DNA from: Scenedesmus sp. ARA3
Lineage: Eukaryota; Chlorophyta; Chlorophyceae; Sphaeropleales; Scenedesmaceae
Assembly: GCA_004335835.1 (NCBI GenBank)
Contig: RWJK01001729.1
Location: 1 to 64,000 of the forward strand
Reading direction: 5' to 3'
Length of the DNA stretch: 64,000 nt
Shown piece after piece: positions 1 to 64,000 of this stretch (positions within the stretch are counted from its first letter, which is position 1; each line of letters begins with the position of its first letter). Below the pieces are notes generated by a model, which searched no databases, was not told the origin of the DNA, and worked only from the letters and a program-made list of their open reading frames with translations. The position numbers and the translations under genes were made by a program.

Positions 1-1301
1 AATGATCGCACTGCGTTTGCGCGAGTACACTTCAAAGCCTAGTGCCAGCTGAGAGACCTGCTCCTCCGTAGGATCCATCTTGCTGCTGACACTCTCCCTG
101 CAGAGCCATGACAACACACAGTGTTGTGTGATGCGCAGCAGAGGCGAAGGTGTTGGCTTTGAAGGAGTAGCAGTAAAGTCATGTACGTAGCATGGGCTAG
201 TAGGCTAGAAGATCCATTAGTCAGGCACAGCTTGCATAAGTCTTGTTGCAGCTTCATTTGTGTTCATCCTGTTGCGGCTCAACACATCGAAAAGGTGCCA
301 GGACCAACATGCATCCACCTCGCTCCATTGCAACACATGTTGGTCAAGCAGAAGCACCAGCTGTTATGACCACCACTTGTATCACCGTTCACCAGTGGTC
401 GGGGCCCGGCAGGGCTTGCTTCAATGTCTCCATATCGAGTGACATCACACAACAGTTATAACAGTTGTTAATGACAGCTGCAGCATTTCACCAATGGCCT
501 GGGCCCGGCAGGGCTTGCTCCATCGTCTTCATGTTGAGTGACACAACCCAACAGTTCTAACAGTTGTTATGACAGCTTCAACACATCTCACCAGTGGTCA
601 GGCCCCGGCAGCGCTTGCTCCATCGTCTCCATGTTGAGCGTCACCGCCTGCCACAGAGTCTTGGGGCAGGCGACGTGGCACAGCATGTTAATGGAGCTGC
701 AAGCAAGTGACAGGGCAGCAGCAGGAGCAGGTACAGCAGCAGCAGCAGCAGCAGGTGCAGCAGCAGGGAGCGTCGGCTTGGTGGCAACAGCAACATGCTG
801 AGAACAGCGGCATGCATGTTAGCAGAAACAGCCCTAGCAAGCATCAGCAGCAGCAGGTTCAAAACTTGGCGGAGCAGCACAGCTGCATGTTCTGCTACCA
901 CCAGGGATCCAGTGCCTCAATAGTGTAGTGTGTTTGCTGGTAGATGCTTCCATGTATTCTGCAGGGGATGCAACACGTGCACTGCTGCCACTGGCACGCA
1001 CTCAGACAGCATGGCCTCATCCCAAACAGCAGCCAGCAAAGACCATCATCTTTTCGTGTGACGCCAAAGTGACAGCGAAGTTCCACAGAAGCACTTGTTC
1101 CACACGCATGCTCGTGCAGCGAGGCATCCAGCCACTAGCAGCAGACAAATATGAATTCATTGTGTGGTCTGAAATCGAAAAGTTGATAAACCCACGCCAC
1201 GCCCACATACACATGCAGCATGGCCTGCAGCCCCCTAGCAGCTGGCACAGGATCCCTTAGCTTGTGTGATCAAGCACATAGAACAGCTGCACCCTTGCTA
1301 C
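1..1301. other. No supportable gene (left edge)
   Basis: Apart from the 100-bp tandem repeat, I see only short reading frames without domain features or a closing exon model. A CAG-rich patch at about 710-760 gives poly-Gln-like frames that I regard as low complexity. Confidence 0.5.
386..645. repeat. Three-copy ~100-bp tandem repeat
   Basis: Three diverged units share a core reading GGGCCCGGCAGGGCTTGCT, or one or two changes from it, at 402-420, 501-519 and 601-619. Each core is followed by a CATCGTCTCCATGTTGAG-like stretch, so the period is 99-100 bp. The first two units are also followed by a CAACAGTT-AACAGTTGTTA-type imperfect palindrome. No reading frame is shared across the units, so this looks like non-coding tandem duplication. 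Confidence 0.75.
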
Positions 1302-2275
1302 TCACGCGTACTCATGCAGCGTAGATTTCAATGATCCACTCAGCAGCGCCGCTCTGCTCTCAGGCAAGCCCAGCTGGAAGGCCATGCGGAAGCTCAAACT
1401 TTTGAACAGCGCCACGAGTTCCTGCAAGCCCATCGCCTGCGCTTGCAGGACACGGTCCGGCGTGAACACCTCGCGCAGCAGCTGCGTGGTGTAGGGCTCC
1501 TGCAGGGCACTGCTTGCAGGAGGGCTTGCAGGAGGGCTTGCAGGAACAGCAGCAGCTGCTGCAGCGTCCGGATCTGCATCAGGATGTGCCTCTTCGCTGG
1601 CAGCGCTGCTGCTAGGTGAGGCGGCATTGCCGCTGTTGCTGCTGCTGATGTCAGCGCTGCTGCTGCTTGTCTTCATGGCTTGGAGCTCTGACAGCAGCTG
1701 CTGTGCTTTGTGCTCGTAGACCAGTGCTGCTGCTGTGGCCTGCGCATGTGCGCAGTCTGCGCTGCTGGTCTGCTGCAGCAGCTCTATGATTTTGCTGGCA
1801 TAGTGCAGCACGTCTGCCTGCGGAGGTGCAGCACATAAGAATCCATTGTGCAGATGAATGGCTGCGGGCGCTGGGGTGGTCAAACATGACATGCACAAAG
1901 AATAAGCAGGATGAGCATGCTCCCAGGAAGCGCAGGGAAGCAGTTGCTGCCAGCCAAGCATGATTATGTGATGAGCAAGCGTAGTAAAGCATTATAAACC
2001 TCATCCAGTGAACGTATGCAGGCCAGGCTGGGCCTCTGCAGCTGTTGGACAGGAGCGGTACACGCCGAGTGCAGTGACTGCTGCTGCACTGCTGCTGCTG
2101 TGCTGGTCATTACTCAAGCGATGCCTGTTGTTGCCGGCCGCGCACCTGCTGACCGATGCTGGTGAAAAGAAGCTCTTGGCGTTGCTTGAGGCTGTTGTTC
2201 TGTGCTGTGAGGTCGTGCAGCTCTGCTGTTCTTTGCTCAACCCGCTGCTGCAGTTCCCTCACGAGCCTTGAGCCC
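1302..2275 (-). CDS. Coiled-coil / leucine-zipper-like protein, 3' part, two exons seen
   Basis: Two exons join cleanly. Exon 2275-2146 follows a TGCAG acceptor and ends CAGCAG|GTGCG in phase 0. Exon 1817-1302 follows CCGCAG and ends at TGA. The first encodes a strong heptad helix (RELQQRVEQRTAELHDL, then QNNSLKQRQELL). The second continues with a helix (ADVLHYASKIIELLQQ), a Ser/Ala/Pro-rich linker, and a helical C-terminus beginning YTTQLLREVFTPDRVLQ. The zipper-like helix is reminiscent of a regulatory dimerisation segment, but I see no basic region, so I do not call it a transcription factor. The entry phase is 2, so an upstream exon must exist; I could not place it between 2276 and about 2900. 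Function unknown. Confidence 0.55.
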
Positions 2276-3237
2276 CTGCAGCTCCTGCTGCCATACACAG
2301 GAAACCCTTTCCTCATGCCTTTTGCAGGTCTTTCAAAGGGTGGGTCCATACCAGTTCGTTCCCAAATGCAAAGAAAGGCTGTGCAAGTGTGTATACGGCC
2401 AGACACAGCTTTCTTGCGTAAACCGCAGTCCAAACTTGATTTTCTGCAATGATCTTAAGCAGTAAGCATGCACGACTGTGCAAAGGAGTCAAAACATTCT
2501 GGCAGCAGGGCAGCTGTGTTTGGCTTATATGACCAGCTCATCGGTGATCCAAGCCAGACATTGAAGTTAGAAAGTAAACTGGTGCGCGGTGTGCGAACCA
2601 GCTGGCTTCATCACCGTGCGTGAGGGTTACCCAGGAATGAACGTTGGGTTCGCTGGCGACCGAGCCGCCTGAAGTATCACTGAACGAACAACACAGTTTT
2701 GTTGCTGCCTGAAGCACTTTTGTGCATCCCAGCAGGCTGCAGCAGTGCCTATCAACGACGTTGAGCCGACGTGCCACGTGGCACAACCTGACACATTGCT
2801 GAGCCTGCAGCCCGGTGGCTGGAGCAACAAATAAGCTCTCAAATTGACTGAAAAAGGGTTTTTCTATATCCATTTTTCAAGGCATGGATGGCATGTAGCC
2901 CACACCGTCAAGGCTGATCCACCTCTGAGTAACGTTTCTAAGTTGCTGTGTTTACAAGCAACCAAGTACAGCAGGGGTTGGGAAAGGGAGGAATGTAATG
3001 CAAACACCTACCAAACTATAACACCATCCGCTAGGCTGTCGTGCTGCGTCAAGATGAAGCACGCGTGAATGGTTGTTGTTTAGGTAACATCAGTGGGTTG
3101 GCAGTGCACCTGTGCAACACTTGTGTAGCACAATGTTGCGCTGCTGCCATCTCTGGCAGTCCATCTGAGACAAGCCAGCCTGGCTCTGAGAGTCAACATG
3201 ATTCCGCCTGCATCATAAAACAACTTGGGTGTTACAT
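2276..3237. other. Unassigned stretch upstream of the coiled-coil gene
   Basis: This should contain the missing 5' exon(s) of the minus-strand coiled-coil gene. There is an open minus-strand frame at 2538-2873, but it has no recognisable domain and no splice pair that I can defend. Otherwise I see nothing. Confidence 0.35.
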
Positions 3238-3729
3238 TAAGCGGGTCAGGCCTTTTTTGCGGTCTGGGGCGCCTACACGTGGTGTCGAGTTGATGATGCG
3301 TGTGCGTTTGGGTTGCTTGGCTGTACATGAACGCACCAGTCGTTATGGTGGCAGGCGAGCTAATGGTAATACAGCGTGTCCGGCGTGTGGTGCTGGTGTG
3401 GAGTCATTGTCACATTTGTTGTTTGATTGTGCTGCGACGTCTGTGCAAAGAGATGAGATGTTATATGAGATTAGGGCTTTGTCTGGTTGCGCTGCAAAAT
3501 TGCGTAACTTGTTGTCTATTACAGATGCTGAGGTGAAGGTGAAGCGGTTTGTGTCGGATGATGCTTGGGGTTCTGTTAGGTTATTGGTGTCTAGGTTCAT
3601 TGCTGTTTTTTCAAAAGGCTTGGGGTGTGCGTAATGCTTGCAAACACGAGGGTGTAGTTGCCGCTCCATTGGGGCGCGGGGCCGATGGCGTTGATGCTAT
3701 GGCTTGACGAGTAACATGATGATGATGAT
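3238..3729 (+). mobile_element. 5'-truncated non-LTR retrotransposon (LINE) fragment, frameshifted
   Basis: The open frame ending at 3634 carries the C-terminal zinc-knuckle region seen after the reverse transcriptase of many LINEs: helix (ELMMRVRLGCLAVHERTSRY), then CPACGAGVESLSHLLFDC, a Cys-x2-Cys-...-His-...-Cys pattern. The frame ends prematurely near a T6/A4 run at about 3605-3618. In the next frame the sequence continues RNACKHEGVVAAPLGRG to a TGA at about 3706-3708, so a one-base slip probably broke the original tail. The element ends GTAACATGATGATGATG, a simple ATG-repeat tail. A 10-bp direct repeat GGTGTTACAT at 3228-3237 and 3730-3739 would be the target-site duplication, setting the 5' truncation at 3238. 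The RT core and endonuclease are absent, so it is dead. Confidence 0.7.
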
Positions 3730-3733
3730 GGTG

Positions 3734-3738
3734 TTACA
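3734..3738 (-). terminator. Probable TGTAA poly(A) signal of the OPR gene
   Basis: TTACA on the + strand is TGTAA on the minus strand, the usual green-algal polyadenylation signal. It lies about 170 nt past the stop codon of the OPR gene at 3909. It overlaps the putative LINE target-site repeat, so the signal may predate the insertion. Confidence 0.45.
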
Positions 3739-3908
3739 TGCAGTAACGGGCCGTCAACGCGCCAATGACAGGCTCTCAGAGGCTGTAGCAACCAACGAAT
3801 TCCAGCCGCACAAATCATCTAGTTGTTACTGGCAGCTGCAGCGCCCATCTTTCCCATCAGGCCAGCCTCCTCTGCAGCAGAGCCAGCAATAAGGAGCGAC
3901 CACTGCCT

Positions 3909-6748
3909 CTACTGCTCCGCAGGCTGCTGCTGCTGCTGCTGCTGCTGCTGGCTATCACTGCTGCCAGCGCCGCCTGATGCACTTGCCTTGCCTGCGGCTG
4001 CTGTTGCACTTGATGCAGCTGGCTTGCCTGCAGCTGCTGCTGGTGCTGTCAGCATGCTGTCCACCCAAGCAGACAAGCCAGGAGGCAGCTGCAGTGACAA
4101 ACCCACGGCTCCATCACCGGCTGCTGCCTCAGGCGACCTGCACAGCAGAATGGACATACGCAGCATCAGCAGTCGAGGCACGCAGCATGACTCATGGCGT
4201 TGGATCAGAGGCACAGCCTGTCCTGCAATGCAAATTGCTCACTTATGTAGAAAGCACTTGCTGCAACACTGGTAAGCTACAGTTGCTGGCCTGGTAAGCT
4301 ACAGCTGCTGGTCTGCTGCACCTGCTGAGTTGCTGCTTTTCTGTACGGCTGGAAGCAGGCGAAATCATAGAGTCTGTGCAAGTGAAACACATCTGCAGCA
4401 CCTGATTACCAGAGCCACCAACCACTCTGTGCCTGAGGCATCCAGCCAAGCCCCGCGCAGCTGCCAGCTGTCCATGTCTCCAAAAGCACTTTCGAGCGTT
4501 AGCTTCTCTGCTGCTCCAGGGCCTGCCAACATGCATCACGCCTGCAGCAGCCGACTCCACAACGCCAGAGAGAGCCAACACTCACCACTCGGTGCCTGAC
4601 GCATCCAGCCATGCCGCGCGCAGCTGCCGGCTGTCCATCTCCCCCAAAGCGCCCAGCACGCCAGCCAGCGCCGCATACTTCTGCAGCGACAGGTCCAGCC
4701 CACCGCTCGGCCCACCGCTCGGCCCACCAGCTGCTGAGTCAGCGCCTTGCAGGAAATCCCCCAGCCACTCCACCAGGTACTCGAAGTCGACCGAGGCGAT
4801 GCAGAACAGCACGTTTGCGCAGCGCAGCTGATCTGACGCGAGCCCGCCTTCAAAGGCAGCCGACAGATACTGGCCCAGCCACTGCTTGCTGGGTGTCACC
4901 CGCAGGCTTGCTAGTGACCATGCCAGCGCAGATCTCCCTGCAGGGCCCAGCTGCTTTAAACCGCCGCCGTTTCCTGCAGCCGCGAGCGCCTGCAAGCCCA
5001 CCAGCACTTGCAGCTGCTGTGACATGGGCATCGGCTCGCTGCTGCGGCCTAACACAGCTAGCGACCACAGCACACTGGCCAGCTGCTGCACACTCAGGCT
5101 TCCTGCATCTGCCTGCCGTGCAAAGGCTTTTAGAAATGCCCGCATCCATGCGGCAGAGGGCTTGGCATTTAAACTGGCACATGCCCAGGCAGTGTTGGTC
5201 AGCTGCCAGGCAGTGTAGGCTGGCAGCTGCTGCGTGCTGGTCTCGAGGGCAGCGGAGAGCCAGATCCTGTCAAGGGGAGCTTTGAGCTTGGCTAGGGCGG
5301 CTAGGCAAGTGCTGAAAGCTTGTGGGGAGGCAGCCTGCGGGTGCATCACAGTATAACAAGAGGCACTTGATTGGGTGAGGAGTGGTTGAAATCAGAGAAC
5401 AGCCATGACCTGTCAGGTGATCGTCGAGCTTGGCAACGGCAGCCAGGCAAGTGCTGAAAGCTTGCGGAGAGCCAGCCTGCAGGTGCGAGATAGTAAAAGA
5501 AATAAGGTCGGGAGCAGTTTGAAAGGCAGCCAGGCCCTGTCAACTGGGGCGTTGGGCTTGGCGATGGCAGTGGGGCGGGTGCTGACGGCTGAAGCATGGC
5601 ACGCAACAGCAACGATCCAGACAGCCCATGCAATCACAGCTAATTCAGAAGCAAGGTGCCAGCACAGGAGGCAGCAGCAACGGCAGCAGCGGACTGTCGC
5701 ATCCTCACCAGATCTGCGTCCTCCTGCAGTGCTTGCAGGAAAGCCTCCAGCCAGGGCTGCTGCGGCTGCGGCGGGCTGAGCCGCGCCACAGCCCACGCGA
5801 TGCCGCTCAGGGACTGGCTGCCGGCACTGCAGGATAACAGATAAACAGCAAACACCCAGAGGCAGAATTGAAGACATGGCAGGGACATGCACACGTGCTG
5901 AAAAGGTCAGGGGTTCATGATGTGTGCATGTAGAAGCTGCTGTGCAGCGCTGCGCATGGAAGCGCCAGCCAGGGGTAGGTAACAATGAGGTGCTGCCTTC
6001 CTCGACAAACCACAGCTTGCACACGTTGCGTACTGTCCAGCGCACAGCCTGCGCCGGCTGCTGCCTGGCCACTCTGCACAGCCAGGGAATGCACTGGGGA
6101 GGCAATTATATTAATGTTATACAAGCCCTACCTGCCCAGCAGGGGCTGCGTGGCTGCCAGCAGCTGCTGCAGCCACGCCTCCTGAGGCCGCACGCCCAGG
6201 CTTGCCAGCGCCCACAGCACCTGTGAAGCATAAAACAGCACTTAACACCAAGCATTACTTGTCATCAAGGGTGTCATGATGGACTAGTAAGAAGATGGAC
6301 GTCAAACATAAGGAGTAGGAAGTGAGCGCAGCTGCAATTGTCCGCAGATGACTGCTGTACGACGCAATCAACTCGCTTACATGCACCGCACAGTACCGTT
6401 GCATGGGCAGCTGCAAAGAGCAGTCACCCCAACAAACAGCAGCAGCAATCTAGCGCCTGCCGCGCCATGCTGAATAATCTCAAACAGCACCAGCAAGCAG
6501 TACACACCTGCGAGAGGTCTTGCGCGTTAGCCTGCGGCAGCTGCTGCAGCACTGCCGCCTGCCACTGGCCCAGCCAGGCTGCCTCAGGCTGCTGCCCCAT
6601 CACAGCCAGAGCATATAGCACCAGCGACAGATCAGTGGCAAGGCTGTGCTGCTGCAGCACCTGCTGCTGCTGCTGCAGGTTCGGATCCTGCTGCTGCTGC
6701 AGGTTTGGCTCCTGCAGCTGCTGCTGGACCTGCCGCAGCTCTGGCCAG

Positions 6749-6785
<37 letters not shown>

Positions 6786-7089
6786 TTCCAGGCAGCGCCG
6801 GACGCTGCAGGCGAGGATCAGCCACCTGCTTCTGCTGCTGCTGCTGCTGCTGTTGTTCTTGCTGCTGTAGCTTTTGTTTCTGCTGCAGTTCGTGCGCAGC
6901 ATGACACTGGGCCAGAAATGCATCCAGCAGTGGCGCTAGCCAGCTGCTACTTTTGCTGGTGCTGGGCTTGACGCCTGCCTTTGCCAAGCCCCACAACACA
7001 ACAGTCAGCTGGCTGACACTGAGTGTCGGTGCCAGCTCACTTGCTCTGACTGCCAGCTGCTCCAGCTGCTGCTTCGACTGCTTAGCAAC

Positions 7090-7128
<39 letters not shown>

Positions 7129-7845
7129 TGCACTGCCAGAGTGCTGCCTTAGGGTCGCCAAGCGCCCAAGGGCAGCAACAGCAGGCACAAAGCTTTGTGG
7201 CGTGCTGTGCCGCAGCCGCTGCTGCATCATGGCTGTCAGTGAGTTGCACAGCAGGAGCAGCAGCTGCTGCTGCTTCTGCTGCTGCAGCTGCACTTGCTGG
7301 TCATCTGCTGGCTGCTGCTGCGCCGCTCCTTCAGCTGCACTTGAAACCATTGAATGCTGCTGCTGCTGCTGCTGCTGCTGAACTGATGAGCTGGCCAGCT
7401 GTGAAGTGCGCGCAAGCAGCTTAGCCACGTGTATGTGGTCAAGGTAGCTGCCATGTGCAGCAACGATGTCATGCAGCTGCTCCAGGCTGCTTGCCGCAGC
7501 AATCTGATTGGTCAGCAGCTTCGCAACGTTGACGGCTGAACGACGCTTTGAGCCTGCGAAACTGCTTTTGGCTAGCTCCTGCTGCTTGAGCTGCTCTGAG
7601 CGGGGTACCCTGCCAGCCCCCAGTCTAGGCAGTAGGGTTGCTTCCAATTGCTGCTGTTCATCCTGCTTGACAGCCTCACTGCTGCCTGCAACAGCACCAG
7701 GGATGCGTACTGAGTGCCGAGAGCTTGGTGCTTGGCTGTGTCTGTTGTTAAATGTAGGCTTGCAGGCCAGCCTGCTGCCTGCAGCAGCAGACAGTGCTGC
7801 TGCTGGCCGATGGCAGCAGCCACTGCTGACAAATTGATGAGGCAT
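3909..7845 (-). CDS. Octotricopeptide-repeat (OPR) protein, probably organelle-targeted
   Basis: Five exons close in phase: 7845-6508, 6220-6132, 5826-5709, 5334-4586 and 4137-3909, giving 840 aa. The protein is built from ~38-residue helical repeats with the OPR signature: LWALASLGVRPQEAWLQQLL, VLWGLAKAGVKPSTS...WLAPLLDAF, IAWAVARLSPPQPQQPWLEA and WACASLNAKPSAAWMRAF, roughly nine to ten in all. OPR proteins in green algae are sequence-specific RNA binders that stabilise, process or activate translation of single chloroplast or mitochondrial transcripts. The N-terminus (MPHQFVSSGCCHRPAAALSA, rich in Ser, Arg and Ala, acid-poor) fits a transit peptide, though the compartment is inference. Long Gln runs interrupt the repeats at about residues 150-320, and the last exon is Ala/Ser-rich ending in poly-Gln. 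No RAP domain or other catalytic domain is visible. Target RNA cannot be inferred. Confidence 0.85.
4419..4482 (-). repeat. Echo of OPR exon 4, 3' edge
   Basis: This intronic segment would encode MDSWQLRGAWLDASGTEW, nearly identical to the last codons of exon 4 (MDSRQLRAAWLDASGTEW, ending at 4586). It lies downstream of the real exon edge in the direction of transcription. The donor GT has been lost or shifted (GTTGGT instead of GTGAGT). Confidence 0.75.
5411..5603 (-). repeat. Two echoes of OPR exon 4, 5' edge
   Basis: Two diverged copies of the first ~60 nt of exon 4 lie in the intron upstream of it. The copy at 5411-5476 reads SPQAFSTCLAAVAKLDDH against SPQAFSTCLAALAKLKAP in the real exon, and keeps the CTGCAG acceptor (5477-5482). 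The copy at 5537-5603 is more decayed (ASAVSTRPTAIAKPNAPVDR). They offer cryptic 3' splice sites. Confidence 0.75.
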
Positions 7846-8194
7846 TGCAACCTAGTGGTAAACCAGAGTTGTATTTACGGCATCAACGCATGATGCAAGC
7901 GCGAGTGAGCAACGATACGATGATGGTGAACTGTCAGAGGCGATGCCGCAAGGTACAGACTAGTCTCGCAGCAAGTTCAACAAATATGTCAACGATCAAT
8001 GGCTGTTCGTAAGTTGCGCGACTCTGCACAGCCACCAAAGTGACAATGACGCCCACTCAGCAGCTGTTCAGGTCACAAGCACAGCTGCGTGTCTCCTTCA
8101 CAATCGTGTCCTCTCCGTCTCGTGCACTCCAGGCACCCTTACACGCCCCTGTGTTCTGATCTTCTGTATCACGAATCTGTGCAGAGGCAAGCAG
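7846..8194. promoter_or_regulatory. Divergent promoter region, OPR / aminotransferase
   Basis: This stretch of about 350 bp separates the ATG of the minus-strand OPR gene from the ATG of the plus-strand aminotransferase. It must hold both 5' UTRs and probably both promoters. A CTGTGCAG just before the second ATG could be an acceptor of a 5' UTR intron. I see no clear TATA box. Confidence 0.4.
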
Positions 8195-10736
8195 ATGTCA
8201 GGCATGGCGCCACAGCAGCATGTCTCTCCAGCACCAGACAGAACAGGCTATCAAGGCTTTGGCAGCTTCCACTCAGAAGACGTTGAAGTGCTAATACGTC
8301 AAGATGCTGCTACATACAAAACGCCAGCGCTGCCTTTTCCAGACCCTCTGCAGCCTCCTGCAGGACAATCAACAGCAGTCCCTACAGATAACTCATGCAC
8401 CACTGGCGCCAGCAGCGCCGCAGCAAGCAGCAGCAGCAGCAACAGTGAAGCACAGTCCAGCGGCTGCTTCGGTGATGCTGCAAAGGGGCAGTTTCTGATT
8501 GACTTTGGCAGCTGGACGTTCATCAATCATGGAGCGTTTGGCGGCGTGGCAGAGCCAGTGTACCGCTGCGCTGACCGGTGGAGGAGGCACTGCGAGCTGC
8601 AGCCGCTGCGGTTCATTGACAGGTGTGGAGCTGAGGTTTTTTGGTTTAAGTTTTGTTACAGCATTTGAATCACCCAAAGTGCAGCCGTGGCTCTGAGGCC
8701 TTGCAGAAAAGCTTTTGGCTGGATGCAAAAGCACGTGACAGGGGTGCCAATTCACAACGGTCACACTGGCCTGACATTGTGCTCAACATTACAGCAATGC
8801 TGCCAAACTACTGCTGCTCTTGTGCTCTTTCCTCTGCTGCTTCCTCCTTCAGATGGGTTCCTGCAGGCAGATTTTCCGCCAGTGTGTTTACTGCAGTGTA
8901 GTGCAGAAGCGCAGCAAGCAGCTGACAGCGGTGCCAGTTTCACCTGGTTACACTAGCCCGCAAAAAATACTCACTGTTGCAGCATTGCCGCCTGTCATTA
9001 CTGCTCTGCTGGCTCCTGCTGCCAACGCGTCCTGCAGGGAGCTGTTCCCCCAGCTGGTGCGTGTAATCCGGGAGCTGGCTGCCTTTGTCAACTGCAGGCC
9101 ACAGGTGAAGCCAGCAGCAGCAGATACAGCCGTCAACACCACCAGCAGCAACGGCAGCACATCTGCTTACCCGTACATTTCACTTGCAGGCCTCTGGCCG
9201 TTTGGCTGCTGCAGTTGTTGAGCACTGTGCACATGGCTTACAGACTGCATGACTGCAGGAGAGGCAGCTCATCTGCAACAGCGCATCTAGTTCTCATTGC
9301 TCAAAACCTGCACTCGCGTGTAATTACACATCTCGCAGTTGTAAGCACTGTGGCTGCAGGTAGTGAACCAGAAGTGTTGGTCAAACGATCATTATCCCAC
9401 TGATGTTGTTGGTTTAACTTTGCGTGGCGCCTTGCAGGACTTGGTGCTGCTGCCCAATGCCACAACTGGCCTCAACGCTGTCATCAGCAGCTGCAAGCTA
9501 CAGCCAGGGGGCACTGTGTACAGCCTCAACATTGGGTGAGCGCAGTGTTAACACATAGAACAACCAATGCGCGGCCCTTTGCAGCAGTGTCGCTATCCTG
9601 CTTGCATGCATCCACAATCCGTCCTTCTGACAGCAACCGCTGACATGTACATGCACTGACGGCACAAAGATAACAGCAAGTAGCAGCTCAAATGAGGCAA
9701 CTGCTGTCAAGGGGACAGGCATGCCGTGAGCAACGCGTGCATCTCGTCGTCCTGGGGTGTTGCAGTTGACGTCTGCCTGCTTGAAGTGGGGCGCTGACTC
9801 ACCTGCTGCTGCTGCTGCTGCTCCTGCTGCAGCTATGGCTCAGTCAAGAAGATGCTGCAGGCTGCGTGTGATGCTGCTGGGGCCAGCCATGTGGTGGGGG
9901 AAGTCACCTTTCCCCTCAGCAGCCCTGAGCAGCTGCTGGAAGTTGTGACTGACAGCTTGCCACAGAATGCAAAGCTGGCGGTGTTTGACGCCGGTGGGTA
10001 TCAGTGGGCGGAGCTTGACTTGCAGCTGCAAACGAGCTTCACACTGACAAACTATTTTGATACTGGTAATACAAAGACAGCTTACATTGTCAAACGCAGG
10101 CGTCAACAAAACTGCTGTGGAAATCGTCATGACATGTAAGTGAAATGCGCTGCAACTTTGCCTGCTGCTGCATGCCCAACCCTGCAGTGACCAGCAACAC
10201 CGCTCTGGTGCTTCCCATCAAGCAGCTGGTGCAGCTGTGCAAGGACAGGTGGGCCGCACGTACGCTGCAGACATGTGCACAGCAGCGCACACGGCTGCCC
10301 AATGCATCTCAGTATTATGCCAGGCGCATACGAGGCCCATGCCTGTCGTCTTGCAGTGTGAGTGCAAAACAAGGTGTTCAATGCACAGTGTCCTACGTCT
10401 GCTGAGACCACTCTTAGGCTCCAAGATACTGTTTGGTGCCTGCAGGGGTGTGCCTGTGCTGATCGACGGCGCCCATGCACTCGGCATGTTGCCCCTAGAT
10501 CTACAGCAGCTGAATCCAGACTTCTTTGTCAGCAACTGCCACAAGTGGCTCTGCGGTGCACGCGGCAGCGCGATGCTGTATGTGGCGCCGCAATGGCAGC
10601 AGCAGGTGCAGCCGCCGGTGCTTTCACATGGGGCTGAGGCAGGGTTCCTGTCGAGCTTCATATGGGACGGCTGCAGGGACTATCCGCCACTGCTAGCGAT
10701 TACGACTGCCATACAGTGGTGGAAGGGGCTAGGCAT

Positions 10737-10771
<35 letters not shown>

Positions 10772-11504
10772 CGGCTACGCCAAACGCAGTTGCACCTCCC
10801 TCTGCAGCACAAGGCGGCGATAGCGCAGCAGCGGCAGCAGGTACTGGCAGTGACGTAGCAGCCTGCTGTGACCCAAGCCAGCTAGCACACCCAGGAGACG
10901 GCGGAGCAGCAGCGCGCTGCTACATGTACAGGCTGCTGCATGATGCTGCGGAGCTGCTGATGCAGCGTTGGGGCAGTGGCTGCCTGGGCCCTCCCAGCAT
11001 GACTGCTGCAATGGTGCTGGTGGGCTTGCCGGCTGGTGGCCTGCTGCCGCAGCCTGGCCAAGCCACCTCAACAGACGCCAAGCATGTGCAGGTGGGGTGC
11101 TGCTGTGTGTTGCTTTGATGCGGGTGGTGTCTGCACACTGCAGGCAGATGCAGCATAGTTTCAAGGTGAAGGCTTGTGTGCGCAGCGAGGGTTGGCTGTT
11201 TGGCTGCCACATCTGCACAGGATGCAGGCAAGGCTCAATGGTGCAGCTGTATGGGTGGACTGTGCGCTGATGACGCCGGCTGTTCGTACGTCAGATGCTC
11301 CTGACAACCGCTGTCGCACTGCTGCTGCTGCTGCTGCTTCTGCTGGTTGTACATACTTCCACTGTTGCAGGACCTGCTGCACAGCATGCACAGCATTGAG
11401 GTGCCCATCAAGACCATCCAGGGCAGCCTGTACGTGCGCATCAGCGCACACGTCTATAACACACTGGCAGAGTATGAGCAGCTGACGAATGCCGTGCAGC
11501 AGAT

Positions 11505-11535
<31 letters not shown>

Positions 11536-11538
11536 TAG
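8195..11538 (+). CDS. Class-V PLP-dependent aminotransferase (isopenicillin-N-epimerase-like)
   Basis: Seven exons close in phase: 8195-8622, 9038-9104, 9438-9535, 9833-9993, 10188-10248, 10446-11091 and 11371-11538, giving 542 aa. Fold-type I landmarks are in order: FGSWTFINHGAFGG near residue 110, LPNATTGLNAVI near 170, LIDGAHALGMLPLDL with Asp279 for the pyridine nitrogen, and FVSNCHKWL with Lys305 as the Schiff-base lysine. The WDGCRDYPPLLAITTAIQWW block and the terminal VRISAHVYNTLAEY motif follow, as in CefD-like epimerases and selenocysteine-lyase-like proteins. The family acts on amino acids by epimerisation, desulfuration or transamination; the substrate cannot be read from sequence. 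Residues 1-90 are Ser/Gln-rich without family counterpart and could include a targeting peptide. A ~75-residue Gln/Ala insertion sits in exon 6. The start follows a plausible acceptor, so an untranslated exon may precede it. Confidence 0.88.
8724..9018 (+). repeat. Diverged tandem duplication in aminotransferase intron 1
   Basis: Segment 8724-8830 (AGCACGTGACAGGGGTGCCA...) aligns with 8911-9018 (AGCAGCTGACAGCGGTGCCA...) at an offset of about 185 bp. Shared landmarks include a GTTACACT/GTCACACT stretch and a CAGCAATGCTGCC/CAGCATTGCCGCC stretch. Non-coding. Confidence 0.6.
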
Positions 11539-12363
11539 CAGTGATAGCGGGAGCAGCCATGTCGCTGGATACAGAATTAACAGGGTGGTTGGTAGCGCTG
11601 GCGGAGACCAACTGCTAAATGGCAGGTGAGGACTTGCATCTGTAGAAGTGTGCTCTATGAACATCCTGCAATGGTTAAGAGCATCCACATACCTGCTCAG
11701 CTACAGCTACATGTGCGTCTGTACAGCTGCAGTGGCACTGCGGCTGTAGCATTGCTGTTGAGCCGACGAGTGTGCCCACTGAATGAGCTGGTAGGCAGTT
11801 GCTGACTAGGCTGGCCTTGTCGGGCTGGTTGGCCCTGTCGAATCGTTCATGCTTTGTTGTGGATTACCAAGCCTGTAACACGAGCAGATGCAGTACCATG
11901 GGCTGTGCTGCTCTGCAGCAGCAGTTAGGAGGGGCTTGTCAGACCTGCTGAAGGCGGCCCCGATCGCCATTTTAAGCTTGGTTAAGCTATTTAGTATTAT
12001 TTTAAAGCATCGAAAACGAGCGATTGCTTGGCATGGGGGAGCGGGGACATTCCAAGGTTACAGCTCATAGGAGAGCTGTGAGCCACCTAAACCAGCAACT
12101 CATGTACTTTGTTTGCTGTGTCTGCTGTGCTTGTTCATTCAGTGTGCAACCTTACATTGCCCAAATTATAGCTGAGCGTGCAACACGTCGTCGGCATCAC
12201 GATCAGCTCATCCTCAGCGTATTGCATTGCATCACGCGCATAGCTCAGCGCTGAGATCACCACAGTTGACCCTAGCCGCTAGCAACCCTGCAAACGTGCA
12301 GCAACAGCTTAGCGCTTCGCCCCAGGGCCGCTCTTGGGCAGGGCCCTTGCTGCCTAGTCCGTC
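11539..12363. other. Intergenic between aminotransferase and bZIP genes
   Basis: This should hold the 3' UTR of the aminotransferase (probable TGTAA at 11874-11878) and the promoter and 5' UTR of the bZIP gene. I see no other gene. Confidence 0.45.
11874..11878 (+). terminator. Probable TGTAA poly(A) signal of the aminotransferase
   Basis: This is the first TGTAA after the stop codon at 11538, about 335 nt downstream, within the normal range for green-algal 3' UTRs. Confidence 0.45.
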
Positions 12364-15300
12364 ATGGCATCCGCTGCAGGACTCGCGAATCCCCAATGTG
12401 GCTCGCTCGATTTGCAGAGCTTGCCCTCCCTTGAGCGCTTCGACTCGCGCTTCCTTGACATCTTCAGGGACAATGGCGCAGAGGCGGGAGCAGGTGGAGT
12501 ACCCGTGATGGACGAGCTGCAGGCGCCAGACGATGATCTGGCTCTTCAGCGGCTCATGTCGCTCAGAAATGGACAGCAGAAGGTGCGTAAACAGCGGCGA
12601 TAGATTAAGCGGACGGTTGGAGTTGCCGACATGCTCTGCTGCACTTGCCCTGCAGCCAGGTGTTGACCGTGGGGCAGGCAGGAGCATCACATAGTCTGCT
12701 ATCTGCAGCTTGCAACGTCTTGGAAGACCGGTTTGCACTTGTAGAATGGTTGGAAGCCGTGCAAGGTGTGCTGCATGCTTAGGCATTCATGCAGCCTTCT
12801 GTGTTTGGGATGCTGCCCAGGCAGCACATCAGTTCAGCTTGAAAGCCGGGGCAGCAACTGTCAAGCCACCGGCAGCTGCCTATCATGAAAACAGCTGTAA
12901 TCAGTCTGCAGTATCTTGTGCTGACATGCAAGCACATTTGTGGGCCAGTGCCTTGCGCGTAATGGCAGTGCGTCCTATGCTTGTCACAGCGGCTGTACCG
13001 CATGCCTGGGCATGCAACAGCAGCAGCATGCAGCACAGCAAGCGCTTTTGGCGCCGCATTCACCACATGTTGTCTCTGCATGCATATGCAACGCGCTTGC
13101 TATGGATGCTGCTGCATCTTGGCTGGGTGTACGGCAGCATCTGCTGTCAACAGTTGTCACACCTGCTGGTCAAACGCTCAACCTGCTGTTTCTGCAAGCC
13201 CAGCTTGCACACCACAGCATCTCTTGTTGAGCCAAAAGCTTTCAGCTTACCACAAGCTGCCTTATGCATGCACTTACTACCCCCATTTCGCGCGATTAAT
13301 CTGCTTGCAGGCAGCAGCCGTGCCTCGGCTGCAGCAGTATGACTTCCAGGACGCCCCGGCCTCCCACCACACCTCCCACTCCCCTGACACCCCCCATGCA
13401 CAGCCACCCCAGCAGCACCTGCACCACCACCACGGCAGCGCCTCCTACACCAACATCAGCAGCGACCCCAACCAGCAGCACCACAGCAGCAGCGGCATGG
13501 AGGACTGTCCTGCAAGCTCCGCTGCAGCAGCAGGAGGTGGCGGTGGTGGTTATGACCTGAACCTCAACTCCAGCCAGCTGGCAGCAGCACATCAGTACAT
13601 GATGAGTCAGGCTGCAGCAGCAGGCGGAGATGGCTTTGTGCCTGGCTCTGCAAGCGGCATGCAGCACATGGCCATGTCCATGGCAGCAGGTGCGGCACGT
13701 GGCAGGCAGTACATATTGTTAGGCAGTACACATGGCGGGCAGTACATGGCAGATGACTGCATGGGAAGACACTGCATGCGCAGGGCAATGACTATGCATA
13801 TCGTGTGCAACATCAGGTGCTTGCAGCAAGCTTTCTACTGTGTGGTTGCTCAGCAGAGTTCTCACATGGCAGATTAGTGTGCTGCTTGCAGGACCTCGCA
13901 CAACAGCTTTTTCTTGCGCTGCTGCTGACTGTGCTGCTGCTTTGCACTGCTGCTGCCTCCACTGCTGCGCTGCTACCCTCTCTTTTCACCCCCTGCAGCC
14001 ATGCCCGTGGGCGGCGACATGATGCCCATCACCGGCAACAGCACCGCCCACATGTCATCCTTCGCAGCCAGCGCCTCAGTCCCCTTTGGCATCTCCGGCA
14101 TCGACCTCGCCTCCCTGGCGGCCGACTGCGCCGGCGACCCGCACTCGCCGCTTGCAGGAAACTTTGCAGGAAACATGGCCTTTGCAGGAAACGGCGACGC
14201 CGGCACGCCGGGCGGCAAGCGCCGCAGCCGCGGCGCCCGCATGAGCGACTTCATCAAGGGCGAGCAAGATGGAGCTGCATTGATGATGATGGATTGCGAC
14301 AGTGGGCTTGCGAGTTTGCTGGGTGAGGGCGCTGCTGCGCTTGCAGGAATGGGGGAGCAGCTGCACCAGCTGGAGATGGAGGAGGCGGCGGCTGCGGGCG
14401 GCTCCAGCAAGCGCTCCAGGGGCAGCCGGGGCCAGGCGGTGGCGCAGGACTTTGGCAACGACAGCGACTTTGACGGCCAGGAGGCACGCGCAGGTGGGCT
14501 CTTGATAATATTTATTATTCTGTATGAAGTTTTGTGGTTATTTGGTGTTGGTGTGTTTGTGTCACGTGGATTTGCTTTGGCCCAGGGCTTTTGCGATGGC
14601 AGCGATTTTGATGGCCAGGAGGCAGCGCAGGTGTGGCCTACCTATCACAAACATACTTTATTATCACTTTGGGTTGTGAATGGGTAGTCTGCTATGGGGC
14701 CGAGCCGTGACGTGGGACTTTGGCGGTGGCAGCGACTTTGGTGGCCACGCGTAGGTGCTGGTCTCTGTTGTGAGCAGCACGGTGGCGAACTCTGCTGCTT
14801 TCTGTTCACTGTCGGCTGCGCTGTTGCTGTGATTGTGACGTCTTTTTACAGCAGTGCTGCGCTCAGTGGCTGTTTCAAGCTCTTCCAAGCCTGACAATCC
14901 TTCTGCTGTTGTGTTGAGTTTTCACCCCTCTCGTATCTGCAGCGGTGCTGTCCATCACGCCCGACGTGGACGAGGACACGCGTGCCACACACTGTCTGGC
15001 AGTGTCTTGATGCCTCTGCTGCTGCTGCTGCTGCGCTGCTGCTATTTGTAGCTGCGCTGTCCATCACGCCTGACATGGACGAGAACACGCGCGCCCGCAT
15101 CCGGCGCGAGAAGAACCGCGTGGCTGCGCGGAAGTGCCGCGCCAAGAAGATGGCGTTCATGGTGGAGCTGCAGAAGACGCTGCGCGAGCTGATGCGCAAG
15201 AACGAGGAGTACAGGCTGCAGGTGAATTGTGGTTTTCTTTGCTTTGTGATGCCCAAGTTTTGGCCTTCTTAGTAGGGTTGTTCATTTGAAGTTTGGATTT

Positions 15301-18300
15301 TGGGTTGCCTGCCTTTGAGTTTTGTGGCGGCGCGCAAGTGTTGCGCCAAGCAGGTGATTGCCTTCTAACGTCAAGGAATTGGCCTGTTGAGTTAATTTTC
15401 ATGATTTTTGATTCTTGAACACGTGCGGCGCGCAAGTGCCGTGCCAAGAAGATGGCCTTCGTGGTGGAGCTGCAGAAGACCCTCAGGGAGCTCATGCGCA
15501 AGAACGAGGAGTACAGGCTGCAGGTGCGTAGTGCGTTGTGTATGTCGAGTGGCTGTAAGCGTCTTGCTGCGCAGTGCACATAGCGTGCTTGCTGGTGTGG
15601 GGAAGAGTGCAGTGAGCTACTCGTTTCGGGCTTTTCCCCCACAAAGCAGGACACGCGTTGTTCACTGCGCTTTTCACCTTGACCAAGCCTGCCAACTTTG
15701 ATATCAGGTGCAACCAGCAGGAGTACAGGCTGCAGCTGCTGCATCTGTAGTTGGGTAAGCGTTGTGCTGTTGGCTTTGCTGCTGTGTTGAAGCATTTGTT
15801 GCGTTGTACGGTGTTTTTTTTCTACGAAACACACCTTGGGACATGGTGTTCTGATGCGACATGGGCCTGCGCGCGACCTAGAAGCCACTGACATTGCTGC
15901 TGCTGCTGCTGCTGCTGCTCTGCAGATCATCACCTGGCACAAAATGTTCAGCCGCGAGGCGCGGCTGCTCGTGGCAATGAAGCGTGTCACAAGGCACAAG
16001 ATGCTGACGCTGCCGCTGCCCCTGCTGCTGCTGCTGCTTATGTATTTTACAGGTCATCACCTGGCACAAGATGTTCAGCCGCGAAGTGCGCCTGCGCGAG
16101 GCAATGAAGCGCATCATTGCCGTCATGTGGCAGAGCGGCGTGGCGCCTGCTGCCTCTGGCTACACAGCCAACGACGTCATCATCGGCCTCGAGTCAGGTA
16201 AGTTGACCTGCCACTTTTGTTATATGATATCGACTGTGTTTGCCTGTCAACTTAAAAGATATGCTGGGTACATCTTAATCCTGTCATGGGGTGAAAGGGT
16301 TGCCATGTGCACCAGGCAGTTAGGCAGGTTGTTCTGCATAAGGCGATAAAGCGCATCATCGTCATGTGGCAGAGTGGCGAGGAGCTTGCTGCCTCCGGCT
16401 ACACCGCAAAGCAACGTTATCATCGGCCTGGAGTCCGCAGCGTGCACCATGTTGTGTTGAGTCTGTTCATGTGTTGAATGAGCCTGCAGTTGGCAACGCT
16501 CTGGTTTTTGCTGTTGATCAGCGTCAAGATGTGTGCTGGAGATATCTTGCGGTGTACTTCTTTGAAAGGCAGCAATTTAGTCTGGCGGGTGGACTGCTGC
16601 TGGTTGGGCAAGGTGGGTGGCTGATGGCACTGAGCTGATGCATCTACTATTAAGTAGGCTAGGAGTTCATTGCAGGAGCTCACACATGACATGTTGGTTT
16701 CATCCTTTAATGTGTTACGACACGTCACGTGTGGGTTCCTGTGCTGATGCAGTGCAGCTGTTACACCGTTGCATCTGTTCCTGTTGCGGCAGGCTGCTGC
16801 TCACATCACACTGCTTTTGGTGCGTGCCCTACAAGCCGTGCATGCGATGCGCTGCACCCCAGTTGCAACTGCTTCTTGGTTGCCCCTGGCCGTATGTTTT
16901 ACAGACGATCCTGCGGGCGACCAGGAGGGATTTGCAAGCTGCATGCAAGCAGCAGTTTTATGATCGGCATGCGCGACCCCCGTAACCTTGGCATGTGCAG
17001 GATGTGGGTGTTTGGCGGTGGTTGTGCATCTTTCGGTGGTGGTGGTGCGTCTTCAAAGCATGCTGTTTTGCCAGCGGCCTTTCTCAGGGGTGATCTGGAA
17101 CTTGCAGGTCGATATAGATGTTGAACTTGCAAGATGTGAAAGGGTGCCGGCCCTTAAATTGCTGCACACTGTACGTGCTGAGTCCTAGTCATGCGTCCGC
17201 AGTTCATGTTGTGGCACGCTGCTGCTTACATAACGCCGCTTGGATGTGCGTTGGGTTATGCTGGTGATATGCTGTACGCGGGTTGCTCCTGCTTCTTGGT
17301 CGCCTGCAGCTTTGATGTGACGAATCTGCGAGCGATCAGGAGGGGGAGGTGCAACTTGCATGCAAGCAGCACTTTGTGGGTCAGCTCACTTGTGCCCACA
17401 GCCTTTCTAATTGTTTTGCAGGGTATGGCCGTCTGGTGGTGCTTGTGCATCTATAAAGGGATTATGTCTTTGCCAATGGGCTTAGAGGTGGACTTGCAGG
17501 TCATTTAGGGTGAGGTGCTTGCGAGTTGTCGCAATAACACTCATCTGCTACTGCTGGCTGCTAATGTTACACTCCCTCCTTTCTACAGGCACTCTGGATG
17601 TGAACAGCCTGGTGCGGGCCCTGGCCAACCTCAACGCCCCGCCAGCCCACTCCGGCCTCTCCATCAACACAGCAGCAGCAGCAGCGGAGCTGGCAGGGCA
17701 AGCTGCCGCCCACACCCCTTCCCACGCACAGCATGCACAGCACGCCGCCAACCGCGGTAGCCCCACGCACGGCCTGGCAGCACCAGCAAACCTGGTGCTC
17801 GGCAGCCCCACTGCTGCTGCTGCTGCTGCTGCTATGGCTAGCCATATGGCAGGCGGTGCTGCTGCAGGACTGGGTGTGCCAGCTACACCTAATGCTGCTG
17901 CTGCTGCCAGCCAGCTGCTGGCACTGCAGCAGCAGCAGCAGGGTGAGGGTATGGGTGAGCTGTGTGGCAGCATGGGAGGTGACAGGTCAGCTGCAGATGT
18001 AGTTCCTGGTATGGGTGGTGCTGCGGGCGGTACAGGCGGTACAACAGCAGCAGCAGCAGCAGGCAGCCCTCTGTCTGGCGAGCATGCTGAGGGGACACTG
18101 CCAATGGCGCTGCTGTCTGCACAGTACAGCCACATCAGCAATAACTCGCCTGCAGGCATGCAGGCCAGTTTCACCACTGCTCAGGGCTCTGCAGTGCAGA
18201 TGCAGCTGGCGATGAGCAAGCTAGCGGCTGCTGCTGCTGCTGCTGGCGGCGGTGATGCTGCTGCTGCTGCTGCTGCTGGAGGGTATGGGGCAATGCCTGG

Positions 18301-18387
18301 GCTGCCTGAGATGGGAGAGCAGGGAGGTGCTGCTGCATATGCTGCTGGCTTGGAGGGTTACATGCTTGGTGGTGCTGGAGGCTCTGG

Positions 18388-18428
<41 letters not shown>

Positions 18429-18460
18429 CCAGCTGCATCACCACTGGTGTGCAGGAGTGA
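12364..18460 (+). CDS. bZIP transcription factor
   Basis: Six exons close in phase: 12364-12582, 13311-13689, 13999-14493, 15052-15221, 16053-16197 and 17589-18460, giving 759 aa. The basic region at about residues 378-398 contains NRVAARKCRAKK, with the invariant Asn386 and Arg394 spaced as N-x7-R. Leu404, Leu411 and then Tyr418 and Trp425 follow at seven-residue steps, so the zipper is short or degenerate. It is therefore a nuclear DNA-binding dimer by family knowledge. Directly after the zipper is a compact block, VITWHKMFSREVRLREAMKR, then SGYTANDVIIGLES, which I do not recognise. The N-terminal half is His/Gln/Ser-rich with a KRRSRGARMSDFIKG nuclear-localisation-like patch. The C-terminus is Ala/Gly/Gln-rich and could be an activation region. 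Exon 1 is joined on phase and splice sites alone and is the least certain part. Confidence 0.85.
14587..14752 (+). repeat. Two echoes of bZIP exon 3, 3' edge
   Basis: The end of exon 3 (CAGGACTTTGGCAACGACAG to GCACGCGCAG|GT) reappears twice in the following intron. At 14587-14631 the copy includes GATTTTGATGGCCAGGAGGC and a GCGCAG|GTGTGG donor. At about 14709-14752 the copy includes GGCAGCGACTTTGGTGGCCA and GTAG|GTGC. Confidence 0.75.
14942..14987 (+). repeat. Echo of bZIP exon 4, 5' edge
   Basis: The segment after CTGCAG at 14936-14941 repeats the head of exon 4: GCTGTCCATCACGCC, then GAC-TGGACGAG-ACACGCG. It lies about 110 bp upstream of the real acceptor at 15051, keeps its own AG, and then diverges into intron. 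Confidence 0.8.
15423..15742 (+). repeat. Echoes of bZIP exon 4, 3' edge (basic region and zipper)
   Basis: Segment 15423-15522 encodes KCRAKKMAFVVELQKTLREL and onward to the exon end, matching exon 4 with one substitution visible (Val for Met), and keeps CTGCAG|GTGCGT. A fragment at 15718-15742 repeats only GGAGTACAGGCTGCAG. Preservation of the DNA-binding sequence in the first copy is striking. It could be used as an alternative exon if an acceptor near 15420 were active, but I see no good one. Confidence 0.8.
15929..15992 (+). repeat. Echo of bZIP exon 5, 5' edge
   Basis: After CTCTGCAG the sequence encodes IITWHKMFSREARLLVAMKR, close to the real exon head VITWHKMFSREVRLREAMKR at 16053. 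The acceptor is intact and preceded by a (CTG)n tract, so alternative 3' splice-site use is possible. Confidence 0.8.
16341..16438 (+). repeat. Echo of bZIP exon 5, 3' edge
   Basis: The segment repeats AAGCGCATCATCGTCATGTG, a CAGAGTGGC stretch, GGCTACACCGCAAA and TTATCATCGGCCTGGAGTC from exon 5. It has indels that break the frame and lacks a clean GT donor. Confidence 0.75.
16780..17500 (+). repeat. Diverged ~420-bp tandem duplication in last bZIP intron
   Basis: Unit A (about 16787-17108) and unit B (about 17208-17500) share ordered landmarks: GGCAGGCTGCTGCTCACAT / GGCACGCTGCTGCTTACAT, TTGCAACTGCTTCTTGGTTGCC / TTGCTCCTGCTTCTTGGTCGCC, GCGACCAGGAGGGA / GCGATCAGGAGGGG, and CATGCAAGCAGCA in both. 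Neither unit has a conserved reading frame. Confidence 0.65.
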
Positions 18461-19493
18461 GTGAAGAGGACAGGGAGAGGAAGGCATGCTGTGTTGTAGC
18501 AGCGCTTTGAGTTGTGCGGTTTTGGCGCTACGGATCTGGTGGTGCTGCGTAGGGGCGCGGTTGATTGTGCATGCAGCGCTGTGACATGTGCGTTGTCGGT
18601 GTTATGGATTGGGTGGTGCTCAGCAGAGGTGCTAACACTCGGCACTGGGCGAGGCGAGTGGTTGGTCAGAGGTAATGTTTGATGAGTTGTGTTTGGGAGA
18701 TGTGCTTGGGGCACTGCATGCCAGTGGGGGCGGGTGTTGCAGGGAGATGGGATGTAGTATGAATGAAGCCGAATCGGCTGCTGCGAGGTTGGTATGCTGG
18801 TGTATGTAGAGTGCAACAGCCGTTGCAGTTGTGTGCAGAGTGCAGTCGCTGACCGCTCTTGAGCAGAATTGCGTCGGGACGTCACTGACTCTATTTGCAG
18901 CCTTCAAGGCCTGCGTTTTGTGCAGGTGGGGTGGGTACTGGATCTGTTGTCTGTGTGCGTGCATTGCGTACACCTGTGTGTTGGTGTTTGCAGCCTTGTG
19001 TTGCATGCACTGAATTGTGCTACTGTGCAGCGTGCTAGCGGCAAGACCGGCAGCAGCGTGTGTGTTTTAACTGGAAGCGAAGAGTTTCAAGGCAGCTGTT
19101 GTATGGTGGGCTGCTGCACCTGTGAGTTGTGCAGCAGTGCTATTTGTTGTTGCCTTGCAGCTGCAGGCACGGATGGCGGGAGAGCCAGCTTTGATCGTCC
19201 AGTCAGGTGAATTTGTGGTGTTGAGTAATCTGCTAAGGCAAAGGAGGAAGTATCGATGTGAAGAAGGAAGGATGTGATGTGAAGAAGCAAGGAAGAGGTG
19301 GTGTGGCAGCACTAGTGCTGCCACAAGAGCAGTATCGTGTTTCATCAGTAGAACTTTGTGGGCAGCATGTTGAGTGTTTGCTGCTGGTCGCGAGGTTGCT
19401 CTCTGTTGCTTGTCAGCATTGTCTGTCGCCAACTGCTGTGTTGCAGTGTCTGCTGGTAGCAGGTTATATGTATGAGCGTGTCCTGCTGCAACC

Positions 19494-19724
19494 ATGGCAG
19501 CAGCACCTATGGCGTTTGTGCTGCTTCGCTGGCTGTGTGGCCTGCTAGGACGCTTTTGGCTCACACTGCGAGAGGAGTTGGTTAGCTGCTGGGCCGGTGT
19601 ACCACTGCTCATTGCAGTCCTTGTGACAGCTTTTGCAGCAGCTGTGTTTCAGAAGCATGTTGCAGCAGCCCTTGCTGACATGTGCTGCCGCTGCTTCAAC
19701 TGCTGCGGTGTGTTCTGTAGTTGA
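19494..19724 (+). CDS. Possible small Cys-rich membrane protein, 76 aa
   Basis: The ATG sits in a strong context (CAACCATGGCA). The frame has an amphipathic N-terminus (LLRWLCGLLGRFWLTLREEL), one membrane segment (GVPLLIAVLVTAFAAAVF) and a Cys cluster at the end (CCRCFNCCGVFC) that could be acylated or bind metal. I recognise no family. It stands alone in a gene-poor stretch, so it may be chance. Confidence 0.28.
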   Translation: MAAAPMAFVLLRWLCGLLGRFWLTLREELVSCWAGVPLLIAVLVTAFAAAVFQKHVAAALADMCCRCFNCCGVFCS

Positions 19725-22700
19725 TTGTGCAGTGTGTAGCGTTGCAGTTGCTGGCTGTGGCCGGTAGTGTGGAGCTGCAAGGCCCTGAGTACATGCACTC
19801 GACACACCATTGGCAGTGTAGGGATGCAGGGTGCTTCCTGTAGGCTTGCGTGCGGAAGGATAGCAATGCCGCATTGTGTCGGGTGCTGTAGATGGGTTGC
19901 CACGCCGATTTGTGAACTTAACTTTGGCGGCACTGGTGGGAGGTGCTGGTATTGCTGCATGTGCTTATGGCGCAGAGCGCAGTACGAGCTATGCTGGAAT
20001 GTCACTATTTATTGAGACTGTTGGGGGTCGGTTTGGTGGAGCATGGTGCACCTGTGCACTGCTGCCAGGCACGCCTGTTGCGGGTGCTGTATTCTATTCC
20101 TCTGGCTGTTAGCCATAGCAGTAGCTGTTTTGCACGGCTACCTTGATGGGTAGTCTGATGATTTGGAACTAGAGCCGTTGCGGTGTGCTGAAGCAAGGTG
20201 TGCCGTGTACTATGCCACCCAATGGCAGCACGTCAGCAGGCTGGTGTTGAGGTTTTGTGTGGAATCGGCGGCACTATGTCTGCCTGCAGCAAGGCAGTGA
20301 GAATGTGGCACTGCTGTGGGTGGACTCTGTGATGTGTCTAGGATTGAATGGTGTGGATGATGATTTGGAGTTTGAGAAGAACGTGCGTGTGTTGCTGTGT
20401 TTGTCAGCAACAGATGGAGAAAAGAAAAAAGGAAAGGGAGGAGCTAACTGCTTGTGGGTTGGTTCGGGCAATGCAAAGTGCAGTGAATAGCGTTGCTTGT
20501 GTTGACGGCATCGTGTCTTTGTGGCAGCAAGCACCTGTTTTACAGGTGCTGCCCTTGTCCTTAGTGTGTTTTCATCCCTTGCTGCACTGTCTTGCTGCAG
20601 AAGCAGTGACATGTACCCACAGCAGCTGGAGTAGCAGCAGTTGTATGCCCTGCAGTGCGCTGCTGTTTTTGTGTTGCACCATCAATGCAGGCCAGTCAGC
20701 TGCTGGCTGGCTCATGCTGCCTCTGTCCACGTATGTGTTGTGCGTGTGCGTTGTGTGTCTCCATTCTGCCTCACCTGTTGCTTGCATGCTGAGCTCCAGC
20801 TGGCCTGCTCCTCTCCAATGTCCTCAATGGTCTTCAATTCGGCTGCTGGCCCCCTCACCGTTTGCTGGAACTGTGCTTCTCTGTGCGTGTGTCGTAGATT
20901 GCGTTGGGGTGTGTATATGCTTTTGCAGCACTGCAACTCCCGCCACACTGCATGCAGTTTTGTTGGCAGCACGCTTGAAGGAGGACTTGCTGCTGCATAT
21001 GGCGCTCATGTTGTGCGCACGTTTGCGCAGTTTGGGTTTGGTTCCGAGCGTGTGGGTTGTGGGGGGTATTTCTGACTGTGGCAGCTGCATCTGCACGTTG
21101 ATAGGCCTGCTGCTGTTTGGTGGGGCAGAGTCTGTGGAATGCTGCACAGCACAGCAAGTGGGCAGATGACTGTGTGGCTCTATGCCTTGGCGTCACGCCT
21201 TTTGGATGCAGCTATCAGCCGTCACATTGCATCGTCACGGGACAGCACTGGTACACTTGGCATCGAGCTTTTGATCTGTCGCTTGGTGCGGGTGCAGCAG
21301 CATGCTTGAGTTCAGAGTTCACCAGGGTGAATAAGCTTTTGGTTATTGATCAAACACCAGCTGGCAAGCTGGGGTGTTGCTGGCCTGCTCCAAGTATGCA
21401 TGTTTGCTTGCTTGTTTTGGCTACTGCTGTTGATGTGACGAGCTTTGGTTTTGGGGGTTGGGGATTTGGGTGCATTTGCAGTTTCTGTATGCACAGTGCG
21501 TGCTGTGCCGCTTCTTGCTGATGACTACCAGTGAAGGAAGGTGCTTGTTTTGTGCCGGGCTTCTCGTTGCTTGTTTGTATCGTCTCAGCATTCAGGTGTT
21601 TTGGCATCATCTTGCATAGCATTGGCACTTTTTGGCACCCTTCTGGCGTTCAGCATTGCAAGTGCACATGGGACTTGCTGAGTATGGTTTGGGGCTTCTT
21701 GACAGCGCAAGACAGCAGTGTTATTGTTTGACAACTGCTGTTTGTGGCGGCTGTGCTTGCTGGACAAAAGGCGTCTCAGTGTTCAGCAGCGGTTTATGGC
21801 TGGGAGCAGCAACAGCACTGCGGTATTGGCGCTGTGGGAAGCTTGCAGACGATACATATTCTGGTGTGTCGGCTGTGTTGTGCCTGCATGCATTTGGGCG
21901 TGTGTGCCCTCTTCGAAGCATCTTGGTTGTACCTTGTGCAGGCAATGGCTGACTCGCACAACACACAGCCACATGCAGTTGGGTTTTCTCAATTGGCAAG
22001 TGTGCGGTTCTGTCACACACGGCTCTTGCTCTGCAGGCGTGCAAATGTGCTGTGTGCTGTCACCACACTGTGTACAGCTCAGGGTGTGGTGACCACACAG
22101 GTGCATGCCTTGGCAAACAGGTACAGGACAGCTGGAGGTTGAATGCACACAGTGGTGTTGTTTTCAGGACGCTTGGGCATGCACAACAATAACAAAGGAG
22201 AAGGAGATGCGTTCTATCCTCAAGCCCACAGAGCACGCTGGGTTAACGGCTGGTATTTGGCTGCTGTAGCGCCTCCACAGCATACGTTACAGGTGCAAAA
22301 CAGGACCACGCACCTCTACTTTTGGCATTGTCTGCCTGCTGAAGGTTTTGACTGCATGCCTTTGGTACGTACTGTTACGATGGCTTCAGCAAAGCTTATT
22401 TACGCCACTTTTGCATCTGGGCCAAGCAGTCCAACTTGATTGATCACCAGCATGCGATGCATTCAGGAGTTTCCATTGCTGTCATATTATAATGTTCGCA
22501 CCCTTTGAGGTTTTGAGTACTATTGACAGCCAATTGGCGCGATTGCAGGGCAAACACCTGTGCCTGTCCCTGGCATAGGGTGTTGCAGGATGTGGGTAAG
22601 ACCCTGACGTCAGGTGCTACAGTATTCGAGGTGGTGGGTACAGGAGGGTATTGTCGTGAGGATTGGTGAACATGTGGCGTCGCTGCTGTGGCTTGAGTTG

Positions 22701-23395
22701 TAACCATACGTGTACAGCGACCTGTAGTATACAAACATGTTGGTTGTGGATGAGTCAGCTGCAACTTGTGGCAGTGAAAACTACAGCACTGTCAACCTCC
22801 TGATGACGCGGCATTGCTGCTGCATGCTCAAACGTTCATCACATGTAGCCATAACCTCCCAACATGTCAAAGCAGCCGTTCAAACAGCAGCAACCAGGCA
22901 TGGAGCTGCAGGCTGCCAGTGCTGTGTGTCAACTCAGAGAGACAAGCTGTATGTGGAGCAGCGGTGCCAGCTGTCTGATTGTACACACAAAACACAGCTA
23001 CTCTCTGTCAACTCTCTGTCAAAAACTACATCAAACAACACCAAAAAATCAAAACAGGTAGTAACTGCCAACATTGGAGGCACCACATGGTCCATATGCC
23101 AGCCTTGCAAGGCCAATTGGTGCGACTAATGCCCCTCACAGAGCGGGCTGCAAGCAGCCACACTTAATGTCGTGCACTTTTGTCACCTCAGCCTGCCTCC
23201 TAAAAGCATTGCTGGCTATGCATGCGCCAGGCACAGCACAGAAGCATGCTAGCAAGTAACATCTACCGCCACCAAGTGGCGATGCATTCGTTGCTGCACA
23301 GAGACAAGAAGCTGGAGGACGGAGGGCACATGCTGCAAGCACCTAATCCAGCAGAGCAAATGACCCTGCTACATTAACAATATGGGCGAGCACGT

Positions 23396-23398
<3 letters not shown>

Positions 23399-23437
<39 letters not shown>
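23399..23437 (+). repeat. (CAG)n microsatellite
   Basis: About 12 uninterrupted AGC/CAG units occur in a non-coding stretch, just after a GTAAGC that resembles a splice donor. Confidence 0.9.
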
Positions 23438-24350
23438 CCAACACACATGAGAGCACCATACATGCCCAACCATGCTGTCACTGGACTGTCGACCATTTGT
23501 TATTGGTGCGCTTGTTGCAAAACAGCTTATGAATCAGCAGGTGTTCACGATGATGCTGCAGGAAGGCCAAGCGTAGGAGCATCATGGCATGCACACACGC
23601 CATTCATGTATGTTTAAAAACAGCACCACTGCTGATCATAGTTCCATATGCAATCACACACAGATATTCGCATTGTCACACCTGCATCGAGCAAATCAGG
23701 TGCGCCATTGAGGCAACGCTGGGTTCCAGCACCAAGCGTGTACCTTTTGTATGCATACTATAGTACCCCAATGCCTGCAGCTTTTTTCCCAACACCCATC
23801 TCCCACCAGGCACTGCAGAAATGGTAGTCAACACAACGACATGATGAAACCAGTAGTAGCCTGAGTGCTGCAAGCACAATGGTAGTGCCCGCTGATGGAG
23901 CCTCTACTTCACCCACCCAGCGTCACCATCAGAGCAGTGACGAGCTGCTCAAATTTCAGGTGCTGCTGCTGCTGCTGATTAACCATGTAGCTTCTGCAGC
24001 AGCAGAAATGCCAAGGCCATCATCAACCAACACTGCACCAGCACTGTTGCAACCTCTGGCCCAGGAATGTCTGTGTGTTTTTGGCCGTCATAACCATCGA
24101 TGTTGCAGGCCACCTTTGACGCCTTCCAGGCTAATAATATGTCAGAACAACATGCGTATGAAATTGACCCATATGGATGCGCATCCTCACGTGTGCTGAT
24201 CAACCCTGCAATGATGTATGTGATGACCCGGCAGGAAAGCCAACGCCACTGTACGAGGTGATTAAAAACAAGAATCACATGCGTTGAGATTGAAACATAC
24301 GGTAAACACTGTGCCGCATTGGTGCAAGCAGCGACTGTGTCTGAGACATT

Positions 24351-24355
24351 TTACA
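24351..24355 (-). terminator. Probable TGTAA poly(A) signal
   Basis: Minus-strand TGTAA lies about 145 nt past the stop codon of the minus-strand gene at 24497, a typical green-algal distance. Confidence 0.45.
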
Positions 24356-24447
24356 GCACACATACGGCTGCAGACGCAGTACCATGATATTGTCAGACTA
24401 CTTGCAGTCACACGCTGCAGGATCAAGGATCAACGAACACATCTCCG

Positions 24448-24484
<37 letters not shown>

Positions 24485-24496
24485 GGAGTTTGGCAG

Positions 24497-25062
24497 CTAT
24501 GGGCTGCAGCAGCTGCTGTGAGATGTGCAGGGAAGCACAGCAGGCTCCGACTGCGGCAGCGCACAGCAGCTGACTGCCCTGCACGTCCGTGCAAAACCAC
24601 TATGCACAGCCATAGCACTCTGATTTGGCCTAGCGTCTGCTGTTGCTGCTGCTGGTGGTGCTGCTAGTGCTGCTTCTGTTTGGGGTCCCACCTCTGCCTC
24701 TGCAGCGACAACCGCCGGCAGCTGAACCGTCAGGTGCTGCATGCGCTGCTGCAGTTGCTCTTTTCCCTGCTGCTGTTGATGCTGCTGCTGCTGCTGCTGC
24801 TGCTGCTGATTGGAGTGCTGACATTCCTGCTGCGAATGCTGCGGCAGGTGCAGCAGCAGCTGCAGCAGGCCTGACTCCGCGTCGCTCAAGTGCCCTATAG
24901 CCACATCCGGTGGAACATCATCTGTTGGCTCTTCTAGGATGACTGTTGACCACAGCATAAACCCAGGGGTAGAGGATTTGCGAGCAGGGGGTCTGACAGG
25001 GTCAAAACCAAAGGGTGCTGGGGTTTGTGCAACAGGCGCAGCTAGCGGCGAACCGCCGCAGC

Positions 25063-25095
<33 letters not shown>

Positions 25096-25309
25096 AGCAC
25101 TCCGCTTCGTGCTCTGCTGCTGCTGATGTTCCGGATAGGCCTTTGTTCTGCTGGGCTGACGGCATGATGGTAGTGGAGCCCTGATTGGCGTGTTTAATTT
25201 CCTGCGAGCAGCAGCAGCAGCAGGCACCAACAACACAGCTGGCGATATGCAGGCACGGGCGATAGCTGTAGCAAAAAAACTTTAAGCAACATTTGGTTGA
25301 AGCCAACAT
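24497..25309 (-). CDS. Uncharacterised Gln-rich protein
   Basis: An open frame of 270 codons runs from an ATG at 25309 or, more conservatively, from an ATG at 25165 (MPSAQQNKGLSGTSAAAEHE). A good acceptor (CTCGCAG, about 25205) may mean the true first exon lies further upstream. The only non-repetitive part is a block with PFGFDPVRPPARKSSTPGFM then LWSTVILEEPTDDVPPDVAI and a short Leu-rich helix ending LLQLLLHLPQ. Poly-Ser, Asn and Gln runs surround it. I recognise no domain. It lies downstream of the MINDY gene on the same strand, about 460 bp away, with a poly(A) signal of its own, so it is a separate gene. Confidence 0.5.
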
Positions 25310-25636
25310 GTGGACATGGCAGCAACGATTACCTGTGCGTGCGTGAGACGGGTAGCGTTGGCGCCAAAAGGTAAACCCCGGCCTTCGCCGTCTTCACGTG
25401 ATGCTGCCTGCCGATGTTTACACCCTCTTCTCATATGATAACAAGCCGCACAATTATCGTTGAGGGTGAGGCATGAGTTTCACACCGCTCTACGAGCCTA
25501 CTGGCAACATTCTACACGACATCCTGCCGCAGCCTGGTTTCCTCGACTGTAAAGAGTTTCCTGCATTGTGGCAGGGCATAATCTGAATCAGACCACTGAG
25601 AACGGCCCGAAGACTGCTGCGTTCGTAGTAGCATTG

Positions 25637-25641
25637 TTACA
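25637..25641 (-). terminator. Probable TGTAA poly(A) signal of the MINDY gene
   Basis: Minus-strand TGTAA lies about 130 nt beyond the MINDY stop codon (25770-25772). Confidence 0.5.
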
Positions 25642-25769
25642 GCGCTCCGTACTGCGCTGGAGCAAAACCATCACCTAGACAACGATCGAGGACTCACAGG
25701 CCCTTGCGATTGCAGCATGCATCAGGATTGCTGAATGAACGATTGCTGAACACGACAGCTGCAAGATCA

Positions 25770-28700
25770 TCACATGATGCTGCACTTCTCCTCCTGCTGC
25801 TGCGCTCGCCGCCTGCCAGTGCCGTGTGTTCCACAGGACGCTGAACCCCGCCGGGGCTGCTGCTGCTGCCGCTGCTGCTGCATATGCTGCTGGTGCTGCG
25901 GCGCACCGCCCGCTGCTGCCATCGCCGGTTGCTGGTACCCCTGCTGTGCTGAAAACTGCGCTGCCTGCTGCTGCAGGTTTGATGCGGCTCTGTCAACTCC
26001 ACTAGCTATCCGACGCCCCATCTGTCTGACACTAGCTGCTAGCGAGTCGGCCTGCTGCTGCAGCCCTAGGCCAGGCGCAGCCGCCGCTTGCTGCTGCTGC
26101 TGGGCACTGCCGCTGCCTTGTTGCTGCTGCTGCTGTTGCTGCTGCTGGCGCTGCGCCTGTATCCTCGCAGCCTCCTCTTCCTCTTGCAGCTGCAGCTGCA
26201 GCGCCAAAGCAAAGTCTGCATCCTCATGGCTGTCATGTCCCGCTGCTGCTGCTGCATGTCCCAGCAACTCCTGATGCTGTTGCTGCTGGTGCTGCAGGGC
26301 CTGCTCGTAGCCTCCTCCTCCTCCAGATTCTGCCGCCAGGCTTGCTGCTATCGCTGCATCAAGGTCAGTCATGGCTGCTGGTACCTCGCCTGCTGCGCCT
26401 GCTGCTGCCACCTGGCTATAGCTGAGGGTGTCGGGATCCCTATGCGGCACAAAGGGGCTGAATGCACCTGCAGCGGCAGAGCAGCAGAGCAGCAGGAGCA
26501 CAACATGTTATGGATAGTTGGCATCAGCATTGTGAGCATAGATTGCTGCTGCAACCTGGCTGTAACTGAGGGTGTCGGGATCCCTGTGCAGCACAAAACG
26601 GCTGAAAGCACCTGCAGCAGCAAAGCAGCATCAGCAGCACGAAGTCAGGAAAGGGTGACATCAGCAGAGCGAGCCTGCATGTTGAATGAGGTGCTGCTGC
26701 TGCTGCTGCTGCTGCTCAGATACACTGTAAGCTCGCTGATGAGTGACGCCACCCGTAAAGATTTATTGGATATTGATGGGTGAGTGCCTTACCCGTGCAG
26801 AAGGTGGTGTCACCATTGACGCTGTCCAGGCGCTCCCACACGATGCCTCTCTCACACACTTCGTTACTCCCCATCTCACCAAATCACTTCCTCTCTCACA
26901 CTGTCTCTCACACTGTCTCTCACCTGTGCAGAAGGTGGTGTCACCATTGACGCTGTCCAGGCGCTCTCACTCTCTCTCAAACAGGTTCACAAGACCTCTC
27001 ACCCTCGTCCATAAGCAGACCCACATGAATATGCCCGTATTTCCGCCGCACCTGTGCAGAAGGTGGTGTCGCCGTTGACGCTGTCCAGGCGCTCCCACAC
27101 AATGTCCGGCTCGCGCTCGTAGCCAGCATCAGTCACCAGCAGGAACACGGCGCCCTCAAAGGCAAACAGCGTGTTGAAGTGGTTGTTCCTGCAGGCATGA
27201 AAAAGTAATCCAGTTTGTTGAAGAATTATATCCGTAAACAGCATGAACACAGCACCATGAACGGCGAACAGCGCGTAGAAGCGGTTGTTCCTGCAGGCAT
27301 CGACCTGAACTGACCTGAACCTGAACTTCGTCTTGTTTGAGGCTTTATAGCGCAACAGCAGGAGGCACGGCGCCCTCAACACCAAACAGTGCGACTCGGA
27401 TGTTGCTGCATGCTAAACCAATGATTGAACATTACACGTCCAAGGTTTTGTGCAGCAGCAGGACCAGCTGTAAGAGGATGTGCCATGATTGCCAGTCGTC
27501 TCTGAGAAAACACCAGTATAACTCGAACAACACTGCCAGCAGGTGCCCCTCTATTCTGGCTAGCCCGTAAGGCATAAGGCAATTCGAACGTCTGATACAC
27601 CCTCAATACAAACCAACGCTGATGTTGCTCACCTGAAAAACACAGCCAGCTGATGCTCCTTCAGGCTGCTCGCCAAGGTGGCCAGCCCGTACGGTGTGAG
27701 CTGGCTGCAGTGCGCCTCCATGAAGCCCCGCCACAACCCCAACACCGCTCACTTAAAGAAGACCGCCAGCTGGAGCTCCTTCAAACCGCTTGTCGCGGTA
27801 GCTAGCCTGTACGGTGCTCTCGGACACTGCATGATGCATAGTCGATTTGAAATTTAAAGCCGCTCACCTGAAAAGGACTGCCAGCTGGTGCTCCTTTAAA
27901 CTGCTTGCCAGCGTAGCCAGGCCATACGGCGTGAGCTGGCTGCAGTGCGACTCCATGAAACCCCGCACCACATGCGCATCCACCAGCTGCTGCTGCTGCT
28001 TTTGGTCGCCAGCTGCCGCACTCGCCCCAACAGCCCCTGCAGGTGTTTCTGTCCCAGCCGGCTTGCTGCTGCCGCTGTTGTTGCCGCTGCCAACCCCTAG
28101 CCGGGAGGGCCCTGCTCCTTCAAAAGCAAGCTTCCGTGTCATGCTAGTGCTGCGGGTGGGGCTGTCACCCAGCTCTATTCTGCTGGGTGCCACATCGCAG
28201 CAGACATGCAGCAGCATCTCCTCCACAAGCTCCTCGATAACGACATCCTCAGCACTGCCAGCTGCAGCATCAGCTGCCACATCAGCTGCTGCTGCTGCTG
28301 CTGATGATGATGAGGCATGCACGCCATTGCTAGTGCTGCTGCTGCTTGTGGAGATTTGTGGCAGCTGCGGCAGGGCTTGATCGAGCCCTGCTGCTGCAAC
28401 TTGCTGCTGCTGCTGCTGCTGCTCCTGCAGGTCCATCAGCGGCTCCACGGCCCCTTCAGCAACAGGCGGCATGTGCTGCTGCTGCTGCTGCTGCTCAAGA
28501 GCTTGCTGCTGCTGCTCCAAGGCATGCTGCTGCTGCTGCTGCTGCTGCTCCAGGGCGTGCTGGTGTGCCTGTGAGAATGAGCCGTGGCTGATGCTCAGGT
28601 TGCGCAGCGGGCCTGCTGACAGCGCCTCCACTTCTGCCTCGTCTAGGCCCAGCAGCAGCACCTCCATCAACTCGTTGTAGGACCTGCAGATTTCTCATCA

Positions 28701-30777
28701 ATGTTTCATGGTTAATTAATTAGTAACTGTGATGGTGAACGTGGACATATTGCAGCGGCCTGCTGACAGCGCCTCCACTTCTGATGTGTCTAGGCCCAGC
28801 AGCAGCACCTCCATCAACTCGTTGTAGGACCTGCACACGTGTAATCAATGTTTCATTGCTTAGTTGAAGAGTCACAGTGACTTTTGACAAGTTGCAGCGG
28901 GCCTGCTGACAGCGCCTCCACTTCTGACTCGTCCAGGCCCAGCAGCAGCACCTCCATCATTTCGTTGTAGGACCTGCACATGTGTAATCAATGTTTCATT
29001 GCTTAGTTGAAGAGTCATAGTGACTATTAACAAGTTGCAGCAGGCCTGCTGACAGCGCTTCCACTTCTGATTTGTCTAGGCCACGCAGCAGCAACTCCAT
29101 CAGCTCATTGTAGACCTGAACAATCAGTGGGCAGGTGAAGTTATAGCATTGAAGTATGTTTGAGTGAATTGAAGAGCAGCAGTAGCAGCACCTCCATCAG
29201 GGACCTGACGCGGCCGTGGTGCGGAGTTTAGGGGTCCATGCGCGCACTTTACTACACATTACACACCTCTGAACCAACCTGGTGCCAAAAGACCGGTGCA
29301 GTTTGAGTGTCCTGCGAGTCCACTAGCCAGCCGTGCAGCAGCGGGATGTGCGGCCGGTCAAAACATCATGCTCAGTCAAACATCAGTCAAACACCGGTCA
29401 ACGCTCTCACCTGGTGCCGAAGACTGCTGCTGTTTGAGCGTCCTGCGGGTCCACCAGCCAGCCGTGCAGCAGCGGGATGCCCAGCAGGTCGAAGACAGCT
29501 ACCTCTGGTGTGGGCTCAAACGCGTGCGCATTGTGGAACTTCACATTCACGTCAATGCCTGCGGCAGTTGAATGCTAGTTGTCGTAAGCAAGTCTTTGAT
29601 GCGCAACAGTAGCAACTGCGCTGCGCCGCACCTGTTGTGAGCATTCAAAGCACCGGGAAGGCGTCGCTGACGTTGCGCGCATGGTCTGCGTGTGGCCCAC
29701 GCGATACGCATCATGCGGAAGAAGCTCGACAGAAGCAACTGCGCTGCACCGCACATGTTGCGAGCTGCTGCAGCACTGGGAAAACATCGCTGACATTGCG
29801 CACATAGTCTGCTGCGTGTGGTGTGCAACACTTGCACCATACAAGCATACACAATACTAACAGACACGCTGCCATGCACCTGTGGTCAGTTTCTGCAGCA
29901 CTGGGAAAACATCGTTGACATTGCGCGCGTAGTCGGCTGCATGTGGCGCACTGCCCTCGAAGGCCTTGCTGCGCTCCAGCAGCAGGTCCACGATGGACGT
30001 GATGAGGTCCGACTGTTACATGACAGAATGTAACAAGGTTCAAAAGGTTAGGTGACAGCTGGAATGATGCAGGTCAAGGATGGTGGCAGGGAGCAGCAGG
30101 GTGCAGCAATGACGCTGCCAACACAGTCTTGGCACTGCATGCTGCACAACACATTCCCAATGCTTTCTTTTACCGATAACGGCTTGCATGGAGTGCTGAT
30201 GACAAATTCTGTCTGTGCGCGCAAAAAGTGTTGCAACAAACAATGTAATATATAATGTGTCTTTGCGGCTGGTGCTGCAGCCTCTGACTTCTGCAGCACA
30301 GGTGCTGCGCCTGCTGCTGTGCTGGCACAGCTGCTTGCCTGGGTGATGTCCCGCACGCCTGCAGGAAGCTTCAACTCGTTGCGCAGAGACAGTACGTTGG
30401 CGATTGCCAGCAGCGGGCATGGCCCATTCTTGTTCTGCATGCATATCTTGACCTGCCTGCGAGGTTTGAAGTTGAGAGCATTTGGGTGCACGTGTCACAC
30501 GTCTTGCAGAGCGATGCATGCGGAGGGCATGCGGAGCTTGCAGGAGGGTGGGTGGAGGCGTGTGGCTGTACAGTTGATGAAAAGGCAAGCTGCTGTTGCA
30601 ATGTTGAGTGTTGCGCGTATGCTGCATGCATCTGTGCAATGATAGCTGCATGCAGCTGCTGCTGAGGCCTGCAGCCAGTGAGCACAGGCAACTGCTTGAT
30701 GCCTGCGCGCTCTTCTGCTGCATGCCTCACCTTCCAAAGAAGTCGATCCTTTTCACCACGTAACTGCTGTCCCCCAT
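25770..30777 (-). CDS. MINDY: MINDY-1/2-type (FAM63) Lys48-specific deubiquitinase
   Basis: Seven exons close in phase: 30777-30731, 30456-30339, 30012-29880, 29558-29411, 28683-27868, 27188-27052 and 26467-25770, giving 698 aa. The MINDY catalytic core is plain. QNKNGPCPLLAIANVL holds Gln23 and the nucleophile Cys29 with the same six-residue spacing as human MINDY-1 Gln131/Cys137. GIDVNVKFHNAHAFEPTPE follows, then FDLLGIPLLHGWLVDPQ with catalytic His131. SYNELMEVLLLGL, SQLTPYGLATL and FRNNHFNTLFAFEGAVFLLV complete the fold, ending VWERLDSVNGDTTFC. By family knowledge it trims Lys48-linked ubiquitin chains in the cytosol. A Gln/Ala/Ser-rich insertion of over 200 residues splits the core in exon 5. 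The C-terminus has UIM-like helices (ADFALALQLQLQEEEEAA) and ends CSIM, a CaaX-type prenylation box. Exon 2 appears to use a GC donor. Confidence 0.93.
26535..26615 (-). repeat. Echo of MINDY exon 7, 5' edge
   Basis: Minus strand: after CTGCTGCAG the sequence repeats the exon 7 head, GGTGCTTTCAGCCGTTTTGT, then GGGATCCCGACACCCTCAGT. The real exon has GGTGCATTCAGCCCCTTTGT at 26467. Its acceptor is intact. It lies about 130 bp upstream in transcription. Confidence 0.8.
26798..26975 (-). repeat. Two echoes of MINDY exon 6, 3' edge
   Basis: GTGCAGAAGGTGGTGTCACC then ATTGACGCTGTCCAGGCGCT (+ strand) occurs at about 26798-26840 and 26927-26970. It matches the real exon 6 end at 27053-27092. Both copies lie downstream and keep an intact CACAG|GT-type donor edge. 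Confidence 0.8.
27220..27420 (-). repeat. Two echoes of MINDY exon 6, 5' edge
   Basis: The copy at about 27225-27293 encodes NNRFYALFAVHGAVFMLFTD, against NNHFNTLFAFEGAVFLLVTD in the real exon, and keeps CCTGCAG|GAACAACC. A more decayed copy lies at about 27355-27410 (GCACGGCGCCCTCAACACCA). Both are upstream of exon 6. Confidence 0.8.
27490..27812 (-). repeat. Three echoes of MINDY exon 5, 3' edge
   Basis: Copies lie at about 27751-27812, 27633-27731 and 27501-27575. The middle one encodes FMEAHCSQLTPYGLATLASS with one change from the real exon end and keeps TTTCAG|GTGAGC. The outer two are shorter or frame-broken. All lie downstream of the real edge at 27868. Confidence 0.85.
28750..29207 (-). 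repeat. Three to four echoes of MINDY exon 5, 5' edge
   Basis: Copies of the exon 5 head (SYNELMEVLLLGLDE...EALSAG) lie at about 28754-28832, 28894-28972 and 29037-29115, with a stub near 29175-29205, at a period of about 140 bp. The first two keep an acceptor (GTGCAG|GTCCTACAACGA). The intervening intron sequence AATCAATGTTTCAT is repeated too. Thus whole acceptor-plus-exon-head units were amplified in tandem upstream of the real exon. Confidence 0.88.
29285..29366 (-). repeat. Echo of MINDY exon 4, 3' edge (catalytic His region)
   Basis: The + strand GTGTCCTGCGAGTCCACTAG, CAGCCGTGCAGCAGCGGGAT and GCGGCCGGTC repeat the exon 4 segment that encodes the HGWLVDPQ motif, about 125 bp downstream of it. 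Substitutions destroy the motif, so this copy could not encode the active-site histidine in context. Confidence 0.8.
29638..29830 (-). repeat. Two echoes of MINDY exon 3, 3' edge
   Basis: Copies of the segment encoding DYARNVNDVFPVLQKLTTG lie at about 29752-29822 (DYVRNVSDVFPVLQQLATC) and about 29638-29700 (HARNVSDAFPVL-like). Both are downstream of the real exon edge at 29880 and retain G|GTGC-like donor sequence. Confidence 0.8.
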
Positions 30778-31999
30778 GCTGAATGCTGATGGCTGTCTAC
30801 CCCTTGGGTGTCCTGCTTTGCTGTGCTTGGTTGAAGGCTCTTGATGATTGTGCTGGCTCGTCAACACATGCTCAAGCTACAATTATTGATACAAATACCC
30901 ACTGTTGAGGGCGACAAAGCTGCTCATAGGCCAGCTGAATGGAGAGCTGAGGAAGCTAACTGCATGTGTGCGAAACCCCGCAGGATTATCAACAAACTGT
31001 TGAAACAAAAGGGGTAGCTACGAGTTTACTTGACGAATGAATTCAGATAATCAAGATCGATGAAGCTGGCTCCAGCATCAACGGGTAAAACGCATAACAA
31101 GAGTGCCAGGAGACCGCCTGCAGCAGTACTCTCAATATGTGGATGTCAGAGAGCGTCGCAATGAGGGTCATCAATCCATCTGCGCACAAAACACTCAAGC
31201 TTGGACTAGTTACACCTAGGCATTGTTTCGCCTTGCCGTGGTTTGCTCAACATGTACCTCTACACCCTTAAACGGATCTAGTAGCTTATACAAATGCTTT
31301 TAATCCCCGCTCAAATGACTTGATCACTGGCGTCAGGCTGATTGAACAGTATTGCGCCCACCAACCCTCACAGATCACCCGCTAGGACGCCAACAACAGC
31401 CAGACGCACATCATCACCTTTTGTATCATTTATCAAACCGCTCAGGCAGTGGAAGGCATGGAGGAGATGCCAGGCAGCAGCAGCATACCTGCTGACGCAG
31501 CAGGGCAAGATGTAGTGCCCATGGGAGCATCAGACTTTGTGCTGCTGGTGCTGCTGCTGGTGGTGGTGCTGCTGGTGCTTCCAAAGCAAGTATTGAAAAT
31601 GCTGCGCCGTGCAAACCATGCACACAATCAGTAACAGGTGAGCATGCAGCGGCGCTCTGCAGTACAGGTTGGTCTGCAGCTGCTGCATCAAGGCAGATGC
31701 AGCATGCATGGCTGCAATTGATTCACATCTGCTGTTTGTGTCGGCCCCGACATTCCCAGACTGACAATGCACATGTCTGAACATGCAGTGTAGGTGTTGC
31801 TGCTTTGCTGCACAACCGCGGGCCTTTCACGGTGCTGCCGCCGCTGCTGCTGCTGCTGCTGCTGCTGCCGCTGCTGCAGGCGTGGGCAGATCCAGCACTC
31901 TCGTGTGTACAGCAGGAAGCTCAAAACATCCAGCAGTGGCATCAAAAGCAGCGGCACCATACATAGCAGAATAGCATATCTCCATCACAGGCAGGTCTC
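30778..31999. other. Divergent intergenic region, MINDY / giant protein
   Basis: The MINDY gene reads left and the giant-protein gene reads right, so both promoters should be here. A small candidate frame lies at 31458-31634. A (CTG)n patch is at about 31840-31875. I found no TATA box that I could defend. Confidence 0.4.
31458..31634 (+). CDS. Possible small single-pass membrane protein, 58 aa
   Basis: The ATG at 31458 opens a 58-codon frame: an acidic/polar N-terminus (MEEMPGSSSIPADAAGQDVV), one hydrophobic stretch (FVLLVLLLVVVLLVLP) and a basic tail (KQVLKMLRRANHAHNQ). The layout fits a small membrane protein with a cytosolic basic C-terminus. There is no family match I know, and CTG triplets easily yield poly-Leu, so chance is a real alternative. 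Confidence 0.3.
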   Translation: MEEMPGSSSIPADAAGQDVVPMGASDFVLLVLLLVVVLLVLPKQVLKMLRRANHAHNQ

Positions 32000-32202
32000 A
32001 TGGTAACAACACGCGGCAAGGGGCGCCTGCCAACACACATTGATACTGCAGCAGCCTGGCAGCAGAAGCAGCAGCTGGTGCAGCTGCAGCACGCAGCAGC
32101 ATCCCTACCAGATGCAAGTGCATTGCCAGTAAGGGTGACACATGAGCTGCGGCGCGTGCTGCTGCTGCTGCAGCGGTGTGGGCGCACACAACACAATGCA
32201 AG

Positions 32203-32235
<33 letters not shown>

Positions 32236-33307
32236 GAGCAGCAGGAGCGGCAGCAAACTGGAGGATCTGAAAATGAATGCAGATGAAGCTCTGCATGTAG
32301 CATCAAGCCACATCAGCAGCCTGATACAGCAGCTGCAACCGCGTGAGGCTGCAGCAGCATGTGTGCATGCACATTTGTTTGCTGCCTGGGTGCGAGCGGT
32401 GGCAGCAATAGGAGCTGCAGCGGGAGCAGCAGCAGCAGCAGCAGAAGAAGAAGAAGAAGAAGAAGAAGAAGAAGAAGAAGAAGAAGAAGAAGAAGAAGAA
32501 GAAGAAGGAGAAGAAGAAGAAGAAGAAGAAGAAGAAGAAGAAGAAGAAGCAGCTACGGCTGGTTCGAGTAGCACAGCAGAGGCTGCAGTGCAAGACAACA
32601 GCAGTTGCAATGGCAGCAGCACAGCAGGCGTCGCTGCTTTGCCGGCAGCAACATCAGCATCAGCAAAATACACAGCAGGGACCACTGGTACTTGGGGCCC
32701 CATCTCTGCAGCATGGACCCTCAGCAGCTACCAGTATGGTCAGCTGCTGCTGCTGCTAGATGCGCCAGGCATGCTACTTGACCAGCTTGCGTGGCTGCAG
32801 CTGCCGGGGGCCTTGGACATGCCCTGGCAGCAGCAGCAGCAGCAGCAGCGTCAAGAGTTTGCAGCATCTGCTGCACAGCTGAGCCAGATGCAGCTGCTGC
32901 TGCTAGCTGAGGTGTGCTGTGCAGTGCCTGCGCTGGCTGTGCGGCTGCTGCTGCAGCTGCTGCCGCAGCAGCAAGCAGTTGGTGAAGCTGATAAAGCAGG
33001 ACATGAAGATGGCGGCAGCGGCAGCAGCAGCAGCAGCAGCTGGCTTGCTCCTGTGCCTGCTGTGCTGCTGCTGTGCATGTGTGCGTCTGCAGGCAGCCCT
33101 GCTGCTGCAGCAGCAGCACTGGCTACTGCAGATGACAAGGTGGCTTGCCTGGCTGTGCTGTGTAGAGCGGTGCAGCTGCTGCTGCCAGCTGCACAACAGC
33201 AGCAGCAACGCAAGCAGCAGTTGTTACCTGCAGAGGATCTGCTGGAGCTGACAGAGGCTGTGCTGCAACTGTTGAGCAATGCAGCAGCACCAGCAGCAGC
33301 TCAAGGT

Positions 33308-33344
<37 letters not shown>

Positions 33345-33518
33345 CCAGCTGGGATAACACTCATGCAGAAGCAGCAGGGCCCAAGGAGAAAGGGTTGAGC
33401 AGCGTCTGGGTTCATCACCACACTAGCACTAGTGTTGTGCAAGTCAGCCGCCAGCAGCTGCTGGCAGGGCTGCTGCAGCTGCTGCAAGATCTGCTGCTGC
33501 AGTGGGGAGACACCTGGT

Positions 33519-33567
<49 letters not shown>

Positions 33568-33832
33568 AGGGCTCGCTGTGCATGGTGTCACAGCCAGCAG
33601 TGTGCAGGAGCAGCTGCAGCACATCCAGCTACAGCTGCAGCAGCTGCTGCCGCACTACCTAGCAGCTGAACAGGCAGCCGAGCAGCAGCAGCAGCAGCAG
33701 CACATAGACCCCAGCAGCGCCGGCAGTGCGCCGCTGCAGCAGCTGCTGCCTGCATCGCTGACCCACCAGCTGCTGGTGCACACCAACAGCCGGCTCGCAC
33801 TCACACTGATGATGATGCAGATGCAGCTGCCT

Positions 33833-33872
<40 letters not shown>

Positions 33873-34539
33873 TGACCGGCTCACACACCCAACCAGCAGC
33901 ACTAGCAGCAGCAGCAGCAGCAGCAGCAGCAAGCAGCGGCAGCAGCAGCAGCAGCAACGCAGCTGACTGGGTGACACTGTGTGAGGACCCCTTTGGCAGG
34001 GCAGCGCAGCAGCTGCTGCGCTGCACAGCTGGCGCAAGCAGCGATGATGAGCAGCAGCAAACTGGCCTGCAGGAGCAGGCCGGTTCGAGCCAGGTGCAGC
34101 TATACAGCAGCAGCAGCAGCAGCAGTGGTACCAGCAGCAGACAGCTCAACTGGCTCTCTTTCTTGTCAGCGAGCCAGCCAGAGGGTGGCTCAGCAGTTGT
34201 GCTGCACAGCACGCCTGCTTATGCTGCAGCCAGCACTGGCAAAGGACTGGTGGCAGCATGGGGAAGGCACAGCCGCTTACCTTGCAGCTTTCTGCACAAC
34301 CGTTATTGCCAGGAGCAGCAGCAGCTGAGTGCGGTCACAGCAGCACCAGTATTCACAGCAGCCACAGAGCACACCACCAAATTGCGGCAGCAGCAGCTTG
34401 CCGTGCAAGCAGCAGCCAGCCACCTGGCAGGCCTTGCAGCAGCATGGCTGACCCCCGGCTACAGCCTTGGACCGCTGCTACAGCCGCCGACAGGAGGTGA
34501 CAGCAGTGGCCTGCAAAGCAGCACGCCGCCTGCAGGCCT

Positions 34540-34570
<31 letters not shown>

Positions 34571-37051
34571 AGCAGCAGCACAGGTAGTGGTGGCAGTGCA
34601 GTAGATCTGTTGGCGCAGGTGGCAGCAGCAGCAGGCACCAGCACCTACGGCCATCTGCGACTGTGCTGCTGCCTGGTGCAGATGCTGCTGCATGCAGTGG
34701 CCCTTCAGCAGCAGCAGCAGCAGCAGCAGGGGTGCAGCACAGTCTGGCAGCCGCGCTGTCCTGGCTTGGTGCAGCTGCTGCTGGCGATGCCAGCAGAAGC
34801 AACACAGCAGCTGGAACAGCCAGAGCTACAGCAGGCACTGCTGGCAGCACTACACCCCAGCAATGGGTTTACTGGTGCTGCTGCCACATCGCTGCCCCAG
34901 CAGCGGGGTTTTGGGGTGAGGGTTGCGGCTGCCAACAACCCCTGGTCTTGGCTGCGGCAGCAGCTTTCAAGTGAGCTGCAGCCGCACCTGGCTGCTGCTG
35001 CTGCCAGAGGCCTTGTCGCTGCTAGCAACAAACTGGTACAGCAAAGTGACGATGATGACGATGTTGCTAGTGTTATAACAGCAGCAGCGGCGGCTGACCC
35101 AGCACCAGGCAGTGCAGCTGTGACCAGAACCAAAGTGGTGCTGCCGCAGCAGCGGCAAGAGGCGCTGCTGTTGGCTGAGCTGTCGCGGGTGCTGCTGCTG
35201 TATGAGGGGCTGTGGCCGGAGCTGACTGTCCGGAGGCTGCTGCTGGATGCAGTACACCACAGGTGGGCACATATTGCTTTGAAAAGTGTCGCTTTGTTAC
35301 GTGATGCTGTTGCTGGCTGAGCTGTCGCGGGTGCTGCTGCTGTATGAGGGGCTGTGGCTGGAGCTTACTGTCAGGAGGCTGCTGCTGGATGCAGTGCACC
35401 ACAGGTGGGCACATACTGCTCTAATTGTGTTACTTTGTTACATGATGCTGTCGCTGGCTGAGCTGTTGCGGGTGCTGCTGCTGTATGAGACGCTGTGGCC
35501 AGAGCTGACTGTCAGGAGGCTGCTGCTGGATGCTGTACACCACAGGTGAGTGCTGCATAGTTGTAACAGTGTTACTTTGTCATTTGGTGTTATTGCTGGC
35601 TGATGAGATGCTGCTGTTGTATGAGGTGCTGAGGGCGGAGCTGACTGTCAGGCAACTGGTGCTGGATGCAGTGCACCACAGGTAACCGCAGAGTGGATGC
35701 GACAATGTTAGTTTGTTACATGGCAGTGGTCTTTGACATGACAATCTTTTTCACTTGCCTGCGCAATGTGTATGCAACGTATGTCTGCACTTTCGCAGCT
35801 GACTTACACATCATTGCACATGCACGCGATGCCTTGTACTGCCCTGCCTGCAGGCCTAACATTAAACTGCCTGCAGCATATTCGCATAATCTACGTGATG
35901 CCATACGCGCGTGTGCTGCCTGCTGCTGCCCTGCCTGCAGGTCCCAGCAGCCGCTGGTGGCGCAGCTGCTGAAGGGCATGTATCATACCAGTCACCTTCC
36001 CTGCAGCAATCACAACTGACCTGCCGCGTGTGTGCTGCCTGCTGCCGCTCTGCCTGCAGGTCGCAGCAGCCGCTGGTGGTGCAGCTGCTCAAGGGCATGC
36101 AGCGCGCCTGCAGCACAACAGCCGCTGTGACAATGCTGGCAGCATCAGTGGCACCAGCAGCTGCAGCACCAGCACTGGCAGCAGCAGAAATCCCTGCACA
36201 GCACACCACAGCAGCAGCAGCAGCTGGTCAAGCAGAGGACGGTTTGGTGCCGGAGCAGCAGTGCATTGCAGTGCCCCTGCCCCTGGACCAGCTGCTGCGG
36301 CTGCTGCTGCCAGTGCCAGCCAGCTACCAGTTCTTGGCTGCATCTGAATTGGCTCATGCCACCATTGCTGGTCGTACGACAGAGCTGAATCAGCAGCAGC
36401 AGCAGCAGCAGCAGGCGCTTGAGATGACAGAGGCACAGCAGCTGTCAGCAGTGGCGCTGCTGCAGCAGCTGCTTGTTGCAGGGCTGCTGCAGCAGCAGTA
36501 TGCGCTGCTGCTGCTGTGCCTGCAGCCTTTGCAGCTCTTGTGGCAGCAGCAGCAGCAGGGCAGGTACAGCCACAGCCAACTGCGGCTGATCCTGCAGCTG
36601 ACAGACAGCCTTCTGGGAGTCCAAGCCACCACCAAAACTGCAGGTGCTACATCAGCAGCTGACAGTCGTAGTCGCAATCACAGTGGCAGCAGCTCCAGCT
36701 GGGACAAGCCTTGGGCAGCATTTCATGCTGCATGTGATTGCCCACTCTCCTGCACTGCACAGACAGCAGCTGCCCTTGCTACTCTGCAACAAGCACCAGC
36801 GGCCACAGCTGCTAACTATGCTGGGCAGCAGCAGCAGCAGCAGCAGCAGCAGCCAGCAGCTGCAGTGCAGTGGCTGCTGCTGGGACTGTGCCAGATTCAG
36901 CAGCAGCTGCAGCAAGCTGCTTTGCTGCACCACCGACCAGACTACAAGGGCAGCTGCCACGCAGCAGCACTGCTAGAAGCACTTGTTTCCTGGCTAGCAG
37001 GCAGTGAGGCAGCAGGCCTGCTAGGAAACGGGGAGAAGCACCAGCATCATC

Positions 37052-37115
<64 letters not shown>

Positions 37116-38910
37116 GGCAGTCGTGTCTGTCGGGGAGCTGCAGCAGCTGCCCTGGCAGCAGCGGCTGCTTGTGAGCTACTTGCTCAGCTCACCGCAGGAC
37201 AATGTGGCAGCAGCAGACATACCCTGTGCAGCTGGTGCAGACAGCGGCCAGCAAGGGCACCATCAGAGCAGCAGTACTGCACACGAGCATGTTGACAACG
37301 GCAGCTCTGTAACAGAGCTCAGTAGGCTGCTGCTGCCAGTATCTCTGGTGGGCTGGTCACCCAGCAGCAGCAGCAGCAGCAGTAGCGCAGCGATGATGCC
37401 GCTGGCGCAAGTGCGAGAGCTGCTGCTGGACTGTTGTGAGTTTGCAGCTGCCAGCGATGCACATGCGCTGCTGCTGGCACAGCAATGCGGGCACAGCAGC
37501 GCATGTTCTGCAAGCCATGCGAAAGACCCAGCAGGTACTTCAAACTCAACAGCCTCCGCACCCCTACAGACGATGCATCATGCTACAGCAGCAGCACTGG
37601 CAGCAGCAGTGCAGCAGCTGGCCTGGCAGCAGCTGAGGCAGGGGCTACCTCTTGCACTGGGCCAGTTCCTGCCGTGGGCAGTAGAGCACCAGGCAGCCAG
37701 GGTGCTACTGCGCCTGCTGCCGGCACTGCTGCAAGTAACACTTGGCTTGCGCTTTCAGCAGCAGCAGCAGCAGCAGCAGCCGCAGCAGCTGGACCTCCCT
37801 CTGTTGGGTGAGATGCTGGACGTAGCAAACGCGTCACAGAACGGGAAACAGGAGCAGCAGCAGCAGCCTTCAGCTAGGCTAGTTGCCGCGATGTGGTGTG
37901 CCGAACTGCAGCTAGCAGTCAGGGCAGTCTTCCTCTTCCTGCAGCATGGCAAGTGGGCGCAGCCACAAGCAACAAATGCAGCTCTCAACAGCAGCAGCAG
38001 CAGCAGCAGCAGCAGGGAGCAGGCTAGGCAGCTCGCTGCTGAGCAGTGCTTCAGGCATCTGTCGCTGCTGGTGCTGCACATTGCTGGCCAGGCAAGACAT
38101 GGCCTGGTGAGAACAGATCGAAGTGGCAGGAGCAGCAGCAGCAGCAACAGCAGCAGTACTAGAAACAAGCAAGCAACCCCTGCAGTTGCTGCACAGATTG
38201 GTGGTGAAGAGGAGCTGTCAGGTGCTGGCACTAGGTCTGCAGCTGCAGGCAGCACTGCCATGGGTGCTCAGCTGTCGCTAGAGCTGCTGCAGGTGTGTGT
38301 GCAGGAGCTGTGCCGGCTGGCAGCAGCACTGCAGGGCTGTTGTGTGGACTGCAGCTCCCTGCAGGTGCTGCTGCTGCAGCTGCTGCAGCAGCTGCTGCTG
38401 GGAGGTGCTGGCAGTGGAGGTGCTAATGCTGACAGACAGGCAGCTGCTGGCACTCGTGCTGATGCAGCTGCAGCACCACCGCCACCGCCGCCGCCGCCAC
38501 CAGCGACAGATGCAGCAGCGGTGTCTGGTGAGGCAGTAGCAGGGGCGCTAGCAGACCATGGAAGCAAAACAGTGCCGGAGCCAGATGCTACAGCAGTGGA
38601 TGGCGCATCGGAGTCGCGACAGGTGCAGGCAGCAGCTACGTCCAAGGTTATTCAACCACAAGCAGCGGCCGATGCTGCTGCAGGAGCCGCAGCTCCTGGC
38701 TGGCATTGCTCGGCTGTGCATGGCAATGTCACAGCTGGCCAGTTGTTCGGATGGGTAGGGCTGCAGCTGCAGCTGCTGCCCCCACAGATGCAGCAGCTGT
38801 TACTGCCTGCTGTGGTGCACATGGCTGAGCAGCAGCAGGCTTGCTTGCTGGGCCGGCGCTTGACAGATGTGGAGGTTGTCAAGTTGGAGGAAATGATTGG
38901 GGTTGCATAA
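32000..38910 (+). CDS. Giant Gln/Ala/Ser-rich helical protein, unidentified
   Basis: Two exons close in phase: 32000-35262 and 36060-38910, giving about 2037 aa. The start is uncertain because an acceptor-like CACAG precedes the ATG by about ten bases, so further 5' exons may exist. Between long Gln, Ser and Ala tracts are amphipathic Leu-rich helices such as LLLAELSRVLLLYEGLWPEL, QQPLVVQLLKGMQRA and TAGQLFGWVGLQLQLLPPQM, suggesting an alpha-solenoid-like scaffold. It has an almost pure Glu run of about 35 residues near residues 149-183 and a His run of 16-17 from CAT codons at about 37043-37092. The C-terminus is ordered and charged (LLGRRLTDVEVVKLEEMIGV). I recognise no catalytic motif or family. 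The frame stays open through more than 6 kb, which makes it real. Confidence 0.75.
32443..32549 (+). repeat. (GAA)n tract encoding poly-Glu
   Basis: About 35 GAA/AAG-phase triplets, with one GGA interruption, lie inside the coding exon. It is a long, nearly pure purine tract, so instability and triplex formation are plausible. Confidence 0.95.
35306..35681 (+). repeat. Three echoes of giant-gene exon 1, 3' edge
   Basis: The exon end encoding LSRVLLLYEGLWPELTVRRL and LLDAVHHR recurs with its donor. Copies end at 35404 (CACAG|GTGGGC), 35545 (CACAG|GTGAGT) and 35681 (CACAG|GTAACC), against the real edge at 35262. The steps are 142, 141 and 136 bp. The first two copies stay in good frame; the third has indels. 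All donors are intact, so four competing 5' splice sites exist. Confidence 0.9.
35909..35984 (+). repeat. Echo of giant-gene exon 2, 5' edge
   Basis: CTGCCTGCAG|GTCCCAGCAGCCGCTGG at 35931-35957 and on to AAGGGCATG matches the real acceptor and exon head at 36060 at an offset of 119 bp, including about 30 bp of intron before the AG. Confidence 0.88.
37043..37092 (+). repeat. (CAT)n tract encoding poly-His
   Basis: Sixteen to seventeen CAT/CAC codons run straight into a (CAG)n poly-Gln tract within the coding exon. Confidence 0.95.
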
Positions 38911-39637
38911 GCAAATCAGCATGGCCGTGTGGGGGTAGTTGTTGTTGCAAAGCCATGGTTCTCAGGCTCTGGTCTGTACTGCAACTCTTGATACATGTAT
39001 ATTTGTACATGCAGTTCATCGAGAAGCAGTGCTACAGCAGCAGACTGGCTTGCCAAGTACAGATTTCGCAGTTGAGGATTGAACTTGACGTGCCTTGCGG
39101 CTGCATCAGTGCATAGACATGGCTTGCAGGGGTAGCTGTCTTGGCGTGAATCCCAACTTGCCATGGTACACCCCATTTCGGTTTAGCGGACGCTTCGGCG
39201 CCTCAGGCATACTTCAATGAGTTATGACAGCGGACTGTTGATGCTTCGAGCAAACGCTTTCATAGCAGTGCTGGACCAGCTGTCTTACTATGAAAGGGTT
39301 TGGGGTTGATGTTTAAAACTGAGGACATCTTGACGAACAGGCGATACGGCATTATTTAAGACGCCAGGAAGTACACATACATATACATGTGTATCATCGA
39401 GCGTAAGCAGCACCAGCGCAGCACCTTCGCTGACACAAAAATCAAACAAGCGTTTGAACTACACTCGAGTCTTGCGCTGGCTTTGCCAATTTACAGCAGC
39501 GACTTCAGCTGGCTAGATAGGTTGCCAATCAAGCATGGGGGAAGCACTGGGCAGGTACAGACGGGCACCGTGATCATGGCTGCACCTGCTGCCAGCCAGC
39601 ATAAAAGTGTGGCCAAGGACACCTGCACATATCAGGC
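38911..39637. other. Intergenic
   Basis: This holds the 3' UTR of the giant gene and the 5' region of the broken repeat gene. I see nothing else. Confidence 0.45.
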
Positions 39638-40704
39638 ATGGCCACTCACTCAGCCAATGTAAATTGCAGGGGAAGGATGGCATCCAAGCCCGAAGGGTGG
39701 CGTGTGAGAGTTGCAGGGGGCCGCGGCTCCAGCCCTGCTGCTACCAGCAGTAGGCAGGCCAACACAGACAGATCCCGCAGCAGGTCCCCTGCAGGCAGCC
39801 ATAGTGCAGTCACAGAGCGGAAGAGGATCGTGGTATGCGAACAAAACAAACAGCGCCTAGCTCATATGCTGGAAGCTTTCAACAAGTCCCCGCTGCTGGC
39901 AGAGCTGGGCCCGCAAAACATGTTTTGGCTGGCAGCAAGCAGCAAGATCTGGCAGCAGGAAATCAGCACCATTGCCTGCAGCGACAAGCGCGGCCTTGTC
40001 CTGCTGGACTCTGCTGTCGCCACAGCACGCAGCAGCAGTGAGCTGAAACACATGCAGGCAGTAGGGTGGCTGGCAGCACTGCTGCTGAGCAAGGCACCTG
40101 ACACTGCAGGAGAAGTGGCAACACAGCTGCTCAACCTGCCAGCAGTGCCCCTCGCAGTGGCTGTCAAGCTGGTAGCACTGCCGCCGCCAGCGGCTGGCGT
40201 GCGCATCAGCTACGCACAGCTGCTGGCTGCAGCTCACAGCATGGTGGTAGGAGTGGAGGTGTGGGTGCAGGTGCAGCGGCAGCTAGGCGTACCCAGCGAC
40301 ATCCCTGCAGCCGCTGTGGGCATCTGCTGCAGTCATGCCATCATCAGTGATTGGGTGAGTACCATGTGTGGCTGATTACTGTTGTTGTCTTTGCAGTTGA
40401 GAAGGCTCATGGATGACCAGCCTGCAGTCTGTGCATGTGTGGCTATGTATTGACATGTCTGTGGGCGTGTCTGTTTAGCTCACAATGTAGACAACATATG
40501 AAGCCTGACAATCTAGACAACATATGAAGCCTTACTGCCAGCACTGCTTGAGGTGCAGGCTTGCTTGGGTGAGCAGCGAGACTAATCATGTCATGCCTAC
40601 AATCAACAACGTATTAATTGATCGTTTGACGTATGGCGTTGATGGGTAACATGATGATGATGATTGATCGTTTGACGCTGCCACTGAGGTGCCGTTGCTG
40701 CTGG

Positions 40705-40737
<33 letters not shown>

Positions 40738-43347
40738 AGGATGAGGGTGACATCAAACAGACCATCAGACAGGCGAATGCCGACCTGCTGCAACTGACAA
40801 TGAACTGCCGCAGTTCAATGACTGTGAAAGCAGCCATCAGTGGTCTGCTAGCTGCAGCTGCAGACGCAGGCCTTCTTGAGCCTGGCGTGGCTCGCAAGCT
40901 GCTGCTGACAGCAGCAGCGCGGCAGCACGAAGACGCAGTGCAGTACCTGGTAAATCAGCCAGTAGTGCAGCAATGTGGACGCAGCAGCGCTTGAGGCCGT
41001 GCTTGCGCAGCTGCTGCTGAACAACATCTCTAGACCAACCACTCGCTGCGTGCGGCAGCTGTGCACCCTGCCAGCAGCAGCACTGCTAAGCAGCGCGGCT
41101 GTAACAACACTTCTACAGGCAGCCATTAGTGCCACCTATCGGCCAGAGCCAGATTCGAACGCATGGGTGGCTTGGTCATGCTGGTCCGTTCAGGAACATG
41201 CCCTGCAGGTCATGGCTGTGCTGTGCAGGGTGCCAGCAGCACAGCAGCTCAGCAGCATGGCAGTGGCTCAGCTGCTGCAGGCAGCCCTGGAAGGCGGCAG
41301 CTTTGAGGAGCGGGGCAAGGTGTTGGCGCAGCTGGGCAAGCTGCCAGCAGCAGCGCACATCAGCAGTGAAGCGCTGCTGCAGCTCGTGCTGGCAGCAGTG
41401 GAAAGGGGCTGCTTGAGAAGCATCGAGGTTTTGTGCTCTCTGCCAACGGTAGCGCAGCTCACTAGCGAGGCAGTGGTTGCGCTGCTCAAAGCAGCTGTGC
41501 AGTGCGGGCGTCACCAGATCGTAGCGTTGTTGTTGTGGGACCTGCCGCCAGCGCTACATGAGCAGCTCAGCAGTCAGCAGATGCAGCAGATGTTAACAGC
41601 AGCTGTGAAACAGAGAGCGGATGAGGACTGTGTTGCAGAGCTTTGCAAGCTCTCTGCAGCACAGCAGCTCAGCAGTGACACAGTGCTGCAGCTGCTGCAG
41701 GCAGCTGTGGATCAGGGTACGGTGCCGGCAGCCCTATGCAGGCTGCCAGCAGCAGCGGGCATCAGCAGTGAGGCAGTGCTTGAGCTGATGCAGGCAGCCC
41801 TGGACAGCAGCTCCAATGGAAGCAGAGAAGCCTCAGGCAGCTTGCAGGCACTGTGTGCTATGCCAGCAGTAGCGCAGCTGACCAGTGAGGCAGTGTTGGC
41901 GCTGCTCAGCGTAGCTGCCAACAGCTGCATGTTCATGTCACCATTGTTGCAGAGCCTCCCGCAAAAGCTGCTCCAGCAGCTCAGCAGTGAGCAGATTGCA
42001 CAGCTTCTAGCAGCAGCTGTGGAGCTGCGCAGCATTGAGTGCGCTCGGTGCATGGAACAGCTCTGCGTGCTACCCGCAGCAGCAGGCATCAGCAGTGGAG
42101 TAGTGCAGCAGCTGCTGCAGGCGGCCGCGGAGCGGGGCTGCGTGTCGGAGGAGTTGTGTGAGCTGCCAGCAGCAGCGGGCATCAGCAGTGAGGCAGTGCT
42201 GCAGCTGCCGCAGGCAACCGAGCAGCGGGGCAGGGTGCCGGCAGAGTTGTGCAGGCTGCCAGCAGCAGCAGGCATCAGCAGCGAGGCAGTGCTGCAGCTC
42301 ATGCTGGCAGCACTGGGCAAGGGCTCCGAGCCCACTAGAAGCAGGGAAGCCTCAGACAGTGTAACAGCACTGTGTACTGTGCCAGCAGTGGCACAAATGA
42401 CCAGTGAGGCAGCGTTTGCGGTGCTCAGTGCAGCCATGAAGGTCAGCTGTGTCATTGGAAGTTCTTGGCTCACAACATGAATGTTGCTGTACCTGCCGTC
42501 ACAGTTGCTGGAGAAGCTCAGCAGTGAGCAGGTGGCACAGCTTCTTGCAGCAGCTGTGCAGCTGGACAGCAGTGAGTGCTCTTCCTGCAGTCAGCCGCTG
42601 TGCAAGCTGCCGGCTGCAGCGGGCATCAGCAGTGAGGCAGTGCTGCAGCTGCTGCAGGCGGGCCTGGAGCGGGGCACAGTACCAGCAGAGCTCTGCAGGC
42701 TGCCAGCAACAGCGGGCATCAATGTTGCAGCAGTGCTTGAGCTGATGCAGGCAGCCCTCAAGATTGATCAAGGCAGTGGGCTGGCAGGGCTATGCACGCT
42801 GCCAGCAGCAGCGGGGGTCAACAGCTCAACACTGCTGCAGCTGCTGCATGCAGCGCTGCAGCACAGCAGTGGGGTGACAGGGCTATGTACGCTGCCAGCA
42901 GCACAGCAGCTCAGCAGCGAGGCAGTGCTGCATCTGATGCAGACGGCCGTCGAGCAAGGGCACATGGTGCCTGTTGGATTGTGCCAGCTGCCAGCAGCAG
43001 CGGGCATCAGCAGTGAAGCAGTGCTTGAGGCAATGCAGGCAGCAGTGGCCAAGGCCTGCTGGAAAAGCGTACAGGCGTTCTGCGCTGTTCCCGCAGTAGC
43101 ACAGCTCACCAGCGAGGCGGCGGCCGCGCTGCTCGATGCAGCTGTGAAGCGCGGCTGTTGTAACACAGTACAGGCTTTGTCAGCTCGCCTGATGCCGCTG
43201 CTGCAGCAGCAGCTCAGCTACCAGCAGGTGCAGCAGTTGCAGCTGTCAGCAGCAGCTCAGGAGCATGTTCTCGACTCGTACAGAAGGCGTCGCATTGAGT
43301 TGGAGCTGCGCGGGTTGCGTATTGCATGGCAAACCCCTGCTAGCTGA
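39638..43347 (+). pseudogene. Broken copy of an unfamiliar helical-repeat protein (copy A)
   Basis: The first exon, 39638-40354 (or from the better ATG at 39677), ends GATTGG|GTGAGT, exactly as in copy B at 45537. The second starts at 40740 after a (CTG)n-TAG acceptor. Two lesions follow. Where copy B reads CAGCAGCATGTGGAT, this copy reads CAGCAATGTGGAC at 40968-40980: two bases are missing and the frame shifts. Then an in-frame TGA at 42478-42480 interrupts a repeat, after which the same frame continues to 43347. The encoded repeats follow the pattern LC.LPAAAGISSEAVLQLLQAA, about ten to fifteen of them, with a Ser/Arg-rich N-terminus (TDRSRSRSPAGSHSAVTERK) and a short LLAELGPQNMFWLAASSK box. 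Sequencing error is the alternative. A 63-bp intron at 42442-42504 could remove the stop in frame, but it would also delete conserved repeat residues. Confidence 0.72.
40617..40677 (+). mobile_element. 31-bp LINE 3'-end insertion with 15-bp target-site duplication
   Basis: ATTGATCGTTTGACG occurs at 40617-40631 and again at 40663-40677. The 31 bp between them (TATGGCGTTGATGGGTAACATG plus ATG repeats, in two parts) match the 3' end of the LINE fragment at about 3683-3729 (ATGGCGTTGATG...GTAACATGATGATGATG). It is an extremely 5'-truncated retrotransposition event in the intron of copy A. Confidence 0.85.
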
Positions 43348-45051
43348 AACACAGCTGGCTGGACTGTTTGGCAGGTCGGCAGCGAGCAGGTGCTGCTGCT
43401 GCTTAAAGTAGCCAGCTGGCTGCAGCCACTCAGCGCAGAGCTGTGTGGCTGGAGGGGCTGTGAGCACGCTACCAGCAGCTCAGCAGCACAGCAGGCAGGC
43501 AGTGGCGCAGCTGCTGCTGGCAGCTCAGCAGGGCGGTGGGACCCACCTGCATGGGGCGTGCAGTAGTAAGTGACTGTGGGGTTGGTAGGCGTTTGTGAGA
43601 GTTGGGCCTTCAGCGCCATCTTGTTGCAGCAGGTTTTGACATGCTTGAGCACGACAATCAGGTTAGCCCGTCGGAGTCAGTCTGGTGCCGTTGCCTGCGG
43701 GCCACGGTGTGTGCATGCAGGTCAACCTGAAAACGGTTGCCAGCTCTGTATCTGTCGCTTGCTTTGGCTTCTTTGGCTTCATGATCGAAGCAATTAGCAA
43801 TTGTTGTGCTGTTTTGCCTTGTAGTGGCCCTGGAATGCAGAGTGTGCACTGCGTGCCCCATAGGTTGACTTTCGTACAATGCGTGCAACTGGTGACTGTG
43901 CTTTGGTGTGCAATGCACCCAAAGTTGTTGCGCTGTCCAGGGTTTTTCACTGTTCCAGTGTCGACACGCGCTGAAATCTTTGCTTGCGTCTAGTTGTATG
44001 TGCTGTTTGATTAGGTATGGAAGGGCTGGACAGGCCACCAGGCCATGGCATGTGGCCACGTGCAGCGCTGTGCCTGCCGGTCGTGTGAACCAAGACCTGG
44101 GTTCCAGACGCTAATCTGATTTCTGAGTGTCAATGGAGCCTCACCGTGGTAGGCCTTGCTTCTGAGCCACTATCTGCTCCAGCTGCGTTGACAAGGGTTC
44201 TGGGTTGGATCATTTCAATAAGGGCATGGTGCATTGACGCCCCTCCACTGAACGTAGTTGTGGCGACAACATGTTGATTTTGAACTAAATTGAACCCATT
44301 GAACGAGGATCGGCGGTACATTTTCAACAGAATGCTGCTGGAACGTACTTGCAGCACTATGTTTTCAAAGTGGCAGGGCTTGATTAGATTTGGCAGCGTC
44401 ACTGGCTTGCTGTGCCTGCCAGAGAGCGGCCACGTTCGCTATCGTGGCTGGCAATGGGCCTGCAATGGCCCTGCTAGCCTGGCAAGTGCAGCGGTGTTCA
44501 ACACCAAGTGCAAGTTGCAACACAGTTCCACTGACAGCATGAACTGCTGCTATGGTCACATGGTTGAGCAGTAGCTTGCTGGCTGACGCGGGCAGCTGCT
44601 TGCTCGGTAGGGGTTGAACACTTGCGCAGCATAATGTACATGTGGGTTTCACATGTGGGTTTCACACGCGTACCGGCGTACACGCATTTCAGCGCTTCTG
44701 CTTGACGCCAAGGTACCGCAGTATGTGCTGGACAGCACTCGCTTTTTATGTCCTTACGCCCCGACGTTTGGCCAATGGCTCTTTGCATGCCCCGGTGGCA
44801 TAGGTCAAGTGGCAATTGAAGATTGTTTTGCTGGCAGTGGTTTTAGGGCTTGACCGTTTTAAAATCAGTCAGATGAACCGGGGGTTCCATCAAAACACAC
44901 AACCAGACAGCTACATGTTTATTGGAATGTCTTTTAATGCCGCTGTGCACATTGAGCGTGTGTTGAAACGAAACTGGGCGTAAAGCTACACCAGCTGCTG
45001 TTCCTCGTGCACGGTCGTGACTTCCTGCGGGTACTGGCAAGGCAGGATACA
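43348..45051. other. Intergenic between repeat-protein copies A and B
   Basis: At 43370-43560 there is a decayed, CAG-rich stretch resembling more of the helical repeat (GSEQVLLLLKVASWLQPL). Beyond about 43600 I see no gene. Confidence 0.4.
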
Positions 45052-47140
45052 ATGCTGGATGAACATATATCAGATCGATTCAATTGTATGCTGGATGCCG
45101 TGCCGCCTCTGCTCGCAGAGCTAGGCCCACAGGGCCTGGCTTGCCTGGCAGCAAGCAGCAAGAGCTTTCAGCACACCGTGGACGCCTTAGTTTGCCGCGA
45201 TAGCCTTGAACATATTGAAACAGTTTCAGAAATAGCACGCAGCAGCAGAGCGCCGAAGGACATGCAGGCTGTAGGGTGGCTTGGAACACTGCTGCTGCAC
45301 AAAGCGCCTGCAGCTGCAGGAGATGTGACAACTCGCCTGCTTAATCTTCCAGCAGTGCCTTATGCAGTGGCTGTCAAGCTGATCAAAGCTGGCATGTGCT
45401 TCACGTATGCGCAGCTGCTGGCTGCAGTGGACAGCATGGTGGCAGGAGTGGAGGTGTGGGTGCAGGTGCAGTGGCAGCTGGGCGCACCAACCGACATTCC
45501 TGCAGAGGCAATTGCTGTCTGCTGCGAGGAGGATTGGGTGAGTGTGTTGGTTTGGGAGTTGGAAGGCTTAGGATGACCAGCCTAACGCCTGTACATATGC
45601 AGCCTATCAGTGTTGAGGCTGTTACACTGTGCAGCAAACCATTGAGCATGGCTGCGAGTACTGCAAGGTGCAGGCTTGCCTGGGTACTTCTAGGCCTTCC
45701 TCCCTGATCATTTGTTTGTCCCTGCTGCTGCTGCTGCTGCTGCTGTGTTGTCAGCATCCCGCTGTGCAGGGCATCAGAGATGGCAGTGGTGCTGTCCTGC
45801 TGCAGCTCCTTGTGCACTGCGGCGAACCAGCGGCAGTGAAAGCAGCTCTTAAAACCCTGCAAGCTGCCGATGCAGCGCTGCTTGAGCCTGTCGTGGCACG
45901 CAAGCTGCTGCTGACAGCAGCAATGCGGCAGCACACAACAGCAGTGCACTACTTGATGCAGCTGCCAGCCGTGCAGCAGCATGTGGATGCAGCAGCGTTG
46001 GAGGCAATGGTTGGGCAGCTTTTGCTGAATAGTGACTTGTGGACAACAAGTTGCTGTGTGCCGCAGCTGTGCAAGCTGCCGGCAGCAGCACTGCTAACTA
46101 AACAAGCCATGTCAACACTTGTACAGGCGGCCATAAGCGCCATGGACTGCTATGAGCCGCTCACAGGTTGTCTGCAGGCATACTGTCGGTCAGAATATGC
46201 CTCGAGTGCCTTGGCTGCACTGTGCCGGCTGCCAGCAGCACAGCAGCTCAGCAGTGGGGCACTGCTGCAGCTGCTGCAGACAAACCTTCAGCGGGGCAAC
46301 GTGCTGGCAGAGCTATGCAAGCTGCCAGCAGCAGCGTGCATCAGCAGCGGGGCAGTGCTGCAGCTGCTGCAGGCAGCAGTTGACAGAGGCCTCATGGACA
46401 GCATAGCAGCCTTAGGCACAGTACCAGCAGTGGCACAGCTATCAGCAGAGGCAGTGGCTGCGCTGCTAAGCACAGCTGTGCAGCGCGGCAGTTCAGCCGC
46501 CTTGCGGGCTTTGACTACTGGCCTGCCGCCAGTGCTGCTGGCGCAGCTCAGCGCCCAGCAGATGGAGCAGCTGCTAGCAGCAGCAGCGGCAAAGCAGGAC
46601 AGCATTTATATTGGTGACTGGTATTACTGCATGGAGGAGCTCAGCAAGCTGCCAGCAGCAAGGCAGCTCAGCAGTGAGGTGCTGCTGCAGCTGATGCAGG
46701 CAGTGCTCAGTCGGGGCATGCTGGGCGTGCCGGCAGAGCTGTGCAAGCTGCCAGCAGCAAAGCAGCTCAGCAGTGAGGCAGTGCTGCAGCTGCTGCAGAC
46801 AGCAGTGGAGCATGGGTACTGGATGAGCTTACACGCCCTGTGTGTTGTACCGGCAGTGGCGCAACTAAATAATGATGCAGTGTATGCGCTGCTTGAGGTA
46901 GCTGTCCGCCGCGGCTGTGCTTGGACCATAGAAGTGTTGTCAAGTGGTGTCATTGGCCTGCCTGCAGTGCTGTTTCAGCAGCTCAGCAGTCAGCAGGTGG
47001 AGCATCTGCTCGAGGAAATAGAGCACCGACTAGCAGCAGAAGCAGAAGTTGAGCAGCAGGGCGAAGACAGGCGCATAATCACTCAGCTCTGCAAGCTGGG
47101 AATACGCCTGACAACTCGTGACGCGGCAGCTCAAGAATAA
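45052..47140 (+). CDS. Helical-repeat protein of unfamiliar family (intact copy B)
   Basis: Two exons close in phase: 45052-45537 and 45755-47140, giving 623 aa from the first clear ATG; an upstream exon is possible. Residues 10-35 (CMLDAVPPLLAELGPQGLAC, then LAASSKSFQHTV) resemble the helical start of an F-box (L..L...L..LA..S..F), but too loosely to call. A helical domain with VGWLGTLLLHKAPAAAGDVT and VEVWVQVQWQLGAPTDIP follows. The rest is about ten repeats of 27-37 residues with the core ELCKLPAA..ISS.AVLQLL (then QAAV), alternating with a variant ALCVVPAVAQLNNDAVYALL. Two amphipathic helices per unit suggest an alpha-solenoid, probably a protein-binding surface. Tandem to broken copy A, so it belongs to a duplicating family. 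Function unknown. Confidence 0.75.
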
Positions 47141-47790
47141 GTTGATAATCATGCTGCCGTCAACAGCCACGGCTCAAGGCATTGCAATGTGTCGCGTTGG
47201 TGTTTGTGCACGCTGAAAACCTTGCAGCAGCTCATGCAGCAGGCGATTGCTGGCAATGGGCGCCAGCCTGGGCCGCAGCAGTGACGCGATTTTAGTGCAT
47301 ATCTGTTTGTCAGCATTTGAGCGGGATTTCCACATTGGAACTAGGTGTGTTTTCCGGAAGAACAAGCTCTGGTGGTCAAAATCATTTGCTGCAACACTGC
47401 AGTGCACTCCCACTGGGCCAATACTGGGAGTAGTCAGGTGCTCAGTCTATTGCCCCTTCAAGGTCAGAGGGGCAGCATACTGTGAGAGAGCTTTGGGTAA
47501 CACCGCAATCTATCGAAAAGGCTGTTATGAAAGTTGCAGGTCAGATTCCTGCACGAACGCGGCAGCGGCATCCATGTGATGCTGTCACGCAAGCACTCCA
47601 AGTGACAGTGGTCCGAGTGCTGCTGACCATGCAGAAAGAACGCAGAAGTCGCCAATGACAGACGTATAAACTCACACACACTTCGCAGACAGCTGCAGTC
47701 AATACTCCTGCAAGCAAGGCACGACGACAGTTTCGAATGGCCGTGCCCCTGATCAGGCCTTGATCGTGCCGCACGCTTTGCTTCTATTAA
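47141..47790. promoter_or_regulatory. Intergenic upstream of PFK
   Basis: Short spacer between copy B and the PFK start, expected to hold the copy B 3' UTR and the PFK promoter. No recognisable element. Confidence 0.35.
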
Positions 47791-50700
47791 ATGAAGCTGC
47801 ATTTCAAAGGCCTTCCAAGGCTGCACGTTCGCGCGCGTGCCCCAACTGCCTTGACAGGGGCCTTGCACCACCCGCACAGCAGCAGAAGGAGCATCAGCTG
47901 CCCAGCAGCGAAATCCAGTGGATCTGAGGGCAGCAGCAAGCAGCAGCCGGAAGCAAAAGGCAGTCCGACAGCAGCTGCAGCGGGTGGATCGCAGGCAGCA
48001 AAACCTAGTGCAAGGGAGCATGCAGCAGCAGCGCCAGCAGCTGCAGCTGCAGCTGCCCAGGCAGCGGGCGGGGCTGGCATGATGAGCATGGATGGGCGAC
48101 TGCTGTTTGCAAGTAAGCAATATGTGCTGTCTGTGAGCTGCTATGCAAGCAACATGGCCCAAGCTGGAAAGCAACGTTGGTGCAAGCAAATGCACACTCG
48201 CACGCCTTTCTGCGATGCTGTGCATGTGGGCCATCAAACAGCTGCAGCCCAGACCTTCACAACAACCACCTCGCGTTGCCTTTCTGTGTCTTCATGTGCA
48301 CTCAGCAGTGTGCCTGGTGACACGAGTGTGCAGCCCTCACTCATTCAGCACCACAGAACAGCTGCTGAAACCCTAGTCACAACCCTAGTTCACCTGCAGC
48401 TGTTCAAGTGCAGACCTGTGACGGACGACTTGCAGACTACATCGCGCAAGTTCTCAAAATGCAAGCTTGTTTGCGTCTTGTCCAATCAACTGAGCATTAA
48501 CTGAGTGCACTGGCTGCTGTTGCCAGGGCTGTCTTGGTGAATGCATGGTGGCCTGCTTTGTGGTCATCGACACGGAGCCTCACAAGCAGATTAGCTGCTG
48601 ATCTGCCCTGCCGTGTGCAGCATGCTGCTGCTTATTCATGTTCCTGATTGCCTGCTGCTGCTGCTGCTGCTGCGCAGTCCCGCCAGTCACGCTGGCCACC
48701 CCCACAGATGAGGTGCTGGAGTGCCCCACCATGCGCCACATCCTGGGGCCGCCTCGCCACACCACAATTGAAGACAACATCGGCAAAGTGTGGGAGGGCA
48801 GGTGAAGCCGCACTGCTGGCCAGCTGCAGGGCTGTTGTGTAATTTGTGCGGTTGTTGGTTGTAGTAGCAGTGCAGGGCATGCCAGGCGTTCTGCAAGCTC
48901 TCTGCAGCAATGCCGCAATGCTGGTAGCTGCTTGCAAAAATGCGCTGAGATGCTTCATAGTGGCAGCTGACATGGCAGCAGCAGCAGCAGGAGCACATAC
49001 TTAGCTGCCGCAGTACACCCTGTGCAAAGTTGACTAGTTGGCGCCGCTGCGCGCGTAATGCTCCTCTCGTCAACTGGCCCTGCTGCCGCTGCGCTGCATC
49101 TGCGCGGCCATGCCCTCCCACCCAGCTACCTACAACACACCTACAACTGCGCCCAGATGCTTGCCATATGACGACCAAGCAGCGCTCGCCCTGTGGAACT
49201 CGGCTCTCCACAACGTTCCCAGCATTCCAACAACTGACGCACTGTTGTTGTCGTGCCGCTGCACACTGCTGCTGCCACGCCTTCACTCCCGCACGGCACA
49301 GGTACGTGTCAGATGACGACCGTGCAGCGCTCAACCTCGTTGAGTTCGGCTCCTACAGCATCCCTGGCGACCACAGCGGCAGCGAATCCAGCAGCAGCAG
49401 CAGCAGCAGCACGCTGCGCAACAGGACGCTCAACAGCGGCGTGTTTGCTGGCCCTGCAAACACCTTTGCCAGTGTGGCAAGCATGGATGCGGTGCAGCAG
49501 GGGGATGGCACAAAGGTGATGCCGCTGCCGCCGTATGCCCTGCGTGCCGGGCCTCGGGAAGAGGTCTACTTTGACCCCAAGACAGTCACAGCAGCAATCA
49601 TATCGACAGGTGAGGAAAATGATTGGAGGGTTGGCTTTGACCCATGGCAGTTGGTATAGCTGTAGTGCAAAGGGCGGGGCCACAGGAAGAGACATACTAT
49701 GACCCCAAGACAGTGACTGCAGCCATCATCAGCACAGGTATGGGTATGGCTTTACCGGTTGAAGGCTGCGTTAGGCATAGCAGTTGGTCCAGCGGAGTTG
49801 CATGATGCGGCGCTTGCTGATTGCCGGGAAGAGCGGCAGTGCATGCATGTGCAGCAGCAGCAGCAGCAGCAGCAGGGTGCCTATTGCCAGGCAGGGATGC
49901 AGCTGATAATCACGCCTTGCCATCTTCAAATGCAGGCGGCATCTGCCCGGGCATGAATGACATCATCCAGGCCCTGTGCAAGCGGCTAGCGGACTACGGC
50001 GTGCACGAGGAAAGCGTGCTGGGCATTCGGTGAGCCGACAGATACTATGCCTGCATTCTGCTGCGTTACTATGTGTTTGACTGTGTTTGACTGCATTTGT
50101 CAGGCAGCACACGCGCCTGGCTGACTATGGAGGCCACGAGGAGAGCGTGCTCGGCATATGGTGAGGCGCAAGATACTATGCTTGCGTTTCTGCTGCATTT
50201 GACTGTGTTTGACCGTGTTTGACTGCAATTTGTCAGGCAGCACACGCACCTGGCGGACTATGGTGTGCACGAGGAGAGGGTGCTGGGCACATGGTGATGG
50301 CCTGCAGACATGATGCATATTGGCTGCCTTTAACAGTCAACATACTCTCCGAGATGTTGAATGAGCAAGGCAGCTGCCCTTCACAATCTTGTACAAAGGA
50401 CAGCTGCACAGCACGCTTTCCACTGGCCTCGCTGCACTGTCTTCGTGCGGTGGTAGCAACTTGAACGCGTACTCTGCTACTGCTGCCCCTTCCCAATCAC
50501 CCTTCGCACCAAATGTCGAACCATGCCCCACTGCTTGTAACTCCACTCTGAGCCTTGACCGATTTAAACCTTCGAACCCTACACCTCATTGCAGCTACGG
50601 CGTGCACGGCTTCACAGCACACGACTACAAGCCCATCGTCTTAACACCAGACAAGATCGAATGCATCCACCACACAGGCGGCACAATGCTGGGCACCAGC

Positions 50701-51873
50701 CTCCACCCTCCACCCTCTGTACTAAACCAACAGCCTTTGCTTCTACCCCGACGCAACAGCTGCTACTGACCTGTTCATCCTTGCCGTTGCAGATACGGCG
50801 TGCGCGGCTGTACTGCGCATGACATCAAGCCCATCGTGCTCACCCCAGACAAAATCGAAGGCATCCACCACACCGGCGGCACAATCCTGGGCACCAGCCT
50901 CCACCCTCTGTACTAAACCAACAGCCTTTGCTTCTACCATACTTAAAAACCCGACGCAACAGCTGCTACTGACCTGTTGATCCCTGCCGTTGCAGATACG
51001 GCGTGCGCGGCTTTACTGCGCATGACTACAAGCCCATCGTCCTAACACCCGACAAGATCGAGGGCATCCACCACACCGGCGGCACCATCCTCGGCACCAG
51101 CAACGTGCACCGCGCGCCAACCCGCAGCCGGCAGCGCCACCACCTGCAGCGCTTGCACGGCCCTAGCAGCAGCGATGAGGAGGAAGAGTGGGATAACAGC
51201 AACAGCGGCGATGCAAGTGTATTGGCCTCAGGATCAGGCTCGCCTGGATCTGATACAGACAGCAGCAGCAGAAGCAGCGGCGGCGGCGGCGGCGGCGGCA
51301 GTAATGGCAATGGTGGCCGCATCAGCAGCAGCAGGAGCCAAGCGGATGCGCTGGCCAGCATGCTGGGTGCTGAGGCAGCAGCAGATGAGCTGGAGCAGAT
51401 CTTGGACAAGCTGGAGTTCTGGTGAGTAACATGTTACTTTTCTTGTTGCCTTTTTATTGTGTTATTTGCATGCCAGGAGCCAGGCGGATGCGCTGGCGAG
51501 CATGCTGGGCGCTGAGGCAGCAGATGATGAGCTGGAGCAAATTCTGGACAAGCTGGAGTTTTGGTAAGTAACATGTTGCTTTTCATGTTTTTTTGTTGAG
51601 GTGTGTTGGGGGTTGGGCAGATACGCTGGCAAGCATGCTGGGTGCTGAGGCAGCAGCGGATGAGCTGGAGCAGATCTTGGACAAGCTGGACTTCTGGTAA
51701 GTAACGCGTCACATGTCTGTTGTCACCATGTTACATTGGTATTCTCTTCTCACTGCAAGCAGCGTACCTTTGGATTGCAATAAATGTTGCATAACAATTC
51801 TGCATGCAGTTTCAACCCTTTTGGCTGACGTCACTGCTACCTCCATGACTGTTGCTGCTGCTGCTGCCGCCGC

Positions 51874-51911
<38 letters not shown>

Positions 51912-52001
51912 GCTGCAGGCGCATCAACATGCCGTTTGTGATCGGCGGCTGGCGTGGCATAGCAGTGCAGTTGCAAAGCTGACTCCTGCTGACTTCATGG
52001 T

Positions 52002-52044
<43 letters not shown>

Positions 52045-52737
52045 TCTGCACGCAGGCGCATCAACATGCTGTTTGTGATTGGCGGCCAGGGCGGCAACCA
52101 GCTGGGGGCACAGCTGGCTGAGGGCTGCCAGCGGCGGCGCATCCCCTGCTGCATTGTGGGCGTGCCGAAGAGCATCGACAATGATGTGATGCTCATGGAT
52201 AAGACCTTTGGCTTTGACACGGTGGTGCAGGTAGGATCCGCATGTTGAATATGAGTTGGCTTACATTTGGTGGAGCGGCTGAGGGCTTGCATAGTTCTGG
52301 TTGCATGTTATGTGGCCATCAGCAGAGCATCCTCTGCTGCATTGTGGGTCTAAAGAAGAGCATTGACAATGACGTGATGCTCATGGACAAGACCTTTGGC
52401 TTCGACACAGTGGTGCAGGTGTGGTGCATGTTATGTGACATGTTATGTGACATGTTATGCTATGTTGCGCTGTGTCATGTTGAGAATAATGGTGTGATGC
52501 TCCAGGACACAACCCCTAGCTTTGAGCAGATCAATCTGCATGTGATATCCAACTTGTCGACACAGATGCCTCAAGAAGCACAAGCAGTATGCGGAAAAAG
52601 GAACGGCCCACAGTGACACTTGTTAGCAAGCGCTTCTCGTGACAGCTCTGGCAGTGTTTGAGCTGTTGCCACAGTTTCATCAAGGCAGCAAAAGCTGGTT
52701 TGGGTGCAGCTACCAACATTGATGTGCTGCTGCTGCC

Positions 52738-52775
<38 letters not shown>

Positions 52776-54836
52776 AGGAGGTGCAGCGGCCGCTGCTTGC
52801 TGCCAAGATCGAGGCAGCCAGTGCAAGGAAGGGTGTGGGCCTGGTCAAGGTGCGGCGCTGACAGCAGCAGCAGCAGCAGCAGCAGCAGCGGGCCATGCAT
52901 TCTGCGATCGAGTCTGGTCTGCCGGCAAATTGTCATGCTTTTTGGCTGTATCATTACAGCGTTTTGCCACACTTGCAGCCACCGTGCCGGCAATCAGGCT
53001 GAGCAAGCTAATCTGCTGTGTATGTTGTCTTGTCTGCTTTTGGGCGGCTCTGTGTCAATCCTACTCCCTGCTACAGACACTGATGCTGCTCAGATGCCAA
53101 AAATACTGTTGCTGCCTGCCGTCGCTGCTGTGTGGTTTTGTGTCTGCCGTCCTGGCAGGTGTTTGGGCGGCGCTCGGGCTTCATCGCGCTGCAGGCCTCC
53201 CTGGCGTCGGAGGGCGTGGACATCTGCCTCATCCCAGGTATCCCGTGTTGCTTGAACATACAAGTTTAGTTGTAGACCTGGAGCACTGACCATGTACTGC
53301 AGCACAATGATCAGTACTGCCCAGGTACTGCCTGTTGTTGTACGTCAACCTGAAGCGCCCCTGCTGCAAACAGATATGCCATGCTACACCTGCACTGCAG
53401 AAGGCAGACAGGGACTTACACTGTACTGCCTTTTGCGTTGAAACTGTCCTGCCTTTTGTACTGCAGAGGAGAAGTTTGAGCTGGAGGGTCCCTGTGGGGT
53501 TTTGGCCTACCTCAAAGACCTGCTGGAGCGCAACAGCCATGCTGTGATCTGTGTGGCAGAGGGAGCTGGGCAGGACCTGATGCACCCAGGTAAGGTTGTT
53601 GATGGTACAGGCAGCAGCAGCGGCCGCAGCAGCAGCAGCAGCATCAGTGACACGTCATTTTGTACTGAGTCGTTCGCAGACTACCAGCTGTTTTTTTTAT
53701 GCAAAATGCTGCGCTGCTGCTGTTGAGCCCACCCCCCTGGATGAGGCCGGTAACCCGCTGCTGGGAGGCATTGGCATCTCACAACAACACTATGGCATGG
53801 TGTGTCATTACAAATCACTTGTTACATTGCTGCGCTGCAGCTGGTGAGCCCATCCCGCTGGATGACGCGGGCAACGCTGCTGGGTGACATTGGCATATTC
53901 CTCAAGAAGGCCATGTATACCAGCCAAGCATTGCATGATTTGTCATATTAACACATCAACATGTTACTTTTTATTGCCGCAATGCAGCTGGTGAGCCCAT
54001 TCCTTTGGATGAGGCTGGCAACCCACTGCTGGGTGACATCGGCATTTTCCTCAAGAAGGCCATCAAGGCAGCCATCCCTGACTCAACCCTGAAGTACATT
54101 GACCCCACATACATGGTGCAGGTATGTCTGCTTTACGTTTATGGGTTTCTTCAGCTTCAAAGGTGTGAAGTCTTGACCCGAAGACGGTACACAATCTAGT
54201 ACAGCAGTCCCACCTACATGGTGCAGCTGTGCTGACTGGCTGTGTCGGGGCTTAGGGGTTGATTCGAAGTTGTGTTTGGGGTGACATTTGCATCTTCCTC
54301 AAGAAGGCCATCAAGGCTGCCATTGCTGACTCGACTATCAAGTACATTGACCCCACATACATGGTGCAGGTATGTCTGCTTCAGGTTTATGGGTGTGGTC
54401 AGCTTCAAATTTGTGGTGTCTTGACACAAGACGGTACACACTCTAGTACAGCAGCCCCACCTACATGGTGCAGGTGTGCTGGCGGACTGGGTTGGGGCTT
54501 AGGGGTTGTGCTCGGGGTTGGGGTGACATTGGCATCTTCCTCAAGAAAGCCATCAAAGGCGGACATCCCTGCAGCAACCTTAAAGTACATCGACCCAACG
54601 TACATGGTTTTCAAATTGGCGCAGGCGTCGCCACGGATTGAGTAGGGGTGGTATGGGTTCAGGTTCAGGGAAATGCTGTTTCTGTGCACGCCAATCAGCA
54701 TATCTCTCCTTGTGTGGGCAACATAGTGGGCAAGTGCACAGTGGGCAACTTTCAAATTGGGCAACATAGTGGGCAAGTACATAGTGGGCAAGTGCACTAC
54801 CCATTATACTGCTATATGACTTAGTGTACTGCGGTG

Positions 54837-54891
<55 letters not shown>

Positions 54892-54967
54892 NNNNNNNNN
54901 NNNNNNNNNNNNNNNNNNNNNNNNNNNNNNNNNNNNNNNNNGCTGCTGCTGCTGCTGCTGCTGCTGC

Positions 54968-55007
<40 letters not shown>

Positions 55008-55264
55008 CGGTACCGTGCACCAGCCCCGACCACATCTACTGCAGGGTGCTGGGCATGCACGCGGTGGACGCAGCCTTTGCAGGATACACAGGTAAGCCCT
55101 GAACCCCTGTGCAAATAGCATAAAGTTTGGAAGCAACACTGCAGTAGCCTGTGAGCACCAACATGAATGCAGAAAGCTTGTTTGTCGGTCAGCCTGCCTC
55201 TGCTGCTTCTGCTGCTTCTGCTGCTACTGCTGTGACTGCTGCTGATAACCTTACATGTTGCTGC

Positions 55265-55300
<36 letters not shown>

Positions 55301-55596
55301 CGCTGCTGCTGCTGCAGGCGTCATGGTGGGCCAGGTGAACAGCCACAGCGTGCTGCTGCCCGCGAGTAACATCTGTTTCAATTTATCCCAACCCATCTGC
55401 TGCTGCTGCTGCTGCTGCAGGTGTCATGGTGGGCCAGGTCAACAGCCACAGCGTGCTGCTGCCGTCCAGTGTCATCACGCAGAGCGCACGCAAAGTGGAC
55501 GTCAACGGCCGCAGCTGGACGCGGCTGCGGGCAGCAATCGGCCAGCCGCTGTTCAGGAACAGCACAGCCCCGGCACGCAAGAAGCAGCCAGCTTGA
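47791..55596 (+). CDS. PFK: ATP-type 6-phosphofructokinase, plant/algal plastid-like
   Basis: Twelve exons close in phase: 47791-48112, 48678-48801, 49302-49609, 49936-50029, 50996-51421, 52056-52230, 52778-52849, 53159-53237, 53467-53589, 53988-54121, 55007-55091 and 55421-55596, giving 705 aa. PFK landmarks in order: GGICPGMNDIIQAL (252-265), IHHTGGTILGTS, INMLFVIGGQGG (427-438), VGVPKSIDNDVMLMDKTFGF with catalytic-base Asp466, FGRRSGFIALQASLAS (509-), VAEGAGQDL, LKYIDPTYMV and VMVGQVNSHSVLLP. It phosphorylates fructose 6-phosphate in glycolysis. The N-terminus (MKLHFKGLPRLHVRARAPTA, basic, then Ala/Ser-rich) suggests plastid import. Oddities: the usual GGDGT is GGQGG, PKTIDND is PKSIDND, and ~110 residues of Ser/Gly/Asp-rich sequence are inserted between GGTILGTS and INMLFV. 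Plant plastid isoforms are known with Asn at the GGDGT aspartate, so activity is not excluded. A 50-base assembly gap lies in the intron before exon 11. Confidence 0.93.
49667..49738 (+). repeat. Echo of PFK exon 3, 3' edge
   Basis: GGGCGGGGCCACAGGAAGAG, then a TATGACCCCAAGACAGTGAC stretch and ATCAGCACAG|GTATGG, repeats the real exon end at 49609 with about 85-90% match, donor intact. Offset about 130 bp. Confidence 0.88.
50101..50294 (+). repeat. Two echoes of PFK exon 4, 3' edge
   Basis: Copies ending CTCGGCATATG|GTGAGG (50160) and CTGGGCACATG|GTGATG (50294) repeat the exon 4 end encoding RLADYGVHEESVLGIR (real edge 50029). They keep GT donors and share flanking TTTGTCAGGCAGCACACGC, so the duplicated unit is about 133 bp. 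Confidence 0.88.
50594..50900 (+). repeat. Two echoes of PFK exon 5, 5' edge
   Basis: After TTGCAG at 50593 and again at 50793, about 107 bp repeat the exon 5 head: YGVHGFTAHDYKPIVLTPDK in the first and YGVRGCTAHDIKPIVLTPDK in the second, each through GGT.LGTS. The real copy starts at 50996 (YGVRGFTAHDYKPIVLTPDK). All three acceptors match, with a shared CTACTGACCTGTT upstream. The first two copies lose similarity right after GGCACCAGC and have no obvious donor. Confidence 0.92.
51476..51700 (+). repeat. Two echoes of PFK exon 5, 3' edge
   Basis: ADALASMLGAEAA.DELEQILDKLEFW-coding sequence recurs at 51476-51564 (ends TTTTG|GTAAGT) and about 51617-51699 (ends TTCTG|GTAAGT). The real edge is 51421 (TTCTG|GTGAGT). 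Donors are intact, and both copies end in a closer match to the GTAAGT consensus than the real donor. Confidence 0.92.
51915..51985 (+). repeat. Echo of PFK exon 6, 5' edge
   Basis: GGCTGCAG|GCGCATCAACATGCCGTTT and on through GTGATCGGCGGC repeats the exon 6 head (52056), again after a (CTG)n tract. It breaks down after GGCGGC, i.e. within the nucleotide-binding GGxGG motif. Confidence 0.85.
52320..52419 (+). repeat. Echo of PFK exon 6, 3' edge
   Basis: The copy encodes ILCCIVGLKKSIDNDVMLMD and KTFGFDTVVQ with donor GTGCAG|GTGTGG, against the real edge at 52230. The catalytic SIDND is preserved but the preceding Pro is changed to Lys (VPKS to LKKS). Confidence 0.9.
53724..53916 (+). repeat. 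Two echoes of PFK exon 10, 5' edge
   Basis: Copies at about 53730-53778 (PLDEAGNPLLGGIG) and 53838-53914 (GCTGCAG|CTGGTGAGCCCATCCC, then ATGACGCGGGCAAC and a frame slip) precede the real exon at 53988. The second keeps a clean acceptor. Confidence 0.88.
54276..54606 (+). repeat. Two to three echoes of PFK exon 10, 3' edge
   Basis: FLKKAIKAAIADSTIKYIDP at about 54291-54355, with ACATACATGGTGCAG|GTATGT at 54355-54375, repeats the real edge at 54121 and its donor. A short ACCTACATGGTGCAG|GTGTGC lies at about 54460-54480. A third copy at about 54520-54606 has a one-base slip and lost its donor. Confidence 0.9.
54837..55003 (+). repeat. (CTG)n tract containing an assembly gap
   Basis: CTG/GCT triplets run from about 54837 into 50 N bases (54892-54941) and on to 55003, ending CTGCCAG at the acceptor of PFK exon 11. 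The gap length is probably a placeholder, so the true repeat length is unknown. Confidence 0.95.
55318..55367 (+). repeat. Echo of PFK exon 12, 5' edge
   Basis: CTGCAG|GCGTCATGGTGGGCCAG and on through AACAGCCACAGCGTGCTGCT repeats the real exon head at 55421, about 103 bp upstream, acceptor intact. Confidence 0.9.
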
Positions 55597-55639
55597 AGAG
55601 CCAAGCGTGAACGGTTAAGCCCCTGACAGGGAGGTGGAT

Positions 55640-55950
55640 GGGCTGCTGGGCAGCCATTGGCCAGCCGCTTTCCAGGAGCAGTGCTGTGCTGGCACGCAGA
55701 AAGCAGTCAGTGTGAAGGGCCCAGGATCCACATGGACCCATACAGTGTATGTGTGTTGCGGCATATTGACGAGGCTGCAGGCAGCGATCGGCCAGCCGCT
55801 GTTCAGGAACAGCACAGCGCCGGCACGCAAGAAGCAGCCAGTTTGAAGGGTTATGCTTTACACTGCATTGACCCTGGTTCTCTCGTGGCTGGCGAGCTGC
55901 TGTTGACTAACAGAACAGCGCCATCACGCCAGCAGCAGTCGCCTTGTTGG
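55640..55950 (+). repeat. Three echoes of the PFK C-terminal coding end in the 3' flank
   Basis: Copies of the AAIGQPLFRNSTAPARKKQP-stop segment lie at about 55643-55719, 55779-55846 and 55895-55945. The second is almost perfect, including the stop (CCAGTTTGA). So edge duplication also affects a terminal exon with no donor. Confidence 0.85.
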
Positions 55951-58200
55951 TTTGTGCACATGCGTTCAGCGCAAGGGCGCAGCTGGGACGCGATGGACAG
56001 TCGCTGCCCGGAAGCAGCGCTGCGCTGGCTTAGAAAAAACAGTGTGCTGGAAGGTTGTCATGGCGTTGAGGGTTGAGGGTCCAACCCTGAGCATGAGCCG
56101 CTACAGTGGTAAACACAACAATGGGCTGTTTGTGGCTTTGTGTGTTTTAGGAGTGGATAGTTTGGCTGTATGTGTGTCGCTTGGTGAACGTTTGCGGGGT
56201 AGGTGTGGAGTGTGTTTCTGCACAGGGAGCTCTGCTGCAGCGGCTGTGTGTCTGTGTAGCGGCTGTGTGTGCGAGCCATGCTGAGAGGATGCATTTGCTG
56301 CATTATCCGTGTGTTGGAGGTGTGCGTGTGTGTGCTTTACACGGCGTCTGTGTTGCATTGGTGTGAGGTTGATGTTGCGTATGCATCGGATAGAGCCTGG
56401 CCTTGAGCTTCTCAGAAGAAGAGGCGATAGGCTACCGCGTGTGGTGTATGTAGAGCTTGTGTTTGACTGCAGATGCTGGTGAGACCGCAGCATGCCATGC
56501 CGCCGTCACACTGTTGTATGCATGGTTGCATACCATTCGTACTGCATGTGCCTCGTCCTGAGTAAGCGCGGTCTCATTGTTGGATCAGCAAAACACTGTG
56601 AAATCTAGGATGCAGTATTGATGCTGTGCCATGGACACAGCAGTGTGTTTTTGCTGTCCCTGTGACACTGTTGCAGGTGCTGGCGCCGTGCTGCGGTTTG
56701 GTGGACCGCAACCCTTGTACTGTATTGTTTGCAGCATTCATTTGACTATGGTTGTGCTGCCGCAGCAACATTGAGCCTGTTGCCGTCTGTATGCTTATGT
56801 ATGTGTGCGTGTCTGCTGTCGATGCCAGGTGGAAGATGGATTGTTGTGGCTGTCTTGGCCAGCTGCAATTGCAGTGACACGCGTGCAGCGCGGCGGCTGT
56901 GGCATTTGCTGCAGGTACCCGCCTCTGCTGCATTCGGCATTGTCATCTGCCTTATCTGTTATGCGCAACTGCTGCAAGTGCTGTGGCACCTATCTCCCAC
57001 TGTGTGCATGTGCTCAGCAGCAAGCGGCACACGTACATCTGTTATCCTCCTGCAGGCTTGAGTGGCGTCGCTGCTGTGACGAGATTGGTAGCAGGATCGC
57101 AGTGCTGATCTCGCAGGCTGGTTTGGCGTTGTGGGAGGCACAGTGGCAGTAGTCCTGTGCATTGGTGCACGGGAGGGGCTCTTCACGTGCAGACATGTGT
57201 GGCCGGTGCAAGCCAGTGTGATGTACCCTCGTAAGTACATGCAACCACCCCTGCAATTTCAGGAGCATCCAGCCTCTGTGGATTAATATGCAGCAAGAAC
57301 GTTTGCTCCAAAGTGGGGGCACTGTGCACAGCGCCGGCCCGTGCCCTAGGCCGCACAGGCCTTCAAACGGGGCCCCCGCAAATCGGATTTGCTGTCCGTT
57401 AGACCTTCTGCCTGCACGACCGGCGTCCACGAGGTGACATCAACGACAAGTGATGGAACAAGAACCTAAAAAAAGATAATAAATCGGTATGATCACATCA
57501 TTGAACGGACTGCTCTGTGTGACTTGTCGCTGCGACGATAGCTGTGCAAGCCCGCCAAAGCCCGCCATCGCCCGCCAGCAGGATCGCAGTTGGTTGTTGA
57601 AAAAACTGATTGTAAGTGCCGATAACTGCATTACAGATCACGCATATGATAATGCGTTGTGTAATATGCTTGAGTCATCATGATCACCTCAGGGTCCGTA
57701 CTGCCACTCCTGGGGCTGCTGGCAGCGAGAAAACTTGTGCGATGTGCAATAGGCGAAGTTCGATCTGACGTTTTCCCACATGTGCCACCGATCGTAGATC
57801 GGACAACTTAGGGCACCAGGTACTTGCCTCACGACCCGCCATGCACATACTTCCATCATTGGTTCATATGTATGCATCTACTTTAAGATTTCAAAGTTTT
57901 TGGCGCGCCTGCCAACGTAGTTGCCTGTGCACACCGTGTAACCCCTCTTCTTCTTCTTCTGCGCGCCTGCCATAGTAGGCCTCTCTGTCGCGCCTGTCTC
58001 TCTCTCGCGCATTTTCTGCCCTCCCCTCTCCTAGGGGCCTGTCCCCTGTGCACCTTTCCTGGTGCGCAATCATGCTGTAGCTTGTACCTCCAATGTCAAC
58101 GGTGTTTCTGATCATCCGATTGTGCTGCAACAGCAGAGAGCATGCCCAGCACAGGGGCAACTGCCAAGTAGCATGTGGTACATGGGCACAGGCATGTTAG
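55951..58200. other. Gene-poor interval
   Basis: GT-rich 3' flank of PFK to about 57240, then a mixed stretch with no coding or RNA signature I can support. A TTCTTCTTCTTCT and TCTCTCTCTC patch is at about 57948-58012. Confidence 0.45.
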
Positions 58201-58210
58201 CTGCGACTGC

Positions 58211-58290
58211 CTGCATCCTTCAGCTGCCCAACCTCCAAACCAACCACCAGCAGGTTGTTCTGCGGCAGAGCAGCTGCCTTTAAAATGGCT
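58211..58290 (-). repeat. Echo of the last WDR81-like exon, 3' edge
   Basis: The + strand CTTCAGCTGCCCAACCTCCA, then AACCAACCACCAGCAGGTTG, repeats the real end CTTCAGCTGCCCATCCTCTG...AGCCAACCACAAGCAGCTTG at 58471-58510, which encodes the final KLLVVGSEDGQLKI. Offset about 260 bp, downstream in transcription. Confidence 0.75.
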
Positions 58291-58458
58291 GAAAGCCATT
58301 GGCAACAATGCTGTGGCTGAACTTGTAACTTTGTTCAACAGCCACTGACACGTGTCCTGGCACAGGTCACAGGTCCATTACTGGGTTGCATTTGATACAG
58401 CTGGCACAGCGCCCTACACACTGCTCAATAATGCTGGATCACATCTCAACTGCAACAG

Positions 58459-58835
58459 CTACCTGCAAATCTTCAGCTGCCCATCCTCTGAGCCAACCAC
58501 AAGCAGCTTGCTGTGCGGCAGCAGCCCAAGCCCCACAATGGCAGAGCCAGATGACGCCGCCTTAGGCCCTAAAACCTCACGGGAACCCTTCCCGCCAGAA
58601 CCTAAACCCCGCGCACTGCCACCTCGGATGCCTGTCATGCGCACCTTGCGTGTCACTGCTGCTGCCGGCGCCGACCACCCCTGCTGCTGCTGCTGACTTG
58701 GCACGCTGCTGCTGCTGCCACCGCTGTCAAGCGGCGCAAGTCCGAGGTTTGCGCCGCCATACACGATCGCTGCATCCTGGTACACCACAAAGCCCTCGAT
58801 CCCATCTCGTGTGCCCTTGAAGGCAGCAATAGGCA

Positions 58836-58871
<36 letters not shown>

Positions 58872-59225
58872 ACCAGTGCCTCGTGTGCCTGAGCATCCGC
58901 AGATCCCAAAGCTTTAGGGTTTTGTCGAGTGAGCAGCTGAGCAGCTGCCAGTCACCTCGGGATCCTGCAAGCCCCTGCAGCTGACTCAGCCGCTGATTGT
59001 GTGCCTGCCAGCTGCCCACAACCAGCCCAGCCCTTGCATCTAACAGTAACAATCTGCCGCTGCCGCTGCCAGCGGCCAGCCAGCCGCCGCCGCCGCCGCT
59101 GCTGCTGCTGCAAACTGCAGAGACCACGCAGCTTGAAGGATCCTCCCAGCCGGCACTTCCGCTGCCGCCTGCAAGCAGCAGCGGGTTGAGCTGCTGCTGC
59201 TGCTGCTGGCTGTAGTAGCCTAGAC

Positions 59226-59256
<31 letters not shown>

Positions 59257-59702
59257 TAGCTGCCTTGGCTGTCGGGGCTCCCAGCACGCCACAAAGTCCT
59301 CAACAAGAGCGCCAGTTTCTACATCCAGGCAGCAGACATGCCCATCTGCAGTTCCTGCAAGCAGCAACCCACAGCTGCCATAGCCGCCAGTGTAACCATC
59401 GCCACTGCTGCTGCTGCTGCCAAGCAGGCCTGTCCTGTCAGCAAATGCATCGCTTGTGCCCACAGCTGCCATGCAAGTGTAACCCAGCTGACCGCCAAGA
59501 GCCAAGGCAGCAGACGGCGCACTGCCAACAACAGAACCTTGGACCGATCCAGCATCAGCAGCAGCGTCCAGCTGGTGGACATCGGATGTGCTTGCAGCAG
59601 CAGCGCCTGACAGCTGCCTGCTGGTCGGCAGGGTGGCCAGTGCTTGCCAGCCCCTGCCACTGCTGCAGCCACGCTCTAGGAAGCCCCCGGGCGATGACAC
59701 AC

Positions 59703-59736
<34 letters not shown>

Positions 59737-62700
59737 AGAGGAGCCGTCCGCATGCTGACTAACCGCCGCCGCCGCCGCTGCTGCTGCTGCTGCTGGTCCT
59801 CCTGAGGCCGCTGGTCCAGATCCGCTGCTGCCACTGTGTACAGAGCTGCTGGAAAGACCTGCCGTAGTGCCTGCGCCCTCCGCTGCAGGGTTCAGCGGCC
59901 CCAATATGTTTAGGTCTGTGGGGTTCTGACGCGGCCTAAAACCGCCGATAGCATCTGGCATCTCCTCTGGGACAAAGCATGTCAGCTGCCTGCCTGTGCT
60001 GCGGGACCAGACATGAATCGCGCCAGAAACATCCAACGAAGCTACTGCCGCACTGCCAGGGCCTAAGAATGCCAGCTTGTGCACTGCTGCGCTGTGCCCT
60101 GCGTACTGCACTTTTGTCTCGGCATCTGCCAGCTCCCACACCCGCACCACGGAAGAAGCTGCTGCGCTGCCACCCTCACGCACGCCACTGCGGCCTGCGT
60201 CAGGGAGGTGAGATAAGATGAAGAAAGGCATAAGGGCACCACGCCACACAGTGTGATGCATATGTCGAGGGCTCGGTAACAACGGAGCTTGCAGCTGCGG
60301 AACCCCTGCATCCAAGCTATTATCCTCGCAGATGACACACGTGCTCTTTAGAGTAGTTTCCAAGCACAGGTGATAAAGCTAACACGCCACAAGACCCGCT
60401 CACCTGCAGTCGCCAGCCACCTCTCTCCAGGATCAACAGCCAGTGCCCGCATGCGCTCCCTGTGCGCAGGCCACGCATGCAACCACACAGCAACCAAGCT
60501 CCCGCCAGCATGACACTGATCACGCAGCACTCGATCTGTGTGCTCAACTGCACTCGCCAGCCGCTTCTCCTCAGGAGCAACTGCCAGCGCCCGCTCTTCA
60601 TCAAAAACACCAGCCTCCAAACCACATAATCACAAATTGCACAGAACCTAATGCGCACCTGCAGTAGCCAGCCACCTCTCCCTGGATCAACAGCCAGCGC
60701 CCGCATGCGTAAACACATGCAGCATCTACAGCATCAGTCACCTACACACCACCCAACCTTTACCTGCAGTGGCTAGCCACCTCTCCAGAGGATCAACTGC
60801 CAGCGCCCGCATTCTCTCTCGGTGAGCTGGCCAGGCATGCAGCGCCACAGCCCCCAAGCTCCAGCCAGGCTCCCACCAGCAGCCAGCCACAGAGCGCCAC
60901 GGCCTGCTGCTGCCGCTGCTGCTGCTGCTGCTGCTGCCGGCGGTTGGTGGAGGGGTGAGTACTGGCAGCAGGTGTGTGGGGTCCAGGCGGGGGTTGTGCA
61001 GCAGCCAGAACCACTCCTTGCCTGCTGAGGGCCCTTGTTCAGCTGCAAATGCAGAAAGCAGCAAGCAAGGGAAGGCAGCGCGTTGAGCAGAGGAACAGAG
61101 GACTGCACGTGGGCCCGATCAGGGCATGCAGCAGCAGGAGAGACGACACAAGATTCAAGCGAGGATACTGCAAACCACTGGAGTGCTGCTTCAGCAGTGG
61201 GGCACAGCGCTTGCAGGATGAAAGTGATCTCGCCCTCACAGCAGTGAAACAAACAAAACACACCAAAAGGACAGCTGCCGCACCTGTTGCAGCGCGCGCA
61301 GGTGACTCCAGCAGCAGCCGCAACTCCTTCAGCTCAGAAGCCCAGCCACGGCCAGCGGCAGTAGCAGCAGCAGCATGCCCAGCAGCAGTTTGCTTGTGTA
61401 CAGGAACAGCTCCGGGAGCAGCTGCAGCAGCAGTCAGTCCTGCAGCCGCGCTGGCCGGCGTTGACGCTACACCCAGCGGTGCAGCTGCTGTGTATGTGCT
61501 ACTGCCTGCTGCCGCTGCTGCTGCTGCTGCTGCTTCTCGCGGCTTGCCCTTGACGGCAGCTGCAGCAGTAGCGGCAGCAGAGCCGGGCGTCTTTACACTG
61601 CTGCTGCTGCTGCTGCTGGCAGGTCGCTGCTGCTGCAGGCTTGAAGCCTGTGACAACAGCCCGGCAGGTGCAGCTGCCGCTGCTGCTGCATCCACAGGCG
61701 CTGATGCTGTCCTGGGCATCATAGGATGGTCAGCTTGAAGCAGCTCAGCCAGTCCAACAGCAGCCGGTGCAGCAGCAGCAGCAGCTGCTGCAGAAGCTGC
61801 CTCAGCGCCAGCTGACGCTGCTGCTGCTGCTGCTGCATCATTTGCAGCAGCTGCTGCTGATGCAGACACTGGTCGCGGCATGCTCCATCCCACACCCTCT
61901 AGAAACTCGTGTGTTGTGTTCAGGCTGCGCCGCACAACCTTCTCCTCGGCAATGCGCTGCAGCAGGTGGCTGACTCGGCCTGATATGTTGCCGCTGCTGC
62001 TCCTGCTCACTGCACCACTGCTGCTGCTGTTGGGTTCGGCAGTACTAGCTGCATTGCTGCTTGCTGTGCTTCCGCTGCTCAGCGCTGTTGCTGATGCTGC
62101 TGCTGCTTTGGGGGTCTTGGGAGCAAGTGGAGCTTCAAGCATGCCAGGCAGCGGCCATCCATTTGGATTCAACATACTGCTGCTGCTGCTGCTGCTGCTT
62201 TTGCCACTGGTACCCGTGTTTTGTGCTGCTGCTGCTGCCGCCGCTGCAGCAGCCGCCTGCTCCTGCTGTGCAAGCATGTGCAGCAGCTGCAACGGGCGGG
62301 GCTCGCTTTGCTGCTGCTGAGGTGCTGAGTCCAGGGGTGACAGCAGCGGCGGCTGCTGAGGCTCCCAGCTAGTCTCAGCTGACAGCCAGACCTGCACAGA
62401 CAAAGCAGCCGCCAGACAAAAACAGCTCAGCATTCAGATGTATCTGCGTGCACACGTGCTGCTGAGGCTCCCAGGCAGTTTCAGTTGACAGCCAGACCTG
62501 CAGCAACAGAGCAGCCAGAACAGTGTTCAGCCAGCAGATGGGTCCACGGTTCATGTGTGCAGGTTTGATGGTCTTTGATGTCTTTTACGTACGTCTTGCT
62601 GCAAAGCAGGAAAGGCTTGCAGTAACACAGGGAACTGTACAATATCGTCCTGCAACGCCCTGGCTCGCATGACTCCGAACAAAATGAGGGCCCATTGTGA

Positions 62701-64000
62701 CACATAAAGTAACAAGGTTTGACATAGTGAATGTAACGCACCTCAACGCCGTGCCAGGCTGACACAGCCTCCCGCACTTCTTTGAGCCCCAGCTGCCGAA
62801 CAGCAGCAGCATACAGCAGCAGCACAGTGCGCCAGTAGCAGCGTGCCACAGCCTGCTGCTGCTGCTGCTGCCACGGCTCTGCTGCTGACCCTAGCAGCGG
62901 CAGCAGCACCTGCGGCAGTAGCCAGCTGCGCACAAGCGCCGCACAACTGCTGCTGCTGCTGCTGTCTCCAGCTGCTGCTGATACTGAAGCTTGCTCCAAT
63001 GAAAGCAGCAGCAGCGCAGCAATGCGAGGATACAGCAGAGGGCTGTCCTGCACTGCTTGCATTTCTGGCGGCTGCAGCAGTAGCTTCGACAGCTGGTGCA
63101 GCTGCACACCTGCTGTGCTGCGCTGTCCTGCAGCTGCTGCTGCACTGCTGCTGCTGTTGCTGCTGCTGGGTGCAGAAGGAGGAGTGTTCGCCCTGTTGCC
63201 AGCAGCAGTCACCGCCATACTACTGCTGGATCCCTGCACTCCCGCTAGTCCAACACCTCCAGCACTGCTAGCTGCTGCACTCATTGTACCAACGCCCACA
63301 CCTGCTGCTACTGCTGCTGTCGCTGCTGCTGCTGCTTTTGGTGATAATACATCAGCCAAGGCCGGCAGCACTGCTTCAACACTCAGTGCCGGCAGCACAT
63401 GCGCTAACAAGCCTTCAAGCACCGGCAGAGCAGTTGCAGTGTGTGTTGCTACCCGGGCCACATCCTCACCAGCAGCAGCAGCAGCAGCTGCTGCTGCTGC
63501 TCCTGCAGATGACCGTCTGCTGCTGCTGGTTGATGCTCTCGGGCTGCCTGCAGCTGCTGCACTGCTGCTGCTGCTGAGCAGCGGCTGCAGCCCCAGCTGC
63601 AGGACAGGCATGAACACAAACTCAGCAGCCAGCTGAGCTGGCAGCACACTGCCCACTGCGAGCAGTGCCTGCGCTGCCCCATTAGGCTCAGAGCCAGTGT
63701 GACAAACAACACCATTGGCTGTTGCAGCACCAATGCTGCTGCTGCTGGTGCCAGTGTATGGCAGGGCTATCAGTAGCGGCCTCAGCACAAACTGGCACAC
63801 CACAGGAAATGGCAGCGCCTGAGCCAGCGTGGCAAGGCAGCTGGCGGCCAGCTGTCCTTGAGAGCTGCTGCACTGATGCTGCTGCTGCTGCTGCTGGTCA
63901 CTAAGACCATCTGCTGCTGCTGTAGCTTCTGGTGATGCTGCTGCTGCTGCCGCCGCTGCAATGCCTGGCATCAAAGCAAGGAAGCCTGCTGCTGGCATGC
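58459..64000 (-). CDS. WDR81/GFS12-like BEACH-WD40 protein, C-terminal part (runs off right edge)
   Basis: Four exons close in phase: beyond 64000 to 62742, 62391-61284, 61042-60764 and 60194-58459, giving at least 1460 C-terminal residues. The last exons form WD40 blades: LHAWPAHRERMRALAVDP, SVVRVWELADAETKVQYAGH, VASLDVSGAIHVWSRSTGRQ, GRLLLLDARAGLVVGSWQAH, LLSCSLDKTLKLWDLRMLRH and LLVVGSEDGQLKI at the end. Blade order and the rich mid-domain helices match the C-terminus of WDR81 and its plant counterpart GFS12. There a BEACH domain precedes, which here would lie past the window. By family knowledge such proteins act on endosome/vacuole membranes in trafficking and phosphoinositide control. 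Ala/Ser/Gln linkers inflate the spacing between blades. Other BEACH-WD40 proteins remain possible until the N-terminus is seen. Confidence 0.72.
60405..60715 (-). repeat. Three echoes of a WDR81-like WD40 exon, 3' edge
   Basis: The exon end encoding AWPAHRERMRALAVDPLERW, LATAG (real edge 60764, GCAG|GTAAAG) recurs at about 60660-60712 (GCAG|GTGCGC), about 60517-60607 (RALAVAPEEKRLASAV) and about 60412-60482 (AWPAHRERMRALAVDPGERW, ending GCAG|GTGAGC). All lie downstream, and the last copy's donor is a better consensus than the real one, so which is used is uncertain. Confidence 0.85.
62446..62498 (-). repeat. Echo of WDR81-like exon starting at 62391, 5' edge
   Basis: Minus strand CTGCAG|GTCTGGCTGTCAACTG, then AAACTGCCTGGGAGCCTCAG, repeats the exon head encoding VWLSAETSWEPQQ about 100 bp upstream, acceptor intact. 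Confidence 0.88.

Follow-up and report, generated by a model that had tools for sequence, protein, structure and literature searches.

In the green alga Scenedesmus sp. ARA3, many introns hold duplicates of the edges of the exons that they adjoin. The copies, which we call echoes, are local and direct, are scarce outside genes, keep splice sites that score close to the authentic ones, carry few insertions or deletions in their coding part and are associated with longer introns. The reading that we favor, with a probability of about one half, is that introns grow stepwise by exon-edge modules, that exon definition would keep the mRNA normal, and that the exon parts of the modules would exchange sequence with the exon.

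Echoes inside the introns of a MINDY gene

The window, that is, the whole 64-kb stretch of DNA that was analyzed, contains a MINDY deubiquitinase gene on the minus strand.

25770..30777, minus strand: MINDY deubiquitinase gene, 7 exons, 698 aa, GC donor in intron 2
30777-30731, 30456-30339 (GC donor), 30012-29880 and 29558-29411, minus strand: MINDY exons 1-4, rebuilt by hand
28683-27868, 27188-27052 and 26467-25770, minus strand: MINDY exons 5-7, rebuilt by hand

The exons translate without stops, and a family scan found a complete MINDY domain in the product (E 1.5e-85). The closest named relatives of the protein are from Raphidocelis and Chromochloris (the latter by its source label). Alignment to six relatives runs through all six junctions; the sole junction-side gap is at junction 1, where one distant relative has a single extra residue. 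Because the protein aligns with its relatives across the junctions, the exon edges taken as real are right. The donor of intron 2, at 30339, reads GCAAGC. CAG/CTG tracts are dense between window positions 23397 and 34570, where the predicted proteins contain poly-Q, poly-A and poly-S stretches.

When every exon of this gene was compared with every intron, 20 same-strand matches were found, 14 of which are edge copies: two of the 3' edge of exon 3, one of the 3' edge of exon 4, four and two of the 5' and 3' edges of exon 5, two each of the 5' and 3' edges of exon 6, and one of the 5' edge of exon 7. All 14 lie within the adjoining intron and on the predicted side, copies of 3' edges downstream and copies of 5' edges upstream. 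The initial annotation had reported at least eleven copies in this arrangement, and both its count and its directions hold.

29768..29821, minus strand: echo 1 of the exon 3 3' edge, 91% over 54 bp
29649..29700, minus strand: echo 2 of the exon 3 3' edge, 76%
29279..29362, minus strand: echo of the exon 4 3' edge, 85% over 84 bp, weak donor GTTGGT
28752..28830, minus strand: echo 1 of the exon 5 5' edge, 94%, acceptor retained
28894..28973, minus strand: echo 2 of the exon 5 5' edge, 95%, acceptor retained
29037..29113, minus strand: echo 3 of the exon 5 5' edge, 87%, outermost full copy, flank similar to the spacers at about chance level
29180..29199, minus strand: fourth copy of the exon 5 5' edge, a 20-bp remnant
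27761..27814, minus strand: echo 1 of the exon 5 3' edge, 78%, differences 6 synonymous and 9 non-synonymous
27633..27731, minus strand: echo 2 of the exon 5 3' edge, 84% over 99 bp, differences 14 synonymous and 2 non-synonymous
27230..27290, minus strand: echo 1 of the exon 6 5' edge, 79%
27353..27389, minus strand: echo 2 of the exon 6 5' edge, 84%
26924..26970, minus strand: echo 1 of the exon 6 3' edge, 94%, donor GTGAGA
26795..26845, minus strand: echo 2 of the exon 6 3' edge, 94%, donor GTAAGG, intron homology not found
26544..26611, minus strand: echo of the exon 7 5' edge, 88%

The remaining six same-strand matches are weak (15-25 bp), as are two opposite-strand exon-intron matches of 22 and 48 bp, and introns 1 and 2 were free of edge echoes in this comparison. 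One hundred dinucleotide-shuffled sets of the MINDY introns gave 0.07 matches per set, with a maximum of 1. Comparison of the MINDY region with itself yielded 15 pairs in direct orientation and two, of about 35 bp, in inverted orientation.

The second echo of the exon 5 3' edge (27633-27731) encodes AVFFR, as do all six relatives, where the real exon encodes AVLFR. At this position, the echo looks nearer to the ancestral edge than the real exon does.

Echoes in a sample of the genome

We examined local repeats in a sample of 239 kb, made up of the window and 20 further stretches (175 kb) and covering about 0.27% of the genome, whose assembly comprises 87.3 Mb in 1567 contigs. Gene models outside MINDY came from a small gene finder trained on the sample without RNA, and seven were checked by family scans. 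The names MINDY, phosphofructokinase, bZIP, WD40, proteasome, short-chain dehydrogenase and cyclophilin were given by family scans; "U2AF-like" denotes a partial protein with a sub-threshold match to the U2AF large-subunit model. On MINDY itself, the finder missed the GC donor but otherwise recovered all edges up to and including the 5' edge of exon 7; it fragmented exon 7 and ran past the gene into downstream sequence. It also called four MINDY echoes as exons, a warning to users of gene finders; 17 predicted exons that were echoes were removed by rule before counting. The counted set holds 48 genes with at least two exons, 237 introns and 474 junctions; single-exon genes, pairs below 40 bits and pairs more than 700 bp apart were left out. 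Pairs that share one array are not independent, and figures with one pair per junction were also computed.

Echoes recur beyond MINDY, at 48 of the 474 junctions, in 36 of the 237 introns and in 18 of the 48 multi-exon genes; 30 junctions have one echo, 12 have two, five have three and one has four. The 152 kb of sampled multi-exon genes contain 128 local direct pairs and 0 inverted pairs. These comprise 41 copies of a 3' edge lying downstream, 38 copies of a 5' edge lying upstream, 1 copy on the wrong side, 4 copies of exon middles, 26 exon-exon pairs, 14 intron-only pairs and 4 mixed pairs. Placed at random, these pairs would yield 9.7 and 10.7 in the two edge classes.

The initial annotation had spoken of a strict geometry without copies of exon middles. 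Nearly all copies are placed as described, and the statement on exon middles is nearly right, with 4 such pairs against 79 correctly placed edge pairs and 1 wrong-side pair; the geometry is a consequence of contiguity. Of the two copies of a piece that spans a junction, one remains joined to the body of the exon, and the extra one must therefore lie in the intron. The direction rule is no separate discovery and needs no mechanism of its own. The informative part is the rarity of wrong-side and exon-interior copies, as selection would ensure.

Across the 239 kb, local direct repeats show a peak of spacing at 100-160 bp plus its multiples, and there are no inverted pairs of at least 45 bp nearer than 520 bp; laxer masking revealed inverted pairs, two at separations of 520-560 bp and eight at more than 1 kb. 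Chance or low-complexity similarity in a CAG-rich genome is suggested by the abundance of CAG/CTG tracts in the MINDY region. It is refuted by the shuffle control, by the lack of inverted matches in genes, by the adjacency of echo and edge, and by aligned exon parts that reach 122 bp, and we give it practically no weight.

Besides those of MINDY, the following echoes were recorded.

35164..35683, plus strand: second array of the window, 142-bp period, exon 3' edge of another predicted gene with three echoes
15425..15523, plus strand: echo of the 3' edge of a bZIP exon, protein identity 32 of 33 residues, differences 9 synonymous and 1 non-synonymous
52323..52418, plus strand: echo of a phosphofructokinase exon 3' edge, 84% at the protein level
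contig C820, about 10811-11161 and neighboring exons (locus L016), minus strand: echoes of exon 2 of the U2AF-like gene, a 189-bp exon covered by two echoes

In the U2AF-like gene, the first 78 bp of exon 2 are echoed upstream and the last 113 bp downstream, with a 2-bp overlap; the arrangement looks like an older exon copy into whose middle a second one, with stubs of intron, was inserted. As a test outside the sample, three kinase loci were chosen by eye because their domain matches overlapped; two of them are echo arrays, and the third (L028) has no repeat.

Grouped into arrays, the repeats comprise 53 at junctions, 17 within introns only, 4 within exons only, 8 straddling a gene end and 2 wholly outside genes, the search space being 81 kb of intron and 84 kb outside genes (some of it N); arrays without an exon anchor, whether intron-only or outside genes, decay on both copies and may be under-detected. 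A minisatellite process blind to gene structure was rejected on the excess of 53 junction and 17 intron arrays over the 2 wholly and 8 partly outside genes. The finding of just 2 arrays wholly outside genes also speaks against plain neutral tandem duplication, in which steps of about 125 bp would arise anywhere, the harmless ones would survive, and those anchored in an exon would stay recognizable longest, the exon being conserved. We consider this explanation unlikely, and much of the evidence set out below bears on it.

Steps, spacers and flanks

The nearest echo lies 83-163 bp from its junction at 40 of the 48 junctions and 188-462 bp away at 8 of the 48 (median 129 bp), and the aligned exon part of an echo comprises 15-122 bp of coding sequence. 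For MINDY, steps near 125-145 bp had been described; the repeated spacing was found again, but the steps there are 102-148 bp or sums of such steps. Inner copies recur with regular periods of 122-123 bp in L010, 127 bp in L016 and 142-147 bp in MINDY. The spacer between the real junction and the echo is at least 40 bp at all 48 junctions, whereas random placement puts 41% below 40 bp; spacer and edge lengths come from alignments, which may end too early. The absence of spacers below 40 bp is a further point against neutral duplication, and it fits the need of a real site for about 40 bp of intron context of its own. By eye, acceptor-side spacers resemble real intron ends, and donor-side spacers begin like real introns.

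A mobile-element origin of the spacers, as in introner-like mobile introns, gained no support: when the 48 spacers were compared with the 239 kb, 31 matches at other loci were obtained, and no common family was seen among 25 of these 31 (20-76 bp long, several plainly CTG-rich). Three unrelated genes that have 3' echoes show, by eye, runs of a TTTGACTG-like motif where the intron begins on the donor side (window 29363-29410, L026 about 415-480 and window about 50030-50109).

In the longer arrays, the inner spacers are alike, but beside the outermost edge copy the flanking sequence is similar only at or close to chance level. This similarity is 0.53-0.59 in L016 and 0.53-0.65 at MINDY exon 5, compared with 0.51-0.57 for shuffles, and 0.64-0.67 in L010, compared with 0.54-0.55 for shuffles; the corresponding exon parts remain about 85-96% similar. 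This, too, is unexpected under neutral duplication. Over 73 pairs, the intron flanks are alike in 29, unalike (score below zero) in 32 and intermediate in 12. Simulated neutral decay placed flanks below zero in 3% of pairs at 10% divergence per lineage, 6% at 12.5%, 14% at 15% and 45% at 20%. Echo divergence in the 32 unalike-intron pairs is about 8% at second codon positions. Against the observed 32 of 73, neutral decay would explain only the oldest pairs. Local alignment of the 32 unalike pairs gave p <0.02 in 2 and p <0.15 in 10; because of these 10, a trace of common origin may remain in the unalike introns, and this slight leftover similarity favors neutral duplication. At 23 of the 48 outermost echoes, homology stops no more than 10 bp from the junction; in a simulation in which the echo drifts freely (3' edges only, no base-specific mutation rates, indel rate taken from the intron parts of long alignments), the share is 18%.

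In the exon 5 array of MINDY, the real edge and the first echo are 94% alike in the exon part and 66% in the spacer, and the first two echoes are 91% alike in the exon part and 94% in the spacer. These differing identities indicate that exon parts and spacers differ in history, and they suggest exchange limited to the exon part, which would produce such a pattern.

Splice sites of the echoes

After 11 matches that stop short of the junction were left out, GT or AG was found to be kept in 70 of the 73 pairs whose alignment reaches it. Counted by junction, the dinucleotide is kept by the nearest echo at 47 of 48 and by the outermost echo at 46 of 48, compared with 82% in the neutral simulation. 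Donors of echoes score 6.07, their real sites 6.74 and other intronic GT -0.55; the corresponding acceptor scores are 6.71, 7.01 and 0.47 for other intronic AG, and in 31 of the 73 echoes the score equals or exceeds that of the matching real site. The earlier view that the spliceosome faces near-equal competing sites is supported by these scores. The same holds for the 32 unalike-intron pairs, in which the signal bases are only 58% (donor) and 51% (acceptor) identical: donor signals score 1.64 in the echo, 1.69 in the real site and -1.64 in other intronic GT, and acceptor signals 2.35, 3.09 and -1.99 (other intronic AG), respectively.

Since echo and real scores are nearly equal, signal strength alone cannot direct the choice of site, but position can: measured over the exon, no site is closer than the real one at any echo junction, whereas over the intron the echoes are closer. 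We infer that this alga depends on exon-wise pairing of splice sites.

Constraint and drift in the echoes

The initial annotation held that the splice sites survive while the coding parts decay. The first half stands; the second does not stand as worded, as the exon parts are poor in indels and some echoes differ almost only synonymously. Gap openings in exon parts number 2.4 per kb, about 5-fold fewer than the 12-12.9 per kb of the simulation. Mismatch at codon positions 1, 2 and 3 is 0.080, 0.060 and 0.197, compared with simulated values of 0.096, 0.095 and 0.140. Both the indel deficit and the third-position excess, the latter over a simulation that lacks base-specific mutability, argue against neutral drift. 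Over the 73 pairs, 255 differences are synonymous and 256 non-synonymous, compared with 100 and 411 expected from random change of the exon; part of the synonymous excess is expected because the exon itself changes synonymously. The extreme ratios of synonymous to non-synonymous differences are 11:0 in the U2AF-like gene, 9:1 in bZIP and 14:2 in the second echo of the MINDY exon 5 3' edge. Changes unique to the echo are mildly codon-biased, with 77 at the third position and 44 and 48 at the other two. Codon optimality was rejected as a marker of the functional copy, as the constrained pairs show no clear direction.

Other observations are as neutral duplication predicts. In 32 long alignments, mismatch is 9.6% in the exon part and 18.6% in the intron part, near the 1:2 ratio predicted for drift of the echo alone. 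Many echoes, particularly the outer copies, have non-synonymous changes and appear free of constraint (1:11 in L024, for example), and the third copy of L027, read by eye, contains a stop. On these comparisons, the echo set is mixed and only partly neutral. Local tandem duplication across junctions, as first proposed, is thus upheld as far as direct copies around junctions are concerned, but not in its simple tandem form, against which the outermost flanks and the indel deficit speak. Judged from the sequence, plain neutral tandem duplication would be insufficient in view of the indels, the kept splice sites, the lack of spacers below 40 bp and the points at which homology ends.

The echoes could instead be functional alternative splice sites or exon parts, selected for the isoforms that they allow. 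Echo sites nearly as strong as the real ones even where their bases differ, together with coding constraint on some echoes, would be expected of such elements. However, the step to the nearest echo modulo 3 is zero at only 11 of the 48 junctions, one at 20 and two at 17, so that extension to the echo site would usually break the frame; on this distribution we reject in-frame isoforms as a general reading, and its lack of bias to zero agrees with neutral duplication. By eye, the three most constrained echoes have no matching donor or acceptor at their internal end through which they could be joined to the body of the exon, and many other echoes appear unconstrained. We regard selection for isoforms as very unlikely. 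A split-exon isoform of the U2AF-like gene was likewise rejected, no donor being seen by eye at the end of the upstream echo.

Intron length and co-occurrence of echoes

Regression of intron length on echo number gave 302 bp plus 125 bp per echo (r 0.45, p 2e-13), which supports a link between echoes and intron growth. The median intron is 272 bp without an echo and 350, 491, 656 and 797 bp with one, two, three and four echoes, respectively; the mean in the sample is 341 bp. Introns with both 3' and 5' echoes number 12, compared with 6.2 expected within genes (p 0.0004). Exons flanked on both sides by echoes number 8, compared with 5.3 expected, which is not significant (p 0.06).

The co-occurrence of 3' and 5' echoes would be accounted for if the sample contained diverged haplotypes or the traces of a past hybrid, an echo being the edge and intron of the other allele, interleaved by the assembler or exchanged unequally; the differences would then date from a time when both copies still worked. 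Such an origin would explain jointly the synonymous and indel-poor differences, the intact but differing splice sites and the unrelated introns, as well as the division of the 189-bp exon 2 of the U2AF-like gene between a 78-bp upstream and a 113-bp downstream echo. Against it, all seven genes searched (MINDY, U2AF-like, phosphofructokinase, bZIP, WD40 protein, proteasome subunit and short-chain dehydrogenase) are single-locus in the 87-Mb assembly when the best candidates are scored, paralogues of at most 63% identity aside. Regular arrays with alike spacers and decaying outer copies are not allele-like, and the 239 kb contain 5 runs of N, none of them inside an array by eye, although one array in L020 lies about 110 bp from such a run. 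We consider a haplotype origin improbable, to about the same degree as neutral duplication.

A proposed stepwise growth of introns by exon-edge modules

In the favored model of stepwise growth, introns would lengthen in steps of about 125 bp, each adding a copy of the adjoining exon edge just inside the intron. Each added copy would carry a usable splice site and a spacer of at least 40 bp resembling an authentic intron end. Once two copies are present, arrays could expand and contract through exchange between them. The mRNA would stay normal through exon definition: the spliceosome would pair, across each exon, the two closest sites, which would always include the real one. The exon parts of echoes would be held similar to the exon by gene conversion or by contraction of the array, so that frameshifted echoes or those with bad sites would be exposed to selection, and spacers would drift freely. 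The primary copying event may have been a short templated insertion primed at the splice site; if so, homology would often end at the splice site for that reason.

Several observations stand against this model. Exchange should also homogenize the signal bases, which are only 58% and 51% identical in the 32 unalike pairs, and the leftover intron similarity of these pairs fits old tandem copies. The near-synonymous-only echoes (11:0, 9:1 and 14:2) would require very effective selection, and the co-occurrence of 3' and 5' echoes is unexplained by independent events. A second reading, which we put forward tentatively and hold to be rather doubtful, is a splicing-linked growth process confined to transcribed introns, which would copy the exon edge, as far as the splice site, to a place 40 bp or more inside the intron; genes would thus gather rows of working splice sites silenced by exon definition alone, and the copies would evolve in concert with the exon as a protected reserve of coding edges.

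Intron lengthening and the choice among equal splice sites are hard to study outside engineered duplicates. The echoes provide a natural experiment at about one in ten sampled junctions, in which near-identical sites in similar exon context differ in position. Consistent use of the real site would support exon-wise pairing in vivo in a green alga; otherwise, the echoes would supply isoforms on a large scale. From the counts, introns may grow in unit steps of about 125 bp.

Comparison with known systems

In the potato RdRp gene, a duplication crosses an intron-exon boundary, and splicing treats the duplicate as a new intron (Ma, Lan and Niu 2016, PMC4974935). The potato duplicate holds the branch site, polypyrimidine tract, acceptor and exon start; its copies differ at ten bases, and a further 83-bp duplication lies inside the first intron. 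The portion of the account cited here concerns a single gene and a single event that added exon sequence, whereas the alga has echoes at 48 of 474 junctions, often in several copies, and the MINDY protein that matches its relatives needs none of its echoes.

The Rogers model and its Drosophila cases, in the part drawn on here (PMC2891723), likewise involve local direct duplication of exon sequence by splice signals. There, however, an exon interior bearing AGGT is doubled, and a new intron of the size of the duplication results; in the alga, exon edges are copied into existing introns. Intron gain of the Rogers type was rejected for MINDY, whose echoes are located within introns and whose protein aligns with its relatives across the junctions.

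Where flanking introns are large, sites nearest across the exon are reported to be preferred, with a switch between intron-wise and exon-wise pairing (PMC9225289). The portion of that study cited covers annotated alternative sites in a database, whereas the competing sites of the alga are duplicates of the same edge.

Long introns and a similar GC content (57%) are also reported for Tetradesmus obliquus, a green alga belonging to the same order: its mean intron is 462 bp, compared with 230-302 bp in three other Sphaeropleales and 270 bp in Chlamydomonas (PMC5966456). The part of that account used here describes no exon-edge copies; echoes are one possible cause of these long introns, although this is a guess.

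Among the open-access literature matches listed, we recognized no description of widespread exon-edge copies in existing introns. We therefore rate junction-crossing duplication as already known, and its frequent, array-forming version within existing introns as apparently new.
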